DNA of 64,000 bases, taken from assembly GCA_012840965.1 (NCBI GenBank), contig DUVQ01000180.1, positions 1-64,000 on the forward strand, written 5' to 3'. The translations under genes and the position numbers were made by a program. This stretch comes from Oligoflexales bacterium (GTDB lineage: Bacteria > Myxococcota_A > UBA9042 > DTJE01). Below, piece by piece: positions 1 through 64,000 of this stretch (positions are counted from its first letter, which is position 1; the number at the start of each line of letters is the position of its first letter). Below the pieces are notes generated by a model that saw only the letters and a program-made list of their open reading frames with translations, ran no database searches and was not told the origin of the DNA.

Positions 1-90
1 TGACATGAAGGCCGCGCAGCGGCCCGTCCGGGCATAAACACCGCCGCCATTCATGGCGGCTTTCGCCCGGACGATGTCACTAAGAGACAG
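1..90. repeat. Nested inverted-repeat element, candidate MITE/REP-like, probably truncated by the window edge
   Basis: TGACAT(1-6)/ATGTCA(74-79); GTCCGGGC(26-33)/GCCCGGAC(65-72); internal hairpins GGCCGC-gca-GCGGCC(10-24) and GCCGCCAT-tc-ATGGCGGC(43-60). Confidence 0.6.
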
Positions 91-211
91 TCGGGGTGGC
101 TACGGGAGATTTTGGGTCCGGAAGGATGCCCACGGACATGTTTTAAAACTGTAACGAAGAGATCAAACGCCAAAAAGAACAAACAATCAGGAGCCATAAC
201 GTGCTTGTTAG

Positions 212-251
212 CAGGGACAGGGGCAGGGACGGGGCCAGGAGACAGGGACGG
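212..251. repeat. G-rich hexamer repeat (GGGACA-like)
   Basis: cagggacaggggcagggacggggccaggagacagggacgg, 2-3 nt from the stop codon of the minus-strand gene ending at 255. Confidence 0.85.
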
Positions 252-254
252 TGG

Positions 255-2237
255 TTACTGGACCTTGGGCGGCAGGAAAAAGTCGCGGGGCCTTTCTTTC
301 AGCCTCTTGGCTATGCTAGCAAGCAACTGCCTACGTTGAGCAAAGGAAACCTGCCTAGCCCTTAGTGCAACCATCAATGCCAGCGTGAAACTGACAGCCA
401 CGTTCATAAAACCAATCAGACCCACACCCACAAACGCTGGCAGCAACTCGCTCCACGCAGGCGTCATCCCCTTACCAGCCACCCCAAAACCAACAAACGC
501 CGACGAAAAGGCAATGTGTCTAATGTCAAAAGGAATCCCAAAAAGCGAACCAATCGCGTATGAACCACCAAGCATAAATCCAAAGGCAAAATTACTAATC
601 AGCGCCCCAAGATTGCCATGAATGTACTGTGCAATCTCCCTTTGCAATCTGGTTCCCAAAATCCGCCTTATCCACTTTGTCGATTGAATACGCTCCGAGA
701 TGTTTGAATAAGCCGCAACGTTGTCATAATAACCAGCTATAAGGCCCGATAAAAACAGCCAAAAACCAGCTATGCCAGCGTAAAAAACCGCTCCACTCAA
801 CAACGGGTGAGTCTCTTTCAGTAAAGCAGTAGCCTTCGCTGGCGTAGCAATATGGGAACCAAAGACCGCGTACGATATTGCCGAAACTATCATGGCAAGC
901 GGCATTGCGACGCCAATATTCCCAATGATTGCCACAAGTTGAGACCTAGAAGTCCTGGCAACTAAGGTTGTCAACGCCTCAAGGTCCCGCCCTTTGCCAG
1001 TACTATCCCCAATCGTGCCAGCAATCGCGTTGGCCGTCATTGCCGGCTGTTTGGATGCTACAGTCCCACCAATAATATGAATGAAAACAAAGCCAAGCCC
1101 GTAGTTCAGGCAAAACAGCAACGCCTCTGTAAGCGGCGGTGCATGCAGATACGACAGCAGAATTTTAAAAGCCGACATGAAGCAGATTATTAATCCACCC
1201 AAAAGAGCGGACTTTGCCATCGCAAAGTACTCACTACGACTGGATGAAATATAGTGCTCGCCCTTTTTACCCGAGTGGTCTGCGATTCGTAGTGCAATGA
1301 TCGATATGTTTTGCCTGACATAGTGAGTCAAGTCATTTTTGCGGCACTCTGCCATCACCAGTTGTTTAAACAATTTAACGATATACGGGAAAACCGCAGT
1401 TTTTGATGGCGCATCGTGGATCGCTTCCAAGATGTTCAACAGCATCTCAGCCCTGTCAATGTGCTGCTTCAGGCGCACAAGGTTAAAGGTCAGATTGATG
1501 CTTGTTCCATTGTTAGACGCCAATTTCTTGACACGCGCCATGACAGACCGACACTGATCCAAAAGGACGTGCATGTGCTTGTCATCTGAGTTTGCTTCTT
1601 CATCACCCCACGTTTGTTGGTAGGATGCGATAAAGGACAGCATTTCAACGTTTTGGGCCAAAAATGGAGACGCAAAGTGGGCAAGGCTGGGATCAACTCG
1701 AACTAGCTCAGGCTCAAGGCCAAGAGAAGAAATCCGATAGGACAGGATTTGTAACGATTCAAGGATCTGACCTATGGCATGGGGTAGCTTGCCTCTTTGT
1801 CCTGTATCTTCATCAATCATGCTATTGAGAAGTGACAAAAAAGTTTCATCCTTAACAGCATTTACCCAGTCGCCATCACTTGGTTTTTCAAACAGGATTC
1901 CTATGATGTCTTGCAAATTATCGGGGCGAGGTACTTCCGGCAATATCTTGTGCGATATGCGGCTGCGAATCTCACCAACAAACCCAGTATTTGAAAAAAT
2001 ACCCGCGTCAACATACAGCGTCAGGTGGTTTCCTTTCGAAAGAATGTCTTGGATGAATTCGCGAAAAACACGTGCAAATTCAGGCTCTTCCTGAATCAAC
2101 TGCGTCAAAGTCTTGAGCATGGCCTCAGCGTGACCAAAGTCGCCCTTTCTAATCGGGCGGATCAGAGAGACTAGCTCGGTCAGCGCTTCCAGCGAATCGC
2201 ACTCAGGTGCTGCAATCCGTGAAAACAGCTCTTCCAT
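255..2237 (-). CDS. SpecificRecomb (Gcr)-family 'site-specific recombinase'-like multi-TM membrane protein
   Basis: Long ORF with several TM segments in the C-terminal half. The ORF upstream of the Met at 2237 is translated repeat DNA, so the start was trimmed. Confidence 0.65.
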   Translation of the reverse strand: MEELFSRIAAPECDSLEALTELVSLIRPIRKGDFGHAEAMLKTLTQLIQEEPEFARVFREFIQDILSKGNHLTLYVDAGIFSNTGFVGEIRSRISHKILPEVPRPDNLQDIIGILFEKPSDGDWVNAVKDETFLSLLNSMIDEDTGQRGKLPHAIGQILESLQILSYRISSLGLEPELVRVDPSLAHFASPFLAQNVEMLSFIASYQQTWGDEEANSDDKHMHVLLDQCRSVMARVKKLASNNGTSINLTFNLVRLKQHIDRAEMLLNILEAIHDAPSKTAVFPYIVKLFKQLVMAECRKNDLTHYVRQNISIIALRIADHSGKKGEHYISSSRSEYFAMAKSALLGGLIICFMSAFKILLSYLHAPPLTEALLFCLNYGLGFVFIHIIGGTVASKQPAMTANAIAGTIGDSTGKGRDLEALTTLVARTSRSQLVAIIGNIGVAMPLAMIVSAISYAVFGSHIATPAKATALLKETHPLLSGAVFYAGIAGFWLFLSGLIAGYYDNVAAYSNISERIQSTKWIRRILGTRLQREIAQYIHGNLGALISNFAFGFMLGGSYAIGSLFGIPFDIRHIAFSSAFVGFGVAGKGMTPAWSELLPAFVGVGLIGFMNVAVSFTLALMVALRARQVSFAQRRQLLASIAKRLKERPRDFFLPPKVQ

Positions 2238-2314
2238 TTTGCGGCGCGGAGTATCGTCGAACAAGGTTTCCTCGCACGGGTTGGTAAAGCGGCGCGTATT
2301 ATAACCCAAGATTT

Positions 2315-2351
2315 GGGGGACGGGGTCAGGGCCAGGGACAGGGTCAGGGCA
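2315..2351. repeat. G-rich hexamer repeat
   Basis: gggggacggggtcagggccagggacagggtcagggca; the stop codon of the 5'-nucleotidase gene lies inside it. Confidence 0.85.
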
Positions 2352-3261
2352 CGTTTGCGATTCCAAAGGGGATGTGGACGGCTGGGGCTATGGATTTTGC
2401 GGATTCCAGGTGGATTGGTTGGTCGTCGAAAAAGATGTGGGGGCGTAGTTCTGATAGGAAACGGGCCTTTTCCATGCCTCCTAGGAATAGCGTGTCATCT
2501 AGTTCAACGTCCCATTCTTTGAGGGTGAAAATGCACCGTTCGATGGCTGCTGCATTGCGTGCCGTGATTAATGCCAGCCTTAAGGTTGGCCCATCTGATG
2601 GCGGTAATGAGCGTAGGCGCTTTTGAAGGTGGCCGAGGCGCTTGAAAAAGTCCCCAAGTGGACCAGGTTGTAAAGGCTGTGTAGCCCTTTGCCTTTCAAA
2701 CGCGTGAAATGCCTCAAGTCCCCCAGATTTATAGATTCGCTCGGCCTCGTCATCAACCAAAACGCCATCAAAATCGAAGGCAATCCTTAATTCCTTGTCG
2801 TTTGGGTCATCCACGCAACCTGACGATAAAACCGTTCCAGCCGCGTGGCCAGCACTTATGGCCTGGGCCACGTCTTGCGCCTCTGCGGAAAGAAACAGGC
2901 TGGCTCCAAAACCGTTAAGCCAGCGCCATGGTGACTGACCGTTGGTAAATCCAGCCCTTGTGATGGGAAGCCTGTGTTCCGTTATGGCCTTGTAGACTCG
3001 CAGCCCAGTTTCAGGCGAGTTTTTTGAAATCAGCACAACCTCGACTGGTTGGTCATCGACAAAGCGGTCGTTTAAAGATAAAAGCCGCCTGACAAAGGGC
3101 ATGGCCACGCCGGAAGCCAGCGGTTTATTGCGGTTTTCCCACTGGAACTTTCGATATTCCTCGGTGCCCTGATCCCGGTAAACCTTGTCCGATTCACTTA
3201 GATCGAAGATGGCAGACGAGGCAACTGCAACTACTAAGCGTTCTTGGATTGGTGTTGCCAA
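2344..3261 (-). CDS. 5'-nucleotidase (cytosolic NT5C1-like family)
   Basis: VAVASSAIFDLSESD..., IAFDFDGVLVDDEAE HAD-like motif, FFDDQPIH C-terminal motif. Confidence 0.75.
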   Translation of the reverse strand: MATPIQERLVVAVASSAIFDLSESDKVYRDQGTEEYRKFQWENRNKPLASGVAMPFVRRLLSLNDRFVDDQPVEVVLISKNSPETGLRVYKAITEHRLPITRAGFTNGQSPWRWLNGFGASLFLSAEAQDVAQAISAGHAAGTVLSSGCVDDPNDKELRIAFDFDGVLVDDEAERIYKSGGLEAFHAFERQRATQPLQPGPLGDFFKRLGHLQKRLRSLPPSDGPTLRLALITARNAAAIERCIFTLKEWDVELDDTLFLGGMEKARFLSELRPHIFFDDQPIHLESAKSIAPAVHIPFGIANVP

Positions 3262-3341
3262 TTTTCTGTCCTGTTTAAAGATTCTTATTCAAGATTTCCT
3301 TTTTTAAAACCCAATTCGCTTCAAAACAGATAGTGGCACGT

Positions 3342-4106
3342 TCATAAAGCCTTGCCACCTTTTCCAGCACCATAACCAAAGGAGGCTCGAATGAAATCCC
3401 TGTTTGCGCGGGCGATAGTACTGATGCTGATGTTTTTGGGGCAAACAGCCTCACATTCCGCGTAGTTTGAACAAAATCCAAACCCTTCTTCCTCGGCCTT
3501 CGTGATCATGTTGATGGCCCTTTGCATGCGTTCTGGCTGGCCTTGGGGTAAAAAACCAAGATGGGTGATCTTGGCCGCGACGAACAGCATCGCCGAACCG
3601 TTGGGGCATGAGGCCACACACGCGCCGCATCCGATGCACTCGGCGGCGTCCATGGATAATTCAGCGTCACTTTTGGGAACAGGAATCGCTTCAGCCTTGG
3701 CCGCTTGGCCAGTGCGCACGGTAATGAAACCACCAGATTGGATGATGCGATCCAACGCGGACTTGTCAGTCATCAAGTCCTTCAGGATGGGAAAGCCGCG
3801 ACTGCGCCAAGGTTCAATCCAGATTTCCTGACCGTCTTTGAAGTGTCGCATGTGTAATTGGCAAACCGTGGTGCCTTTCAGTGGACCATGTGGCAGGCCG
3901 TTAATCACCATTCCACACGTGCCACAGATGCCCTCACGACAGTCATGGTCAAAGTGGACAGGCTCTTCGCCCTTCAGGATCAGCTCCTGGTTCAGCACGT
4001 CAAGCATCTCCAGAAAGGACATGTGCTCAGACACGTCTTTTGCCTGATATTTCACAAACTTTCCAATTTTGCCCTTTTGGCGCCATATATTGAGCGTTAA
4101 GTTCAT
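3342..4106 (-). CDS. sdhB: Succinate dehydrogenase/fumarate reductase iron-sulfur subunit
   Basis: [16 protein letters not shown] 2Fe-2S motif; [19 protein letters not shown] and [10 protein letters not shown] cluster motifs; ATGA overlap with sdhA. Confidence 0.95.
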
Positions 4107-6016
4107 TTGTAGCTCCTTTGTGCGAGCTTAACTGTTTCAAAAACTAAAGGTTCAACGTTTCTGATTGCAGGGCCTTGTTCTTGGTGTTCCCAAACGGCCA
4201 CGTGGGCAAAATTCTCATCGTCTCGAAGAGTTTCACCTTCAGGAGTCTGATGCTCCAGCCTGAAGTGTCCTCCACACGATTCCTCACGTTCCAAGGCATC
4301 TCGGCATACCAATTCTGCAAGCTCAAAATAGTCTGCGACTCGCACAGCCTTTTCCAATTCCTGATTGATGTCGCAAGCTTCGCCTGAAACTTTCACGTCC
4401 TGCCAAAAGCGCTCACGCAGCTCGCCTACCGTTTTCATTGCAGTTGTCAGGCTTTCTTTTGTCCTAGACATCCCACAGTGTTCAAGCATGGTCATTCCCA
4501 AGTCGCGATGGTACTGGTCCACAGTCCTTGAACCATTAATAGATAAAAGCTTATCAATGAAAACGTGGGCCTGATTTGCGGCTGCCTTAAACTCTTCGTG
4601 GTTCGCATCCACAGGGGAAAGCCTTGTATTTGCAAAGTAATCGCCGATGGTGTTTGGAATCACGAAGTAACCATCAGCCAAGCCTTGCATCAAGGCCGAA
4701 GCACCCAAACGGTTTGCTCCATGGTCACTGAAGTTTGCCTCGCCAAGGACAAATAACCCCGGAATATTACTCATCAAGTCATAATCCACCCACAGCCCTC
4801 CCATCGTGTAGTGAGGGGCAGGGTAGATGCGCATTGGCGAGCTGTATGGGTCTTCACCTGTGATGCGGTTGTACATCTCAAACAGGTTGCCGTAACGCTC
4901 TTCAATGACGTTACGCCCCAGGCGAGCGATGCTGTCGGAAAAGTCCAGGTACACGCCACGTTTCCCAGGACCTACGCCTCGTCCTTCGTCGCACATTCGC
5001 TTGGCGGCCCTGCTGGAGATGTCCCTTGGGGCAAGGTTGCCAAAAGCCGGGTAGATTCGCTCCAGATAGTAGTCTCGTTCGTTATCCGGAATGTCCACAG
5101 CGTTTCTTTCGTCTCCAACCGCCTTGGGGACCCAGATTCTGCCGTCGTTTCGCAGGGATTCTGACATCAACGTCAGTTTTGACTGGTAATCTCCGGCCTG
5201 TGGGATGCAGGTTGGGTGGATTTGGGTGAAACATGGGTTTGCAAAGCCAGCCCCACGCTTGTAAGCACGCCAGATGGCGGTGGCGTTACAGTGCTTGGCG
5301 TTAGTTGACAGAAAAAAGACGTTGGCATATCCACCTGTACACAAGAGCACGGCGTCTGCCACGTGCGATTCAATCTGCCCAGTCACTAGGTCCCTTGTGA
5401 TGATTCCCCTTGCTCGTCCATCGACAACTACGAGGTCTATCATCTCCATCCTGTTGTGTATCTGGCAGGAGCCTCGGCCCACCTCTTTCATCAGGGCAGA
5501 GTAGGCGCCCAGTAAAAGCTGCTGCCCAGTTTGGCCTCTGGCATAGAAGGTCCTAGAGACAAGGGCACCACCAAACGAGCGATTGGCCAGTTGTCCACCA
5601 TATTCACGCGCAAACGGCACGCCTTGGGCGACACACTGGTCGATTATCACGTTTGAAAGCTCTGCCAAACGGTAGACGTTGGCCTCTCTAGCCCTGAAAT
5701 CACCGCCTTTCACCGTTTCATAAAACAAGCGATACACGCTGTCATTATCGTTTTGATAATTCTTGGCGGCGTTAATGCCACCTTGGGCGGCAATGCTGTG
5801 GGCGCGTCTGGCGCTGTCGTTGTAGGTGAAAACACTGACTTTATAGCCAAGCTCGCTTAAAGACGCAGCGGCAGATGCCCCGGCCAGGCCTGTGCCAACC
5901 ACGATGATTGACAGTTTGCGTTTGTTTGCAGGGCTGACAAGTGCCACTTCTTGAAGGCGCTTGCTCCACTTGCCTTCAATGGGACCCGATGGAATTCTTG
6001 AATCAAGTTTCAACAT
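4103..6016 (-). CDS. sdhA: Succinate dehydrogenase/fumarate reductase flavoprotein subunit
   Basis: [18 protein letters not shown] motif, [29 protein letters not shown] extends upstream to 6235; Met at 6016 preferred. Confidence 0.95.
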
Positions 6017-6027
6017 TATGAGCCCCC

Positions 6028-6735
6028 TTATTTTATCCAGCCAGCCAAAACGGCCAGTGGGATTGCGATGTCCCCAATTACAATGGCCACACAGAAAAAC
6101 GTGGCCAGCCCTCGACGCAGGCCGTTCCACTTTGGATGATCCCATCCAAGAGTCTGAGTCCATGACCAAAGGCCATGATAAAAGTGAAAGCCAAGCAAAA
6201 TCACAGCCACGATGTATCCCAAGGATACCCACCACACCTGAAACCCTGCGACAACATTGGTGTAGGCATCTGGAGCGCCGCTTGCTTGAAGGGCAAACTC
6301 GCCACTAGGCTGGATGTTCCCCGTTGTCAGCTGAAGAATGTGATAAATCAGAAAAAAGGCGATGATGGGACCGGATAAAATCATCGTCCTAGCCGCTATA
6401 TCTGCTTCACGATAGCGAATCTTGGCGTACTTTTGTGGACGGCTATTCCAACTGTGAACGGTCAACTGGATAGATGCAACTACATGCAAAATCAACGAAA
6501 GCCCCATGACAACTCGCACAGTCCACAGGATCGGTGCAAACGACTGGGAATGTAGTGCGGCAGCGTATGCATTAAGCTGATCTTTGCCCATAAAAATCTG
6601 GAGATTGCCTGCCATGTGACCCAAAACGAACAGGAATAACAAAATTCCCGTCACTGCCATCACGACTTTTTTACCAACAGTCGTTCGGTAGTACGACACG
6701 AACCAGCTCATCTTTGCCCCTCGTTTCAGTGCCAT
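6028..6735 (-). CDS. sdhC: Succinate dehydrogenase cytochrome b subunit (b558-like)
   Basis: Five hydrophobic segments with conserved His, upstream of sdhA. The alternative start MSWF lies about 8 codons in. Confidence 0.9.
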
Positions 6736-7041
6736 AAAGTGTTAGCCACAGGACCATCCAAACATAAAATCCGGATAATCACGGTGCCAAACTTAAGGCA
6801 TGCATACTATCCCATTGCAGTTGAGGGTCAAGATTGAATTGGCCAATGTTGGTGTAAACGTGCTTCCAAACTTTTTCTACCACTGACTGACAAAAAAACA
6901 AAAAGTGTGCAATTCTCTATGTTTTCGATCTTTACCGATTCGATTACTTAAATTAACATCTAGTTACTTTTCAAGGATATACGCCGCCTAGGCAACTTCC
7001 CTGAAAGGGACTTTATTTTCTTAGCGGGGGATGACGCAAAT

Positions 7042-7428
7042 ATGGCTATCATAAGAAATGCTGAAACGATTGAGGCTGCCAAGACCCTTTTAAGGTCCTA
7101 CTATGAGCGAAATGGGTGTATCAGATTTAGGCAGGACCAGCCGGAAAAGGGTAGGCTTGGCGGGGTGGAGCTGCGCTTTATAGTGGGCAATATGAATGAA
7201 AGACGGGAAGTCAGCAATGCACTTAAGGTCCTGTCTATACCCCATGGTCGTGTGTACCGTAAGCAGCCAACTCGTCGTCAGTGGGTGGTGCCGCTGTACA
7301 CGCGTGTGAATATCGTGCGTTTGCTGCAGCTTGTTCAGCCTGAGAACCATGAAAACTTGCTTCAAAGAATTCAGGAAATTATCAAGCGCAAGAGCAAGAG
7401 CGAAAGCAAATTGCTGGATCAGAATTGA
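7042..7428 (+). CDS. Hypothetical 128-aa protein, possible single-unit LAGLIDADG_3-like fold
   Basis: ELRFIVGNMNERREVSNALKVLSIPHGRVYRK..RRQWVVPLYTRVNIVRLLQLVQP resembles half of a homing-endonuclease fold; weak. Confidence 0.4.
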   Translation: MAIIRNAETIEAAKTLLRSYYERNGCIRFRQDQPEKGRLGGVELRFIVGNMNERREVSNALKVLSIPHGRVYRKQPTRRQWVVPLYTRVNIVRLLQLVQPENHENLLQRIQEIIKRKSKSESKLLDQN

Positions 7429-9086
7429 GAGTGGGCTACCTCTAGGGATTTTTGAACCCTTGTCCTTACCTGGGCCAGGGTTTGCTTGGCTTCATCTGCG
7501 ATTTCCTGTAATTCTTTTGGGAGCTTCCCAGACGGCATGTTGATCATTACGTTAAGGGCGGCGCCTTCTGCCCCGGCCAGCGTCATTGCTGCCCCAGAAG
7601 CAGCGTCAGACAGGCTGTTTTTGTAGCCGTCTGCCACGGCTTGTTGGGCCAGAATCGAGGCCTCATCACAAAGTCTTAAAACCTTTAATGGGACTTGGAT
7701 GGCCAAGGCATTGGCCTTTTCAATGGCCGCTTGCCTGGCGGCAATCTCTGCATCAGTTGACTTTGGTAGCCTGAATGCGGCCATAACAGCATCAAAGGCC
7801 TCGCTGTCTTCAGTGACACAGGACAATAACCTAGTCTTGAGATCTTGCGCCTTTAAGGCCAAAGCACGCATTTCTGGTTTAATATTCGCCAGTTCTGGTC
7901 TGCGAATCGTTAAATTTGCGGCCATGGTTGAAAGCGCTGCCCCCAAGCTGCCTGCAAGTGCGGCCACCGAACCACCACCTGGCGCAGGAGCATCAGAGCT
8001 GACCCTGTCTACAAAATACTGCAGTGTCCAGTCAGCCATCGTCTTCTTTGACGCCTGTAGCTTGAATTCCACGATTTTTTCACTGGCGATGAATGGCTTG
8101 ATGTCGTTTAGGCCAAGAGACCTGATTGCGATGTGTATCAGCTCATCTTCAGGTGCTGCAGGTGAAAGCCCTTGTTTTTCAAGGTAGTAGCGGCCAGCTT
8201 CTACCAAGGCGGCCTTTGGGACCAAACCAACGATTTCGCTTCCTGTTACTGCAATTCCAAGCAGTTCCGCTTGACGTTTGGCCTCTTCATAAACAACGTA
8301 AAGTGGGGCGAGCGCACTGTTAAGCACGTTTACCGAAACTTGAGCAATTCCATATTCTTCAATGACCCAACCAACCGCTCTGATGGCCTTTAACGCACCT
8401 GGAACCCTTAAAACCTCACCGTCTGCTTTGAGAATCCTTTCTCCATCACTACCTCTGGCCGGGCCGCCTCCTTCTCGCATCCTTATTGCCATTCTGCTGG
8501 CTAAAAGGCGCTCTTTCGTGTTCAGATTGATGTTGTAAGCAATCAAAAACTCACGGGCGCCGATAACTGTGGCGCCTGACTTTGCGTTAAAAGCCGTGGG
8601 GCCAAAATCTGGTGCCCATTCCTTAGTGGCCTGTTTGGTAGGCAGGGCCTCATATTCGCCGTGTCTGATGTCAGCCAAGCTGCGTCTTTGTGGGCTAGTT
8701 GCAGAGTGTTCGTATAAATAGACCGGAATTCCAAGCTCTTCGCCGACCCTGCGCCCCAGGTCGGTTGCAAGCTTGGCGCAATCTTCCATCGAAATCCCTG
8801 AAATCGGCACTATTGGGCAAACATCGGTGGCGCCCATTCTGGGGTGTTCGCCAGAATGTTTAGACATATCAATCAGTTGGGAAGCAACCTTTATGCCCAT
8901 AAAAGCGGCCTCAGTCACGACTTCTGGTGTGCCGGCGATTGTTACAACCGTACGATTTGCGGCAGCTCCCATATCGACATCTAAAAGTACGGCCCCGGCC
9001 GCCTCCATTGCATCTGTTATGGCCTTGATAACGTCCGGGTTTCTGCCTTCAGAAAAGTTAGGGACACACTCGACCAATCTAGTCAT
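7419..9086 (-). CDS. Bifunctional glutamate formimidoyltransferase / formimidoyltetrahydrofolate cyclodeaminase
   Basis: N-terminal MTRLVECVPNFSEGRNPDVI formiminotransferase; C-terminal VDRVSSDAPAPGGGSVAALAGSLGAAL cyclodeaminase. Confidence 0.95.
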   Translation of the reverse strand: MTRLVECVPNFSEGRNPDVIKAITDAMEAAGAVLLDVDMGAAANRTVVTIAGTPEVVTEAAFMGIKVASQLIDMSKHSGEHPRMGATDVCPIVPISGISMEDCAKLATDLGRRVGEELGIPVYLYEHSATSPQRRSLADIRHGEYEALPTKQATKEWAPDFGPTAFNAKSGATVIGAREFLIAYNINLNTKERLLASRMAIRMREGGGPARGSDGERILKADGEVLRVPGALKAIRAVGWVIEEYGIAQVSVNVLNSALAPLYVVYEEAKRQAELLGIAVTGSEIVGLVPKAALVEAGRYYLEKQGLSPAAPEDELIHIAIRSLGLNDIKPFIASEKIVEFKLQASKKTMADWTLQYFVDRVSSDAPAPGGGSVAALAGSLGAALSTMAANLTIRRPELANIKPEMRALALKAQDLKTRLLSCVTEDSEAFDAVMAAFRLPKSTDAEIAARQAAIEKANALAIQVPLKVLRLCDEASILAQQAVADGYKNSLSDAASGAAMTLAGAEGAALNVMINMPSGKLPKELQEIADEAKQTLAQVRTRVQKSLEVAHSQF

Positions 9087-9088
9087 TT

Positions 9089-9514
9089 TTACTCCTCTCC
9101 TGTTAAGGGTTTTGGGCCTTGACCAGCATCAAGCAGCTTGAGCACAAGACATACAGAATTGTTTGGGGCTATTCGAATTCCACTTGCCAGGTTTCCAGTC
9201 ACAATTTTGTGGGCATCCATACCCGCATTTTCCTGGGCCTCAAGCTCTGCCTCGAAGTTCTCGATATCCTTGACGGTTCCGCCAGGTTCCAGGAAAACCC
9301 TGTGCCACACGTCATCCAGAAGGATCTCGAATGGTGGGCATTCACATGGTGCTCGATTAAGCCTGATGGTGAAGGTCTGCTCGGTCTTGTACTTTGTGGC
9401 CAAGTCCTCCATCTGTTTTTTCATATAGTCAGCAGGGCTTACTGGGGCGTGTACACACCCATAGGTGATGGCAAACGCCAAGAAAGTGCAAAGTTTCAGA
9501 TGTTTTTGGGGCAT
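9089..9514 (-). CDS. Hypothetical lipoprotein
   Basis: Signal peptide MPQKHLKLCTFLAFAITYGC with lipobox-like YGC; start trimmed from 9562. Confidence 0.55.
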   Translation of the reverse strand: MPQKHLKLCTFLAFAITYGCVHAPVSPADYMKKQMEDLATKYKTEQTFTIRLNRAPCECPPFEILLDDVWHRVFLEPGGTVKDIENFEAELEAQENAGMDAHKIVTGNLASGIRIAPNNSVCLVLKLLDAGQGPKPLTGEE

Positions 9515-9525
9515 GCAAGCCTCCG

Positions 9526-10416
9526 TTAGCCGTAAATTGCCCAAACTACGACCGCTATCCATGCAAGAATATTAATAATAAACGGCCAATCATGAATCAT
9601 CGCGTCTGTCGGGCTTCTGGGATCGTCCTTACGTCGCAAAATCATGATGAAACGTACTATGCCGATCAGCACAAAGGGTGATGTAAATACTAGTTTTGAG
9701 GTGCCAAAGTAAGCACGAGTAGTAGGTGATATCGTGTATGCCACATACGCGGCAAAGGTAAGTGCTGCCACGGTAAACATGGCTACGTCGAGGCTTTTAA
9801 GCGTGTACAGTTTAAGAGAAGAGCGGTGAGAGTGTGATTTGTCTCCAAGGAGGGTCAGTTCCTGGCGGCGCTTCCCAAGGGCCAGGAAAAGGGCGACAAG
9901 AAAAGTGCACAGCAGCAGATAAAAGGATATTTCGTGCTTTTCAAGACCAATTGCATATGAGCCGGCCAAAATCCGCAACAAAAACCCGGTAGCGATGCTA
10001 AGGACATCTAACCATGGAATTTTCTTTAAAAAAGTTGCATAAGCGACATTTAGGACCAGATAGCCGATGGCGATTATCCCAAAAATAGGCCCAAGGCTGT
10101 ATCCAAGGACAACCGCGATGGATAATGAAATCAGCCCACCCGCCAATGCTGCCTGGATGGAAAGCTCACCAGAAGCGACTGGGCGTTTTGATTTGACTGG
10201 GTGTAACCTGTCTTTTTCTATGTCCAAAACGTCGTTCAGGATGTAGACAGAGCTTGCAAGCAGGATGAAGGTGCCAGTAGCAAAAGCGGCTTTAAGAAAG
10301 ATCGAAGGGTCGACTAGGGCATGATCCTTGGCGAAGAGCGCTGGTGCAGCCACGAAAAGGTTTTTCACCCACTGGGCTGGACGCATTGTGATGATAAGTT
10401 TTTTTAAAGTCTTCAT
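9526..10416 (-). CDS. UbiA-family prenyltransferase, decaprenyl-phosphate phosphoribosyltransferase-like
   Basis: MRPAQWVKNLFVAAPALFAKD, NDVLDIEKDRLHPVKSKRPVASG motif. Confidence 0.85.
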   Translation of the reverse strand: MKTLKKLIITMRPAQWVKNLFVAAPALFAKDHALVDPSIFLKAAFATGTFILLASSVYILNDVLDIEKDRLHPVKSKRPVASGELSIQAALAGGLISLSIAVVLGYSLGPIFGIIAIGYLVLNVAYATFLKKIPWLDVLSIATGFLLRILAGSYAIGLEKHEISFYLLLCTFLVALFLALGKRRQELTLLGDKSHSHRSSLKLYTLKSLDVAMFTVAALTFAAYVAYTISPTTRAYFGTSKLVFTSPFVLIGIVRFIMILRRKDDPRSPTDAMIHDWPFIINILAWIAVVVWAIYG

Positions 10417-10426
10417 TTACCGCCGT

Positions 10427-11959
10427 TCAATTCGTCAGGCATCTCAACAGGGCCTGGGGGATTAGCGAAACCAAACCTGTTGCAGTCAATCCATGTTCAC
10501 CACAAATGTCAAGGGCAAGTTGACCAGCCACCCCATGCAGCTCAACTGCGGCGCATGCTGCTTCAAAGCTGTCAAGCCCTTTTGCGATCATGGCCCCGAT
10601 GATGCCGGCCAAAACGTCGCCAGATCCGGCAGTGGCCAAGACGGGGCCACCGGCGCTGGAGATAGCGATGGTACCATCCGGGGAGCCGACTAGGGTTCCT
10701 GCACCTTTTAAGACAACGGTCGCTTCAAATTCTGCAACCAAGTCCACCAAAGATTTCAAGCGATTAGCCTGTATCTCCTGTGTGGAGACACCCAGCAAGC
10801 GGGCGGCTTCGCCCGGATGCGGAGTCAGCACGCAATTTTTGTTCAAAGTGACGGGGTGGATGGCAAGCAGGTTCAAGGCATCTGCATCCAGCACCGTTGG
10901 TTTGTTTAAGGCTAAAATAGTCTTTAAAATCGGGGCGGTGCCACGTGTGCTCAATCCTGGGCCAATGACAACGGCGTCAGCATTTGGCCAGTTTTCAGCC
11001 CAGGTTGGGCAGCCTGCATCAATCTCCAACTGGCCATCTTGCCAGTTCCAAGGTCTGCTAATCATCAGGTCTGGAAAGCCACCCTCCAGCAGGTCAGCGG
11101 TGCGGCTATCACCAGCAACAGTAACCAAGCCAGCCCCAGCCCGCATCGCGCTTTGAGCAGCCAAAATAGCGGCACCTGTCTTTCCAGGCGGTCCCAAAAC
11201 AACCGCCAAGTGCCCAAACCTGTTTTTACAAGCATTCTTATCGCGCTTAGGAAAAGCCGCCCTAACGCAGTCCTCATCAAGCAGTGTAATTCCCTCCGCA
11301 GCATCGCTAACGAAATTGGGAATCCCAATATCAGCCACCTGAATCTGCCCACAGAACTCGGCCCCTGGATAGCAGAAATGCCCAACCTTAGCCAAGCCAA
11401 AGGTAACGGTATGGTCGGCCTTAAAAACGGTACCAGTAACCCTTCCATCATCGGCGCCAATACCGGTCGGCACATCAACTGCAATCCTGAAAGCAGGCAG
11501 GCTATTGGAAATCTCAACCGCCTCTTTAATGACGCCCTCAATCGGGCGAGTAAGCCCCGTCCCAAAGATGGCATCAACAATGACCTTAGGCTGTGGGTGA
11601 AACAGCCCATCGGGAATCTGGTTTTCGACCTGCACAATGTTCACGTCTAACAAAGACAAGGGCCGCCAAAAAGTGGCTGCATCACCCTTAAGCGCCTCAG
11701 GCTTACCAAAAAGCGCGACAGTTACAGGAAACCCCAGATTTGCAAGGACCCGGGCAACCACAAAACCGTCCCCGCCATTATTTCCAGTCCCACAAAGGAT
11801 CAACACGTGCTGGCACTGCTTTGGCCCAACCAGCAGCTCCAAAGCAAGCCGAGCAACCGCCTGGCCGGCGTGCTCCATCAACACCACCCCAGGCAAACCA
11901 AATTCCGAAATAGTGACCCTATCGACCTCTCTCATAGCGGCGGATGTAACAAGCTTCAC
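10427..11959 (-). CDS. nnr: Bifunctional NAD(P)H-hydrate epimerase/dehydratase
   Basis: MREVDRVTISEFGLPGVVLMEHAG, GTGNNGGDGFVVARVL, TPHPGEAARLLG, ATAGSGDVLAGIIG. GTG start at 11959; the upstream ORF extension is translated repeat. Confidence 0.9.
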   Translation of the reverse strand: MKLVTSAAMREVDRVTISEFGLPGVVLMEHAGQAVARLALELLVGPKQCQHVLILCGTGNNGGDGFVVARVLANLGFPVTVALFGKPEALKGDAATFWRPLSLLDVNIVQVENQIPDGLFHPQPKVIVDAIFGTGLTRPIEGVIKEAVEISNSLPAFRIAVDVPTGIGADDGRVTGTVFKADHTVTFGLAKVGHFCYPGAEFCGQIQVADIGIPNFVSDAAEGITLLDEDCVRAAFPKRDKNACKNRFGHLAVVLGPPGKTGAAILAAQSAMRAGAGLVTVAGDSRTADLLEGGFPDLMISRPWNWQDGQLEIDAGCPTWAENWPNADAVVIGPGLSTRGTAPILKTILALNKPTVLDADALNLLAIHPVTLNKNCVLTPHPGEAARLLGVSTQEIQANRLKSLVDLVAEFEATVVLKGAGTLVGSPDGTIAISSAGGPVLATAGSGDVLAGIIGAMIAKGLDSFEAACAAVELHGVAGQLALDICGEHGLTATGLVSLIPQALLRCLTN

Positions 11960-12022
11960 GTTCTCACCTGTCAAAATCACGCCGCTAGAATAGCCGTCCA
12001 AGGCCAGGCGCGTCAATGGATG

Positions 12023-12128
12023 AGGCAGGGGCGGGGACAGGATCAGGGGGCAGGGACAGGGACTGGGGCAGGGGCAGGGACTGGGACAAGGGACAGGGAC
12101 TGGGACAAGGGGCAGGGTCAGGGGGCTT
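12023..12128. repeat. G-rich hexamer repeat, about 105 bp
   Basis: ggcaggggcggggacaggatcagggggcagggacagggactggggcaggggcaggg...; contains the TGA stop of the gene ending at 12118. Confidence 0.9.
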
Positions 12129-13293
12129 GGGGGACGGTTCTTGCTAGGCGGAAGCCGCGGTGGAAGTCGCGTAGGCCGGGCCCTAGACCCAGGCGGGAGG
12201 CTAGACGATGGTATTTGGCTTCGACGTTGCAAGAGCCTCCACGAATGACTTTGCCTGAGCCTGTTGCTGGTCCTATTGGGTTAGTGCAATCTTTTGTGCA
12301 GGTGCTGTAATAATTGCTAACATACCAGTCGTTTACCCACTCAGCCACGTTGCCCAATACATCGTACAATCCCCAGGCATTTGCGGTTCTTGTACCCACT
12401 TGCTTGGTCTTGTTTGGACTGTTGCCATAATGCCAGGATATGCCGTCAATCGGGCCATAGGTGGCTCCGGTGGCTCCAGCACGAGCTGCATATTCCCATT
12501 CAGCTTCAGTAGGTAGACGATAACCGTTACAGTGAATGCCCACGAAAGTTACAGTGCAGCCATCAAGGTCATCACCTGGGGTTCCAGAACAATTCTTCAG
12601 TGTATAACAGGGTTCAAGGCCCTCATGGGTGGAAAGCGCATTCGCATAAGAAACCGCATCAAACCAGTTGACATATTCCACTGGACAGTCGGCCCCACAT
12701 TCCGTGTTGCTGGATGGATCGTATTGCATCCGCGACTTCCACTCACCTTGCGTTACTTCAGTTTGCTTCATGTAAAATGAACGGGTTATGAAAACCAAGT
12801 GCACAGGGGCCTCATCTGCATCATGTTGCTGCTCGGTAGCAGGAGAGCCCATCTCAAACATTCCATCTGGAATCAAGCACCAACCGTTGGAGCAGTCCTT
12901 GGTGGGGGTCAAACAGGTACCGTTAGTGCGGCAGATCTGGTTCGCACCACAATTGCCACAGGACGTTCCGCAAATCGGGTCAGGACCGCACCTTCGACCG
13001 TCACAGTTTGGTCGACACTCGCATTTACCGTTGTTGCATATTTCATTAGCTTTGCAAGTACCACAGGAGCGGTTGCAGACCGGATCGTTGCCGCACTCAA
13101 GGCCGGAACAATCTTGCTCGCAATCACATTGACCTTCGCAGTTGCAACTTACATCCACACAGGTGGTGCCGTCAGCGCGGTAACCGTCGTCACAGACACA
13201 TATGGCCTTGTTGTCTGAGGTTACTACGCAAGAACCATGACCACTGCAGGTGACGCCTGTGCAGGGTGAGGTGGTACTTCTTCTAACACACAC
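12118..13293 (-). CDS. EGF-like/Cys-rich plus formylglycine-generating enzyme (SUMF1/FGE) domain; likely 3' part of a frameshifted lipoprotein gene
   Basis: CSGHGSCVVTSDNKAICVCDDGY EGF; GMFEMGSP...RLPTEAEWEYAARAG...VLGNVAEWVNDWY...RGGSCNV FGE motifs. Confidence 0.8.
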   Translation of the reverse strand: MCVRRSTTSPCTGVTCSGHGSCVVTSDNKAICVCDDGYRADGTTCVDVSCNCEGQCDCEQDCSGLECGNDPVCNRSCGTCKANEICNNGKCECRPNCDGRRCGPDPICGTSCGNCGANQICRTNGTCLTPTKDCSNGWCLIPDGMFEMGSPATEQQHDADEAPVHLVFITRSFYMKQTEVTQGEWKSRMQYDPSSNTECGADCPVEYVNWFDAVSYANALSTHEGLEPCYTLKNCSGTPGDDLDGCTVTFVGIHCNGYRLPTEAEWEYAARAGATGATYGPIDGISWHYGNSPNKTKQVGTRTANAWGLYDVLGNVAEWVNDWYVSNYYSTCTKDCTNPIGPATGSGKVIRGGSCNVEAKYHRLASRLGLGPGLRDFHRGFRLARTVPQAP

Positions 13294-13676
13294 TTGGCTC
13301 CCTCAGATTTATAGCCGGCAAGACAAAGGCAGACGGCCGTTTTACCCTCTATAACAGCGCAGGTGCCACCGCCTGCACACACGATGCCTTTACAGGGGTC
13401 ACCCACCAAGGATTCCTTGCAGACACCATCTTGCAGTGTAAACCCTTGGTCACAGACGCAGATAGGCCCATCAGCACCAACTGCACACTGCCCATGGGCC
13501 CCACAGTCGTAATCAGCGCAGTAGTTTTCGACTTGCTCGACATCACAATGTTGCTCGCATGGGTTGGTATCACAGCCGATTACAATTTCGTCGGCTTTAT
13601 CCCCACAGGCAAAGAAAAGCACGGCAACCAGAGGTAAGGTTCTTTTTAGCATGACAACCCTCCAAGTAACGGTCGG
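13224..13676 (-). CDS. Multi-EGF lipoprotein N-terminal part; likely 5' part of the same frameshifted gene
   Basis: MLKRTLPLVAVLFFACG signal/lipobox; CGAHGQCAVGADGPICVCDQGF EGF units. Start is approximate. Confidence 0.7.
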   Translation of the reverse strand, partial: PTVTWRVVMLKRTLPLVAVLFFACGDKADEIVIGCDTNPCEQHCDVEQVENYCADYDCGAHGQCAVGADGPICVCDQGFTLQDGVCKESLVGDPCKGIVCAGGGTCAVIEGKTAVCLCLAGYKSEGAKCVLEEVPPHPAQASPAVVMVLA

Positions 13677-13842
13677 CTTACCAGTCAATGTTGTCTGAAG
13701 TAAGACCAGGAAACCAGTGGGTGTGATCATAATATCTGCATGAATCAGAGTCAATGGAAACGTCAACAAAATCTGGTACCTAGTGGACTGTTGATGCTTT
13801 GATTGTACCCAGTTTTTGATGCTGGTTTTAGCGGGCTTCTAG

Positions 13843-15180
13843 TCATCTAAATGAGTCGGGGTCCAGACCAAGCCGTTTGATTATTCGATAAAACTGACCT
13901 CTGTCTTTGCCTGCTGCTTTGGCTGCTTGGGACATGTTACCACCGTGCTCGGCAAGGATTTTTGCCACCGTTTCTGTGTCCAGAGTTTGGCGAGCCGTTA
14001 CATCTGGTGATTGCGTTCGAGGCTCCAAGATGGAGGCATGTTCGTCTAATCTGTGGATGATAGCTGGGGATAATTCCACGAAGTCTTGTCCAGGTGATTC
14101 TGCTGCGGCCTGCTCGACAACTGACCTTAATTCTCGGATGTTAAACGGCCAAGAATGGGTCATTAATCTTGTAATTGCCTGGGCGCTAAATCGGCGTCCA
14201 TTGGCAAAGCAGTGCGCTAGTAAAGGCAGATCCTCAATTCTTTCCCTTAAAGAGGGTAGGGGGAGGACCATTCCAGCCAGTCTGGCGTATAGATCACCGC
14301 GAAAACGGCCGCTTTTAACCCCAGCCAACAGGTCGCGATTCGTCGCAGAAACAATCCTGACATCAAAGGGAATTGGGCGAGTAGCGCCAACTGGGACGAC
14401 TGCTCGTTCTTCCAAAACGCGCAGTAATTTGACTTGGGTTTCAGGGGCTAAGTCTCCGATTTCATCTAGGAATAAGGTGCCGCCGTTGGCTGCCATAAAA
14501 ACGCCGGCTCTTGCCTCTTTAGCGTCGGTGAAAGCCCCCTTTAGATGCCCAAACAACATGGACTCAGCCAAGGTGGCAGGGACAGCTGACACGTTGAAGG
14601 CCACAAACGGCTTTGAAGGACGCCCAAATTCAGCGATGGCCTTGGCAACGACCTCTTTGCCGGTACCTGACTCGCCTAAAATCAAAATACTGGTTTGGTG
14701 GCCAGCCATTTTGGCCAAGGATGAGCGCACATTTCTGATCGCATCTCCGTGGCCATCAAGTCCAGGAATTGCATGGTCTGTTGGCGGTGGGTTTTGAGAT
14801 TTATGAAACAATAACAGGGTGCTACCAACTTGAATTATGTCACCATAGCTCAAGGCCACGGTCGAGTTTTTGATTCGTTTACCATTTACAAAAGTCCCAT
14901 TTTTGCTGCCTAGGTCCGTGATTGAAAAACCGTTCATGCTTTTTTGAACTTGTGCGTGCACCCTAGAGGCGTCTGGGTCTGCGATCTCAGTGTTTTCAAA
15001 CGTTCTTGAAAGGCGATCAATGGGGACAGGGATGTTGCCCAAGTAGACTCTAGCGCCCCACAACTGTGTTGCGGGCCCATAAATCAACGTCAATGTAGGG
15101 GTTGGCGGGATGATTGTAACTGGCTTTAAATTTGCCCCGGAACTTGTGATAGTGCTTGAATTCACATCGTGATTAGTCAC
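13843..15180 (-). CDS. FHA-domain sigma-54-dependent transcriptional regulator
   Basis: FHA-like SRVHAQVQKSMNGFSITDLGSKNGTFVNG; GESGTGKEVVAKAI, LFGHLKGAFTDAKEA (GAFTGA-like), C-terminal Fis-like HTH. Confidence 0.93.
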   Translation of the reverse strand: MTNHDVNSSTITSSGANLKPVTIIPPTPTLTLIYGPATQLWGARVYLGNIPVPIDRLSRTFENTEIADPDASRVHAQVQKSMNGFSITDLGSKNGTFVNGKRIKNSTVALSYGDIIQVGSTLLLFHKSQNPPPTDHAIPGLDGHGDAIRNVRSSLAKMAGHQTSILILGESGTGKEVVAKAIAEFGRPSKPFVAFNVSAVPATLAESMLFGHLKGAFTDAKEARAGVFMAANGGTLFLDEIGDLAPETQVKLLRVLEERAVVPVGATRPIPFDVRIVSATNRDLLAGVKSGRFRGDLYARLAGMVLPLPSLRERIEDLPLLAHCFANGRRFSAQAITRLMTHSWPFNIRELRSVVEQAAAESPGQDFVELSPAIIHRLDEHASILEPRTQSPDVTARQTLDTETVAKILAEHGGNMSQAAKAAGKDRGQFYRIIKRLGLDPDSFR

Positions 15181-15189
15181 AGTTTTCCA

Positions 15190-16980
15190 CTACTTGTCTT
15201 TGAGCCCGCCCAGGGCGTCGAAGGCTTTTCCAGCTTGACCGCGAACAGAATCAAAAGCCGAGTCGAATTCCTTTTGAATCATGCGTGTTGGGTCAGGCAT
15301 CGATGGGAAGCCACGTCGAGCAGGCTTGGTATCAGGTTTGGTAGCGGTCGGAGCCTGGGTTGATTCAGGCTTTGCGGCTGTTTGTGCTGCTTCAGCTGGT
15401 TCAGGTTTTAGTGGTGCCATATTAGGAATAGCCTTGGGGGCAGCGCTGGGAGCAACTTGTGGTGCAATTGCCTGTACTTGAGGCTGCTGCTGTGCCTTTG
15501 GGGCCGGCTGTGAATCAGCAGCCTTTGCCCTTGAGCGTCCCTGTGTCGCCTTAGGCACCGCTTTAGGCACCGTCTGGGCCTCAGCGGCCTGTTCCTGTGC
15601 CGCCTTGGGGGCCACAGCAGACTGCGCCTCAACGGCCTGTTCCTGTCCCTGCTCCTGCCCCTGCTCCTGTCCCTGCTCCGCCTTAGGCACCGTCTGCGCC
15701 CCAACCACCTGTCCCTGTCCCTGCTCCTGTCCCTGCTCCTGCCCCTGCGCCGTCTTAGGCACCGGCTGCGCCTCAACCACCTGCCCCTGTCCCTGCTCCT
15801 GTCCCTGAACAACAGCCGCCTCCGTTTCCTCCTGCACAGGCTGAACGTCCGAATTTCTATTCACAAAAAACAACGCAAGACCTAGGACTACCAACACCCC
15901 TAGCCCAACAAAAACCCAATTCCTTATACCGCCGCTCTTCGGCCTAATTCGTTTCACACTTGTGCTGGCATCTTTCGAAAGTATGGACTCCAGCGACTGG
16001 ATCACTTCCCTTGCCGTCTGAGGGCGCTTAGCTGGGTCCTTTTCCAGCAAGGCCATTGTCAAAGCTTCCAAAGCATCTGGAATGGCAAGATTTGCGACCT
16101 TTTGACGGGGCGGCATTGGGGCTTCAACAACGTGAGCGACAATCATCCCCTGGGAAGTATTCGCTTTAAATGGCCTTTCGCCTGACACCAGCTCATATAT
16201 GACACACCCAACCGCATACAAGTCGGTCCGTCCATCTACATCCGCACCGCGACACTGTTCCGGGCTCATGTAGGCAGGGGTGCCCATGATTTTTCCAGCT
16301 GTTTCTGTAGTGGCTGATTCTTGATCCACAGCAGAAGCCAGTCGAGCGATACCAAAATCCACGACCTTCGCAAACTTAGAACCGTCGATGTTACTTTCGA
16401 TCATGATGTTTGCTGGTTTTAAATCGCGGTGGGTGACGTTGGCTTCATGAGCCTGTTCCAATGCCTCACATACTTGGCTTGCAAAGGTAGCAACCGTTTG
16501 CCAAGGCATCCGCTCGTTTTCAAATTGTTTGCGAAAATCGTCTAGGTTTGGGCCTTTAAGCAACTCCATCACTAGGAACAGTGAACCATCGACGTCTTCG
16601 TCTACGTCATAAATCGCGCATGCATGCTTGCTGCGCAGACGCATGACAGCTCTGGCTTCTCTCAGGAACTGCCGCCTAGCAGAGGCGTCGTCGCGGCGCT
16701 CTTCTCGCAGAATCTTGATGGCAACATCCGCTTTAGCCAACAGATGGGTGGCTTGGTAAACTTGGCCAAAGGCGCCCTCACCAAGCATTTTCACCAAAAC
16801 ATACTTGTCCTTAATCACAGTGCCGCAGCGGTCTTTACCAACCCCAACAGGCAGCAGGTCACTGTTATCTGCCGAACATTTGACCACATCACCGTCGTAG
16901 CGTAGGCCACATCTGGGACAGAACTTTTGGGCAACCATGTAGGTTAGATCGAGGTCATCCATGGCTGGGTATTCTAGCAC
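15190..16980 (-). CDS. Ser/Thr protein kinase with TM helix and Q/G/E-rich C-terminal tail
   Basis: LGEGAFGQVYQA, HRDLKPANIM, DFGIARLA, GTPAYMSPEQ; TM VFVGLGVLVVLGLALFFV; internal start MDDLDL at 16962 possible. Confidence 0.93.
   Translation of the reverse strand: MLEYPAMDDLDLTYMVAQKFCPRCGLRYDGDVVKCSADNSDLLPVGVGKDRCGTVIKDKYVLVKMLGEGAFGQVYQATHLLAKADVAIKILREERRDDASARRQFLREARAVMRLRSKHACAIYDVDEDVDGSLFLVMELLKGPNLDDFRKQFENERMPWQTVATFASQVCEALEQAHEANVTHRDLKPANIMIESNIDGSKFAKVVDFGIARLASAVDQESATTETAGKIMGTPAYMSPEQCRGADVDGRTDLYAVGCVIYELVSGERPFKANTSQGMIVAHVVEAPMPPRQKVANLAIPDALEALTMALLEKDPAKRPQTAREVIQSLESILSKDASTSVKRIRPKSGGIRNWVFVGLGVLVVLGLALFFVNRNSDVQPVQEETEAAVVQGQEQGQGQVVEAQPVPKTAQGQEQGQEQGQGQVVGAQTVPKAEQGQEQGQEQGQEQAVEAQSAVAPKAAQEQAAEAQTVPKAVPKATQGRSRAKAADSQPAPKAQQQPQVQAIAPQVAPSAAPKAIPNMAPLKPEPAEAAQTAAKPESTQAPTATKPDTKPARRGFPSMPDPTRMIQKEFDSAFDSVRGQAGKAFDALGGLKDK
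15637..15808. repeat. Hexamer repeat inside the kinase gene, encoding (QG/EQ)n
   Basis: ctgttcctgtccctgctcctgcccctg...; three blocks separated by about 90 bp units. Confidence 0.9.
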
Positions 16981-17154
16981 AAATCCAGAAGTACAACCGC
17001 TTTTAATTGTCCAAAATCCAGGGTGTCTTAATTTATGCTCCTGCGCCAGTTCTTACCCACAAGCTTGAAGCTTCACTACCCACCAGTTTAAAGCTCAATT
17101 GAAGGGAAAATTACTGACCAGGCTTTTGATACAGCTTTCAATATAGATTTGGGC

Positions 17155-17229
17155 TTTGTGTCCTTAATACGGCTCAAATTTGTGTCCTTAATGCACCTCA
17201 ATCATGTTGCAGCTTTGTGTCCTTAATAC
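17155..17229. repeat. Three direct repeats TTTGTGTCCTTAATRC
   Basis: 17155-17170, 17179-17194, 17214-17229; 16 bp with one variable base. Confidence 0.9.
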
Positions 17230-17447
17230 ACACCTTAAAATCCGATTCAGAATGGGGTAGGGTTTGCTCAAAAGTTGCCTTGAAACACTCATATAAAGTG
17301 ATTTAAGTGTCAGATATATTAAATGCGTCTGTTTGGGTTTGACATTGATTATCATTGTATGTTAGCGCTCAAATCGCCTTGATGGTCGCCACCATGCTCA
17401 CCATAAATCAGGTTGTAAACGCGGCCGCAAAAAACAGGGTAGGGCCA

Positions 17448-17489
17448 AAATCACCCAGTAGTCGATGTCTTGGTTCGACATGGTGATTT
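17448..17489 (+). promoter_or_regulatory. Stem-loop in the 5' leader of the porin gene
   Basis: AAATCACC(17448-17455)/GGTGATTT(17482-17489) with inner ATGTC(17465-17469)/GACAT(17477-17481). Confidence 0.5.
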
Positions 17490-17522
17490 GTGGAAGTAAT
17501 GGCTTTTTCATAAGGAGGCTAC

Positions 17523-18689
17523 ATGATCGGGGCTCGTACAATGGTTATCGTTTTGGGCTTGGTACTGACTAGTACCAATGCGCTTGCTTCGGGCAATGCC
17601 CACAAACATAACGCGCACGGACATAGCCTGACTCAGCCTTTAAAAGAAGCAGTTGACCCTAAAGTTGCAGAATATATTCCAAATATTTCAACTGCCCTCG
17701 GCGTTGGTTTTGGCGCTACTTTTGGGGCAAAACAATTGATTACGGATGGCAGCATGGGACCAAATGGATTCAAATTACTATTTGCCGGATTGGAAATTGA
17801 GGGCGAAGTTGACCGGTTTTTCAGGTATCTGTTTTTGTTCAATTTTGCCGGGTTGGAAATAGAAGAAGCCTACATTGCAACAACTGCCTTGCCGATTGGA
17901 ATGCAGATTCGTACCGGCTACATGTTTGTGCCCTTTGGTCGCCAAAATCCCAGGCACATACACAACTGGAACTTCATCAACCAGACACTGACACAAACCA
18001 GGTTTATGGGGGAAGGCAAATTTGCCGCCTTGGGTGCCGAACTTTTGTTTGATCTGCCGTTGCCATGGGAGATGCAGATTTCTGGACAGATTTTGGACGC
18101 CCACGAGGCTACTCACTTTCACTCAAGCTCCTTTGCCACTGTCGAGCAAACTAATGCCGGCAAGTTCGATGGCATGGAAGACTTTGTTTATACAGCCAGA
18201 ATTCTTAATGGTTTTGACTTTGGAAAGGATTTTGAGCTTTTGTGGGGACTGTCTGGTGCTTGGGGGCAAAGTCCATACAAAGGGGGTGGTCGTTCAGACT
18301 TGTACGGTACCGAGTTGCGTTTAAACTGGATTCCAACGCCAAAAAAAGTTGCTGTAGGTATGACAGTCGAGTATTTGATTAGAAAAATGGATGTACCAGA
18401 AGGGACGTTGTTGGACCACGGTGGTTACATAGAATTAGATGCCCTTGTGCACCCTGAATGGATGCTAGGTTTTCGCGCAGATTATACCGATGTGATTTCT
18501 GGGGTTATGCCTGAATCCGAGCAACTATGGGGTCGTGAATGGCGGGCAGGCGTTTCTACGACATTTGTTCCGACCGTCTTTTCTAAGCTTCGTTTACAGT
18601 ACGAAATCAGGCATCGTGGCAGCCTAAGCCACGCCGTCTTTTTGCAGCTTGAAGTCGGCGCAGGTGAAGACGTTTCTTATCAGTTCTAG
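17523..18689 (+). CDS. Outer-membrane porin-like protein with His-rich N-terminus
   Basis: Signal peptide; HKHNAHGHS; beta-barrel-like alternation, terminal YQF; RBS aaggagg. Confidence 0.7.
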   Translation: MIGARTMVIVLGLVLTSTNALASGNAHKHNAHGHSLTQPLKEAVDPKVAEYIPNISTALGVGFGATFGAKQLITDGSMGPNGFKLLFAGLEIEGEVDRFFRYLFLFNFAGLEIEEAYIATTALPIGMQIRTGYMFVPFGRQNPRHIHNWNFINQTLTQTRFMGEGKFAALGAELLFDLPLPWEMQISGQILDAHEATHFHSSSFATVEQTNAGKFDGMEDFVYTARILNGFDFGKDFELLWGLSGAWGQSPYKGGGRSDLYGTELRLNWIPTPKKVAVGMTVEYLIRKMDVPEGTLLDHGGYIELDALVHPEWMLGFRADYTDVISGVMPESEQLWGREWRAGVSTTFVPTVFSKLRLQYEIRHRGSLSHAVFLQLEVGAGEDVSYQF

Positions 18690-18695
18690 CCAAGC

Positions 18696-20132
18696 CTAGT
18701 CATCAAGCCCAGCCTCTCTAAGCAACTTCAAAAAAGTGGGATAAGAAACACCCAAGGCTTGGGCAGCCTGCATTCGTTTACCATCAAAGTGCTGCAGCAC
18801 TTGGGCAACGTAGGCTCGCTGCAGCTGTGCAAGTGTGGGTGGATCTTCCTGGAAAGAAAGCTCGTTAAAAAAGGCAAGTGCTTCAGGTGAATTGCTACTT
18901 GGTTGAGATTCACCTGACTGTACTTTGTCGACTGGAGAGGCCACAGGCAAGCTGGGCATTGTGGTTCCATGTATTGCCAAGTCTTTCTCCTCTATGACTG
19001 GTCCTGTGCACAAAATCACCGCACGTTCCACTAGGTTACGTAATTCTCGGACGTTACCTGGGTAGTGGTAGCTTTGTAAGACCTCCATGGCCTTTGGCGA
19101 AAAGCCTTCAACCTGCTTTTTTATCCTATTGGCAAAAAAAGTCATAAAGGATAAAGCCAGGCCTGGAATATCTTCCTTGCGCTCTGTTAACGCGGGAATT
19201 CCCACCCAATAAACGCCCAAACGATGGTACAGATCCTCCCTGAAGCGACCTGTTCTAACCGCCTCCATAACATCGGTGTTTGTAGCAGCGACTACCCGCA
19301 TGTTGACCGAAATTTCACGCTGACCTCCAAGGCGACGAAAACGCATACTATCTATAAATTTCAGTAGCTTGGCCTGTGATCGCAAGGGTAGTTCAGTTAT
19401 TTCATCCAAAAACAAGGTTCCCCCTGAGGCGAGCTCAATCAGGCCCCGTTTTGGAGCCTTTGCATCAGTGAAAGCACCCTTTTCATATCCGAATAATTCG
19501 CTTTCAATTAAATGCTCTGGCAAAGCAGCACAATTGACTTCGACAAATGGGGCATCTATATCCTTTTGCTGATAGGTCAATCGATGCAACAATTCAGCCG
19601 CGTACTGTTTGCCGACACCTGAGGAACCCTGAATGAAAACAGGGGTTAAGGGGCTGATTGCTACAACATCAAGTTTTTCTAAAACCTCTTGCATTGCCTT
19701 GCTTAAAGGCTGCGTCCTAGCTGGTGTAGCTTGGGACCTAGCTATTGTCAGTCGATCTTTCAACCCGCGGGTTTCAATGACTTTTTGCAGCTTTATAACT
19801 AAATCGGACAAATGAATTGGCTTCGCAAGATAATCCCAGGCTCCAGCCCTTAAGGCCTCAACGGCATTCTCTATGTCGCCATATGCAGTGACCACAACCA
19901 CAATTGGTTCATCACCTCCAAAGGCGCGGATTTCCTTTAAAAATTCAATCCCATCTCCATCCGGCAGTCTGCGATCGAGGATAATCACATCCGGTCCAAA
20001 TGATTTCCACTGTTCCTTGGCACCCCGTAGATTGGAAACTGATTTGACTTCAAAACCTTCAGCCGCCAAAACTTCTTCAGCTAAGGCCCTGAAAGTCACA
20101 TCGTCATCTACCAGCAATATCCCAATGCTCAT
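18696..20132 (-). CDS. NtrC-family sigma-54 response regulator
   Basis: Receiver (VDDDVTFRALAEEVL), AAA+ with ELFGYEKGAFTDAKA, C-terminal HTH. Confidence 0.95.
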   Translation of the reverse strand: MSIGILLVDDDVTFRALAEEVLAAEGFEVKSVSNLRGAKEQWKSFGPDVIILDRRLPDGDGIEFLKEIRAFGGDEPIVVVVTAYGDIENAVEALRAGAWDYLAKPIHLSDLVIKLQKVIETRGLKDRLTIARSQATPARTQPLSKAMQEVLEKLDVVAISPLTPVFIQGSSGVGKQYAAELLHRLTYQQKDIDAPFVEVNCAALPEHLIESELFGYEKGAFTDAKAPKRGLIELASGGTLFLDEITELPLRSQAKLLKFIDSMRFRRLGGQREISVNMRVVAATNTDVMEAVRTGRFREDLYHRLGVYWVGIPALTERKEDIPGLALSFMTFFANRIKKQVEGFSPKAMEVLQSYHYPGNVRELRNLVERAVILCTGPVIEEKDLAIHGTTMPSLPVASPVDKVQSGESQPSSNSPEALAFFNELSFQEDPPTLAQLQRAYVAQVLQHFDGKRMQAAQALGVSYPTFLKLLREAGLDD

Positions 20133-21793
20133 TGATGCCCCTCCATGGGCAAATTAACTAAAAAACTGGCACCTTTATCTGTCGGTTCCAAAACTAAATC
20201 CCCACCGTGCGCAACTACAATCTGCTTGGACAGAGCCAGGCCAATTCCAGAGCCACTAAGTTTTCCAGACACAAAGGGCTCAAAGAGGTTTTCCTTTATA
20301 GCTAAGGGAATCCCGGGGCCGTTGTCAACCACCCGTATGTGCATCTGGTTGTTGCTGTCCCAAAGTTTAACGACTATCTTTGGGTCCGGTATGTCCACGG
20401 ATTCGAGGGCCTCAAAGGCGTTGACCATCAAGTTGGATAACACCGATTGCATCAGGGCCGGGTCTGCCTGAGCAACCACTGGGTTTTGTGGGACTTCAAT
20501 CTCCACATCTATTCGAGCCTGGGAAGCCAAGTCATTCATGGACTCTACGATTCGTGACACAAATTGGCTGAAATCGATGTTGCCTGGCCTTGGTTTGATA
20601 CCTCTTGAAAGGCTTAAAAGGTCAGTGGTGAAATCCGAAAGGCGTCCTATTTCATGGCGCAAAGCCATAGCTGCCTTGGCTTTTTGTTCACCAGACACGC
20701 GCTCTGTGATTACCATGTCTAACCCTAGTCTCATCCCGTTCAAGGAGTTTTTTACCTCATGGGCGATCAAATGGACCGCTTTTCCCAGTTGTTTCAAGTG
20801 TTCTTCCTTTGCTGCCTGCTGCTGGGATTTTTTAAAGGTTTTCAAAGAACTGCGCATTGCTAAAACTAAAAGGCCAAAGGGTACTACGGCCAAGACTAAA
20901 CCCAAGGCCGCCCTTTGCCAAAACCTGCTGATGATAGGTTTGTAAAGCTCATCGACTGCAACAGCGGCCATTAAAAGCAGGTCGGTTCCAGCCACTTGGG
21001 CTACCCCCACAATCGCATCTTTTCCAAAAAGGTCGACTTCCTCAAGAAACGGTGCCCAGTTATCCCTGTCAAGCAGCTTGAACCAATGATCTTTGTTTAA
21101 GTTTTCCGGAGGCTTTGGTGGAAAAACGACTGCTCCGCTTTTTGTGGCTACCAATAAATCTCCCAACTGGCCGATACCAGGTTTCGCGTAAAAGGCGTCG
21201 TCTTTCGCCAGATCAATTGCTCCAAGCAAAGCGCCAGTCAACTTTTTTGAACGAACTATTGGAGCCACGACATATAGAAGAGAATCATCCGCTCGTTCTG
21301 GCTCCACGGAAACTACCTGAACGCGGCGGCGCCGTTTCAAGTTGATAAACCACGATTCTTTAGCAAACGAGGAACCGACCTGCAAAAATGGCTGAGGTTC
21401 AGCCCATGCGACAGTACCATCCACACCAATGATCGCGATGCCGTCTCTAAAAATTGCGCTACTGTCCTGAATTAATTGAAGTAAAGCGCGTTCTGGCTCC
21501 ATGTTTTGATCTAAGAGGTCGACCTCGGCCCTTAACCCTAAACGGCTTAACTCATTGGCCATCAGCCTTAATTGCCGGCCAAGGTGATGTGCTCCAATTT
21601 CGGTTTGCAGTAAAACTAGGTGCCTTTCTTGTTTTTGGCCATTTACGTAATCAGAAATCAAGGCGGCAAATAACATTGTCAGGGCCACCAGTGCCCCGCC
21701 AACGTATGTCCAAAGGGCGATTTTGGCGAAACGAGAATGGGCCAATGCTAGAGCGTCGCCGTTTTCATTTTTTGGAACATCGGAATCAAACAT
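20129..21793 (-). CDS. Sensor histidine kinase with periplasmic sensor domain
   Basis: HLIAHEVKNSLNGM H-box, VLSNLMVNAFEAL N-box, DNGPGIP, GSGIGLALSKQIV; overlaps the regulator gene. Confidence 0.95.
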   Translation of the reverse strand: MFDSDVPKNENGDALALAHSRFAKIALWTYVGGALVALTMLFAALISDYVNGQKQERHLVLLQTEIGAHHLGRQLRLMANELSRLGLRAEVDLLDQNMEPERALLQLIQDSSAIFRDGIAIIGVDGTVAWAEPQPFLQVGSSFAKESWFINLKRRRRVQVVSVEPERADDSLLYVVAPIVRSKKLTGALLGAIDLAKDDAFYAKPGIGQLGDLLVATKSGAVVFPPKPPENLNKDHWFKLLDRDNWAPFLEEVDLFGKDAIVGVAQVAGTDLLLMAAVAVDELYKPIISRFWQRAALGLVLAVVPFGLLVLAMRSSLKTFKKSQQQAAKEEHLKQLGKAVHLIAHEVKNSLNGMRLGLDMVITERVSGEQKAKAAMALRHEIGRLSDFTTDLLSLSRGIKPRPGNIDFSQFVSRIVESMNDLASQARIDVEIEVPQNPVVAQADPALMQSVLSNLMVNAFEALESVDIPDPKIVVKLWDSNNQMHIRVVDNGPGIPLAIKENLFEPFVSGKLSGSGIGLALSKQIVVAHGGDLVLEPTDKGASFLVNLPMEGHQ

Positions 21794-24700
21794 CCTGAGA
21801 AGCTACCATGGTTGTCGTCTTGGCGTTTCGAAGTTTTAAAAACATCAGGTAGGTCACCGGTAATACAAGTAAAGTCAAAAGTGCCGCAGAAATTGAGCCT
21901 GTGACAACTACAACTGCTAACGGCCTTTGAGTTTCACTACCAATTGCATGGGATAAGGCTGCTGGTAACAGGCCCAATGATGCCAAGAGAGCAGTCATCA
22001 AAACGGCCCTCAAACGGTCAAAGGCACCTTTGAATACGGCCTCATTTGGCGAATAACCGTCTCTTAACCTAGCTTTAATAGCCGAAATCACCAACACTCC
22101 GTTTAATACAGCCTGTCCTAGCAATGCTATGAACCCGACCACTGCCGAAACCGATATGGGCATTTTGGCGATGGCCAAGCCAACCAATCCTCCTACAAGG
22201 GCAAATGGGACGTGAATCAACACTATTAGAGCATCTGAAATGGTCCCAAACGCGAAAAAGAGTAGCAAAAACGTGATTGCCAAAGCCAGCGGGACCACCA
22301 GTTGCAGGCGAGCCATTGCCCTTTCCTGGTTCTCAAATTCGCCTCCCCAGGCTAACTCATATCCTGGTGGTAGGGAAACAGCGGCCTCGGTTTTCGCACT
22401 TGCCTCGGCCACAAAAGACCCCATATCACGATTACGAACATTCATACGAATGCCAACGTATCGTCTGGCGCTTTCCCTGGTTATGGCCGCACGCCCTACA
22501 CCCATGTTTACATCAGCAACTGCGGACAATGGGATTAGAGCTCCATCCTCTAGTGGCAGCATCACCCTTTCGATGGCCCCGACGTCTTCCCTTGTAGATT
22601 GTGGCAAACGCACTACTACATCAAACCGCTTTTCCCCTTGCCACATTTCTGAAGCTACATGGCCTCCCATGGCGGTTTCGATAAAGTCTTGTACATCTTC
22701 CAAATCCAGGTCGTATCTGGCCAAAGCGGCCCTATCTGGTTGGACTGCAATCTGGGGTACTTCTCCAGATTTTACTATCCCAACATCGGCCGCTCCAGGA
22801 ACCGTCAGGATTTGATTCTTCACCTGCTCAGCGAGCTCTTGCAGTATTTCCAAGTCTTCGCCGTAGATTTTTACCGCTATCTGGCCGAATTGACCTGATA
22901 TGTTTTCGTTAACGTTATCCCTGATTGGTTGGGAAAAATTGTATTCAATTCCTGGTATTTCCATCAGGTTGACGTCTATTTCAGCTATCAGGTCATCTAA
23001 GGTTTTTTTATCAGGGCGCCACTCTTTCATAGGCTTTAACTTTACAAAAACCTCAAAGTTATTATTTAGGGTGGGGTCTGTCCCATCCTCAGGACGACCG
23101 ATTTGGGTCAGCAACCCCGTTATTTCAGGTGTTCGCCTCATCAGATCCTTGATTTTTGGCGTCAGTTTTCGTCCTTCTGTCAGCGATATGTTTTCAGGCA
23201 GAGTGAAAGTCACATATAGCGAGCCTTCGTTCAATTCTGGTAAAAATTCTGACCCCAGTCTTGGCATTAAAACTAGCGCAGACGCCATTGCTCCTGCCGC
23301 CAAAATACCAATAGCTACTGGGTTTTTTAAGCTAAATGAAAGTACAGGCTTGTAAAGTTTCCTGCTCCAAGTGACCAGGGGGGATTGCCTAGGTGAAATA
23401 GGCCTCTTTGACATTGATAACAGGCTTAAAACCGGGACCAAGGTGAAGCTGACTACCAATGCCCCAACTAAGGCGCTGACTACCGTGTGAGCCATTGGTC
23501 CAAACATGCGGCCTTCAACCCTTTCAAGTGCAAAGATTGGAATGTAGGCCGCGATTATTATTAACAAAGAAAACAATGTAGGCCGCGCAACTTCGGATAC
23601 TGCCTGTGCAATCCGTTTTGAGGCCAATTTTTGATTCTGAGGCGGGTCTCTTGATAGCCGGAAAAACAAGTGTTCCACTATAATTACGGCACCATCTACA
23701 ATTATTCCAAAGTCCACGGCCCCCATGGATAGCAGGTTTGCTGACATGCCCTTTGTATGCAGATACAAAAATGAAGTCAGCAAAGAAAGGGGGATTACAG
23801 CGGCGACAATTAAGGCTGCCCTTAGGGAAAATGTGAACAAAAACATCACCAAAGTAACTAACAGGGCACCTTCTGTAAGATTGGTGAAGACGGTCTTCAA
23901 CGTGGTGTTTACCAATTCGGTGCGGTCATAAAATGGCTCTATCAAGACCCCATCTGGTAGGACCCGCTCATTTAAATCGTCAATCTTGTCTCTTAAGGCT
24001 GCCAGTACCCGTGAAGGGTTTTCACCACGGCGCATCAAGATGATTCCTTCGACGGTATCTTCGTTGAAATCCCTTGTGACAACCCCTTGCCTAGGGGCGT
24101 AGCCTTCTAAAACAGTGGCAACGTCTTTTACTCTGACGGGCACTCCGTCATTGAAGGCTACCCTAACTGCGTTTATGTCTTCGAGATCATTGAATATACC
24201 CAGGCTGCGGATTACAAAGGCTTCTGAGCCACGCTCCACGTAACCGCCAGATGCGTTGCCGCTTGCCTTTTCAAGCGCATCGAAAATCCGATCAAGACCG
24301 ACTCCCAAGGAGGCCATCTTTGCAGGATCTGGGATTACCTGAATCTGGTATTCCAACCCGCCATAGGAAACTACGTCTGCTACTCCTGGCACTTGCATTA
24401 TCCTTGGCCTGATTGTCCAGTCCTGGATGGTTCGAAGTGCCATCGGATCGGAGCCACTTACGGTGTAACGATAAACTTCGCCAATTGGGGTGGCTAGTGG
24501 GCCCAGACTCGGCGATATGCCGTCGGGCAGTTCGGCATCTGGTAAGCGTTCTAAAACCCTTTGCCTGGCGCGTTCAGCTTCGACTCCATCTTCAAAAGTC
24601 AAAGTCACAAAGGACAGACCAAATAGGGAAATGCTTCTGAGTCTGAAAAGTTCGGGGGTCCCATTTAAGGCCCTTTCCAAGGGGATGCTGACCCTTCTTT

Positions 24701-24884
24701 CGACTTCTTCTGTTGGTTGTCCTGGGTAGAGTGTTATCACTTGAACTTGGGTGTCAGTTGGATCTGGAAAGGCCTCAATTGTTAAGTGTTTGAAGGCATA
24801 AAGGCCCCAAACCACGATAACTCCGGCAAGGATGAATGAGGCCACTTTGTTTTTTAATGAAAAGCGGACCAGTTGATCGATCAT
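21786..24884 (-). CDS. Heavy-metal-efflux RND (CusA/CzcA-like) inner-membrane pump
   Basis: 1032 aa; IEAFPDPTDTQVQVITLYPGQPTEEVERRVSIPLERALNG; RND TM pattern. Confidence 0.93.
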   Translation of the reverse strand: MIDQLVRFSLKNKVASFILAGVIVVWGLYAFKHLTIEAFPDPTDTQVQVITLYPGQPTEEVERRVSIPLERALNGTPELFRLRSISLFGLSFVTLTFEDGVEAERARQRVLERLPDAELPDGISPSLGPLATPIGEVYRYTVSGSDPMALRTIQDWTIRPRIMQVPGVADVVSYGGLEYQIQVIPDPAKMASLGVGLDRIFDALEKASGNASGGYVERGSEAFVIRSLGIFNDLEDINAVRVAFNDGVPVRVKDVATVLEGYAPRQGVVTRDFNEDTVEGIILMRRGENPSRVLAALRDKIDDLNERVLPDGVLIEPFYDRTELVNTTLKTVFTNLTEGALLVTLVMFLFTFSLRAALIVAAVIPLSLLTSFLYLHTKGMSANLLSMGAVDFGIIVDGAVIIVEHLFFRLSRDPPQNQKLASKRIAQAVSEVARPTLFSLLIIIAAYIPIFALERVEGRMFGPMAHTVVSALVGALVVSFTLVPVLSLLSMSKRPISPRQSPLVTWSRKLYKPVLSFSLKNPVAIGILAAGAMASALVLMPRLGSEFLPELNEGSLYVTFTLPENISLTEGRKLTPKIKDLMRRTPEITGLLTQIGRPEDGTDPTLNNNFEVFVKLKPMKEWRPDKKTLDDLIAEIDVNLMEIPGIEYNFSQPIRDNVNENISGQFGQIAVKIYGEDLEILQELAEQVKNQILTVPGAADVGIVKSGEVPQIAVQPDRAALARYDLDLEDVQDFIETAMGGHVASEMWQGEKRFDVVVRLPQSTREDVGAIERVMLPLEDGALIPLSAVADVNMGVGRAAITRESARRYVGIRMNVRNRDMGSFVAEASAKTEAAVSLPPGYELAWGGEFENQERAMARLQLVVPLALAITFLLLFFAFGTISDALIVLIHVPFALVGGLVGLAIAKMPISVSAVVGFIALLGQAVLNGVLVISAIKARLRDGYSPNEAVFKGAFDRLRAVLMTALLASLGLLPAALSHAIGSETQRPLAVVVVTGSISAALLTLLVLPVTYLMFLKLRNAKTTTMVASQDV

Positions 24885-24929
24885 TGGAAATCCTTATGAG
24901 AAGAATCAGTCAAGGGATCGTTAGTTAGG

Positions 24930-26105
24930 CTACTGAGCTAAAGCCATTGCGTTGTGCAGTAGAATGGCGCCTTCAACTACGATGGTGTCGCCTACTTCAA
25001 GGCCTTCAAAAACTGGCAGTATTCCGCCTCTTACTGACCCAGCGACTATCGGTTGCTTTTTGAACACACCGGTGCTTTTTTCTATGAAAACCGACTGTAC
25101 TGTTCCATCGGAAAGCAAGGCTGAAGCGGGTATTTCAACTAATCCTTTCTTTGCCTTGGTTTCGAACCGCACGTTTGCATAGATATTTGGGCGCAGAAGT
25201 CCTTCTGGATTTTCCAAGCTGACCCTTATTGGGACAGTATGGCGACTTGGGTCTACAACTGACGAGACCATGTCAACTTTCCCTTCCATTTTTACTCCAG
25301 GTAGGGAAGGGCTTGTTATCTCAGCTTTGGCCCCTACAACTACGTCAACAGCGTCTGCTTCAAAGAGATCTGCAACTACCCAAACAGTGGTTAAGTCAGC
25401 AACAGTGGCCAAAGACTCCAAAACTTCAGGTCCAACTTCTTGGCCTGAGGTAACCCTTTTTTCCACTAAATATCCGTCTATTGGTGATTGCACCGTGTAT
25501 TCGCTGTGGCTATCTTCGCTGACCTTTGTGGCCCCAAGCTTGGCTGCAGCTAGGCGTCTAGCTAGGACCGCCTTTTGGTGGTCTTGCCTAGCAGCAATCT
25601 CTTCTTTGGCTGGTAGAGCGCCTGCTTTTACCATGGCTTGCACTCGGGCGAGGTTTGCCTTTGCAACAGAAACCTCCAAATCAGCTAGGTTTAGTTCCGC
25701 TCGAAGTTCGGCTATATCCCGACTAGCCACTGAAAACAGTGGGTCTCCTACTGCCACCGCTTCTCCAAGCTCAACGTGAGTTTTGATTACTCGACCAGCT
25801 AAGGGGGCTCCAAGCTTATTGGCTCTTGATTCGTTGATTTTTACCCTAGCTGGTACAGCGTCTGTCCACCTGTCCTGGGCCAATTCAACTTGGCCAAGTT
25901 TTAAGACCTTCCATGCAGGGGATTCACTTGATAAATCAATGCCATCTTCGTGGTGGACCACCCCAACAGGTTTGGCCGGAACTGGTGGCGCTGGTCTTTG
26001 AAAACTGGCAGCAGCAATTACCGACACGGTGCTTATTGCGATTGCCCCTCCGATTCCAATCAATCCCTTTAGTTTGCCATTTGTTGTAGTAGACTTCGTG
26101 TTCAT
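24930..26105 (-). CDS. RND periplasmic adaptor (CusB/CzcB-like)
   Basis: APLAGRVIKTHVELGEAVAVGDPLFSV...SPIDGYLVEKRVTSGQEV. Confidence 0.9.
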   Translation of the reverse strand: MNTKSTTTNGKLKGLIGIGGAIAISTVSVIAAASFQRPAPPVPAKPVGVVHHEDGIDLSSESPAWKVLKLGQVELAQDRWTDAVPARVKINESRANKLGAPLAGRVIKTHVELGEAVAVGDPLFSVASRDIAELRAELNLADLEVSVAKANLARVQAMVKAGALPAKEEIAARQDHQKAVLARRLAAAKLGATKVSEDSHSEYTVQSPIDGYLVEKRVTSGQEVGPEVLESLATVADLTTVWVVADLFEADAVDVVVGAKAEITSPSLPGVKMEGKVDMVSSVVDPSRHTVPIRVSLENPEGLLRPNIYANVRFETKAKKGLVEIPASALLSDGTVQSVFIEKSTGVFKKQPIVAGSVRGGILPVFEGLEVGDTIVVEGAILLHNAMALAQ

Positions 26106-26122
26106 AGTAACCCCCTTAATAA

Positions 26123-27430
26123 TCAGCGGTTTTGTACTATCTCCGCATCTAAACCAAGTGCCATTCGTAATTGATTAGTAACAACAAAAATCTGGTACTG
26201 AATGTCTATTACTTTTAATCCCAAGTTAGTATGGGTCCTGCGGGCAAGCAAAAGGTCAGTCATTGATTTTGTGCCCTGGTTGAAGCCTTTCACAGTTCCC
26301 TCCAGCACTGCCGTTGATTGTTGGACTGCCTCAGTTGAAAAGAGGGCGTTTGTTTTCGTTAAAGCGGCTAATTGGGTGTTCAATTCTGCTATTTCAGCTT
26401 CGGCCTCACGCTTTAATTGCCGTTGAAGTGCCCTTTGTTCAATGGCTTTAGCCCCAGCAGCTGCAGCTTCATGCCGTCCCGTATTTGCAAAGGTCAAAGG
26501 GATGGATATCCCAACAGAAAAGGTATGCGAAAGGTTATCGGCTATGGTGAAGCGATCATGTGTGTATCCAACAAAAATAGACGGATCTGGGATTTTATTT
26601 CGGCTGGCCAGTCGCTGCTCATGCTCTGCAACTAATGCCAGTTGTCCTAGTAAAGCTATGTCCGGTCGTGAATGTTCTGTGCTGACATCGGTTGGCAAAT
26701 TTGGCGCATGTTCCAGCAGTTTGGCCAATGTTGGTGATTCGCTGTCGGCGATTTCACAAGAAATTCCTAACAGCGCAGTACAGCTGGCAAGTGCAGCTTG
26801 ATAATCAGTGGTTGCTTGCCTAGCGTCAGTCACAAGTTCGAGGCTGTCTAACTGCAGACGGCTATAGTCATTTGGCGATATGTCACCCAGCAGAAGGCGT
26901 TGATTTTCAAGGTCCAAAATCGTTTGATTTTCAGCTGCTTGGCTAGCCAGGAGAGCTGCCTTTTCTTTGAAATAGAGAACGCGACCTATTGCCTTGCGGA
27001 CATCATGAATTCGTTGTGCCGCAGTGTGGACCAACTCGATTTCTGAAGCTTTTTTAGCCGCTTTCGCGCTTGAAATCCTGGGCCTTCTTTTACCAATCTC
27101 AAAGGTTTGTTCCAGGCTAAATTCATAATAGGCGACTTCGTTAAAACCCAGGCCTCTCGAAACTGTTTTGCCCGCCGGCATGTTTCCCATGGAAAATTCA
27201 AAGCTGGGATTTTGAAAGACGCCAGCTTGTTTGATTTGAGCTGAAGCGGCATCAACATTAGCTTGGGCGGCTGAAACCATGACATCGTTTTGTAAGACCC
27301 AATCGACCAAAAGTTCAGGTGATGTCATAAGGTCCCAGGGTGAAGGGGTGCCTATTTCGGTGGCAAGAGAACTGGATGGAGCCAGAGCTAAAAGCAGAAT
27401 TGCTAATCGAAAACTAAAGTTTTTAGGCAA
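26123..27430 (-). CDS. TolC/CusC-like outer-membrane efflux protein
   Basis: Signal peptide; coiled-coil TolC-like repeats; operon context. Confidence 0.85.
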   Translation of the reverse strand: MPKNFSFRLAILLLALAPSSSLATEIGTPSPWDLMTSPELLVDWVLQNDVMVSAAQANVDAASAQIKQAGVFQNPSFEFSMGNMPAGKTVSRGLGFNEVAYYEFSLEQTFEIGKRRPRISSAKAAKKASEIELVHTAAQRIHDVRKAIGRVLYFKEKAALLASQAAENQTILDLENQRLLLGDISPNDYSRLQLDSLELVTDARQATTDYQAALASCTALLGISCEIADSESPTLAKLLEHAPNLPTDVSTEHSRPDIALLGQLALVAEHEQRLASRNKIPDPSIFVGYTHDRFTIADNLSHTFSVGISIPLTFANTGRHEAAAAGAKAIEQRALQRQLKREAEAEIAELNTQLAALTKTNALFSTEAVQQSTAVLEGTVKGFNQGTKSMTDLLLARRTHTNLGLKVIDIQYQIFVVTNQLRMALGLDAEIVQNR

Positions 27431-27593
27431 AATTTGGCCTCCAAGTTCAATCCCCAGAATTCAGATTCAGCAAGAGGCGTGCCATCAGTTTAACCAGTGG
27501 AAATAATTGGATAGAGGTTGTCATTTAAGCTGATGTGAACAGAGGTTTTATTAAGTTTCTTTAAGTTTTTAGTGTGTGCAATGCAAGAGAATT

Positions 27594-29252
27594 TCATTGG
27601 GTTGGAGCAGAAGCGGAGCACTTATAAAACCTGGCCTTGTCTGAGTCTGGCAAGGCTAGCTCACATGATGGTGGTACTGTAGTGCTAGCGTTAGTTGGTT
27701 CACCCAGTATGGGCTGACCGGGAGCTTTTAGTGCTAGGTAGTAGTCTCGGTTTTTAGGGATGCATTCGTTTAGGTCAGTACCACTGGGACATTCTATCCA
27801 GATTCGCACACCGTCAAAGACTTCGCGGGTGTCGAATCGATGATCCAGGGCCTCGTGCAATAGCTCATTACGCCTTAAGTCTTTGTCAGCACGAATGGTT
27901 CGATAATAGTTCACGGTTTCTGCCATGCTTGGCATGTTTGTTACTACGGGGTGGGCGTCGTTTGCAATCAAGCGTTCAAAGGTGGAACCATTGGCTTGAT
28001 CTCCAAAAACATTAGGAGCCGGCAGTTTTACTGTCAACAACACCAGTAGCACAGCACCAAGCACAAATGGAAGTATTGTTCGTAGGTTACCCTTGATGGA
28101 AGTTGGTGCAGCTTGGGTGCGTTGAAGGACATCTTGGAAAGTTGGATCAAGGCCAAATATCTGGCCTACCCCAAATGCCCCTATCAGAGCGGCAAATCCG
28201 GAGACAAGATTGATGTAGTAGCCGCCGTTTACTATGCTGAACTTCCAAATCGTCACTATCCCTAAGGGTACCAAAATCATGCTTCCAGCTAAAAAGAGCA
28301 TTGGGAGCGTTCTGTCGAGGACTATGATTGCTGCAAATCCCAACAAGACGAATACCAGCCCGCCAAGTGTGGAACCTGGTTGAAGTTGGTATCCCATTTC
28401 AATCATAAGTTCAGCTAGGGTGTCTGGAATCGATGGTCCCCCCATTCCCGTACTAAAAGCAGTAAAAGCGCTAGAGGCTCTGATTGCAGTCACTACTGCG
28501 CTTACTATCGCCAGTGGCCTGTAGGAGGGATCTCTGAAGGCCTTGTAGGCTAGTAATAACACCGCTAATCCAAGGGGAATCAAGGCTAAAAAGGACGACA
28601 TTGAGGCCAGCAAAAACAGCAACCCCAAGTACACAGCAGTTTTGATTTCGAAAGTCTTAGGCTCGGTATTAAGTTTGCGAAGCAGACGGAAAACTAGCAG
28701 TAACATTACAACTGCCAAGTCCCAATCACCTAGGTCCTGTATGCCCATGCGGACACGGCAGCCAGCCGCGTACCAAGAAGCTGCTACCAAACCTCCAAGG
28801 CTTCCCCCAAGGTGTCGACCTTCCAAGAATATCAGTAACGAGGCCAGGACCACCCAAGTTGCGGGCACAAGTTTGATTACCCAGGGTTCCATGGATAGAG
28901 ACAGCAGAGGGTGTAAAACTAGATACTGCAACGACGGGTGGTTCCAATCGTTTAAGGGCTTTAAGGCAGCTATAATGATGCGCTCAACTTCGGGGCCAAT
29001 CCCTATGGGCGCTGTTACCATGGGGATTAAAGCTATAACTGCTAGGGCTATTACCAAGGTAGGGAGCGCAATTTTTAATGCCCTAGCTCCCCTGGGGAAG
29101 GGGCGCAATATCGAAATGGCAATGGCTCCAAGCAAAACGAGGCCTAGATACAAAAAAACATCGCTTACGTCATATCCATGCGGGATGGTTCCTTCAGCTG
29201 ACCCGGAATAATGGAGGATAACAAGCGATAGTCTTTCAACAAATTCCCACAT
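27594..29252 (-). CDS. Hypothetical polytopic membrane protein (mannosyltransferase-like topology)
   Basis: Many TM segments, C-terminal soluble domain. Confidence 0.5.
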   Translation of the reverse strand: MWEFVERLSLVILHYSGSAEGTIPHGYDVSDVFLYLGLVLLGAIAISILRPFPRGARALKIALPTLVIALAVIALIPMVTAPIGIGPEVERIIIAALKPLNDWNHPSLQYLVLHPLLSLSMEPWVIKLVPATWVVLASLLIFLEGRHLGGSLGGLVAASWYAAGCRVRMGIQDLGDWDLAVVMLLLVFRLLRKLNTEPKTFEIKTAVYLGLLFLLASMSSFLALIPLGLAVLLLAYKAFRDPSYRPLAIVSAVVTAIRASSAFTAFSTGMGGPSIPDTLAELMIEMGYQLQPGSTLGGLVFVLLGFAAIIVLDRTLPMLFLAGSMILVPLGIVTIWKFSIVNGGYYINLVSGFAALIGAFGVGQIFGLDPTFQDVLQRTQAAPTSIKGNLRTILPFVLGAVLLVLLTVKLPAPNVFGDQANGSTFERLIANDAHPVVTNMPSMAETVNYYRTIRADKDLRRNELLHEALDHRFDTREVFDGVRIWIECPSGTDLNECIPKNRDYYLALKAPGQPILGEPTNASTTVPPSCELALPDSDKARFYKCSASAPTQ

Positions 29253-29311
29253 GCACCCCCCAACGTGTTGCTACTAGATCTGACATTCTAGGAAAACTTA
29301 CGACGCAGTCC

Positions 29312-30475
29312 TCAAAACCGTCCTGTTAGCAGACCGGCAGATGGGCGGACAATTCTAACAATGGTTTCGATTCCGGATGCTTTGTGATACTTGGCCTTTA
29401 GTTCCGAACAAAAGTTATCGGCGGCGTCCTTGTGGACCAAGTTGACTGTATTGCCCCCGAATCCAGCCCCTGTCAGCCTGGCGCCTACGCACCCTTCGAT
29501 GCCAGAGGCAATTTGAACCAAGGTATCCAATTCCTGGCATGAGACCTCGTAGTCTTTGGCAAGACTCTGGTGGGACTGCCGCATCAATTGTCCTGTTAAA
29601 TGAACATCTCCTGCCTCGAAGGCATCTGCTGCCTTGGTGGTGCGCTCGTTTTCGCTTATCGCATGGCGAAGGCGTCTGAATGAGACCTCAGATATCCTGT
29701 CTTTAACAGAATTTAGCATGTCCATCGAAACGTCTCTGGCCACCTTAACATCTGGATACGACGAGATAATTGTCTCCATTCCGGTCTTGCATTCAACCTG
29801 TCGCTTGGCGTACTCGCCGGCCGCCAAGGAGTGGCGAACGCCGGAATCTGCAACGACCAAAACCCAGTTAGTTGGCGTCGCAACTAGCCTAGTTTCAAGC
29901 GAACGGCAGTCGATCAATAGGGCCTTGTCCTTTTGCCCACAGGAACTGGCCATTTGGTCCATAATTCCACATGGAACATGGCAAAAATGGTTTTCAGCGG
30001 CCCTTGCAATTATTGCAATGTCTAGGCAGGATGGATTTTCGCAACTCAACGTTTTAGCGATTCCAAGCATTGACACCTCGATGGAGGCTGAGGATGACAG
30101 CCCACCACCAGACGGGACGTTGCTTGCTATTGCAACGTCGGCCCCAGAAAAGGGACGCCCAGCTCCTATCCATGACCAGAACGGCCCACACGTGTATGAG
30201 CGCCAATCGACCTGCTGAAATGGCTCTAAACCCTCTAAAGCCACCTCGACGGTGCTGTCGTAATCAGCTGCGTAGATGCGCAATATCCCATCCTCTCTGC
30301 CTGATGCAACCGCGTAAGATCGCAGGTCAATCGCTGTCGGCAACACAAAACCATCGTGATAGTCGGTATGCTCGCCGATTATGTTGACTCGCCCTCCAGC
30401 ATCAGCCCAAACCGTGGGGTTAGTGGCAAAAACCTGTTTGAATTTGTCTGTAATTGAATCTAAGGAATGCCTCAT
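29312..30475 (-). CDS. galK: Galactokinase
   Basis: GRVNIIGEHTDYHDGFVLPTAID; VPSGGGLSSSASIEV; CVGARLTGAGFGGNTV. Confidence 0.95.
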   Translation of the reverse strand: MRHSLDSITDKFKQVFATNPTVWADAGGRVNIIGEHTDYHDGFVLPTAIDLRSYAVASGREDGILRIYAADYDSTVEVALEGLEPFQQVDWRSYTCGPFWSWIGAGRPFSGADVAIASNVPSGGGLSSSASIEVSMLGIAKTLSCENPSCLDIAIIARAAENHFCHVPCGIMDQMASSCGQKDKALLIDCRSLETRLVATPTNWVLVVADSGVRHSLAAGEYAKRQVECKTGMETIISSYPDVKVARDVSMDMLNSVKDRISEVSFRRLRHAISENERTTKAADAFEAGDVHLTGQLMRQSHQSLAKDYEVSCQELDTLVQIASGIEGCVGARLTGAGFGGNTVNLVHKDAADNFCSELKAKYHKASGIETIVRIVRPSAGLLTGRF

Positions 30476-30496
30476 AAACGACCTCTTCTTTAATGC

Positions 30497-30895
30497 TTAA
30501 ACCCATTGTTTTGGTGGGCGGTATTCTGTGTCAAACTCATCGCGCTCAACCACAAAACACATGCCGCTGTAGGGTCCATTTGGGCAGTATGCAGAGTGGG
30601 GCGCCGTGACTAATACTGGCTTCATGGGCTCTAGGGGCATTTCAATGACCCCTCCTTTCATGTCGGACAGCACAAGCGTCACAGAGCCGGAAATCAAAAG
30701 AAAAAGCTCTGGACAGGTGTGGAGTTCTAGTTCCTGAACATCGGCCAGTGAACCACCTTCTGGACTGTAGGCGCCCACACGCCAGTGGCCCATATCACCA
30801 CAAAGCTCGTTCCAACGTTCACCCTCAGGGATGTTCAGTGGCTTGTCGAAGGTAACTTCAGGAAAAGATGGGGTTCTAGTACTGACTTTTCTCAT
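30497..30895 (-). CDS. Cupin-like small protein
   Basis: LELHTCPELFLLISGSVTLVLSDMKGG. Confidence 0.6.
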   Translation of the reverse strand: MRKVSTRTPSFPEVTFDKPLNIPEGERWNELCGDMGHWRVGAYSPEGGSLADVQELELHTCPELFLLISGSVTLVLSDMKGGVIEMPLEPMKPVLVTAPHSAYCPNGPYSGMCFVVERDEFDTEYRPPKQWV

Positions 30896-31052
30896 ATGTG
30901 CCTCCTGGGTGAGAATTCAAACCTGCACACGACCAACTAGAATGGCAAAAGATGTTACAAAATGGAACCTCAAAACCCGAGATATTTAACTGTGTGGGGC
31001 AAAAAGTTGTTCTCAATTTATCTGTAACAGGTTAGATTGCCCCGCGAGGAGC

Positions 31053-32357
31053 TTGTGGTGTGGAGGCATGATGGCAGGTGTTTCAAATCTTAATGCTAGG
31101 CGATGGTACATAGCAGTTGCTGCCATTGTGATGCAGCTTTGTCTGGGTACGGTCTATGCCTGGTCTGTTTTTAAGGGCCCCTTAAAAATCGCCCATGGCT
31201 GGTCTGAAACAGCGACTCAGGCCACCTTTATGCTACACATATTTTCGCTCGGTACTGCCGCTGCCTTTGGTGGGATTTTGGTGGACAAAAGGGGGCCGAG
31301 GCTGGTGGCGACTCTGGGCGGTATATTGTTTGGGTTGGGGACTTTGCTCGCTGGGCTAGCGGACCAAATCAGCAATATGGCTTTGATGTGGGTAGGTTAT
31401 GGTTTGATTGCCGGTCTTGGAAACGGTTTTGCGTATGTGACTCCAATTGCTACTTTGACCAGGTGGTTTCCGGATAAACGGGGCTTGGTTACTGGACTTG
31501 CGGTTATGGGATTTGGTGCTGGCGCCTTTTTTATGGGGCAGATCGGCCCAGTTATGCTTGCGGCCTTTCAAACCGTTGATCCGGCTGGGGTGCTTGTAAG
31601 TTCTGGCGTTGCCAAGACTTTTTACATCTGGGGTATCGTGTTTTTGGTCGCAGTTACCTTGGGTGCCCAGTTTTTTACCAATCCTCCGAAGGGGTGGTTG
31701 CCAGATGGCTTTACCTTTGCTCCAAATGTGATTTCTGATGCGGCGTCGCTGTCGTTTGCTCAAGCGCTGAAAACCCGGCAGTGGTGGATGCTTTGGTTGA
31801 TCCTGTTTCTGAATATTGCAGCGGGATTAGGCCTGATTTCTCAACTGTCTCCCATAGCTCAGAAGCTTTATAACCCGTTACTTGAACCTGGTTTGGCTGA
31901 AAACCTCGCCACCGCCAAGCTTGCCTGGGCGGGGGGCCTTGTTGTTGCGGTAACGTCAATTTTTAATGGCCTTGGCCGCCTTGGATGGGCCAGGATCTCT
32001 GACTATGTTGGGCGAAAACAGGTCTTTTTGGTGATGTTTGCCACCCAAGTGGTCCTGTACCTCTTGTTGGGCGCAGGTTTGGTTTCAAACTACTGGATTT
32101 TCATGTTGATTGGGTGCTACCTGCTGGCCTGTTATGGCGGTGGATTTGCCACCATGCCTGCTTTTGCGGCTGATTCTTTCGGGGCCGCAAATATTGGCAG
32201 AATCTATGGCTTTATGTTGACTGCCTGGAGTGTTGCAGGCGTGGTTGGGCCCTTGATTTTCGCGCAGATACCAGCCCACGCGCTGTATGTGGCCGCTGGA
32301 CTGCTTGCTGTTGGTCTTGTGGTGACTATCGGTTTCAGAGCACCGAAGATAACTTGA
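31053..32357 (+). CDS. MFS transporter, OxlT (oxalate/formate antiporter)-like
   Basis: LCLGTVYAWSVFKGPL, 12-TM MFS pattern. Confidence 0.85.
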   Translation: MWCGGMMAGVSNLNARRWYIAVAAIVMQLCLGTVYAWSVFKGPLKIAHGWSETATQATFMLHIFSLGTAAAFGGILVDKRGPRLVATLGGILFGLGTLLAGLADQISNMALMWVGYGLIAGLGNGFAYVTPIATLTRWFPDKRGLVTGLAVMGFGAGAFFMGQIGPVMLAAFQTVDPAGVLVSSGVAKTFYIWGIVFLVAVTLGAQFFTNPPKGWLPDGFTFAPNVISDAASLSFAQALKTRQWWMLWLILFLNIAAGLGLISQLSPIAQKLYNPLLEPGLAENLATAKLAWAGGLVVAVTSIFNGLGRLGWARISDYVGRKQVFLVMFATQVVLYLLLGAGLVSNYWIFMLIGCYLLACYGGGFATMPAFAADSFGAANIGRIYGFMLTAWSVAGVVGPLIFAQIPAHALYVAAGLLAVGLVVTIGFRAPKIT

Positions 32358-32561
32358 AGCGTTGTTGGTCACCCCTTGTTGAGCGACCGCAATGGCTCCC
32401 AACGTTAGAACAAACAACAGGATCACAGCTAGGTGACATGGGAATTATAGGTTGCGGGGTGGACTTATTTGCATAAGCCTGGAAATATAGGACGACCGTA
32501 GTTTGGGCCACACCAGCTTCATGGAAAAACTTTGTCAGGCTGGGGATTAAAGGAAGTGATT

Positions 32562-32990
32562 ATGCGACCTAAAAATATCGTTTTGGGTGTAATCGGCTTT
32601 GACTGCCACTCGGTGGGTAACAAAATTCTGGAGACTTTTTTTACTGAAGCAGGCTTTAAGGTGCACAATCTCGGTGTCATGGTGAGCCAGGAGGAATTCA
32701 TCAACGCTGCCATTGAGACAAACTCCAAGGCAATCATGGTTTCGTCCCTTTATGGGCATGGCGAAATCGATTGCGCTGGCCTGCGGGAAAGGTGCATTGA
32801 AAAGGGCTTGGATGACATACTTTTGTACGTCGGTGGAAATCTCGTGGTGGGTAAGACACCGTTTGCCCAGGTTGAAGAAAAGTTCTTGAAGATGGGATAT
32901 GACAGGGTATTTGGGCCAGACTGTTCTCTTGAGCATGTAGCTGAGTTGCTTCATCAGGACCTACTTTCGAGGGAAGAGAAGGAAGATTAA
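32562..32990 (+). CDS. glmS: Glutamate mutase (methylaspartate mutase) S subunit, B12-binding
   Basis: [35 protein letters not shown] (DxHxxG). Confidence 0.93.
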
Positions 32991-34433
32991 ATGTCTGAAG
33001 CTGCTGTGATCTGTGTAGATATAGGGTCAACATGGACTAAAGGAGCCATTTTCAGACATGACGAAGATCGATTTTCCCTAGTTAAAAGGGCCTCGGTAAC
33101 GACGACTACTGATCACCTGCCAGATGCTTTTTACGGCGTGCTTAATCAGCTTGAGCCCAAGCGTGATTGGAGCGAAGAAGGTCGGGTGCCACTGTACTTT
33201 TCCTCTTCAGCCAAGGGTGGGCTCAGGGTTGCAGTAGTAGGCTTGGTGCCCGAAATGTCGCTTCACATAGCTCGTTTGGCGGCATTTTCGGCTGGTGCCA
33301 GGGTGGTTGCCTCTTTTCCATATCGTTTGACCCGCTCGTCTGTTGCCGAAATCGAAAGGAGCCAGCCAGATATACTGCTGCTTTGTGGTGGAACAGACGG
33401 TGGTAATGAGCGCTATGTAACTGAAAATGCACAGGTTATCGCGGCCTCGGATTTTGGCGGGACCATAGTTTATGCTGGCAATAACTTGGCGACAGATGCG
33501 GTCGCAGATGCCTTGGCCAATCGAAAACTGGTCGTTTGTGAAAACTTGATGCCTGAGTATGGCAAGCTAAACACTGAGCCTGTGCGCAATGCCATCAGAA
33601 CCGTTTTCTTGGATTCGATAGTTACTGGAAAGGGGCTCAGCGAGATCGTTGCCAGGTTTGGTGTCTCGCCAGTTCCTACCCCCCTTGCTGTCTTTAATCT
33701 TGTCCAGGCCATGGGCGAACATCTTGAGGATTGGCAAAACTTTGCCGTGATAGATTTGGGTGGAGCAACTACTGATTTTTATTCCTTTTCTGAGGCTTGG
33801 TTTCCAGAGTCAGATGCGATTATCAAGGGGATAATCGAGCCAAAGGTCAAGCGCACCGTTGAGGGTGACCTGGGGATGAGGATCAGCGCTGAGTCCGCCT
33901 TCATATCGGGGGGCGATTACCTGCGCACCGCCTTGGGTGACGAGGGGGTCTTGTCCCTTCAAGACTATGTCCATCGCCTGCTGCAAAACCCGGCTCATCT
34001 TCCGACTGACCCCAAAGAAATCGAGTTTGACCGACACCTTGCAGGCGCATGCATTCACCACGCGCTGCTTCGCCACGCTGGAACCGTCGAAGAGGTGTTT
34101 ACCACGAAAGGGCCAGTTTTGGTCCAGGCTGGTAAGGACCTGCGCAGGATAGACAAAATAATCGGTACTGGAGGTTACCTGGCCGCTTGTGCCCGCAACC
34201 AGCAGTCAGTGCTAATCGGTGACCAAATGCCGGAAGCGGCCGAAAAGGTTCCACTTGTGCCACAAAGCTTTAGCTACTTTGCCGACCGTGACTATCTTTT
34301 GCCGTTTATTGGGTGCCTAGCCAAGGATTTTCCCAAGCAGGCGGCACTAACGGCAGTTGATTATTTGGTTCAATCTGGGGATCAAGTACAAATCCCAAGT
34401 CCAACCCTTTGCAAAGGAGGTCATTTTCTGTGA
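32991..34433 (+). CDS. glmL: Glutamate mutase accessory protein GlmL/MutL
   Basis: VDIGSTWTKGAIF; DLGGATTDFYS; between glmS and glmE. Confidence 0.93.
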   Translation: MSEAAVICVDIGSTWTKGAIFRHDEDRFSLVKRASVTTTTDHLPDAFYGVLNQLEPKRDWSEEGRVPLYFSSSAKGGLRVAVVGLVPEMSLHIARLAAFSAGARVVASFPYRLTRSSVAEIERSQPDILLLCGGTDGGNERYVTENAQVIAASDFGGTIVYAGNNLATDAVADALANRKLVVCENLMPEYGKLNTEPVRNAIRTVFLDSIVTGKGLSEIVARFGVSPVPTPLAVFNLVQAMGEHLEDWQNFAVIDLGGATTDFYSFSEAWFPESDAIIKGIIEPKVKRTVEGDLGMRISAESAFISGGDYLRTALGDEGVLSLQDYVHRLLQNPAHLPTDPKEIEFDRHLAGACIHHALLRHAGTVEEVFTTKGPVLVQAGKDLRRIDKIIGTGGYLAACARNQQSVLIGDQMPEAAEKVPLVPQSFSYFADRDYLLPFIGCLAKDFPKQAALTAVDYLVQSGDQVQIPSPTLCKGGHFL

Positions 34434-35875
34434 GTTTTAACAAGCTTGACATGGATACCTTCAACCAGATCCGCGAGGAGCTTCTTGGTACTTGGCCTAC
34501 TGGCCAGGGACTAGAGCTTGAAGAGGCCATCGCCTACCAAAAGACGATACCTGAAAGCAAGAACTTCGCGGTGGCTATGCAAAGGGCCTCCAAGGAAGGT
34601 AAAACCTTGTTGCAACCAAGGGCTGGCGTGGCTTTGATTCCAGACCACATCGAGTTACTGAAGTATCTTGAAACTGAAGGCGAAGCCGACTTATTGCCAA
34701 CGACTATCGATGCTTACACTCGTCTGAATCGCTATCAGGAAGCTGCAAACGGCATCGCACGTTCCTTGGAGGCGAAAACCTCGTTGCTAAACGGTTTTCC
34801 TGCGGTGAATCACGGTGTTCCTGGGTGCCGACAGGTTACAGAGGCCGTCAGCAAGCCAATTCAGGTTCGTCATGGAACTCCAGATGCACGCCTGCTGGCC
34901 GAGATAACGCTTGCAGGTGGTTTTACCAGTTTTGAGGGTGGCGGCATTTCGTATAACATCCCGTACGCAAAGAAAGTTCCCTTAAAAAAATCCATCGATG
35001 ATTGGAGGTATGTTGACCGCCTGACAGGCATCTATGAAGAAAACGGGGTGCACATCAATCGAGAGCCCTTTGGGCCGCTTACTGGGACCTTGGTGCCGCC
35101 TTTTATCAGTCACGCTGTGGCGCTGATCGAGGGCATTTTGGCACTTCGCGAAGGGGTTAAATCGATAACTCTTGGCTATGGTCAGGCTGGTAACCTGTTC
35201 CAGGACATTGCTGCGATGATTTCCTTGAGGGAGTTGGCGCATGAATACTTCTTGCGGGAAGGCTTTGAAGACTATGAGTTAACCACTGTATTTCACCAGT
35301 GGATGGGTGGATTCCCTGAGGATGAGGCCAAGGCATTTTCAGTTATTTCCTGGGGTGCCTCGGTTGCAGTCCTTTCCAACGCGGACAAGGTTATTGTCAA
35401 ATCGCCCCACGAGGCGATGGGGATTCCGACCAAGGAGGCAAACGCTCAGGGGTTGCGTTGTACCAGACAGATGGTCAGCATGCTCCGAGACCAGAAATTC
35501 CTGGTTAGTGAGGACCACCGGGAGGAAATCGAACAGATCAAGCGCGAGGTAAAGTGCATCATGGATGCAGTTTATAGCCTTGGAAACGGCGATATCGAGG
35601 CTGGCACTATTGCGGCGTTTGAGGCTGGGGCCCTGGATATTCCATTTGCCCCTTCGATGTATAACCATGGAAAAATCCTGCCGATGCGTGATAACGATGG
35701 CTTTATTCGCGTTTTCAACAAGGGTAATCTTGCGCTCAGCGATGACGTGATGGCGTACCATCGCGATAAGTTGGAAGAGCGGGCAAAGGCAGAGGGACGC
35801 AAAGTATCGTTCCAGATGGTTACCGATGATATCTACGCCATCAGTAAGGGTGGCTTGGTTGGGAGGCCTAGATGA
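34430..35875 (+). CDS. glmE: Glutamate mutase (methylaspartate mutase) E subunit
   Basis: LLQPRAGVALIPDHIELLKYLE; FGPLTGTLVPPFISHA; GTG start with RBS aaaggagg. Confidence 0.93.
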   Translation: MSFNKLDMDTFNQIREELLGTWPTGQGLELEEAIAYQKTIPESKNFAVAMQRASKEGKTLLQPRAGVALIPDHIELLKYLETEGEADLLPTTIDAYTRLNRYQEAANGIARSLEAKTSLLNGFPAVNHGVPGCRQVTEAVSKPIQVRHGTPDARLLAEITLAGGFTSFEGGGISYNIPYAKKVPLKKSIDDWRYVDRLTGIYEENGVHINREPFGPLTGTLVPPFISHAVALIEGILALREGVKSITLGYGQAGNLFQDIAAMISLRELAHEYFLREGFEDYELTTVFHQWMGGFPEDEAKAFSVISWGASVAVLSNADKVIVKSPHEAMGIPTKEANAQGLRCTRQMVSMLRDQKFLVSEDHREEIEQIKREVKCIMDAVYSLGNGDIEAGTIAAFEAGALDIPFAPSMYNHGKILPMRDNDGFIRVFNKGNLALSDDVMAYHRDKLEERAKAEGRKVSFQMVTDDIYAISKGGLVGRPR

Positions 35876-37128
35876 AAATAGTTGATGCAGTTTTTTCAAA
35901 GGGTTATTCAGCGTTCTTTTTTGATGACCAGAAGGCTATCAAGAGCGGCGCTGATCATGACGGATTTGTGTATGTTGGGGAGCCAATGACCCCAGGATTC
36001 AGTCGAATTCGCCAAGCTGGTCAAAGCATTTCTGTGATGTTGATCCTTGAAGACGGTCAAATGGCGGTGGGTGACTGCGCTGCTGTCCAGTATTCTGGCG
36101 CAGGAGGCCGTGATCCGTTGTTTCTTGCCAGCGAATACGTTCCATTTTTGCAAGAGCACATCAGGCCGCTTCTGCAGGGGCTGGAAATTGGCAGTTTCAG
36201 GGAAATGGCAAAGCATTTTTCCGAGCTGAAAATCAACAAAAAACCGCTGCATTCAGCGATTAAATATGGCCTGACCATGGCGCTGCTTGATGCCAGGGCC
36301 AAGGCTTTGAAGCTGATGCCGTGTGAGGTCGTGTGCCAGGAATACGACCTGCCTGTGATAGCGCAGCGGGTGCCGATCTTTGGTCAGACTGGGGATAACC
36401 GTTATGACAATGCCGATAAGATGATTTTAAAGGGCGTCGAAGTGCTGCCGCACGGCCTGATCAACAACATTGACGAAAAGCTTGGGCGTCATGGCGAAAA
36501 GCTTCGGGAATACATCAAGTGGCTGGTCAAGCGAGTTGATCACTTGCGTACTTCACCTGACTACAAACCGAACTTGCACATCGACGTTTATGGCAACGTT
36601 GGGCCGATTTTCGATAATGACACCACCAAAGTGGCCCAATATCTGGCCTCGCTTGAGCCTGATGCTGGTGAATTGCCGCTTTACATCGAGGGGCCCGTTG
36701 ACATGGGCGATAGGGGCCTGCAAATAGAAAAACTGCGTGAAATCACGGTAAAGCTTCGGGATCTGGGGTCATCGGTCAAGATTGTCGCGGACGAATGGTG
36801 CAATACCATCGAGGATATTCGCGATTTTGCTGACGCTGGGGCCTGCCACATGATCCAGATCAAGACGCCTGACCTTGGTGGCGTCCAAAACATCGTTGAA
36901 AGCATCTTGTACTGCCGTGAAAAGGGTGTTGGCGCTTATCAAGGTGGTACTTGCAATGAAACGGACCTGTCGGCCCGCATGTGTGTTCATCTGGCAGTCG
37001 CAGCGAGGGCAGAGCGCATGCTGGCAAAGCCTGGGATGGGATTTGACGAGGGCTTTTCCATCGTAAACAACGAAATGGAGCGAATCCTTGCGGTGTTAAG
37101 GTATAGAAACGGGGTGGATCATGACTGA
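35872..37128 (+). CDS. mal: Methylaspartate ammonia-lyase
   Basis: EDGQMAVGDCAAVQYSGAGGRDPLFLA; VPIFGQTGDNRYDNADKMI; ATGA overlap with glmE. Confidence 0.95.
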   Translation: MKIVDAVFSKGYSAFFFDDQKAIKSGADHDGFVYVGEPMTPGFSRIRQAGQSISVMLILEDGQMAVGDCAAVQYSGAGGRDPLFLASEYVPFLQEHIRPLLQGLEIGSFREMAKHFSELKINKKPLHSAIKYGLTMALLDARAKALKLMPCEVVCQEYDLPVIAQRVPIFGQTGDNRYDNADKMILKGVEVLPHGLINNIDEKLGRHGEKLREYIKWLVKRVDHLRTSPDYKPNLHIDVYGNVGPIFDNDTTKVAQYLASLEPDAGELPLYIEGPVDMGDRGLQIEKLREITVKLRDLGSSVKIVADEWCNTIEDIRDFADAGACHMIQIKTPDLGGVQNIVESILYCREKGVGAYQGGTCNETDLSARMCVHLAVAARAERMLAKPGMGFDEGFSIVNNEMERILAVLRYRNGVDHD

Positions 37129-38476
37129 TGAATTCAGAGTTCTTTCGCCAACAGCCATTCTTGGCTATGGTTTTCCTGAAAGTTCATTTCGCAAAGGTAT
37201 GGAGCGCAAACCTCACTTGATCGCGGTTGATGCTGGTTCGACTGACCCGGGGCCATACTACCTGGGCGCTGGGAAGGCGTTTACCAACAGGGCCTTTGTA
37301 AAGCGTGACTTGCGCTACATGCTGCGTGAGGGTGTGAAAAACAACATCCCTGTCGTGGTGGGAACCGCTGGTGGCTCTGGTGCGTCAGTGCATCTGGAGT
37401 GGTGTCGCCAGATTGTTTTAGAGATTGCCGCCGAAGAGAAGCTTAGTTTCAAAATGGGGGTTATCCCAGCGGATGTAAGCAAAGAAACTGTGAAAAAGGC
37501 GCTTGGTGAGGGGCGGATTACCCCCTTGGCGTGCGTTCCTGAGCTTACCGAGAGCTTGGTCGACGAAACCACGTATCTGGTGGCCCAGATTGGTCCTGAG
37601 CCGATCATCGAGGCGCTAAAGGCTGGTTGCAACGTGGTGCTGGCTGGTCGCTGCTATGACCCTGCATGCTTTGCGGCGTTGCCCATCATGTTGGGATACG
37701 ACGAGGGGCTGGCCCTGCACATGGGCAAGATTTTAGAGTGCGCTGCAATAGCCGCCACGCCTGGCTCTGGTGCCGACTGCGCCCTTGGTATTTTAAAGAA
37801 AGATTCCTTCATCTTGGAGGCGCTAAGTCCCAAGCGAAAGTTCACCTGCGAATCAGCCGCCGCGCACACCCTTTATGAAAAGTCTGACCCATACCACCTG
37901 CCTGGACCTGGTGGGGCTATAAATCTTGAAAATTGCTCGTTTACCGACATTGGGGACGGTCGAGTTGAGGTAAGGGGAAGCCGTTTTGAGCCAACCCCGC
38001 GATATTTAATAAAGCTTGAAGGAGCCAGGTCAATTGGTTATCGCAGCATCAGCATTGCTGGGACCCGCGACCCAATCATGATCGGATCCATTGATCAGAT
38101 TTTGGCCGAGGTTAAAGCCCACATCAAAGAGATGTCCCCAGAAGATGACCGCAGCGAGCAGCTTTTCTTCCACGTCTACGGGAAAAATGGGGTTATGGGT
38201 CAGCTTGAGCCTTTAGCGACGACGTCCTCCCACGAGTTGTGCATTGTAATAGAGGCTCTTTGCCCAAGCCAGGATGAGGCAGACACCCTCTGTAGCGTCG
38301 CTAGATCGACCCTGTTGCATTATGGTTATGCTGGGCGCATTTCGACCGCTGGAAATCTGGCTTTCCCGTTTTCTCCATCGGATATCAAAATGGGCAATGT
38401 TTATGAGTTTTCTGTGTATCACCTGATGGATCCTGCCGGGGAAGAGCTGTTTAAGCCAATTATCGAAGATATCTGA
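37121..38476 (+). CDS. DUF1446/AtuA-like acyclic terpene utilization family protein
   Basis: PHLIAVDAGSTDPGPYYLGAGK; AGRCYDPACFAALPIMLGYD. Confidence 0.85.
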   Translation: MTDEFRVLSPTAILGYGFPESSFRKGMERKPHLIAVDAGSTDPGPYYLGAGKAFTNRAFVKRDLRYMLREGVKNNIPVVVGTAGGSGASVHLEWCRQIVLEIAAEEKLSFKMGVIPADVSKETVKKALGEGRITPLACVPELTESLVDETTYLVAQIGPEPIIEALKAGCNVVLAGRCYDPACFAALPIMLGYDEGLALHMGKILECAAIAATPGSGADCALGILKKDSFILEALSPKRKFTCESAAAHTLYEKSDPYHLPGPGGAINLENCSFTDIGDGRVEVRGSRFEPTPRYLIKLEGARSIGYRSISIAGTRDPIMIGSIDQILAEVKAHIKEMSPEDDRSEQLFFHVYGKNGVMGQLEPLATTSSHELCIVIEALCPSQDEADTLCSVARSTLLHYGYAGRISTAGNLAFPFSPSDIKMGNVYEFSVYHLMDPAGEELFKPIIEDI

Positions 38477-38494
38477 GGGCAAAAGGAGTGCAAA

Positions 38495-38806
38495 ATGAAA
38501 AGGAGTATTCTGGAAGCTGCCAAGGTGATCAGGTCGAAAAACGCAGGCCCCTTTGAATTGACGTTCGACATCATCTTCAAAGACCGTGAATATTTTGAGC
38601 TTTTTAAGTCGCAAAACATAGTGAATCCAGAACTGATTGCAAAGCTTTACAAAATTGACGTCAGCGACGTTTTGGGGATAGTCTGGTTTGCGCCAGCCAA
38701 TGCAGTTAAGGCCACCATAAAGCGGCCGCTTGCATCTGGTGCTCCAGGTGAAACAGACATCTATGGTGCGCAGCAACATGCGCCTTTGCTAGAGATTGAG
38801 TTTTAA
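38495..38806 (+). CDS. DUF4387 family protein
   Basis: AKVIRSKNAGPFELTFDIIFKD; directly follows DUF1446. Confidence 0.85.
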   Translation: MKRSILEAAKVIRSKNAGPFELTFDIIFKDREYFELFKSQNIVNPELIAKLYKIDVSDVLGIVWFAPANAVKATIKRPLASGAPGETDIYGAQQHAPLLEIEF

Positions 38807-39762
38807 TGGATAAGCCAGTTTTCTTACAAACCACTAATCAGCAGCATTTTGAAACTCTCTTGTACGCGCTTTATTACGCCCCTAGGGGCCGCCCGCGTCT
38901 TTACATATTGGGGGCTCAACTGGCCAATCGATACCTGACTGCAAGCGATTTGCTGGTCGGGGTCATTGGTGGGGAAGGTTCTGGGAAATCAACGTTGATT
39001 AAAGGGCTTTTTCCAGGTCTTGAGCTTACAAACGACGATGATGGCGTCAATCTAAAGCAAACGCCGATCTATGATTTCTCGCCAGACGACTTTTTTTCGG
39101 CCCATACCTTCCACATGGATATTCGCTATGAGCTGGCATTCAGGCAACCATTTGAAATTGTTGATGCTATTAACAAGGCCATTGAGAATGGGCGGCGCGT
39201 AGTTGTCGAGCACTTTGACATGATTTACAAGGCGCTTGGCTATAATGCCAACATCATTTTTGCCATTGGAGAAGAGGTAATAGTTACCCGTCCAACGGTT
39301 TTTGGGCCAATGCCAGACGCCATAAAAAAGGTTGTTGACGCCACGGCTCGTTATCGGCGAATGGCGCACTCGGCTGAAGATATCACATCGCAAATTCTGG
39401 CCACTGATTATGGTTACAACAGACGAGTCCTGCATTCCGATGTGAAGCGCGGTTTTACAATCAAGTTTCCCGAAATTCCAGATATTTCCATTGCAGAAAT
39501 CGAAGAGAAGGTTAAAAAGGTCATCGCGGCTGATGTTCCAATCTCTATCGCTGGAAAGGACCTGATTAGGATTGGAGACTGGCCTGACACGTTTTGTACA
39601 GGCACGCGTACTCACTGCGCAAGGTCAGGTGAAATCGAGAATTTCAGACTGATAAACAGATACATCTACGACCCAATATGGAAGGAATACATGTTGGTAG
39701 GCATAGTAGGTGAAAAGTATCAGGCCGGTATCGAAGATATGATCTACTATGAGGAAGAGTAG
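38806..39762 (+). CDS. P-loop ATPase/kinase-like protein of unknown function in the glutamate mutase operon
   Basis: VGVIGGEGSGKSTLIKGLFPG Walker A; no recognisable enzyme signature otherwise. Confidence 0.7.
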   Translation: MDKPVFLQTTNQQHFETLLYALYYAPRGRPRLYILGAQLANRYLTASDLLVGVIGGEGSGKSTLIKGLFPGLELTNDDDGVNLKQTPIYDFSPDDFFSAHTFHMDIRYELAFRQPFEIVDAINKAIENGRRVVVEHFDMIYKALGYNANIIFAIGEEVIVTRPTVFGPMPDAIKKVVDATARYRRMAHSAEDITSQILATDYGYNRRVLHSDVKRGFTIKFPEIPDISIAEIEEKVKKVIAADVPISIAGKDLIRIGDWPDTFCTGTRTHCARSGEIENFRLINRYIYDPIWKEYMLVGIVGEKYQAGIEDMIYYEEE

Positions 39763-39799
39763 CTGGAGTTTAGCCTGTTTTTCAGGGGCTTAGCTCTTG

Positions 39800-41440
39800 T
39801 CAGAAGTGAAACACCAATGAGGCTTCCACTTGAAAGATTGGGTCGGTTGCATCTCTGAATTCGCCTTTGTTTATGAAGGCTGCCGCTGCCTTGCCTGGGA
39901 CTAGCGCACTTCCAATGACGTCAAACGTTAGGTATTGCTTGTACAGGAACTGCAAAAGCAGGTTTGTTTCCACCCCCACGAAATTCGAGCCAAAGGAGTT
40001 TTTGTTGTTTTGGGTCCATCCAGTTCCAACTGTGAGCATAGGCTTGAAAAAGCTGCTGTAATTTAACCCAAATGACACGTCCGTAACCACCAAACCTGCG
40101 CGATTGAGGAAGAATTTTCCAGCGTCGGCATGCCTTTTTTGCGAGATAAGCTCGTCCATATTGCCGCCTCGGTCTCGAAGCTCGTCTTCGGTCAAGATAA
40201 TTGTTTTGCTGCGGCTTCTGCCAGAATAGATCCAGCCACCGTTGTATTTGTTTCCGTCCCAGTTATCGTCGGCGCTGAGGGCGAGAAGATTCAAATCAAA
40301 CAGCAGGTTAAGGTCCTTTATAAGCTTGTGTTCAATGTTCAAGTACCCTTGAGCTGCCCATGCAAGAGTTGTTTCATCACTTCCGCCGGCCCTTTTCTTC
40401 GTCTTGCCGTACTGGAAACCAGAGTCAATTCCAAATTTTATCCAATCCCAATTGCCTGAAAAATTGGCGGTGATTGCCATCATGTCGACTGTGCGGCCAA
40501 CCACTTGTGTGTCGTGGAGTCCCCAAATTGCAGCGTCAAGTTGCACCTTGTCAAATGGCATAAACAGGCGCAGTCCATACAAAATCGTGTCGGAGTTGAA
40601 GTTGTTTTTATCAAAGGCAATCCCTTCATAGGTCTGGTCTGGCATCTGTGCCACAATCGCAGTTATCTGACCCCAATTGTGCCTGGTCCACAAGTTTGCC
40701 GCACCAAGCCAATGGCCAACAAAAAGGCCAGTTGGGTCAAACAGCCTTTCATAACCAACCCTGAAGCCAATCTTTTGCTTGTCAAAGTTGCCCTCGATGA
40801 AGGCTTGGCGAAATGCCATCCTAAACCAGTTGGGGTGGCTGGTATTGTAGTTGTCTGGGTCGTGGGTGGACCAGATGTTGAGCCCAAGTTCGGCCTCGAA
40901 TACCATCCTCAGCTGTTTTACAGGCGTGACTTCCAGCATTGGTGCAAAAAAGGTCCCAACAACGCCGACATCTTGGTCGTTTGCATTGTAAAACGGAGGA
41001 GTCCGGTCAAAGTCCGAGTCATTACGCCACAGGAACAAAGTCTGCATGCGACCGGTGAACCTAGCGTAATCATTGCCAATCCCAAAGCCTTTGCGAGCCA
41101 CCGGCTTGGCAGCATCATCCACGACCCCTGTCCCAGGCTCCACGGCCGCCTCAGCCGCCACCGTCGTCCCCGCCCCTGGCCCTGCCTCGACAACCACCCA
41201 TGTTCCTGCCTCTTTCCCCGGCTCCACGGCCGTCTCAGCGTCCACCGCTGCCCCTGTCCCTGCCTCCACTGCCGCCTCAGCGTCCACCGCCACCTCCGCT
41301 CCTACCCCCGTCCCTGTCCCTGTCCCCGTCCCTGTCCCTGTTCCTGCCCCTGCCTCCGGCCCCTCCACATCATCAGCAAAAGCCGGGAAGCAGAACATGA
41401 AAACAATTGTTGATGTGAATATTGCTTTTTTCATATTCAA
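39800..41440 (-). CDS. Outer-membrane porin-like protein with G/T- and A/E/V-rich insert after the signal peptide
   Basis: MKKAIFTSTIVFMFCFPAFADDVEGPEAGAGTGTGTGTGTG...; terminal VFHF; start trimmed to the MKKAIF Met (approximate). Confidence 0.75.
   Translation of the reverse strand: MNMKKAIFTSTIVFMFCFPAFADDVEGPEAGAGTGTGTGTGTGTGVGAEVAVDAEAAVEAGTGAAVDAETAVEPGKEAGTWVVVEAGPGAGTTVAAEAAVEPGTGVVDDAAKPVARKGFGIGNDYARFTGRMQTLFLWRNDSDFDRTPPFYNANDQDVGVVGTFFAPMLEVTPVKQLRMVFEAELGLNIWSTHDPDNYNTSHPNWFRMAFRQAFIEGNFDKQKIGFRVGYERLFDPTGLFVGHWLGAANLWTRHNWGQITAIVAQMPDQTYEGIAFDKNNFNSDTILYGLRLFMPFDKVQLDAAIWGLHDTQVVGRTVDMMAITANFSGNWDWIKFGIDSGFQYGKTKKRAGGSDETTLAWAAQGYLNIEHKLIKDLNLLFDLNLLALSADDNWDGNKYNGGWIYSGRSRSKTIILTEDELRDRGGNMDELISQKRHADAGKFFLNRAGLVVTDVSFGLNYSSFFKPMLTVGTGWTQNNKNSFGSNFVGVETNLLLQFLYKQYLTFDVIGSALVPGKAAAAFINKGEFRDATDPIFQVEASLVFHF
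41124..41366. repeat. Hexamer repeat and derived A/V/E-rich repeats inside the porin gene, core 41305-41360 encoding (GT)n
   Basis: cccccgtccctgtccctgtccccgtccctgtccctgttcctgcccctgcc. Confidence 0.9.
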
Positions 41441-41445
41441 TCCCC

Positions 41446-44343
41446 CTAGTTTTTGCCAACGACGAAATCGCCGATGATGAAATAGTCCCAATCGTCTTCG
41501 TTTTGACCGACAAGCGGAGGCCTGATTGTCACAGTGTGCTCGGCCCCAGGCTCATCACGCTCTGGATAGTAGTAAAGCCACTGATCCTCTTGGTCCCACA
41601 AGGCATATCCATCTGAAAGCCACACGAAGAAGCCGTCTGGATACTGCAGTTCAGGCACAAAAATCACCGTTGGAGCAAACGTTTGCTTGCTTTGAAACAC
41701 TATCTGGAACTCATGTTCCGGGTTTGGAATACCCTTGTCTGGGTCAAAATAGTGCAAATCTGAATAAAAATGCGTGCTTATGGGTTTGCCTGAAATCAGG
41801 TGCGCATAAGGCCTGACAAAAGCCTTGTACCCCCTTGGGGCCACAACTCCCTTCGGTTGCTGAACATCCACCAAATACCTGTCAGGGATGATTTCTTTAA
41901 TCTTTTTATAACGTTCAGGTTCATTGGCCTCTTGAATGAATTCAACAAGCGAAAAGTCCTCATGATCCCAGTAGTCACCAAGTTTTGGATCCGAGTCAGG
42001 GGTGTATACCCAAACCATGTTACTTAACAGCAACTGCTCGTAGTTTTCATAGTAGTTATCCAGGATTTGCGTGCTGATCTCATACTCAAAGGCACGTGAC
42101 TGCAGATAACCAGGCGGGCAGTTGAATTGTGCTGCATCACAGGCCGGGTCCAGGAATTTATCCTCGGCAAGCCTGCACTTTTTTAAGGCCCTTTCACACA
42201 GCTCATCCAATTCCAAGTAGCGGAAGTTCCAGTAAGTTCCAAATTCGGCTATGACAACCGGAATGTTGTTGTATGCGAATTTCGACCAATCCGCCTTTTC
42301 CTGCAGTATTTTCGAGTAGTCCCTGAAGTCGTACTCATCGGTAGCAAACGTCCTTTCAGGGGTGTTTAACCCAATGTTTGGATAAATGTCCGGGTACCAG
42401 TGAGGTGACCAAACAAACTTGATTTCGCCAAATTTTTCTTCGTACTCCTTGGCGCCTGGTATGTCAGGAGTGGTTGCATACTGCTGATATTGTCCACCAA
42501 TACCTCCACCAGCTTCGCCAAACAGCACGTCGATGCTATGAGCAGGTTCAAGCCAAAAAGTCAGGTGATTCGCGGGAGGATGGTCGTCGCGGGCATAAAC
42601 CTTCATTATCCCTTCGCCAACGTACTCGTAAAGCGGTTCAAGGCTGTTTTTGTCGATCGCTATGTTCAACCCCAGCACCTTCATCAAATCAGCACCATAA
42701 AGCCCAAGAGCCTTCCTGGTTTCGTCGGAGTTGTCTTTTGGTAGCAAGGATAAGTTGGCCTCAATTAGCTGTTGTCCAAGCTCACCAACCGTGCTTCCAC
42801 CTGGCAGCGTTCTTGGATTCCCTTCTTCGTCCAAAACCACAGCGTCAAGCAGGCTCTTGACCAAATCTGGAGAGCCAAGTTCAAGATAAGCAAGCACAAT
42901 CGACATTATCAAATAGACAGACGCAGGCTCGTTAAGGATGTCATAACCAATAACGTTGGGATATTTCTTACCAATGGTGGCAATTTCTTCCCAGGCCCCC
43001 CTAAAGCCTTCCAGCAGGGATTCGCGCAAGTTGTTGATTTTTACGTAAGTATAGCCAGCACTTCTCAGCTCTGCGGCCCTGGTTTTGGCCTCTTCAGGAG
43101 TATAGAAAGTCTCAATTTCCACCCCTTCGTCCATCCGGTCCGCGTACCCATATTCAACTGTGCGTCGATCTGGGAACACTTCGTCCCCATTGAAGAAAGC
43201 GGCGAAACAGATGTTTGTTTGCAGTGACAGACCGTTGTTGATTCCCCACATCTTAAATGGCAGCCCATCGTATGTATCAGTCGATTCAAAGGCAGCCGGA
43301 GGCAGATATGGTTCAAAGCGGTCAAGTTGGGCAATTATCTTTTCTTCAACCTCATGAGTGATGAACGGTTCGTCTAAGTTTGCCAGTACGTTGGCCACCA
43401 TCCTAAGAATCGTAAAAAGATCAGAAGTTATGATTTCGCCAGTGTTGTTCACTGCTGCTCCAAGCAGCTTATTTACACCCCAGTATGGGGAGGCAAAGTT
43501 CTTTTCAGGCACGCACACCTGACTGGCCCAAATGGGTGCGCCATCGCCACTCACGCGGTCATTAAACCCTGCTCGATATTTCGCAGCCTTGACCTCAGGT
43601 GGATCCGATGGGTCAATCCCCAGTTCTTTTCTGGTGCGCGATGGAAAGATAGACCACAGCATGTTCATGGGATCGCCTTGTGGACAACACTCAGCTTTCC
43701 GACTATCAGTACAGACAATGTCCGTGACCTTACCATCGGGATTTATTGCAAAATTGTCTTGGGTGTAATTGCAGCATTGCTGGCAGACTGGCCAGTTGCT
43801 ATACAGGCTGTAAAACGTCCTAGCCCACAGGTTTTCATGTAGGTTGATCATCACATAGATGTCATATTTAGCCGCTAGTTCGACCAATTTATCAAAGTAT
43901 TCAAGGTATTCTCGGTCCGGCTTGAATTTCTTTTCGGGATATACAGTCTCCCACAACCACAGCAGCCTAACCGAGTTAAACCCAAGGTTTTTGATTTGTT
44001 TAAAGTATTCTTCGGCTTTGGCAAGGCTAAATGGTCGCCCAACATAGGAAAACGGCAGCTCTTCACCGTTTTGCATGGCCTCGATCTGGTCACCAGGATG
44101 CCCATAATAGGTCTGTGGTGTTTCGTCATGGCGGGTACTCCTGACAACTGGCACCTTGATATTTCCTCCAAGGTTGATGCCTTTAATGTTCAGATACCTG
44201 CCATCGGAGTCCTTAAACCACGTCAGGTCCGTAACGATGGGCTTTAACCCTTCGTTCAGCTGTGGCTTACCGTCGTTACACCCGACCCCTGCTATCACCA
44301 GCACGACAGCCAGTGAACTAAGCTTCCAAGAAAAGCGTGTCAT
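41446..44343 (-). CDS. Glycoside hydrolase family 5-like (endoglycoceramidase-like) lipoprotein
   Basis: Lipobox IAGVGCND; NIKGINLGGNIK; GFNSVRLLWLWETVYP; GYDILNEPA; VVIAEFGTYW. Confidence 0.85.
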   Translation of the reverse strand: MTRFSWKLSSLAVVLVIAGVGCNDGKPQLNEGLKPIVTDLTWFKDSDGRYLNIKGINLGGNIKVPVVRSTRHDETPQTYYGHPGDQIEAMQNGEELPFSYVGRPFSLAKAEEYFKQIKNLGFNSVRLLWLWETVYPEKKFKPDREYLEYFDKLVELAAKYDIYVMINLHENLWARTFYSLYSNWPVCQQCCNYTQDNFAINPDGKVTDIVCTDSRKAECCPQGDPMNMLWSIFPSRTRKELGIDPSDPPEVKAAKYRAGFNDRVSGDGAPIWASQVCVPEKNFASPYWGVNKLLGAAVNNTGEIITSDLFTILRMVANVLANLDEPFITHEVEEKIIAQLDRFEPYLPPAAFESTDTYDGLPFKMWGINNGLSLQTNICFAAFFNGDEVFPDRRTVEYGYADRMDEGVEIETFYTPEEAKTRAAELRSAGYTYVKINNLRESLLEGFRGAWEEIATIGKKYPNVIGYDILNEPASVYLIMSIVLAYLELGSPDLVKSLLDAVVLDEEGNPRTLPGGSTVGELGQQLIEANLSLLPKDNSDETRKALGLYGADLMKVLGLNIAIDKNSLEPLYEYVGEGIMKVYARDDHPPANHLTFWLEPAHSIDVLFGEAGGGIGGQYQQYATTPDIPGAKEYEEKFGEIKFVWSPHWYPDIYPNIGLNTPERTFATDEYDFRDYSKILQEKADWSKFAYNNIPVVIAEFGTYWNFRYLELDELCERALKKCRLAEDKFLDPACDAAQFNCPPGYLQSRAFEYEISTQILDNYYENYEQLLLSNMVWVYTPDSDPKLGDYWDHEDFSLVEFIQEANEPERYKKIKEIIPDRYLVDVQQPKGVVAPRGYKAFVRPYAHLISGKPISTHFYSDLHYFDPDKGIPNPEHEFQIVFQSKQTFAPTVIFVPELQYPDGFFVWLSDGYALWDQEDQWLYYYPERDEPGAEHTVTIRPPLVGQNEDDWDYFIIGDFVVGKN

Positions 44344-44568
44344 AATTACCCCCGAGCGAGCAAGAGTTGGCTTAGTGAACTTCGTTCGCGGGAACTAGGA
44401 TAATCGTTTGTGGCTCTTAAAGGTAGCAAATAAAGGTAGCAAATAATGCATTTGTGGGGTCAAGTATGGTGGTTATATCCAAATTTGACGACAGAATGGG
44501 TGATTTTGGGTTATTGACTAGCCTGCAGAGTTGTTCTAAAAGATCGCAGGTACTAAAGAGTTGGCCAA

Positions 44569-46353
44569 ATGAAAAAGACATCTGTACGCGTGGTAATCGG
44601 GCTTTTACTGATCTTGTTTGCCTTTGGTAGCAGCTACATGCCCAAAAAGACGGGCCAAGCCCCTGAGTTTCAACCAATTGAGAAGGTTGCTGAAAAAATT
44701 TCGTTGAACGAAGGGTTTGCTGCCATTGATTATGGAATCATTGCGCTGTATGCCCTGATAATTGTTGGGGTTGCGTTAATTGTTTCAAGACCCAAAAAGG
44801 GCCAAGAAAGAAGTGAAGAGGATTATTTTTTGGCTGGAAAATCGCTTCCTTGGTGGGCTATTGGGTCGTCCCTTATCGCCGCCAACATTTCCGCCGAACA
44901 ATTCGTCGGGATGTCAGGTTCTGGCTTTGCCATTGGATTGGCCATTGCGACATACGAGTGGATGGCAGCCTTGACCCTGATCATCGTGGGAAAGTACTTT
45001 TTGCCCATTTTTATAGAGAAAAAGATTTATACGATCCCAGAGTTTGTTGAAAAGCGCTTCAACACAACGCTGAAAACAATCTTGGCGGTCTTCTGGCTGG
45101 GGTTGTACGTTTTTGTAAACCTGGCCACGGTTTTATATCTAGGCGCCTTGGCTATGACCACCATCACAGGTGGCGCGTTGCCGTTGTGGGCTGGCCTGCT
45201 GATCTTGGCATTTTTCGCGATTGCCTACTCCATCTGGGGTGGCTTGGCCGCAGTTGCCTGGACTGATGTCATACAGGTCGTAGTTTTGGTATTGGCTGGA
45301 ATTGTAACAACTATCTTGGCTTTAAATGCCGTAGGAGGCTCGGTTGCAGGCGGGTTTGCCGAGATCGTGTCCGCCGCGCCTGACCATTTTGCAATGATCC
45401 TGTCAAGGGACCATCCAGAGTTTCACAATCTGCCTGGTATCGGTGTTCTTTTGGGTGGTATGTGGGTGGCAAACCTTTACTATTGGGGCTTTAATCAGTA
45501 CATCATCCAAAGAACGTTTGCCGCCAAGAGCCTGCAAGAATCCCAACGAGGCATCGTTTTTGCGGCAGTTATCAAACTAATCATCCCGTTGATCGTCGTC
45601 ATTCCTGGAATCGCAGCCTATGTGATGTACCAAAAGGGGATGATCAGCATGCCTTTGATGGATGATGGCTCGGTCAAGAACGACGCCGCTTATCCAACGC
45701 TGCTGAATCTGCTGCCCGCGGGCGTGAAGGGTATCGCTTTTGCTGGATTGATTGCTGCGATTGTTTCATCGTTGGCCTCGATGTTGAACTCGACGGCGAC
45801 CATCTTCACAATGGACATCTACAAGCCGTACATCAACAAGGGTGCCAGCAGCAGAAGGTTGGTCAATGTTGGGCGACTGACTGCGTTTGTTGCCTTGATT
45901 ATTGCAGTGCCCATGTCGCTTATCATGAGTCAGGCAGGGCAGGTGTTCCAAGTTATCCAAGAATACACTGGCTTGGTAAGTCCTGGAATTTTAGCGATTT
46001 TCCTGTTGGGGCTGTTTTGGAAAAAGGCAACTACCAAGGGCGCTATCTGGGGCGCGATCTTGTCGATTGTGTTCGCGCTTGCTCTAAAGATTCCTGCCAA
46101 ATTGGGATTGATAGACTTGCCCTTCATGCACCAGATGGGATTGACCTGCCTGTTTACCATGGGGGTAATTGCAGTGGTCAGCTTCCTTGAGCTGGGCACG
46201 AAAGACGACCCCAAAGGTATCGAGATTTCTGCCGGGATGTTCAAGACGGATTCTGTTTTCAATATCGTTGCTTACGCCATTTGCATCATCTTGGTTGGCT
46301 TGTATGTGATCTTCTGGAATTCGGGGATGGTAACCAAGGTGTTTGGGTTGTAA
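44569..46353 (+). CDS. Sodium/solute symporter (SSS/SGLT family)
   Basis: EDYFLAGKSLPWWAIGSSLIAANISAEQFVGMSGSGF; IAAIVSSLASMLNSTATIFTMDIY. Confidence 0.92.
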   Translation: MKKTSVRVVIGLLLILFAFGSSYMPKKTGQAPEFQPIEKVAEKISLNEGFAAIDYGIIALYALIIVGVALIVSRPKKGQERSEEDYFLAGKSLPWWAIGSSLIAANISAEQFVGMSGSGFAIGLAIATYEWMAALTLIIVGKYFLPIFIEKKIYTIPEFVEKRFNTTLKTILAVFWLGLYVFVNLATVLYLGALAMTTITGGALPLWAGLLILAFFAIAYSIWGGLAAVAWTDVIQVVVLVLAGIVTTILALNAVGGSVAGGFAEIVSAAPDHFAMILSRDHPEFHNLPGIGVLLGGMWVANLYYWGFNQYIIQRTFAAKSLQESQRGIVFAAVIKLIIPLIVVIPGIAAYVMYQKGMISMPLMDDGSVKNDAAYPTLLNLLPAGVKGIAFAGLIAAIVSSLASMLNSTATIFTMDIYKPYINKGASSRRLVNVGRLTAFVALIIAVPMSLIMSQAGQVFQVIQEYTGLVSPGILAIFLLGLFWKKATTKGAIWGAILSIVFALALKIPAKLGLIDLPFMHQMGLTCLFTMGVIAVVSFLELGTKDDPKGIEISAGMFKTDSVFNIVAYAICIILVGLYVIFWNSGMVTKVFGL

Positions 46354-46388
46354 GGTTTGGGAATTACTTGGTGTTTGGCCTGTTGGAC

Positions 46389-46468
46389 GTTGGAGTCACT
46401 TCCAAGCCGTTGGAATCACTCCCAAGTCGTCAGAATCACTCCCAAGTCGTCAGAATTTCTTCAAGAGG
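46389..46468. repeat. Tandem 20-bp repeat between convergent genes
   Basis: GTTGGAGTCACTTCCAAGCC/GTTGGAATCACTCCCAAGTC/GTCAGAATCACTCCCAAGTC/GTCAGAATTTCTTCAAGAGG. Confidence 0.9.
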
Positions 46469-47116
46469 CTACTTTAAAAGCTCGCGCACAACTCCCAGAT
46501 CGGTATCAGCAATCCCACCTGTACGCACGCAGACGATGTGATCCTGCCGATCTGTAAAGATGTGAATTGGGACCGTCGTGTCCTCGTCCAGGCCCAAAGA
46601 TTTGGCAAACTCTTCAAGTTCCGAAGGATTTACCATTCTTTGCTGCTTTATTGCCGCTAATTCTGGGCGCCTAGTCATAAAAGCCTGCAACACTTTTTCA
46701 TCTTCGTCTATGGAAAGCAGTTCCAGGTTTATATCTGTGCCAGTTCCAAGCTTTGCTTTATGCCACGAAAGGATGTGTAAAAGCTCGGCAATACAGGGTT
46801 TGCACCAAGTTGCCCACATATTTACCCACCTGGGATGCTCGCCCGTCGTTTTGCCTTGATTTAGCAACTGGGTTTTAGGCAGCGTCAATTTTGGCCCAAC
46901 ACCAGGCTCGAATTTAAGCGAGCACCATCCCTGAGGGATTACTGATGCAGATGCAGTTACTGCGTTTACCCTGGGCCTGCTGGCAGTTTCGGTAGAGCGG
47001 CCGGCCTCGGCATTAAAGACTTTTTTGGCGCCTTCCATCGCCTTTTCACAGCCCGTAAAAAGTGCTGCCATGATGGCCAAACCAACGGTAATCTTTGAAA
47101 GAAAGCTAAGGGACAT
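46469..47116 (-). CDS. TlpA/thioredoxin-like lipoprotein
   Basis: VNMWATWCKPCIAELLHIL; lipobox MAALFTGCEK. Confidence 0.85.
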   Translation of the reverse strand: MSLSFLSKITVGLAIMAALFTGCEKAMEGAKKVFNAEAGRSTETASRPRVNAVTASASVIPQGWCSLKFEPGVGPKLTLPKTQLLNQGKTTGEHPRWVNMWATWCKPCIAELLHILSWHKAKLGTGTDINLELLSIDEDEKVLQAFMTRRPELAAIKQQRMVNPSELEEFAKSLGLDEDTTVPIHIFTDRQDHIVCVRTGGIADTDLGVVRELLK

Positions 47117-47133
47117 CTCTTTTCACCACAAAA

Positions 47134-47817
47134 TCATAGACGACAGTCAATCCAGGCCACGAATGCAGAGCGATTCAAGGTCTTGCTGTTACAAGGCTCC
47201 CCTGATCTGCTGCGCTTCCAATCACAAAATTCCTTTTCAAGTTGGGCAAATTCCTTTCCAAGCCAAAGCATTCCCGCCACTTGGTCAAAGTCTGGGTCCC
47301 GGTATGACGCCTTCAGGTGGTTGTACAGAGCTGTTGCCCGTCTTTCCGAAAGCTCGCGATTGAATTCGACAGAACCTTCCGGCGAAGCCCTTGCAACTAT
47401 TAAGAAATAGCTGGCACCACGCCTGTCAGCAAAAATGTTGTCGATTAAGTTGATTGCGTCCACATCTAGTTCGGCGCTTGACACATCAAACTGGATGATG
47501 CCGGCACGATCAACCATGGGGGTAAACAGGGCGTTGAAGTCAGGCCCAGACATTGCGGCTACGCTTTGGGCGTCCATGGGTTTGCAACCGCGGCCACCGC
47601 CTTCACGAATGATGCCGCAAGAGGTGAGCACACGTTTCAAAATCGTGCGCAGTTCAGGCGTGCAGTAGGATTCATCAGCAGCAGATGCAACGCCGACGGG
47701 GCTTTCGACCGACTCTTGGGCGCGTTCAGTGGCCGCGCCAAGCCAAGATGCAACCGTCAATGACATCGCCAGGAAAACAACTACGGCAATGGCCGCATGA
47801 ATGATAATCTTTTTCAT
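47134..47817 (-). CDS. OmpA-like C-terminal domain protein
   Basis: YFLIVARASPEGSVEFNRELSERRATALYNHL. Confidence 0.7.
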   Translation of the reverse strand: MKKIIIHAAIAVVVFLAMSLTVASWLGAATERAQESVESPVGVASAADESYCTPELRTILKRVLTSCGIIREGGGRGCKPMDAQSVAAMSGPDFNALFTPMVDRAGIIQFDVSSAELDVDAINLIDNIFADRRGASYFLIVARASPEGSVEFNRELSERRATALYNHLKASYRDPDFDQVAGMLWLGKEFAQLEKEFCDWKRSRSGEPCNSKTLNRSAFVAWIDCRL

Positions 47818-47820
47818 GGC

Positions 47821-49080
47821 TTACTTACCTCCTTTGGCACCGGCTTCAAGCAGCCTTCCCAAACCATATTCAAGCCCCAGGTCCATGTCCTCATCGCACA
47901 GGCGGCGATTGTTCACATAAAGCTGTGGCGTCATGATGGGAAGTGAGTTTGCCATGATCCAGCGCAGGCTGAGGTTGAGCTTTTGCTTGGTTTTAGCTGT
48001 GTCTATGCACTGTGAAACCTCGCCAAATTGTTTGAGAATCATCGTCTTCAAGGCATCTTGGCCCTGTTCCTTTGCAACTCGGCGGATTTCAACGTTGTTT
48101 TCCAGGGCCCAATCAATGACAGGCTCTGGGTCCTTTGCACAAAGAATGGCGCGTGAAACCATGCAAGCGCCATGGTGAACTGGTTGCTTCAACATCCAGT
48201 TGCATTCGCTGTCCAACGGGAAAAGTACTGTTTTTACAGATATTTTCTTGGAAAGCTCGCTGGTGTTGAAGTGATTGCGAAAGACCAAACATGATGGACA
48301 CAGCGGGTCCATAACCTCGATTGCTGGCGTACCCTGGCCAACTGCCGGGAGCATGATTGAGCTGCGGTCTTCAGGCTTTACCAGCTCGCCACAGTTGCGT
48401 TCCTGGTACTCAGGTTTTAGCTGCAGGTACATGATGATTGGGATCATCACGAACAGCAAGCCTTCTGCGAACCAAATGCCGTACCTCAGGAGCTGATTTC
48501 TGAGGTGATGCGGGCCAGGTTCAGTTTCTGGTTTGGCCAAAAAGAACTGCACCAAGGCGGATAGGAAAAGGCCAATGGACGCGATGTAGATGCCAACACA
48601 CATCTTGCAGACTTCACCAACCTTTGTCACCGAGATGATGTAGTACACAATCGAGGTGATCAGCGGCAATAGTGAGGCGGCAATCAGGTATAACGTGTCT
48701 CCACGTTTCTTGTCGCGTCCCAAAATCAGGTGTTCAAGTCCTATAAAAATCATATAGATGAACACCGCAAGGCCTGGCAAGGCGATAGGGATACCACCCC
48801 AGGTCCAGTCTCGCAATACCGATGAATACGGGCTCATCATGACTGCATAGCAGCCACTGGTACCCAATTCATCCCGTTCAGATGTTCCTGGCACGTAGGA
48901 ACAGGTGATTGAGTGCACCTGCCCGTCAAGATGCAGGAAAAAATCGTACGTTGATACGCCTGCAAACCAAGCTCCCCCAACGGCGAAGAGGATAAACAGC
49001 ACCAAAGTAATCTTTGTGCGCAGATTCGTCATATCAGACCTCGTTGCACCAACAAAAAACATCCGGAAAAGCCCACCCAA
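47821..49080 (-). CDS. VKOR/DsbB-like membrane domain fused to DsbA-like thioredoxin domain
   Basis: TM region with GEVCKMCVGIYIASIGLFLSALVQF; soluble EVMDPLCPSCLVFRNHFN. Confidence 0.85.
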   Translation of the reverse strand: MGGLFRMFFVGATRSDMTNLRTKITLVLFILFAVGGAWFAGVSTYDFFLHLDGQVHSITCSYVPGTSERDELGTSGCYAVMMSPYSSVLRDWTWGGIPIALPGLAVFIYMIFIGLEHLILGRDKKRGDTLYLIAASLLPLITSIVYYIISVTKVGEVCKMCVGIYIASIGLFLSALVQFFLAKPETEPGPHHLRNQLLRYGIWFAEGLLFVMIPIIMYLQLKPEYQERNCGELVKPEDRSSIMLPAVGQGTPAIEVMDPLCPSCLVFRNHFNTSELSKKISVKTVLFPLDSECNWMLKQPVHHGACMVSRAILCAKDPEPVIDWALENNVEIRRVAKEQGQDALKTMILKQFGEVSQCIDTAKTKQKLNLSLRWIMANSLPIMTPQLYVNNRRLCDEDMDLGLEYGLGRLLEAGAKGGK

Positions 49081-49281
49081 ACGGCAGCATGCGAGAGGCT
49101 CGTAGTTGTAATTCGGGGCAGCTCTCTGCCGAGGCGGGATCGTACCGCTAAACCTTGGTTTATGGCAACTTGGCGCACAAAACTGCTAGTCTTGGGCCGT
49201 GGTCAGGTAGGGATTGTGGGAGAACTCTACAAGACAGGGAAAAACGTTTATCATCAGCCTCGGTTTTGAAGGGTGGAGGGA

Positions 49282-50325
49282 ATGAACAAAGGCCTAGTTT
49301 TTAAGTTTTCGTTTACCATGGCTCTGATGCTGGTTTTGTTGGGACAACAGGCAAATGCAGAACAAAGTACGGCGCTTACAGACGTCAACCAGCCGCTGCC
49401 AAAGGCTGTTTATGACGCTTTCAAGTCAATTCGCAACGATCCAGACCCAGAACAGTTGGTACAGCATTCGCACTATTGGGTCTCAAATGAATCTGCCCAC
49501 TATGTCTGGCATCCCTTGATCAAGGATTTGGGCGGCGCCTTGATGGGAGTTGGGGCTGACCAGATTTACCTGCTAGCAGGGTGGAGCAGGCCAATCGTCA
49601 TCATCCCCTTGGACTTTGACCGCGAGATTGCTCGTCTGCACTACGCATATGGCGCGGCCTTAATGACCGCCAAGACCCCAAAAGAGTTCATCGCCATGTG
49701 GTCCAAGGGCAAGGAAGCAGAGTTTTTGGCAGCCATTCAGACTCATTTTGCATCTGATGCTGACGCAATATCAAAGGCTTACCAACGTGGCCGTAAAAGC
49801 GTTCACGGACGTTTAAGGCGGGTCGCCAAGAAATATAAAGAGCTTGGAATTCCAACGTTTTTAACCACTCAGGCCGATTATGAATACATCCAGACCATGT
49901 GGAAGAACCAACGTGTTTTTCCGGTCTGCGGTGATTTAACTGCTGACCGCGCAGTACTTGATCTAGCCAAGGCACTAAACCAAACAGGCATCAAGTTACA
50001 GATTTACTATCCCTCAAACGCCGAGCACTATTTCCCCTACGACGCAAAGTACCGTCGCAACATGCTGGCCCTCCCATTCGGTGACACCGGCGTCGTCTTA
50101 CGCACCCGCCAAATGGGATTCCTAGGTCTAGCCGAAGAAGGCGACTACCACTACAACATCCAATCAGGCGCAAACTTCCACTACTGGCTAAAAAACACCA
50201 GAATTCCCGACCAATACAGAATGCTAAGGCAAAGGACCAAGACAGACACCCCCGGATTGTCGGTCATGGACAAAGAGCCATCCCCGGCCAAGAAGCCGCC
50301 AGAGATTGCAGAGATGCCGGAGTAG
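49282..50325 (+). CDS. Conserved hypothetical secreted protein (LIC_10091-like)
   Basis: Signal peptide; GGALMGVGADQIYLLAGWSRP; ATG 49282 with RBS ggaggg. Confidence 0.55.
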   Translation: MNKGLVFKFSFTMALMLVLLGQQANAEQSTALTDVNQPLPKAVYDAFKSIRNDPDPEQLVQHSHYWVSNESAHYVWHPLIKDLGGALMGVGADQIYLLAGWSRPIVIIPLDFDREIARLHYAYGAALMTAKTPKEFIAMWSKGKEAEFLAAIQTHFASDADAISKAYQRGRKSVHGRLRRVAKKYKELGIPTFLTTQADYEYIQTMWKNQRVFPVCGDLTADRAVLDLAKALNQTGIKLQIYYPSNAEHYFPYDAKYRRNMLALPFGDTGVVLRTRQMGFLGLAEEGDYHYNIQSGANFHYWLKNTRIPDQYRMLRQRTKTDTPGLSVMDKEPSPAKKPPEIAEMPE

Positions 50326-50358
50326 GGCTGGGGCAGGAGACAGGGGCTGGGACGGGGA
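50326..50358. repeat. G-rich hexamer repeat abutting stop codons of both convergent genes
   Basis: TAG-ggctggggcaggagacaggggctgggacgggga-TCA. Confidence 0.85.
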
Positions 50359-51309
50359 TCAAGGGCGGTACAGCAACGTCACCCACGAGTCTTCAGTCAT
50401 GGAAGCGTGTCTTTTCAGGCCGTGTGCTTGAATCTCACGATCTACGGTCTCTTCATGCTCAGCCAAAATGCCCGACAAGATTAACCAACCACCATCTGCT
50501 ACCGCCTGACAGATCGGCTTTGCCAGTCGAACAATTGTATGGGCGACCAGATTCGCCACCACAACATCGAACTGCCCCTCACCACTGCCAACCCCAGCGC
50601 TAGTAACCGTCATCCGATCAGCCACACCATTTCTTACGGCATTCTCACGAGCCTCAGCTAGGGCATCCAAATCAACCTCAATGCCCACAGCCCTCTTGAC
50701 CCCCAACAACAACGCCCCAATCGCCAAAATCCCAGACCCAGTCCCAACATCCAGCAAACTATCTACAGTCGTTTTCTCAACAATTTCCTCAATCAATGAC
50801 AGACAGGACGCCGTTGTAAAATGCGTCCCAGTCCCAAACGCCATTCCAGGATCAATCCGCATCACAATGCGATCAGTCTCAGGAGGCTCTTCCCAGGAAG
50901 GACAAACCATAAGCCGCATTCCAATCGCAGTAGGTTTCCAAGTCGCCTTCCAGTTCGCGTTCCAGTCCTGCGCCGGCACATTCTCAATCGAAACTTTATG
51001 CGCCAAAATGCCTGGAAACCTAGCCTCCAGCCTTTGCAAGAAGCCCTGGAAATCATTTTCCAAACTCAGGTATGACTTTGGTAACCAAGCAGTAAGATCC
51101 ACCTTCCCGGACTTGTTTTTAGGGGCCTCCCCCCACCACTCAGACGGGTCTCCTGAAATAACTTCCCCCTCGCCATCAGCAGGAAAAAGCCCCGGATAAC
51201 TCTCCTGAACCCCAGAAGCACCAGCCTCAAGCAACCAATCAACCACCAAGTCCTGGGCAGCCACTGGAACAGTAACGGTCAACTCAACCCACTCTTGATT
51301 CTCAGCCAT
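50359..51309 (-). CDS. prmA: Ribosomal protein L11 methyltransferase
   Basis: DPGMAFGTGTHFTTASCLSLIE; LLDVGTGSGILAIGALLLG; VVANLVAHTIVRL. Confidence 0.92.
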   Translation of the reverse strand: MAENQEWVELTVTVPVAAQDLVVDWLLEAGASGVQESYPGLFPADGEGEVISGDPSEWWGEAPKNKSGKVDLTAWLPKSYLSLENDFQGFLQRLEARFPGILAHKVSIENVPAQDWNANWKATWKPTAIGMRLMVCPSWEEPPETDRIVMRIDPGMAFGTGTHFTTASCLSLIEEIVEKTTVDSLLDVGTGSGILAIGALLLGVKRAVGIEVDLDALAEARENAVRNGVADRMTVTSAGVGSGEGQFDVVVANLVAHTIVRLAKPICQAVADGGWLILSGILAEHEETVDREIQAHGLKRHASMTEDSWVTLLYRP

Positions 51310-51422
51310 GAAACAAACTCACGAAAACGCCACGGTAAAGTATCCAGCCCAGCACAAACAAGTCAAGGCTGGCGGTGGCGTTGTAATCATTTGTAGCTCT
51401 GGTGAGGATGTCATAATTTCCT

Positions 51423-51507
51423 CAAACACTTGAATGAAAGTCCCACAAACACTTGAATGAAAATCCCTCAAACACTTGAATGAAAGTTGTTCAAATGTTT
51501 GAAAACA
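51423..51507. repeat. Array R1: four direct repeats, 23-bp period (CAAACACTTGAATGAAA core), over the ATPase-1 promoter
   Basis: Core copies start at 51423, 51446, 51469 (identical 17-mers) and 51492 (degenerate). Confidence 0.95.
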
Positions 51508-51516
51508 TGTTATAAC
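51487..51516 (+). promoter_or_regulatory. Putative sigma70-like promoter for ATPase 1
   Basis: TTGTTC 51487-51492, 18-bp spacer, TATAAC 51511-51516; the last repeat overlaps it. Confidence 0.5.
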
Positions 51517-51544
51517 CCGTTTGGTTAGGAATGAGGCGAGACTT

Positions 51545-52816
51545 ATGAAGAAGTATTTGCCAAGGATTATAGATAAATTACTGAGTGAGAGATTAGAAGC
51601 CAAAGGAGCTGTTTTATTGGAGGGCCCCAAATGGTGTGGTAAGACTACCAGTGCCAAACAGATTGCAGCTAGTTTCATATCAATGGATCAACCTGAAATG
51701 ATTAAGCAATATCAATCTATGGCTGAGCTTTCTCCGCTGGCACTATTGGAGGGTGAGACTCCGAGGTTAATAGACGAGTGGCAAATAGCTCCAAATTTAT
51801 GGAATGCGGTTAGATATGAGGTTGATCAGAGAGATGAATTTGGCCAATTCATTTTAACAGGTTCTGCCGTTCCCGCAGAAATAGGTGAGTCTATGCACAC
51901 AGGGACCGGCAGGATTTCAAGACTTTATATGAGACCTATGAGTTTGTATGAGTCTGAGGATTCAAACGGCAAAGTTACAATCAGAGATCTATTCGCAAAT
52001 CAGGAAATATCTGCTAAGAGCGATACCGATTTGGAGGAAATTGCATTCTTGATTTGTAGGGGAGGTTGGCCTAAAGCGGTCGGTTTAGCTGAGAGGTTGG
52101 CTCTTTTTCAGGCCATAGACTATTTCGACACCGTTGTCTCTGCTGACATAAGCAGGGTAGATTCTGTGAGAAGAGATAAGGAAAAAGCTAAAAGGTTCCT
52201 AAAATCCTATGCAAGGAATGTCGCAACCAGGGCCACCTTGGAGACTATTAGGCAAGATGTATTGGCTAATCATTCCGGTACGTTTGACCCTGTTACGCTC
52301 TATTCATATAGGGATGCGCTAACTAAAATCTTTGTTATTGAGGATTTACCGGCTTGGAATCCGAATTTAAGGTCCAAGGTTGCTATTAGGACAACAGATA
52401 CGAGATATTTCGTCGATCCCTCAATTGCTACTGCAGCCTTGCAACTCAGCCCAAAGGATTTGTTAAACGATTTAAACACCATGGGGCTCGTTTTTGAAAA
52501 TCTGTGTGTGCGCGATTTAAGAATATATGCTGACTACCTAAATGGCAGTATTTATCAGTACAGAGATAGCAATGGCTTGGAATGCGACGCAGTAATTCAC
52601 TTGAGAGACGGTTCTTATGGCCTGATTGAAATAAAATTGGGCGGAGACAGCTTGATTGAAGAGGGCGCAGAAAACTTGAAAGAACTGGCCTCAAAGATAG
52701 ATACAAATAAAATGAAAAAACCCGCGTTTATGCTCGTGTTATGTGCCAAGGTGCCCTTTGCGTATAGAAGAAAAGATGGTGTGTACATAGCGCCGATTAC
52801 TTGCTTGAAACCATAG
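51545..52816 (+). CDS. AAA+ ATPase with DUF4143 (COG1373-like), paralog 1
   Basis: LLEGPKWCGKTTSAKQ, PRLIDEWQIAPNLW, TGTGRISRLYMRPMSLYES, LECDAVIHLRDGSYGLIEIKLG; internal ATG preferred to the TTG at 51521. Confidence 0.9.
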   Translation: MKKYLPRIIDKLLSERLEAKGAVLLEGPKWCGKTTSAKQIAASFISMDQPEMIKQYQSMAELSPLALLEGETPRLIDEWQIAPNLWNAVRYEVDQRDEFGQFILTGSAVPAEIGESMHTGTGRISRLYMRPMSLYESEDSNGKVTIRDLFANQEISAKSDTDLEEIAFLICRGGWPKAVGLAERLALFQAIDYFDTVVSADISRVDSVRRDKEKAKRFLKSYARNVATRATLETIRQDVLANHSGTFDPVTLYSYRDALTKIFVIEDLPAWNPNLRSKVAIRTTDTRYFVDPSIATAALQLSPKDLLNDLNTMGLVFENLCVRDLRIYADYLNGSIYQYRDSNGLECDAVIHLRDGSYGLIEIKLGGDSLIEEGAENLKELASKIDTNKMKKPAFMLVLCAKVPFAYRRKDGVYIAPITCLKP

Positions 52817-52848
52817 AACGCAAAAGAGGATGCAAATGTTAATAATCA

Positions 52849-52940
52849 GCAAATTCGACCGAACAGATATCGAAAATCTGACCAAATAGAATTTGCAAAT
52901 TTAACCGAATAGAAATTCAAAATATGACCGATTTGTGATA
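52849..52940. repeat. Array R2: four direct repeats, 23-bp period (GCAAATTYGACCGAATAGAAATT)
   Basis: Units 52849-52871, 52872-52894, 52895-52917, 52918-52940. Confidence 0.93.
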
Positions 52941-52944
52941 TTCT
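52916..52944 (+). promoter_or_regulatory. Putative promoter for ATPase 2
   Basis: TTCAAA 52916-52921, 17 bp, TATTCT 52939-52944; GTGATATTCT shared with the ATPase-3 promoter region. Confidence 0.4.
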
Positions 52945-52961
52945 CTTCTCAGGAGGATGTT

Positions 52962-54236
52962 ATGGACAACCGGATATATTTGCCAAGATTGGTAGATAAG
53001 CAAGTTGCGCTCAATTTAAGAGCCTTCGGGGCAATTTGTATTGAAGGCGCTAAATGGTGTGGGAAAACCTGGACTTCAAGGCACCATTCTAAAAGCGCTA
53101 TATACCTAGGAGATCCCAGTGAAAACTTTCAAAATAAAGAGCTTATGAAACTGGCGCCTAAAATAGCTTTGGATGGAGAAGTTCCGAGATTAATTGACGA
53201 ATGGCAGGAACTTCCTTCGGTTTGGGATATGGTAAGACATGAAGTGGACAAAAGAGGGAGAAAGGGACAGTTTATCCTGACCGGTTCATCTACTCCGGTG
53301 CAAAAAGGGATACTGCACAGTGGCGCCGGAAGGATTTCCACCATTAGAATGAGACCGATGTCTTTATTTGAATCTAAAGATTCATCGGGGCAGGTTTCTT
53401 TGCAGTCAATTTTTGATGGAACATTTGAAGCAACAGCTAGTCCGAAAACTGATTTGCAGACACTTATAGAATTGACAATTCGAGGTGGATGGCCGGGTAG
53501 TTTAGGTTTAAGTTATGAAGAATACAGCATAATTCCCAAAGAATATATAAGTTCGATAGTAAACCATGACATCTATAGATTGGAAGGAATCAATAGAGAC
53601 TCAAAGAAGATGCACCGCTTGCTAAAATCTCTTGCGAGAAATGAGTCGACAACGGCTTCAATATCCACTTTGAGAGAAGATTCCAAAGAATATCAGGATG
53701 ATACTCTCGACAATGATACAATCTCGACATATTTAACCCTATTTGAAAGACTGTTCTTAATTGATAATCAGAAAGCTTTTTCAAGCAATATAAGATCGGC
53801 AACTCGTATTAAGCAGTCAGATAAAAGACATTTTGTAGATCCGTCTTTGGCCATTGCTTTATTAGAAGCAAGCTATGATGACTTGTTGAATGATTTAAAC
53901 ACCTTTGGTTTTATGTTTGAAGCTCTTTGTGAAAGAGATTTAAGAATATATGCTGAAAGTTTAGGAGGCGGGTTATATCACTATCAGGATTATAAAAACA
54001 GGGAAATCGATGCGGTTGTCCAATTGGAAGATGGCAGGTGGGGAGCTTTTGAAATTAAATTGGGAGCGGACGCTATTGATAATGCGGCAAAATCGTTAGT
54101 AAAAATACGGGATGCGTTAAAGGCAGAAGGTGCCAGAATTCCGGATGTTTTGGTTGTTATCTGTGGTCTAAGTAGTTTTGCTTATCGGCGGGAAGACGGA
54201 GTCTATGTTGTGCCGATTACAGTGCTGGGACCTTAA
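52962..54236 (+). CDS. AAA+ ATPase with DUF4143 (COG1373-like), paralog 2
   Basis: CIEGAKWCGKTWTSRH, PRLIDEWQELPSVWD, SGAGRISTIRMRPMSLFES, REIDAVVQLEDGRWGAFEIKLG; RBS aggagg. Confidence 0.9.
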   Translation: MDNRIYLPRLVDKQVALNLRAFGAICIEGAKWCGKTWTSRHHSKSAIYLGDPSENFQNKELMKLAPKIALDGEVPRLIDEWQELPSVWDMVRHEVDKRGRKGQFILTGSSTPVQKGILHSGAGRISTIRMRPMSLFESKDSSGQVSLQSIFDGTFEATASPKTDLQTLIELTIRGGWPGSLGLSYEEYSIIPKEYISSIVNHDIYRLEGINRDSKKMHRLLKSLARNESTTASISTLREDSKEYQDDTLDNDTISTYLTLFERLFLIDNQKAFSSNIRSATRIKQSDKRHFVDPSLAIALLEASYDDLLNDLNTFGFMFEALCERDLRIYAESLGGGLYHYQDYKNREIDAVVQLEDGRWGAFEIKLGADAIDNAAKSLVKIRDALKAEGARIPDVLVVICGLSSFAYRREDGVYVVPITVLGP

Positions 54237-54257
54237 GAAGGAAAAATCTAAAATTCA

Positions 54258-54349
54258 GATTTTTTGGTAACAGAGTTGTGTATTTCTTGGTAATAGGGCC
54301 GTGTATTTTTTGCCATCGAAATCGTTGATTTTTTGGTAATGTGATATTC
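54258..54349. repeat. Array R3: four direct repeats, 23-bp period (KATTTTTTGGTAAT core)
   Basis: Units start at 54258, 54281, 54304, 54327. Confidence 0.92.
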
Positions 54350-54389
54350 TAATATGTCCACGTGCTCAATATCGCTATGAGGTGGCGTA

Positions 54390-55643
54390 ATGAAAACTTT
54401 AAACTACCGGAAAAGATTGATTGAATCTCAAATCAAAAAAAAGATGTCTTATAGTGGCGGAATAGTTATTGAAGGAGCAAAGTGGGTTGGGAAATCTACG
54501 ACGGCCGGCATTTTTTCTAATACAGTTATAAAGTTGCAAGACCCTCTGATAAAAAAGAAGTATCAAATTTTAGCCACCATATCAAAAGATGAAGTTTTAA
54601 AAGGCGAAAAACCTGTATTGTTTGATGAATGGCAAGAAGTCCCCGAAATTTGGGATTTTATTCGTCTTGATATCGATGAAAACAACTATAAAGGGGCCTA
54701 TCTTTTGACCGGATCAACGAAGAAGCAAAACATAAAAACTTCACATACAGGAACAGGAAGGATTAATTCTGTTTACATGCGCCCTATGAGTTTGTATGAG
54801 AGCGGAGAATCCAACGGACTGATTTCTTTAAAAGATTTATTTTCAAAGCCTAAACTTATACCGATTATGTCCGGTATTACAATTGATGATATAGCACATT
54901 GCATCTGTAGAGGCGGTTGGCCGGGAAGCTTGGACTTAAGTAAAGACATACAATTAGAAGTTCCCAAAGATTTGCTTGAAAGTATTATTGGAAGAGATGT
55001 GGATGAAGTTGACGGAATAGTTAAAGATAAAGAAAAGTTAAGAAAGATAGTAAAGAGTTACGCTAGAAACATTTCTACATTGGCTGCAAATTCCACTATT
55101 TACAACGATCAATCATATGAAGTTATTGTAAACCCTAAGACCTTTGACACATATATGAATTCCTTAAAAAGATTATTCATTATAGAAGATGTTTTGCCCT
55201 GGTCTCAAAACATCAGAAGCTCAGCTAGACTTAGAAAAGGAAGTAAAAGGCAATTTGTTGATCCCAGCATTGCTGTTGCCGCTTTAGGACTATCACCTGA
55301 GAAATTAAAAAAAGATTTCGAGACATTCGGCTTTTTATTTGAATCAATTGCGACAAGAGATATTAGGGTTTATGCGGAAGAAATTGAAGGAACGGTTTAC
55401 TATTATAACGACACAACAGGCCTTGAAGTAGATTTGATTGTTGAGTTGAATGATGGAAGGTGGGGGGGGATAGAGGTAAAGTTAGGAGAAAATGAAGTTG
55501 ATAAAGCAAGTGCCAATTTAATAAAACTGGCTGATATTTCTGCAGTTAAACCGTCTTTCCTTATGGTGCTGACAAATGCTCAACTGGCCTATCAAAGGCC
55601 TGATGGTGTTTATGTGATACCGCTTGGATGTTTGAAGTCTTGA
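54390..55643 (+). CDS. AAA+ ATPase with DUF4143 (COG1373-like), paralog 3
   Basis: VIEGAKWVGKSTTAGI, PVLFDEWQEVPEIWD, TGTGRINSVYMRPMSLYES, LEVDLIVELNDGRWGGIEVKLG. Confidence 0.9.
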   Translation: MKTLNYRKRLIESQIKKKMSYSGGIVIEGAKWVGKSTTAGIFSNTVIKLQDPLIKKKYQILATISKDEVLKGEKPVLFDEWQEVPEIWDFIRLDIDENNYKGAYLLTGSTKKQNIKTSHTGTGRINSVYMRPMSLYESGESNGLISLKDLFSKPKLIPIMSGITIDDIAHCICRGGWPGSLDLSKDIQLEVPKDLLESIIGRDVDEVDGIVKDKEKLRKIVKSYARNISTLAANSTIYNDQSYEVIVNPKTFDTYMNSLKRLFIIEDVLPWSQNIRSSARLRKGSKRQFVDPSIAVAALGLSPEKLKKDFETFGFLFESIATRDIRVYAEEIEGTVYYYNDTTGLEVDLIVELNDGRWGGIEVKLGENEVDKASANLIKLADISAVKPSFLMVLTNAQLAYQRPDGVYVIPLGCLKS

Positions 55644-55681
55644 TGAGTTTGATTCTTAACCCTTAAGCTGCCAGATTCCAT

Positions 55682-55701
55682 CGAGCGCCAAAGCTCGTTT
55701 T
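55682..55701 (+). terminator. Possible small rho-independent terminator between ATPases 3 and 4
   Basis: CGAGC-gccaaa-GCTCG-TTTT; short stem. Confidence 0.35.
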
Positions 55702-55715
55702 GGGGGTCAGGATAT

Positions 55716-55820
55716 GAATAATTTCTCGATAAATTGCAAAAAGCATAGGAATAATTTAGAGATTATTGCAAAAATGGCATGAATAATTCTTAAATAATTG
55801 CAAAAACCATAGGAATGTTG
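55716..55820. repeat. Array R4: direct repeats, 32-bp period (GAATAATT...TTGCAAAAA)
   Basis: TTGCAAAAA G positions 55736, 55768, 55800; GAATAAT/GAATGTT at 55716, 55749, 55781, 55813. Confidence 0.92.
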
Positions 55821-55846
55821 TGAAATCGTGCCAGGAGGTGTGCTTT

Positions 55847-57169
55847 ATGAAACGGGAAATTATGAAAGACCTTGTTTCTTGGAAAAGTAAGAGAAACAGA
55901 AAGCCACTTCTTTTAACCGGAGTAAGGCAATGCGGTAAAACTTATATCTTAAAAAAATTCGGCGAAGAGCATTTCGATAGTTATGTTTATGTAAACTTGG
56001 AGAGAGATCCGCAAATTGCCGCCATCTTTAATTATGACTACGATACAAAGAGAATTTTGCAAGATATAAGCAATTTAAGCCTTTTGCCGCCAATTGTGCC
56101 GGGCAAAACTCTTTTAATTATAGACGAAATTCAATTGGCGCCTAAAGCCATAACGGCCCTTAAGTATTTTGCGGAAGATATGCCCGAACTGAGCGTAGTA
56201 GGAGCGGGTTCTTTATTGGGGGTATCCATCAGGGAGGAAGGGGCGTCATTTCCCGTAGGCAAAGTGGATCGTTTAGAAATGCATCCTATGAGTTTTAAAG
56301 AATTCTTACTTGAATCCGGCAGCAGGAGAATAGTAGATAGTGTAGAGGACTATGACATAACAAGACCGTTACCGGGCTACATTTTGGAAAACTTGAACAG
56401 GGAATATGTCAATTATCTCTTGGTTGGAGGCATGCCCGAGGCTGTTAAAATTTGGTTTGAAAGCCATAATTTGTCGGAAGTTAATGAGATACAAGACAAT
56501 ATCATCTTGGGTTATGAAAACGATTTTTCAAGGCACAGTCCGCAGAATGAATTGACTAATTTAGAACTTATCTGGAGGTCTATCCCTGAGCAACTTGCGC
56601 AAGATAACAATAAATTCGTGTTTTCAAGGGTGAGAAAATCCGCCAGAGCTAAAGATTTGGAAAAATCAATAGGCTGGCTTATAGATGCCGGGCTTATCCA
56701 TGTAGTCACTAAAGTAGATAATCCGCAAGTTCCCTTATCGTTTTACAGGGACTCCTCGTTTTACAAGATTTATCTGTGCGATGTAGGGCTCTTATCGAGA
56801 ATGGCCGGTTTTACGCTTAAATCCTTGCTCGAAAAAGATGAATCAACAGGCGGGTTTAGGGGATCTTTGACCGAAAACTTTGTGAATAACGAGCTGATTT
56901 CATTAGGATACGAGACTTACTTCTGGAGGTCGGGCAATAGTGCGGAGCTCGACTTTCTGATTGAAGATGACGGGAGAGTTATTCCGATAGAAGTAAAGGC
57001 AAATGTAAATACAAAGGCTAAAAGCTACAACGTGTTTGTAAAAAGATACGAGTGCGAAATTGGTTTTAGGTTTTCGCTAAATTATATTGGAGAAAACAGA
57101 GAGGGAGGCACAAAGACGTATAGTTTGCCGCTATCCTCAGTGTACAGAATTAAAGATTATCTGAAATGA
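55847..57169 (+). CDS. AAA_14/DUF4143 ATPase of a divergent subfamily
   Basis: LLTGVRQCGKTYILKKF, TLLIIDEIQLAPKAI, AGSLLGVSI, AELDFLIEDDGRVIPIEVKAN; RBS caggaggtg. Confidence 0.9.
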   Translation: MKREIMKDLVSWKSKRNRKPLLLTGVRQCGKTYILKKFGEEHFDSYVYVNLERDPQIAAIFNYDYDTKRILQDISNLSLLPPIVPGKTLLIIDEIQLAPKAITALKYFAEDMPELSVVGAGSLLGVSIREEGASFPVGKVDRLEMHPMSFKEFLLESGSRRIVDSVEDYDITRPLPGYILENLNREYVNYLLVGGMPEAVKIWFESHNLSEVNEIQDNIILGYENDFSRHSPQNELTNLELIWRSIPEQLAQDNNKFVFSRVRKSARAKDLEKSIGWLIDAGLIHVVTKVDNPQVPLSFYRDSSFYKIYLCDVGLLSRMAGFTLKSLLEKDESTGGFRGSLTENFVNNELISLGYETYFWRSGNSAELDFLIEDDGRVIPIEVKANVNTKAKSYNVFVKRYECEIGFRFSLNYIGENREGGTKTYSLPLSSVYRIKDYLK

Positions 57170-57262
57170 GCCTTTGGAATACCTTGAAACTGATGCGGTG
57201 CGTTTGATGGATATTTTTGATAGACTGCGGCGTCTGCCGTGAGGCGCCAAAGGAACTCTTGA

Positions 57263-57874
57263 ATGTGCAAAAAAACGCTGCCTTTTGTTTTGGTGCTGTT
57301 GGCCTCATGCAGTACCACGCTTGGGTCTGCTGATGAAGAACTGCCCAAGGAAGGCGTGACTGCTCCCATAGTTTGCTCATCAACAAATGATCAACGCCCT
57401 TTGATTGCGTGCCCTGGTATGAATCGCATTGAGGCCAAAACCGCCATTGAAACCTTGACGATGACTGGCGAAATAGCGGGGGCGGCTCTTGGGGTCGAGG
57501 CGCGTTGGGCTGGCGTGATTCGAGGTGCTGGGATAGGGGGCGATGGCAGGCCCAGCGCTGACAATCTGGCTGGATACGTGGCCATCTGGTGTGATGGTGA
57601 AGGCGAGTTGCTTTTTGATACGTCCGGTGCTGCCTGCAGGATCCACAATGCTTGTGGCTGTGTTGCAAATGAAACTTGCAGGGTTAGCTGCCCTGAAGCG
57701 GCGGCGTTTCCTAGATTAGACGCGGGTGAGGCCATAACGGCGGCCTATCCAGATGCTCTGGAAAACGATGTGTTCCAAGTCGAGTATGATTTGCGCGACG
57801 CTGCAGGCTGGAAAGTCAAAAAATCGGGAGATTCAGATTGGATTTTGGTTCCAGACGCTGAACCTGTGCCTTAA
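57263..57874 (+). CDS. Hypothetical Cys-containing lipoprotein
   Basis: MCKKTLPFVLVLLASCST lipobox. Confidence 0.6.
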   Translation: MCKKTLPFVLVLLASCSTTLGSADEELPKEGVTAPIVCSSTNDQRPLIACPGMNRIEAKTAIETLTMTGEIAGAALGVEARWAGVIRGAGIGGDGRPSADNLAGYVAIWCDGEGELLFDTSGAACRIHNACGCVANETCRVSCPEAAAFPRLDAGEAITAAYPDALENDVFQVEYDLRDAAGWKVKKSGDSDWILVPDAEPVP

Positions 57875-57897
57875 AATTGGCCTTTGGAGGAGAACTG

Positions 57898-58806
57898 ATG
57901 GACCGGCGAGATTTCTTGAAAACATCGGCAGCCGCTGGAGCCGCGGCTTTGTTGCCATCATTTTTGGCCTCCTGTGCAAAGGCCCCGATTCGACCTGACG
58001 GATCACCCGAACCAGTCCCGATTGACGCCTTTTTACAGCAGGGGGCCAGGACCATGTGGATAGCTGCCCACCCTGATGACGAGTGTTTTGCTGGGACGAT
58101 TATGGCCCGCTCCAGGCTTTACTATGGCAATCCTCTGTACATGCTTGTAATGACTCAAGGAGATGGTGGCGAGTGTTGCCGTCCCGAGGGATGCGAACCT
58201 GACCTTGCAACCGTGCGCAAGGCTGAAATGGGCAGGGTAGCCAAACTTTATGGTTCTGAGCTGCAAATGGAGTCATATTTTAACGCCAAGCTGCCAGTTT
58301 CATCGTTTCCCAAGCGTCACGAGATTTACAAACTTTGGCAGGATCACAAGGAACCTGTTGATGTTACTGTGGAGGCCATCAGGCGCTTCAAACCGGATCT
58401 GGTGCTGACTTTTACCCCTGACAAGGGCGCCACCGGGCATCCAGAACACCAACTTGCATCACGGATTGCGACTACCGCCATTCGCTTGGCCAATGACCCA
58501 GCATATGTGAACGGGCAGGCAACCCACAAGGTGACCAGAACTTACAATCTTGTTGCGAAATTCTGGCTCTTGAGCTTGATTGGACAAGGTGACCCAGGCC
58601 CAGTCACCGAGGTTTTTGACGCGACTTTACCGGCTACAGATGGTCTCAGCTGCCTAGATTTTATGGCCTACGCGACTGAACTGCATCGCACCCAAGCCAG
58701 AGACATGGGAATGGTAAGACGCATGAAGGTGGGCTTCCAAACCCTGTCGCTACGCCAAACAGACCCCTTCACCCAAATCTTCGACCCAGCAGAAGTAGCC
58801 CTCTAG
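57898..58806 (+). CDS. PIG-L/LmbE-family deacetylase with Tat-like signal
   Basis: MDRRDFLKTSAAAGAAALLPSFLASC; WIAAHPDDECFAGTIMARS; GATGHPEHQLAS. Confidence 0.9.
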   Translation: MDRRDFLKTSAAAGAAALLPSFLASCAKAPIRPDGSPEPVPIDAFLQQGARTMWIAAHPDDECFAGTIMARSRLYYGNPLYMLVMTQGDGGECCRPEGCEPDLATVRKAEMGRVAKLYGSELQMESYFNAKLPVSSFPKRHEIYKLWQDHKEPVDVTVEAIRRFKPDLVLTFTPDKGATGHPEHQLASRIATTAIRLANDPAYVNGQATHKVTRTYNLVAKFWLLSLIGQGDPGPVTEVFDATLPATDGLSCLDFMAYATELHRTQARDMGMVRRMKVGFQTLSLRQTDPFTQIFDPAEVAL

Positions 58807-58842
58807 TGTTGAAATAACTGCCTTGAACTATGTTGCCGATCC

Positions 58843-59328
58843 CTATTCTTTTTCGATGATTGGGTTGTCTGTTTGATCGGTGCCCATGGTTCGGATCGGC
58901 ATGCACATTGCCGGCTTGGCGAACACGTAGTCTGCAACGCCAGCCTCAACTTCTACAATCCGGCACTCTTCTTCTGGGTGACATTGACGAGGCTCGCTGT
59001 GTGACGCACCGGGTGCATCGCAGAGCTTCCGACAACGTCCCCTGGAGTGTTCGGACAATTTCGCGTCACCGTCGCACCATTCTCCCTTTGGACAGCGAAG
59101 TGACTCATCTGCCGGGTCATCACTGTAAGGGACACCAGGGAGATCGCACTTTTCTCCGGTTGGCCAGCATCTACAAAGTTGCCCACTGGACTTTTCGGGA
59201 CTTTCACCGGTCTGGCTCTGAGCTAACGAAGTGGAATCGAATTCGGTGTCTTCGGTAGCCGCGGTGTCACAACCCAAGAACAGGCCCGCGCACACTAACC
59301 CAAGCACTAAACGATGAATCAGGGACAT
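58843..59328 (-). CDS. Cys-rich hypothetical lipoprotein
   Basis: LGLVCAGLFLGCDTAATED lipobox; multiple Cys. Confidence 0.6.
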   Translation of the reverse strand: MSLIHRLVLGLVCAGLFLGCDTAATEDTEFDSTSLAQSQTGESPEKSSGQLCRCWPTGEKCDLPGVPYSDDPADESLRCPKGEWCDGDAKLSEHSRGRCRKLCDAPGASHSEPRQCHPEEECRIVEVEAGVADYVFAKPAMCMPIRTMGTDQTDNPIIEKE

Positions 59329-59578
59329 AGCAACCTCCTGATCAAGAAGGCCCCCTCATTTTAGTTATTACGATTTAGCCTTTCAAGTACAGAAAACAAT
59401 AATTACGTTTAACGTTGCGTACTGATTTTATTGGCATTCAGCGTCTGTCAAGGGGTGTCTGAAGGAACTCCAGAGTGTTTGAAAAAGCGCTGCATTGTGT
59501 GGCCAATTTTGGAGCCTTCAAGCTCTCGACGCTGCTTGCTTCGGACGCTGTAAATTGGCATGATCCCACTTTCGTTGG

Positions 59579-60820
59579 ATGACACGTATGGATGAGGTCG
59601 CGATGATGCAGATTATTAGGCGCAGTTGGTGGATCGGGGTAGTGGTTGTGCTGGCTGTGGGTTGTGCTGACGAGCGCGAGCCGAGTGGTGACGCGCCTGA
59701 TCATGGTGGGGCTGATCAGGCTGATGTGAGCCAAGACGACGAGATGGACCAAGGGCGGCTCGATAATGTGCCTACCGAATTGTCCGATCTTGATGTGCAG
59801 CCCGACTTGCCAGATATTGATGTGCAGGGCGACACGTTCGATATTCAGGATACGTCCGATATTCGGGATACATCCACCGAGCCGGACACTAACGGCAGCG
59901 GCGAAGAGAGCCCATATGCGCCCGCAGGTGCGTTCTTTTACCAAGATGTCAGTGGGGCGCCGGTGGCTGCTGATTCTGCAACAATCATCGCGGCGCTGCG
60001 CCAGGCGGGCGGTTGGGGTAACGGTGACCGCTTCCAGATCGACTTTTCACTAGAGGTCTTGGTGGCGGACGCCTCGACCCCGAAGCGCCAGTTTGAGCAG
60101 ACCGACGACTTCTACTCGCCCGACTGCGACGCGGTCCGAGTGCCGGTGCCGAGCGGTGGAAATCTTGAGGGCGAGGATGGTTATGAGTGTAGCCAGGACG
60201 GCGACTGCCACCTCATCGTGCATGCGCCGCACGAGCGTCGGCTTTACGAGATGTGGCGTGCAGACATCAGGGGGGATACCTTCCGTGGTGGCTGCCTCGC
60301 CGTATGGGACACGTCGCGAGTCTACCCGGAGGTTGGGCGCGGCGATCAATGCACCAGTGCGGACGCGGCTGGCTTTCCCATTGCGCCGCTGCTGTTTACA
60401 GCCGATGAGGTAGCGGCTGGTGAGATCAAGCACGCGATCCGCTTCATCTTGCCAAACAATCGGATCCGGGCTCGCACCTATGTGCGCCCCGCTACTCATG
60501 GCACTAACACTACGGGTGGCGCCGACGCGCCGCCTTATGGCGTCCACTTTAGGCTGCGTGCCGATTATCCGCTGGAGACGCTGCCAAACGAGGGTGCACG
60601 GGTGGTCGCACGTGCGTTGCAGCGTTATGGGATGTATCACGCGGACGGGGGGCAGATTGCGCTAACGGCGCAGAGCGACCGGCGCACGCAAGCCAAGTGG
60701 GAGGGGCTGCTTGGGCCGCGTGATCTGGCCGCGCTTCGGGTTGAGGACTTTGAGGTAATCCACCACTCGGCACCGATCCCAGTCACCTATGACTGTCGGC
60801 GTCAGCCGCTGAGCGAGTAG
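59579..60820 (+). CDS. Hypothetical lipoprotein with Asp/Val/Thr-rich linker, visibly GC-richer than neighbours
   Basis: Lipobox VVVLAVGCADE; linker DLDVQPDLPDIDVQGDTFDIQDTSDIRDTS; start may be an internal Met. Confidence 0.6.
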   Translation: MTRMDEVAMMQIIRRSWWIGVVVVLAVGCADEREPSGDAPDHGGADQADVSQDDEMDQGRLDNVPTELSDLDVQPDLPDIDVQGDTFDIQDTSDIRDTSTEPDTNGSGEESPYAPAGAFFYQDVSGAPVAADSATIIAALRQAGGWGNGDRFQIDFSLEVLVADASTPKRQFEQTDDFYSPDCDAVRVPVPSGGNLEGEDGYECSQDGDCHLIVHAPHERRLYEMWRADIRGDTFRGGCLAVWDTSRVYPEVGRGDQCTSADAAGFPIAPLLFTADEVAAGEIKHAIRFILPNNRIRARTYVRPATHGTNTTGGADAPPYGVHFRLRADYPLETLPNEGARVVARALQRYGMYHADGGQIALTAQSDRRTQAKWEGLLGPRDLAALRVEDFEVIHHSAPIPVTYDCRRQPLSE

Positions 60821-60936
60821 AAGTCCCAGCGCTGGCATACGACTGCATCGGGATAACCGAGTCCATTTAGCAACAAGTGGTAACGATACGTCTGATTGAG
60901 GCTCAAAAATCAAGGTCATAATTGGGACCAAACGTC

Positions 60937-60980
60937 TCCCCCCTGTCCCCGTCCCTGTCCCTGCCCCTGCCCCTGTCCCC
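60937..60980. repeat. G-rich hexamer repeat (G-rich on the minus strand)
   Basis: ctccccccctgtccccgtccctgtccctgcccctgcccctgtcccc, adjacent to the TAG at 60982-60984. Confidence 0.85.
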
Positions 60981-60981
60981 A

Positions 60982-62206
60982 CTAATAATTGAGCTGCACC
61001 TGTGTTGTAAATGCCTTGTTCCACTTTGCGGTGGCTAGGTCGCCTAGCTGGACGCCTGAAAATTCCATTTTTACCGAGGCGCTGTGCTGTCTTATCCAAA
61101 AAACCAGTCCTCCACGTATGTCCAGCATATCGTTTTTGGCTCGCTTGCCTTTGAACCAGTCTGCAACTAAATATGCCCCCGCAAAATCGTAGCGGTAGCC
61201 AACCTCGGTCGAAAGGGCGAATCCACTGGCCTTAGCCGCCTTTAAAGTTGCAGCGCCGCTAGTATCGTACGCCAGTTCGTTTCCGTGGTCGTACCAAAAA
61301 ACTGCCGCCGCGATTACTACTTCCTGTTTTTCACCAATGGGAACGTCAGCAAACACATCGAAGCTTAATCCATATGCTCCCGTCAGGATGCCCTTTTCAA
61401 TTACAGCTTTCTTGGAATCTAGTGTGGCAGCCTTGGACATGACTACTGCGCTTTGATAGTCAAAGCCGCCACCAATCGACACGCTAGGCGTTTTGCCGAA
61501 CAACATCGCTCTATAGTAGGGAGCGCCCTCTTGTCCCAGAAATGAATACCTTATGTGGCCAGCAAAGCGTGGTATTTGTTCAGGATTGGACTTCAAGGCA
61601 TCCTTACCATTATTGTCCTTGATTGCATTACCTTGGGCATCCTTTTGCAGGGGCTGGTCTTTAGCTCCAGTAAAGATACCAAGGCGATATTGAAGCTTCT
61701 TTTTGTACACATTTCCCCTGATCTGAACGCCAATGTCTCGGTAGCTGTTGTGAGAACCAGGCACAAATTTGATCACATTGAAGTGGCAATCCAGTGCGTT
61801 TAAACTGGACATGCTGAGCATGTTTGCCCTGGAAAACGGCAGTGGCATTAGGCCAACGTCAACCTGGAACTCTTCAACGACTTTAAACGAAATGATGGTG
61901 TCTTGTACTATTAGCGGACTATTCCACTTACCACCCTTACCCCAGTTAGCTTGGTTAGTTCCAAAGAAAAATGAGATATTTCTCCATAAGTCTCCACGCA
62001 AGATCAGGCGTGAGCGACGTATGAAAAAGTCCTTGCTCCAGCCACCATTATCAGCCGCACCCTCGGCAAACTGCGCATGGACCTGGAGCAGATAGTTCAA
62101 CTGAAAGTTGGTGTGCTCGCCTATCTTGATCTCGAAGGCCAAAGCTGGCGCACAAAAGAGCACGAAGGCAAACACAGCGGTAATCTGAAGCAGTCTGTCT
62201 TTCATA
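60982..62206 (-). CDS. Phosphate-selective porin-like outer-membrane protein
   Basis: MKDRLLQITAVFAFVLFCAPALAFEI signal; RRSRLILRGDLWRN; terminal QVQLNY; start trimmed from 62358, approximate. Confidence 0.7.
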
Positions 62207-62375
62207 GTGCGCCTAATCCTCCAATAAATTGGGTTATGATCGTGTAACCGGTACGGCAACTGGCCTACAACGCCAAGGTAGTCTATAACAGAAGCAATAA
62301 GGGTGGTAACTAAATGCACCACCGGCGCTTTGGTGCTTATAAGCTGTACCCAATGCATGAAGCTAAGGAGGCAAA

Positions 62376-62807
62376 TTGAAAGTCGAAGAAATCAGATACG
62401 AGGTGATTGAGCACACCGCTGATTTTGCATTTGAGATCCAGGCACCAGACTTTCGTCAACTGCTGCGCCTTGCGGTTTTGGCTGTGGTGGATGCTGGTTG
62501 GGGCTTGGAAACAATTGAGCCTGGGCATTCAAGTCACAAATTCACGGTGCCAGCCCAGGATCGGGAAATGGCCATTTTCTTGGCTTTGTCTGAGGCGCTA
62601 TACCTGATTGACGCCCTAGAGCTGATTCCAGGAGCGGTTAAAATCCAAAGTGCAATCGGCGACGGACTGGATATTCAATTTGACTGTGACCAGTTGGACT
62701 TGGAAAGACATTCACATCGTATGGCATTTAAAGCGGTGACATTGCACGGACTTCAGGTTGATGAAACTGAAGATGGACTTAAAGCGACGATACTTATGGA
62801 CATTTAG
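62376..62807 (+). CDS. Archease
   Basis: YEVIEHTADFAFEIQAPDFRQLL; followed by rtcB; TTG start with RBS aaggagg. Confidence 0.85.
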   Translation: MKVEEIRYEVIEHTADFAFEIQAPDFRQLLRLAVLAVVDAGWGLETIEPGHSSHKFTVPAQDREMAIFLALSEALYLIDALELIPGAVKIQSAIGDGLDIQFDCDQLDLERHSHRMAFKAVTLHGLQVDETEDGLKATILMDI

Positions 62808-62818
62808 GAGCGTTTAAA

Positions 62819-64000
62819 ATGGCAGTTTGGCAACGTATGGATGAAAGCAGAGTTTTGATCCCAAAACACGGGAAGATGTTAGTAGATGGAATCGTTTATG
62901 CGAGCCCAAAACTGATGGCTGGCGGCGTTGATGAGGCTGCCATGAAACAGGTGATGAACGTGGCGACACTGCCTGGAATCGTTGGGAAATCCATTGCAAT
63001 GCCTGATATTCATTGGGGTTATGGTTTTCCAATAGGTGGGGTGGCAGCCTTCGATGCAAGGGATGGTGTTGTGTCTCCAGGCGGCGTTGGTTTTGACATC
63101 AACTGTGGCGTCCGATTAATGGCCACCGAGCTAACTGCGGCTGATATCAAGGCCCGCATGGAGCAGCTGGCAGATACGTTATTTCAGGCTATTCCCACAG
63201 GTGTGGGGTCCACCCAACGTGATTTGCGCCTGGATCGAAGCATGATGCGGGCAGTTTGTAGCGATGGCGCGGCCTGGGCTGTCAAACAAGGCTTTGGTTC
63301 AAGGTCTGACCTTCATGTTCTGGAAGACCAGGGGGCAATCAAGGGTGCTGATTTTGATGCCGTTTCTGACAAGGCCTTTGAACGTGGGCGAAACCAATTG
63401 GGGACCTTGGGGTCAGGAAACCACTTTGTTGAAGTCGAAGTGGTGGACGAGATCTATGATTTTGAAGCGGCCGAAGTCTTTGGGTTATTCTTGGGCCAGA
63501 TTGTTGTGACCGTTCACACTGGGTCACGTGGTTTCGGGCATCAGATTTGCACTGACTATCTGCCAGTTATGGATAAAGCCAGCAGGCAGGCCGGGATAGC
63601 GTTAGTCGACCGCCAACTGGCGTGCGCCCCGTTGAACTCCAATGAAGGGCGACAATACATGGCTGCGATGGCTTGCGCTGCAAATTATGCATTTGCAAAC
63701 CGTCAGATTATCGGCTTTAAGGTCCAGGAATCATTTGAACAAGCTCTAAGGAAGGCCCCTGACACAATCGGTATGAGGGTTGTTTATGACGTCGCCCATA
63801 ACATTGCGAAGATTGAAAATCACGTGGTGGATGGCAAAAAGCGAAAGCTTTGTGTTCATCGCAAGGGTGCGACCAGAGCTTTACCACCAGGACATGAAGA
63901 TGTGCCAATCAGGTACAAAAGTGTTGGGCAGCCAGTTTTGGTACCAGGGGACATGGGAAGCCCTTCCTTCGTTTTGAAAGGCCAGCTAGGAGCGGCCAGG
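62819..64000 (+). CDS. rtcB: RNA-splicing ligase RtcB, incomplete at right edge
   Basis: Translation by eye: MPDIHWGYGFPIGGVAAFDARDGVVSPGGVGFDINCGVRL, LGSGNHFVEV, VHTGSRGFGHQI; open through position 64000, absent from the ORF track because no stop is reached. Confidence 0.95.
   Translation, partial: MAVWQRMDESRVLIPKHGKMLVDGIVYASPKLMAGGVDEAAMKQVMNVATLPGIVGKSIAMPDIHWGYGFPIGGVAAFDARDGVVSPGGVGFDINCGVRLMATELTAADIKARMEQLADTLFQAIPTGVGSTQRDLRLDRSMMRAVCSDGAAWAVKQGFGSRSDLHVLEDQGAIKGADFDAVSDKAFERGRNQLGTLGSGNHFVEVEVVDEIYDFEAAEVFGLFLGQIVVTVHTGSRGFGHQICTDYLPVMDKASRQAGIALVDRQLACAPLNSNEGRQYMAAMACAANYAFANRQIIGFKVQESFEQALRKAPDTIGMRVVYDVAHNIAKIENHVVDGKKRKLCVHRKGATRALPPGHEDVPIRYKSVGQPVLVPGDMGSPSFVLKGQLGAAR

Follow-up and report, generated by a model that had tools for sequence, protein, structure and literature searches.

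The window analysed here, a stretch of 64,000 nucleotides from an Oligoflexales bacterium, contains four tandem genes (51545-57169) that each encode an AAA_14 + DUF4143 protein, and an array of short direct repeats lies upstream of each of them. The repeats have a period of 23 bp at the first three genes and of 32 bp at the fourth, which raises the question of what such arrays do and what sets their period.

Four ATPase genes and their repeat arrays

The genes and arrays are all on the forward strand, in an island with a G+C content of ~34-44%, against ~49-57% in the surrounding region. Array R1 (51420-51487) is upstream of P1 (51545-52816), R2 (52857-52931) of P2 (52962-54236) and R3 (54259-54339) of P3 (54390-55643), the last array having four in-register units that begin at 54259, 54282, 54305 and 54328, with the third one degenerate. 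The three arrays have the 23-bp period in common and differ from one another in their letters, and the R1 motif finds matches in its own genome only within R1. P1-P3 group together, with 39-44% identity, and P4 (55847-57169) belongs to a separate subfamily, so that the change of period from R1-R3 to R4 coincides with a change of protein subfamily, as the sequence-only reading of this DNA had noticed.

R4 (55716-55817) is composed of a 33-bp unit (55716-55748), two 32-bp units (55749-55780 and 55781-55812) and a partial one (55813-55817). Direct reading places TTGC at 55734, 55766 and 55798, with the exact steps of 32 and 32 bp claimed for it earlier, and confirms the alternation before GAAT, which runs AT / ATAG / AT / ATAG. 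GAATAA is found at 55716, 55749 and 55781, followed by GAATG at 55813, in steps of 33, 32 and 32 bp, the first GAATAA half being one base out of register. Tandem Repeats Finder reports 55732-55816 with period 32, 2.7 copies and a score of 96, and 32 bp is also the best period in the 300 bp 5' of the ATG at 55847, above 200 of 200 dinucleotide shuffles (p<0.005). The period-32 score of R4 is 17, and the rest of the 64-kb window does not exceed 9. In the whole 3.09-Mb genome, a search tolerating three mismatches finds the R4 core/unit pattern only in R4, and a reversed control pattern gives 0 matches. At 10.5 bp per turn, periods of 23, 32 and 33 bp correspond to ~2.2, 3.05 and 3.1 helical turns, respectively. 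The same genome also carries a broken P4-type DUF4143 gene (L008, contig C38) that still has a 32-bp array upstream, with AAAACTCGCTC units.

We rejected a CRISPR array as an explanation for these repeats, given that the units are contiguous, that the whole unit repeats in strong arrays (L040, L140) and that there are no unique spacers. Two other sets of repeats were observed in the window. Orphan A+T-rich repeats at 17155-17236 (TTTGTGTCCTTAATAC, three copies, 24 and ~36 bp apart) occupy a gap with a protein-kinase gene on one side and a gene without a Pfam match on the other, and a search for an ATPase pseudogene beside them found none. Three to four 20-bp repeats (CGTTGGAATCACTCCCAAGT / GTCAGAATCACTCCCAAGTC) at 46388-46456 lie just past the 3' end of a minus-strand gene (46469-47116) without a Pfam match.

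P4 as a candidate defence protein

PF13173 and PF13635 score above cut-off in all four proteins, which also match the PADLOC models for PDC-S01: P4 scores 524 bits to PDLC04786, and P1-P3 ~203-208 bits to PDLC04790. By these profile matches P4, a protein of 440 residues, is a candidate phage-defence protein of the PDC-S01 type, in which the ATPase is joined to a PD-(D/E)XK domain. PDC-S01 is reported to rank fourth in abundance among prokaryotic defence candidates, and most such candidates are described as pending validation (PMC12988326). The literature searched yielded no trigger or mechanism for PDC-S01, and relatives of P4 and P1 were not found in scans of viral contigs. In three family loci, defence-type genes adjoin the ATPase gene, namely a type I-U cas3 in Actinomyces oris (L283), a site-specific DNA methyltransferase in Glaesserella parasuis (L268) and a DUF262 protein in Segatella copri (L265).

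The AlphaFold2 model of P4, built with 51 homologues (pLDDT 90), is predicted to comprise an AAA+ domain (residues 1-205), a winged-helix-like segment (233-310), in which the loop 260-264 is poorly predicted, and a PD-(D/E)XK domain (~332-428), the limits being our reading of the secondary structure in the model. Residues conserved in P4 and its relatives include G25-K31-T32 and D93-E94 of the Walker motifs, and E343, D369, E382 and K384 of the PD-(D/E)XK domain, which looks intact from its sequence. A search of the PDB with the P4 sequence alone gave no match, and the sole result with a profile, a 49-residue match to midasin, was regarded as noise. By fold, the model is closest in the PDB to 2qen, a Walker ATPase of Pyrococcus abyssi, and it also matches STAND proteins and Cdc6/Orc1 bound to origin DNA, in all cases with modest TM-scores; the predicted fold thus resembles that of ORC/Cdc6-type DNA-binding and STAND ATPases.

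The repeat period follows the protein clade

In order to see whether the coincidence of period and subfamily holds in other genomes, a survey that the sequence-only reading had proposed, we collected 80 loci encoding P4 relatives from many bacterial phyla and archaea, the scan being run with a narrower alignment, since the one of all 15 proteins was too heterogeneous. In the 78 with enough upstream sequence, 35 arrays are significant at 33 bp and 18 at 32 bp (53 in total), one is significant at 44 bp and 24 upstreams are not significant. Among P1 relatives, counting the window's own genes, significant repeats were detected in 23 of 29 distinct upstreams, without exception at a period of exactly 23 bp. 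The wider tree includes 100 extra DUF4143 loci, for ~230 genes overall, with periods searched from 12 to 60 bp. In this tree, the P4 group (n=134) has 53 significant arrays at 33 bp and 26 at 32 bp (79 in total), 3 at other periods and 52 upstreams that are not significant, and the best period, significance aside, is 32 or 33 bp in 98 of the 134. The P1-P3 group (n=27) has 20 significant arrays at 23 bp and 2 at 46 bp. A group of ~377-aa DUF4143 proteins has exactly 32 bp in 15 of 18 cases (e.g. L173, L180, L188, L191 and L222), a small group of ~395-aa proteins has 22 bp in three of five (L252, L253, L256), and 24 of 28 members of a ~390-410-aa group are without detectable arrays.

A spacing of 32 or 33 bp is thus by far the dominant one in the P4 subfamily, and the consistency on which the earlier reading had staked its claim was found, with a correction of the value: 32 bp holds for P4's own sub-branch, whereas the subfamily as a whole has 33 or 32 bp, with a mode of 33. 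In the closest relatives of P4 (L043, L044, L045, L046 and L053) the best period is 32 bp in every case, that of L043 not being significant. The number of copies per array varies from 2 to ~7, and in ~40% of the members of the P4 subfamily an array is not detectable. Clear arrays are those of L067, a Succinivibrio dextrinosolvens gene with about six units of 33 bp, and of L277, a Bacteroides ovatus gene of the 23-bp kind. In locus L140, another array of 23 bp, also strong (score 50.5), begins ~55 bp past the DUF4143 gene and possibly belongs to a further ATPase.

Previously unused records (plasmids and phage-like contigs) served as hold-outs. All 12 P1-type hold-outs, from Bacteroidota, Actinomycetota, Chlorobiota, Bacillota and unassigned contigs, have the 23-bp period (p<=0.025), and 9 of 12 P4-type ones have 32 or 33 bp (p<=0.03), with one more at 33 bp (p=0.055) and two without an array. 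Strong branch support (1.0) is limited to the P1-P3 group, the P4, 377-aa and 395-aa groups being weakly supported and delimited by their order in a quick tree. The number of period changes on the tree is independent of these group limits: 17 changes are needed over the whole tree, versus 46-57 with shuffled labels, and 14 changes between 32 and 33 bp within the P4 group, versus 19-25. The period therefore tracks the protein clade across phyla, in bacteria and archaea, and even between adjacent genes of one genome.

The repeat letters follow the individual protein

The letters of the units behave differently from the period, being mostly unrelated from gene to gene. Their similarity climbs with protein identity and becomes high above 80% identity (permutation p=0.0025, the smallest value possible). 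Many units of the P4 group share AAAA(A/G)TGT, mostly in one orientation, and AAAATGT occurs in 37 of the 79 arrays, versus ~6 expected. The arrays are mostly made of asymmetric units placed head to tail: significant dyads were detected in 14 of the 79 P4-group arrays, in one of 20 arrays of 23 bp, whose units are asymmetric, and in 8 of 15 in the 377-aa group. Once overall identity is removed, unit similarity remains predictable from similarity in the middle/winged-helix part of the protein (p=0.04 for residues 206-310, p=0.03 for 233-290), but not from that in the AAA and nuclease regions. A scan for specificity in 25-residue windows was too noisy to indicate residues, and only the domain-level test was kept. 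The letters thus diverge along with the protein, most closely, if only weakly so, with its predicted winged-helix region; this link is suggestive but not strong.

These results bear directly on what binds the arrays. A separate regulator, from the host or from the mobile island, might do so instead of the ATPase, and direct-repeat operators at defence loci are indeed already known: in islands of type I restriction-modification systems, the promoter of the defence locus contains serial direct repeats, to which the self-encoded RptR, a small dedicated repressor, binds (PMC12255303). An HTH gene is also present upstream of two Collinsella members. However, no regulator gene is consistently adjacent at the loci examined, and the letters of the units track the identity of the ATPase. 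Since four adjacent genes of one genome have four sequences and two periods, each fitting the protein clade, a common host factor is unlikely. The arrays differ from the RptR operator, which is recognised by a separate small protein and has a conserved TAGCTA palindrome, in that their letters are private, that their units are mostly asymmetric and that they are presumably bound by the effector ATPase. We regard a separate regulator as unlikely, and self-binding by the ATPase as the better reading.

Plasmid iterons and partition centromeres are also head-to-tail repeats with a protein-specific sequence and a fixed spacing, and are often autoregulatory. The arrays could, by analogy, be sites for replication or partition, or recognition sites by which a selfish gene unit moves or is retained, autoregulation then being a secondary effect, and the patchy distribution of the family, its apparent horizontal acquisition and the copies on plasmids and phage-like contigs fit this possibility. 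Most surveyed copies are nonetheless single genes on ordinary chromosomal contigs, and the window proteins tested contain no Rep or Par domain. The other end of the gene is also without comparable repeats, save for the arrays of the next gene: in the flanks downstream of 158 family genes there are 7 matches at 23, 32 or 33 bp, 3 of which are the window's own next arrays. We thus consider a replication, partition or mobility role improbable, and an operator bound by the ATPase preferable.

A mobile-element minisatellite was likewise rejected. BrickBuilt, a MITE-like element of Porphyromonas gingivalis, carries direct repeats of 23 nt that have promoter activity (PMC4596501), but it is one repeat sequence present at many sites, and the word 'ATPase' is absent from the text of that paper. 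The 23-nt period that it has in common with the P1-P3 arrays looks coincidental.

Promoter elements lie after the arrays

Across the family, near-TATAAT hexamers are enriched 0-39 bp from the 3' end of the arrays (100 versus 54 expected), as is, strongly, the Bacteroidota-type TAnnTTTG element (23 versus 2.4 expected). The median distance from array end to start codon is 34-58 bp, depending on the group, and therefore the -35 region should be in or beside the last unit, with transcription expected to start after the array. Direct-repeat operators overlap or adjoin the promoter of their gene, and this is the arrangement found family-wide, if weakly at R4. There, we noted by eye a weak candidate promoter (55798-55826, forward strand), with TTGCAA at 55798-55803, inside the last unit, a 17-bp spacer and TGAAAT at 55821-55826. 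What supports it is the excess of -10/-7 elements directly behind arrays across the family; it is a poor match and was not listed by a consensus promoter scan. A ribosome-binding site, AGGAGGTG (55833-55840, forward strand), is found 6 bp before the ATG.

The position of the promoter is relevant to another possibility, namely that the repeats, once transcribed, work at the RNA level. Type III toxin-antitoxin loci such as ToxIN and AbiQ encode a tandem-repeat RNA antitoxin directly 5' of the nuclease gene, with a promoter before and a terminator after the repeats, and both the array-then-nuclease-gene layout and the unit length of 32/33 bp are reminiscent of ToxIN. In the present family, by contrast, promoter elements are enriched 3' of the arrays and not 5', which favours a DNA operator and speaks against an RNA antitoxin. 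No terminator-like site is predicted between R4 and the ATG, and the room for one is often lacking across the family. Furthermore, there is no Rfam match, and the encoded AAA+ DUF4143 ATPase is not an endoribonuclease of the ToxN/AbiQ type. A type III toxin-antitoxin system was accordingly rejected, an RNA role is quite improbable, and the arrays probably act as DNA.

Finally, neutral tandem duplication or chance, for which the variable copy number and the members lacking arrays might speak, is already contradicted for the family and has hardly any likelihood left, since slippage would not produce exactly the same period in arrays of different phyla whose letters are unrelated, and the control upstreams are without such repeats (among 300 neighbouring ORFs of the same loci, 273 are not significant, 2 are at 33 bp and 0 at 23 or 32 bp).

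A self-bound operator as the proposed mechanism

The reading that we consider probable is that the arrays are autoregulatory operators, bound head to tail by the very ATPase that they precede, with a geometry fixed by the clade and a sequence private to the gene. R4 would then be a multi-site operator for the P4 gene directly downstream. P4 molecules would stand side by side in one orientation, each on one 32-bp unit through its winged-helix domain, and would touch one another through their AAA+ domains. Through such contacts the protein assembly would dictate the spacing, which is thus fixed within a clade, and the letters could drift along with the protein. A filled array may repress, or at least gate, transcription of the ATPase gene, because the last unit reaches into the promoter; for the same reason, repression is a likelier sign than activation. 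Expression of a potentially harmful nuclease would in this way be self-limited. Self-binding, head-to-tail assembly and repression are what we infer from these patterns, and an ordered ATPase oligomer on its own array is the simplest account of a fixed period, of letters that are free but linked to the protein, and of the overlap with the promoter.

A speculative extension is that defence is coupled to the protein leaving the array, and that binding to the array restrains the nuclease. The array might then be a built-in off-switch, on which the ATPase, polymerised on its private repeats in a clade-fixed register, silences its own gene and parks the nuclease, until the oligomer is set free by infection or because the array DNA is lost or altered. 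We put this forward tentatively, and think it rather doubtful as it stands.

Novelty and implications

The literature consulted on PDC-S01 mentions no cis array, and arrays of clade-fixed period would be a new element of the system. The open-licence literature searched contains no earlier description of repeats at DUF4143, AAA_14 or PDC-S01 genes. The combination of a clade-fixed period with gene-private letters, in a very common candidate defence family of bacteria and archaea, therefore appears to be new.

If the off-switch extension is true, a single gene together with ~100 bp of DNA would form a self-contained sensor-effector that regulates itself, with protein and DNA evolving their specificity as a matched pair. 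The array would predict what each protein binds, the geometry of its assembly and the site at which its expression is controlled, and from the many matched protein-DNA pairs in the family a recognition code could be learned. The array also predicts misregulation of a gene moved without it, which is relevant to screens of PDC-S01 candidates.
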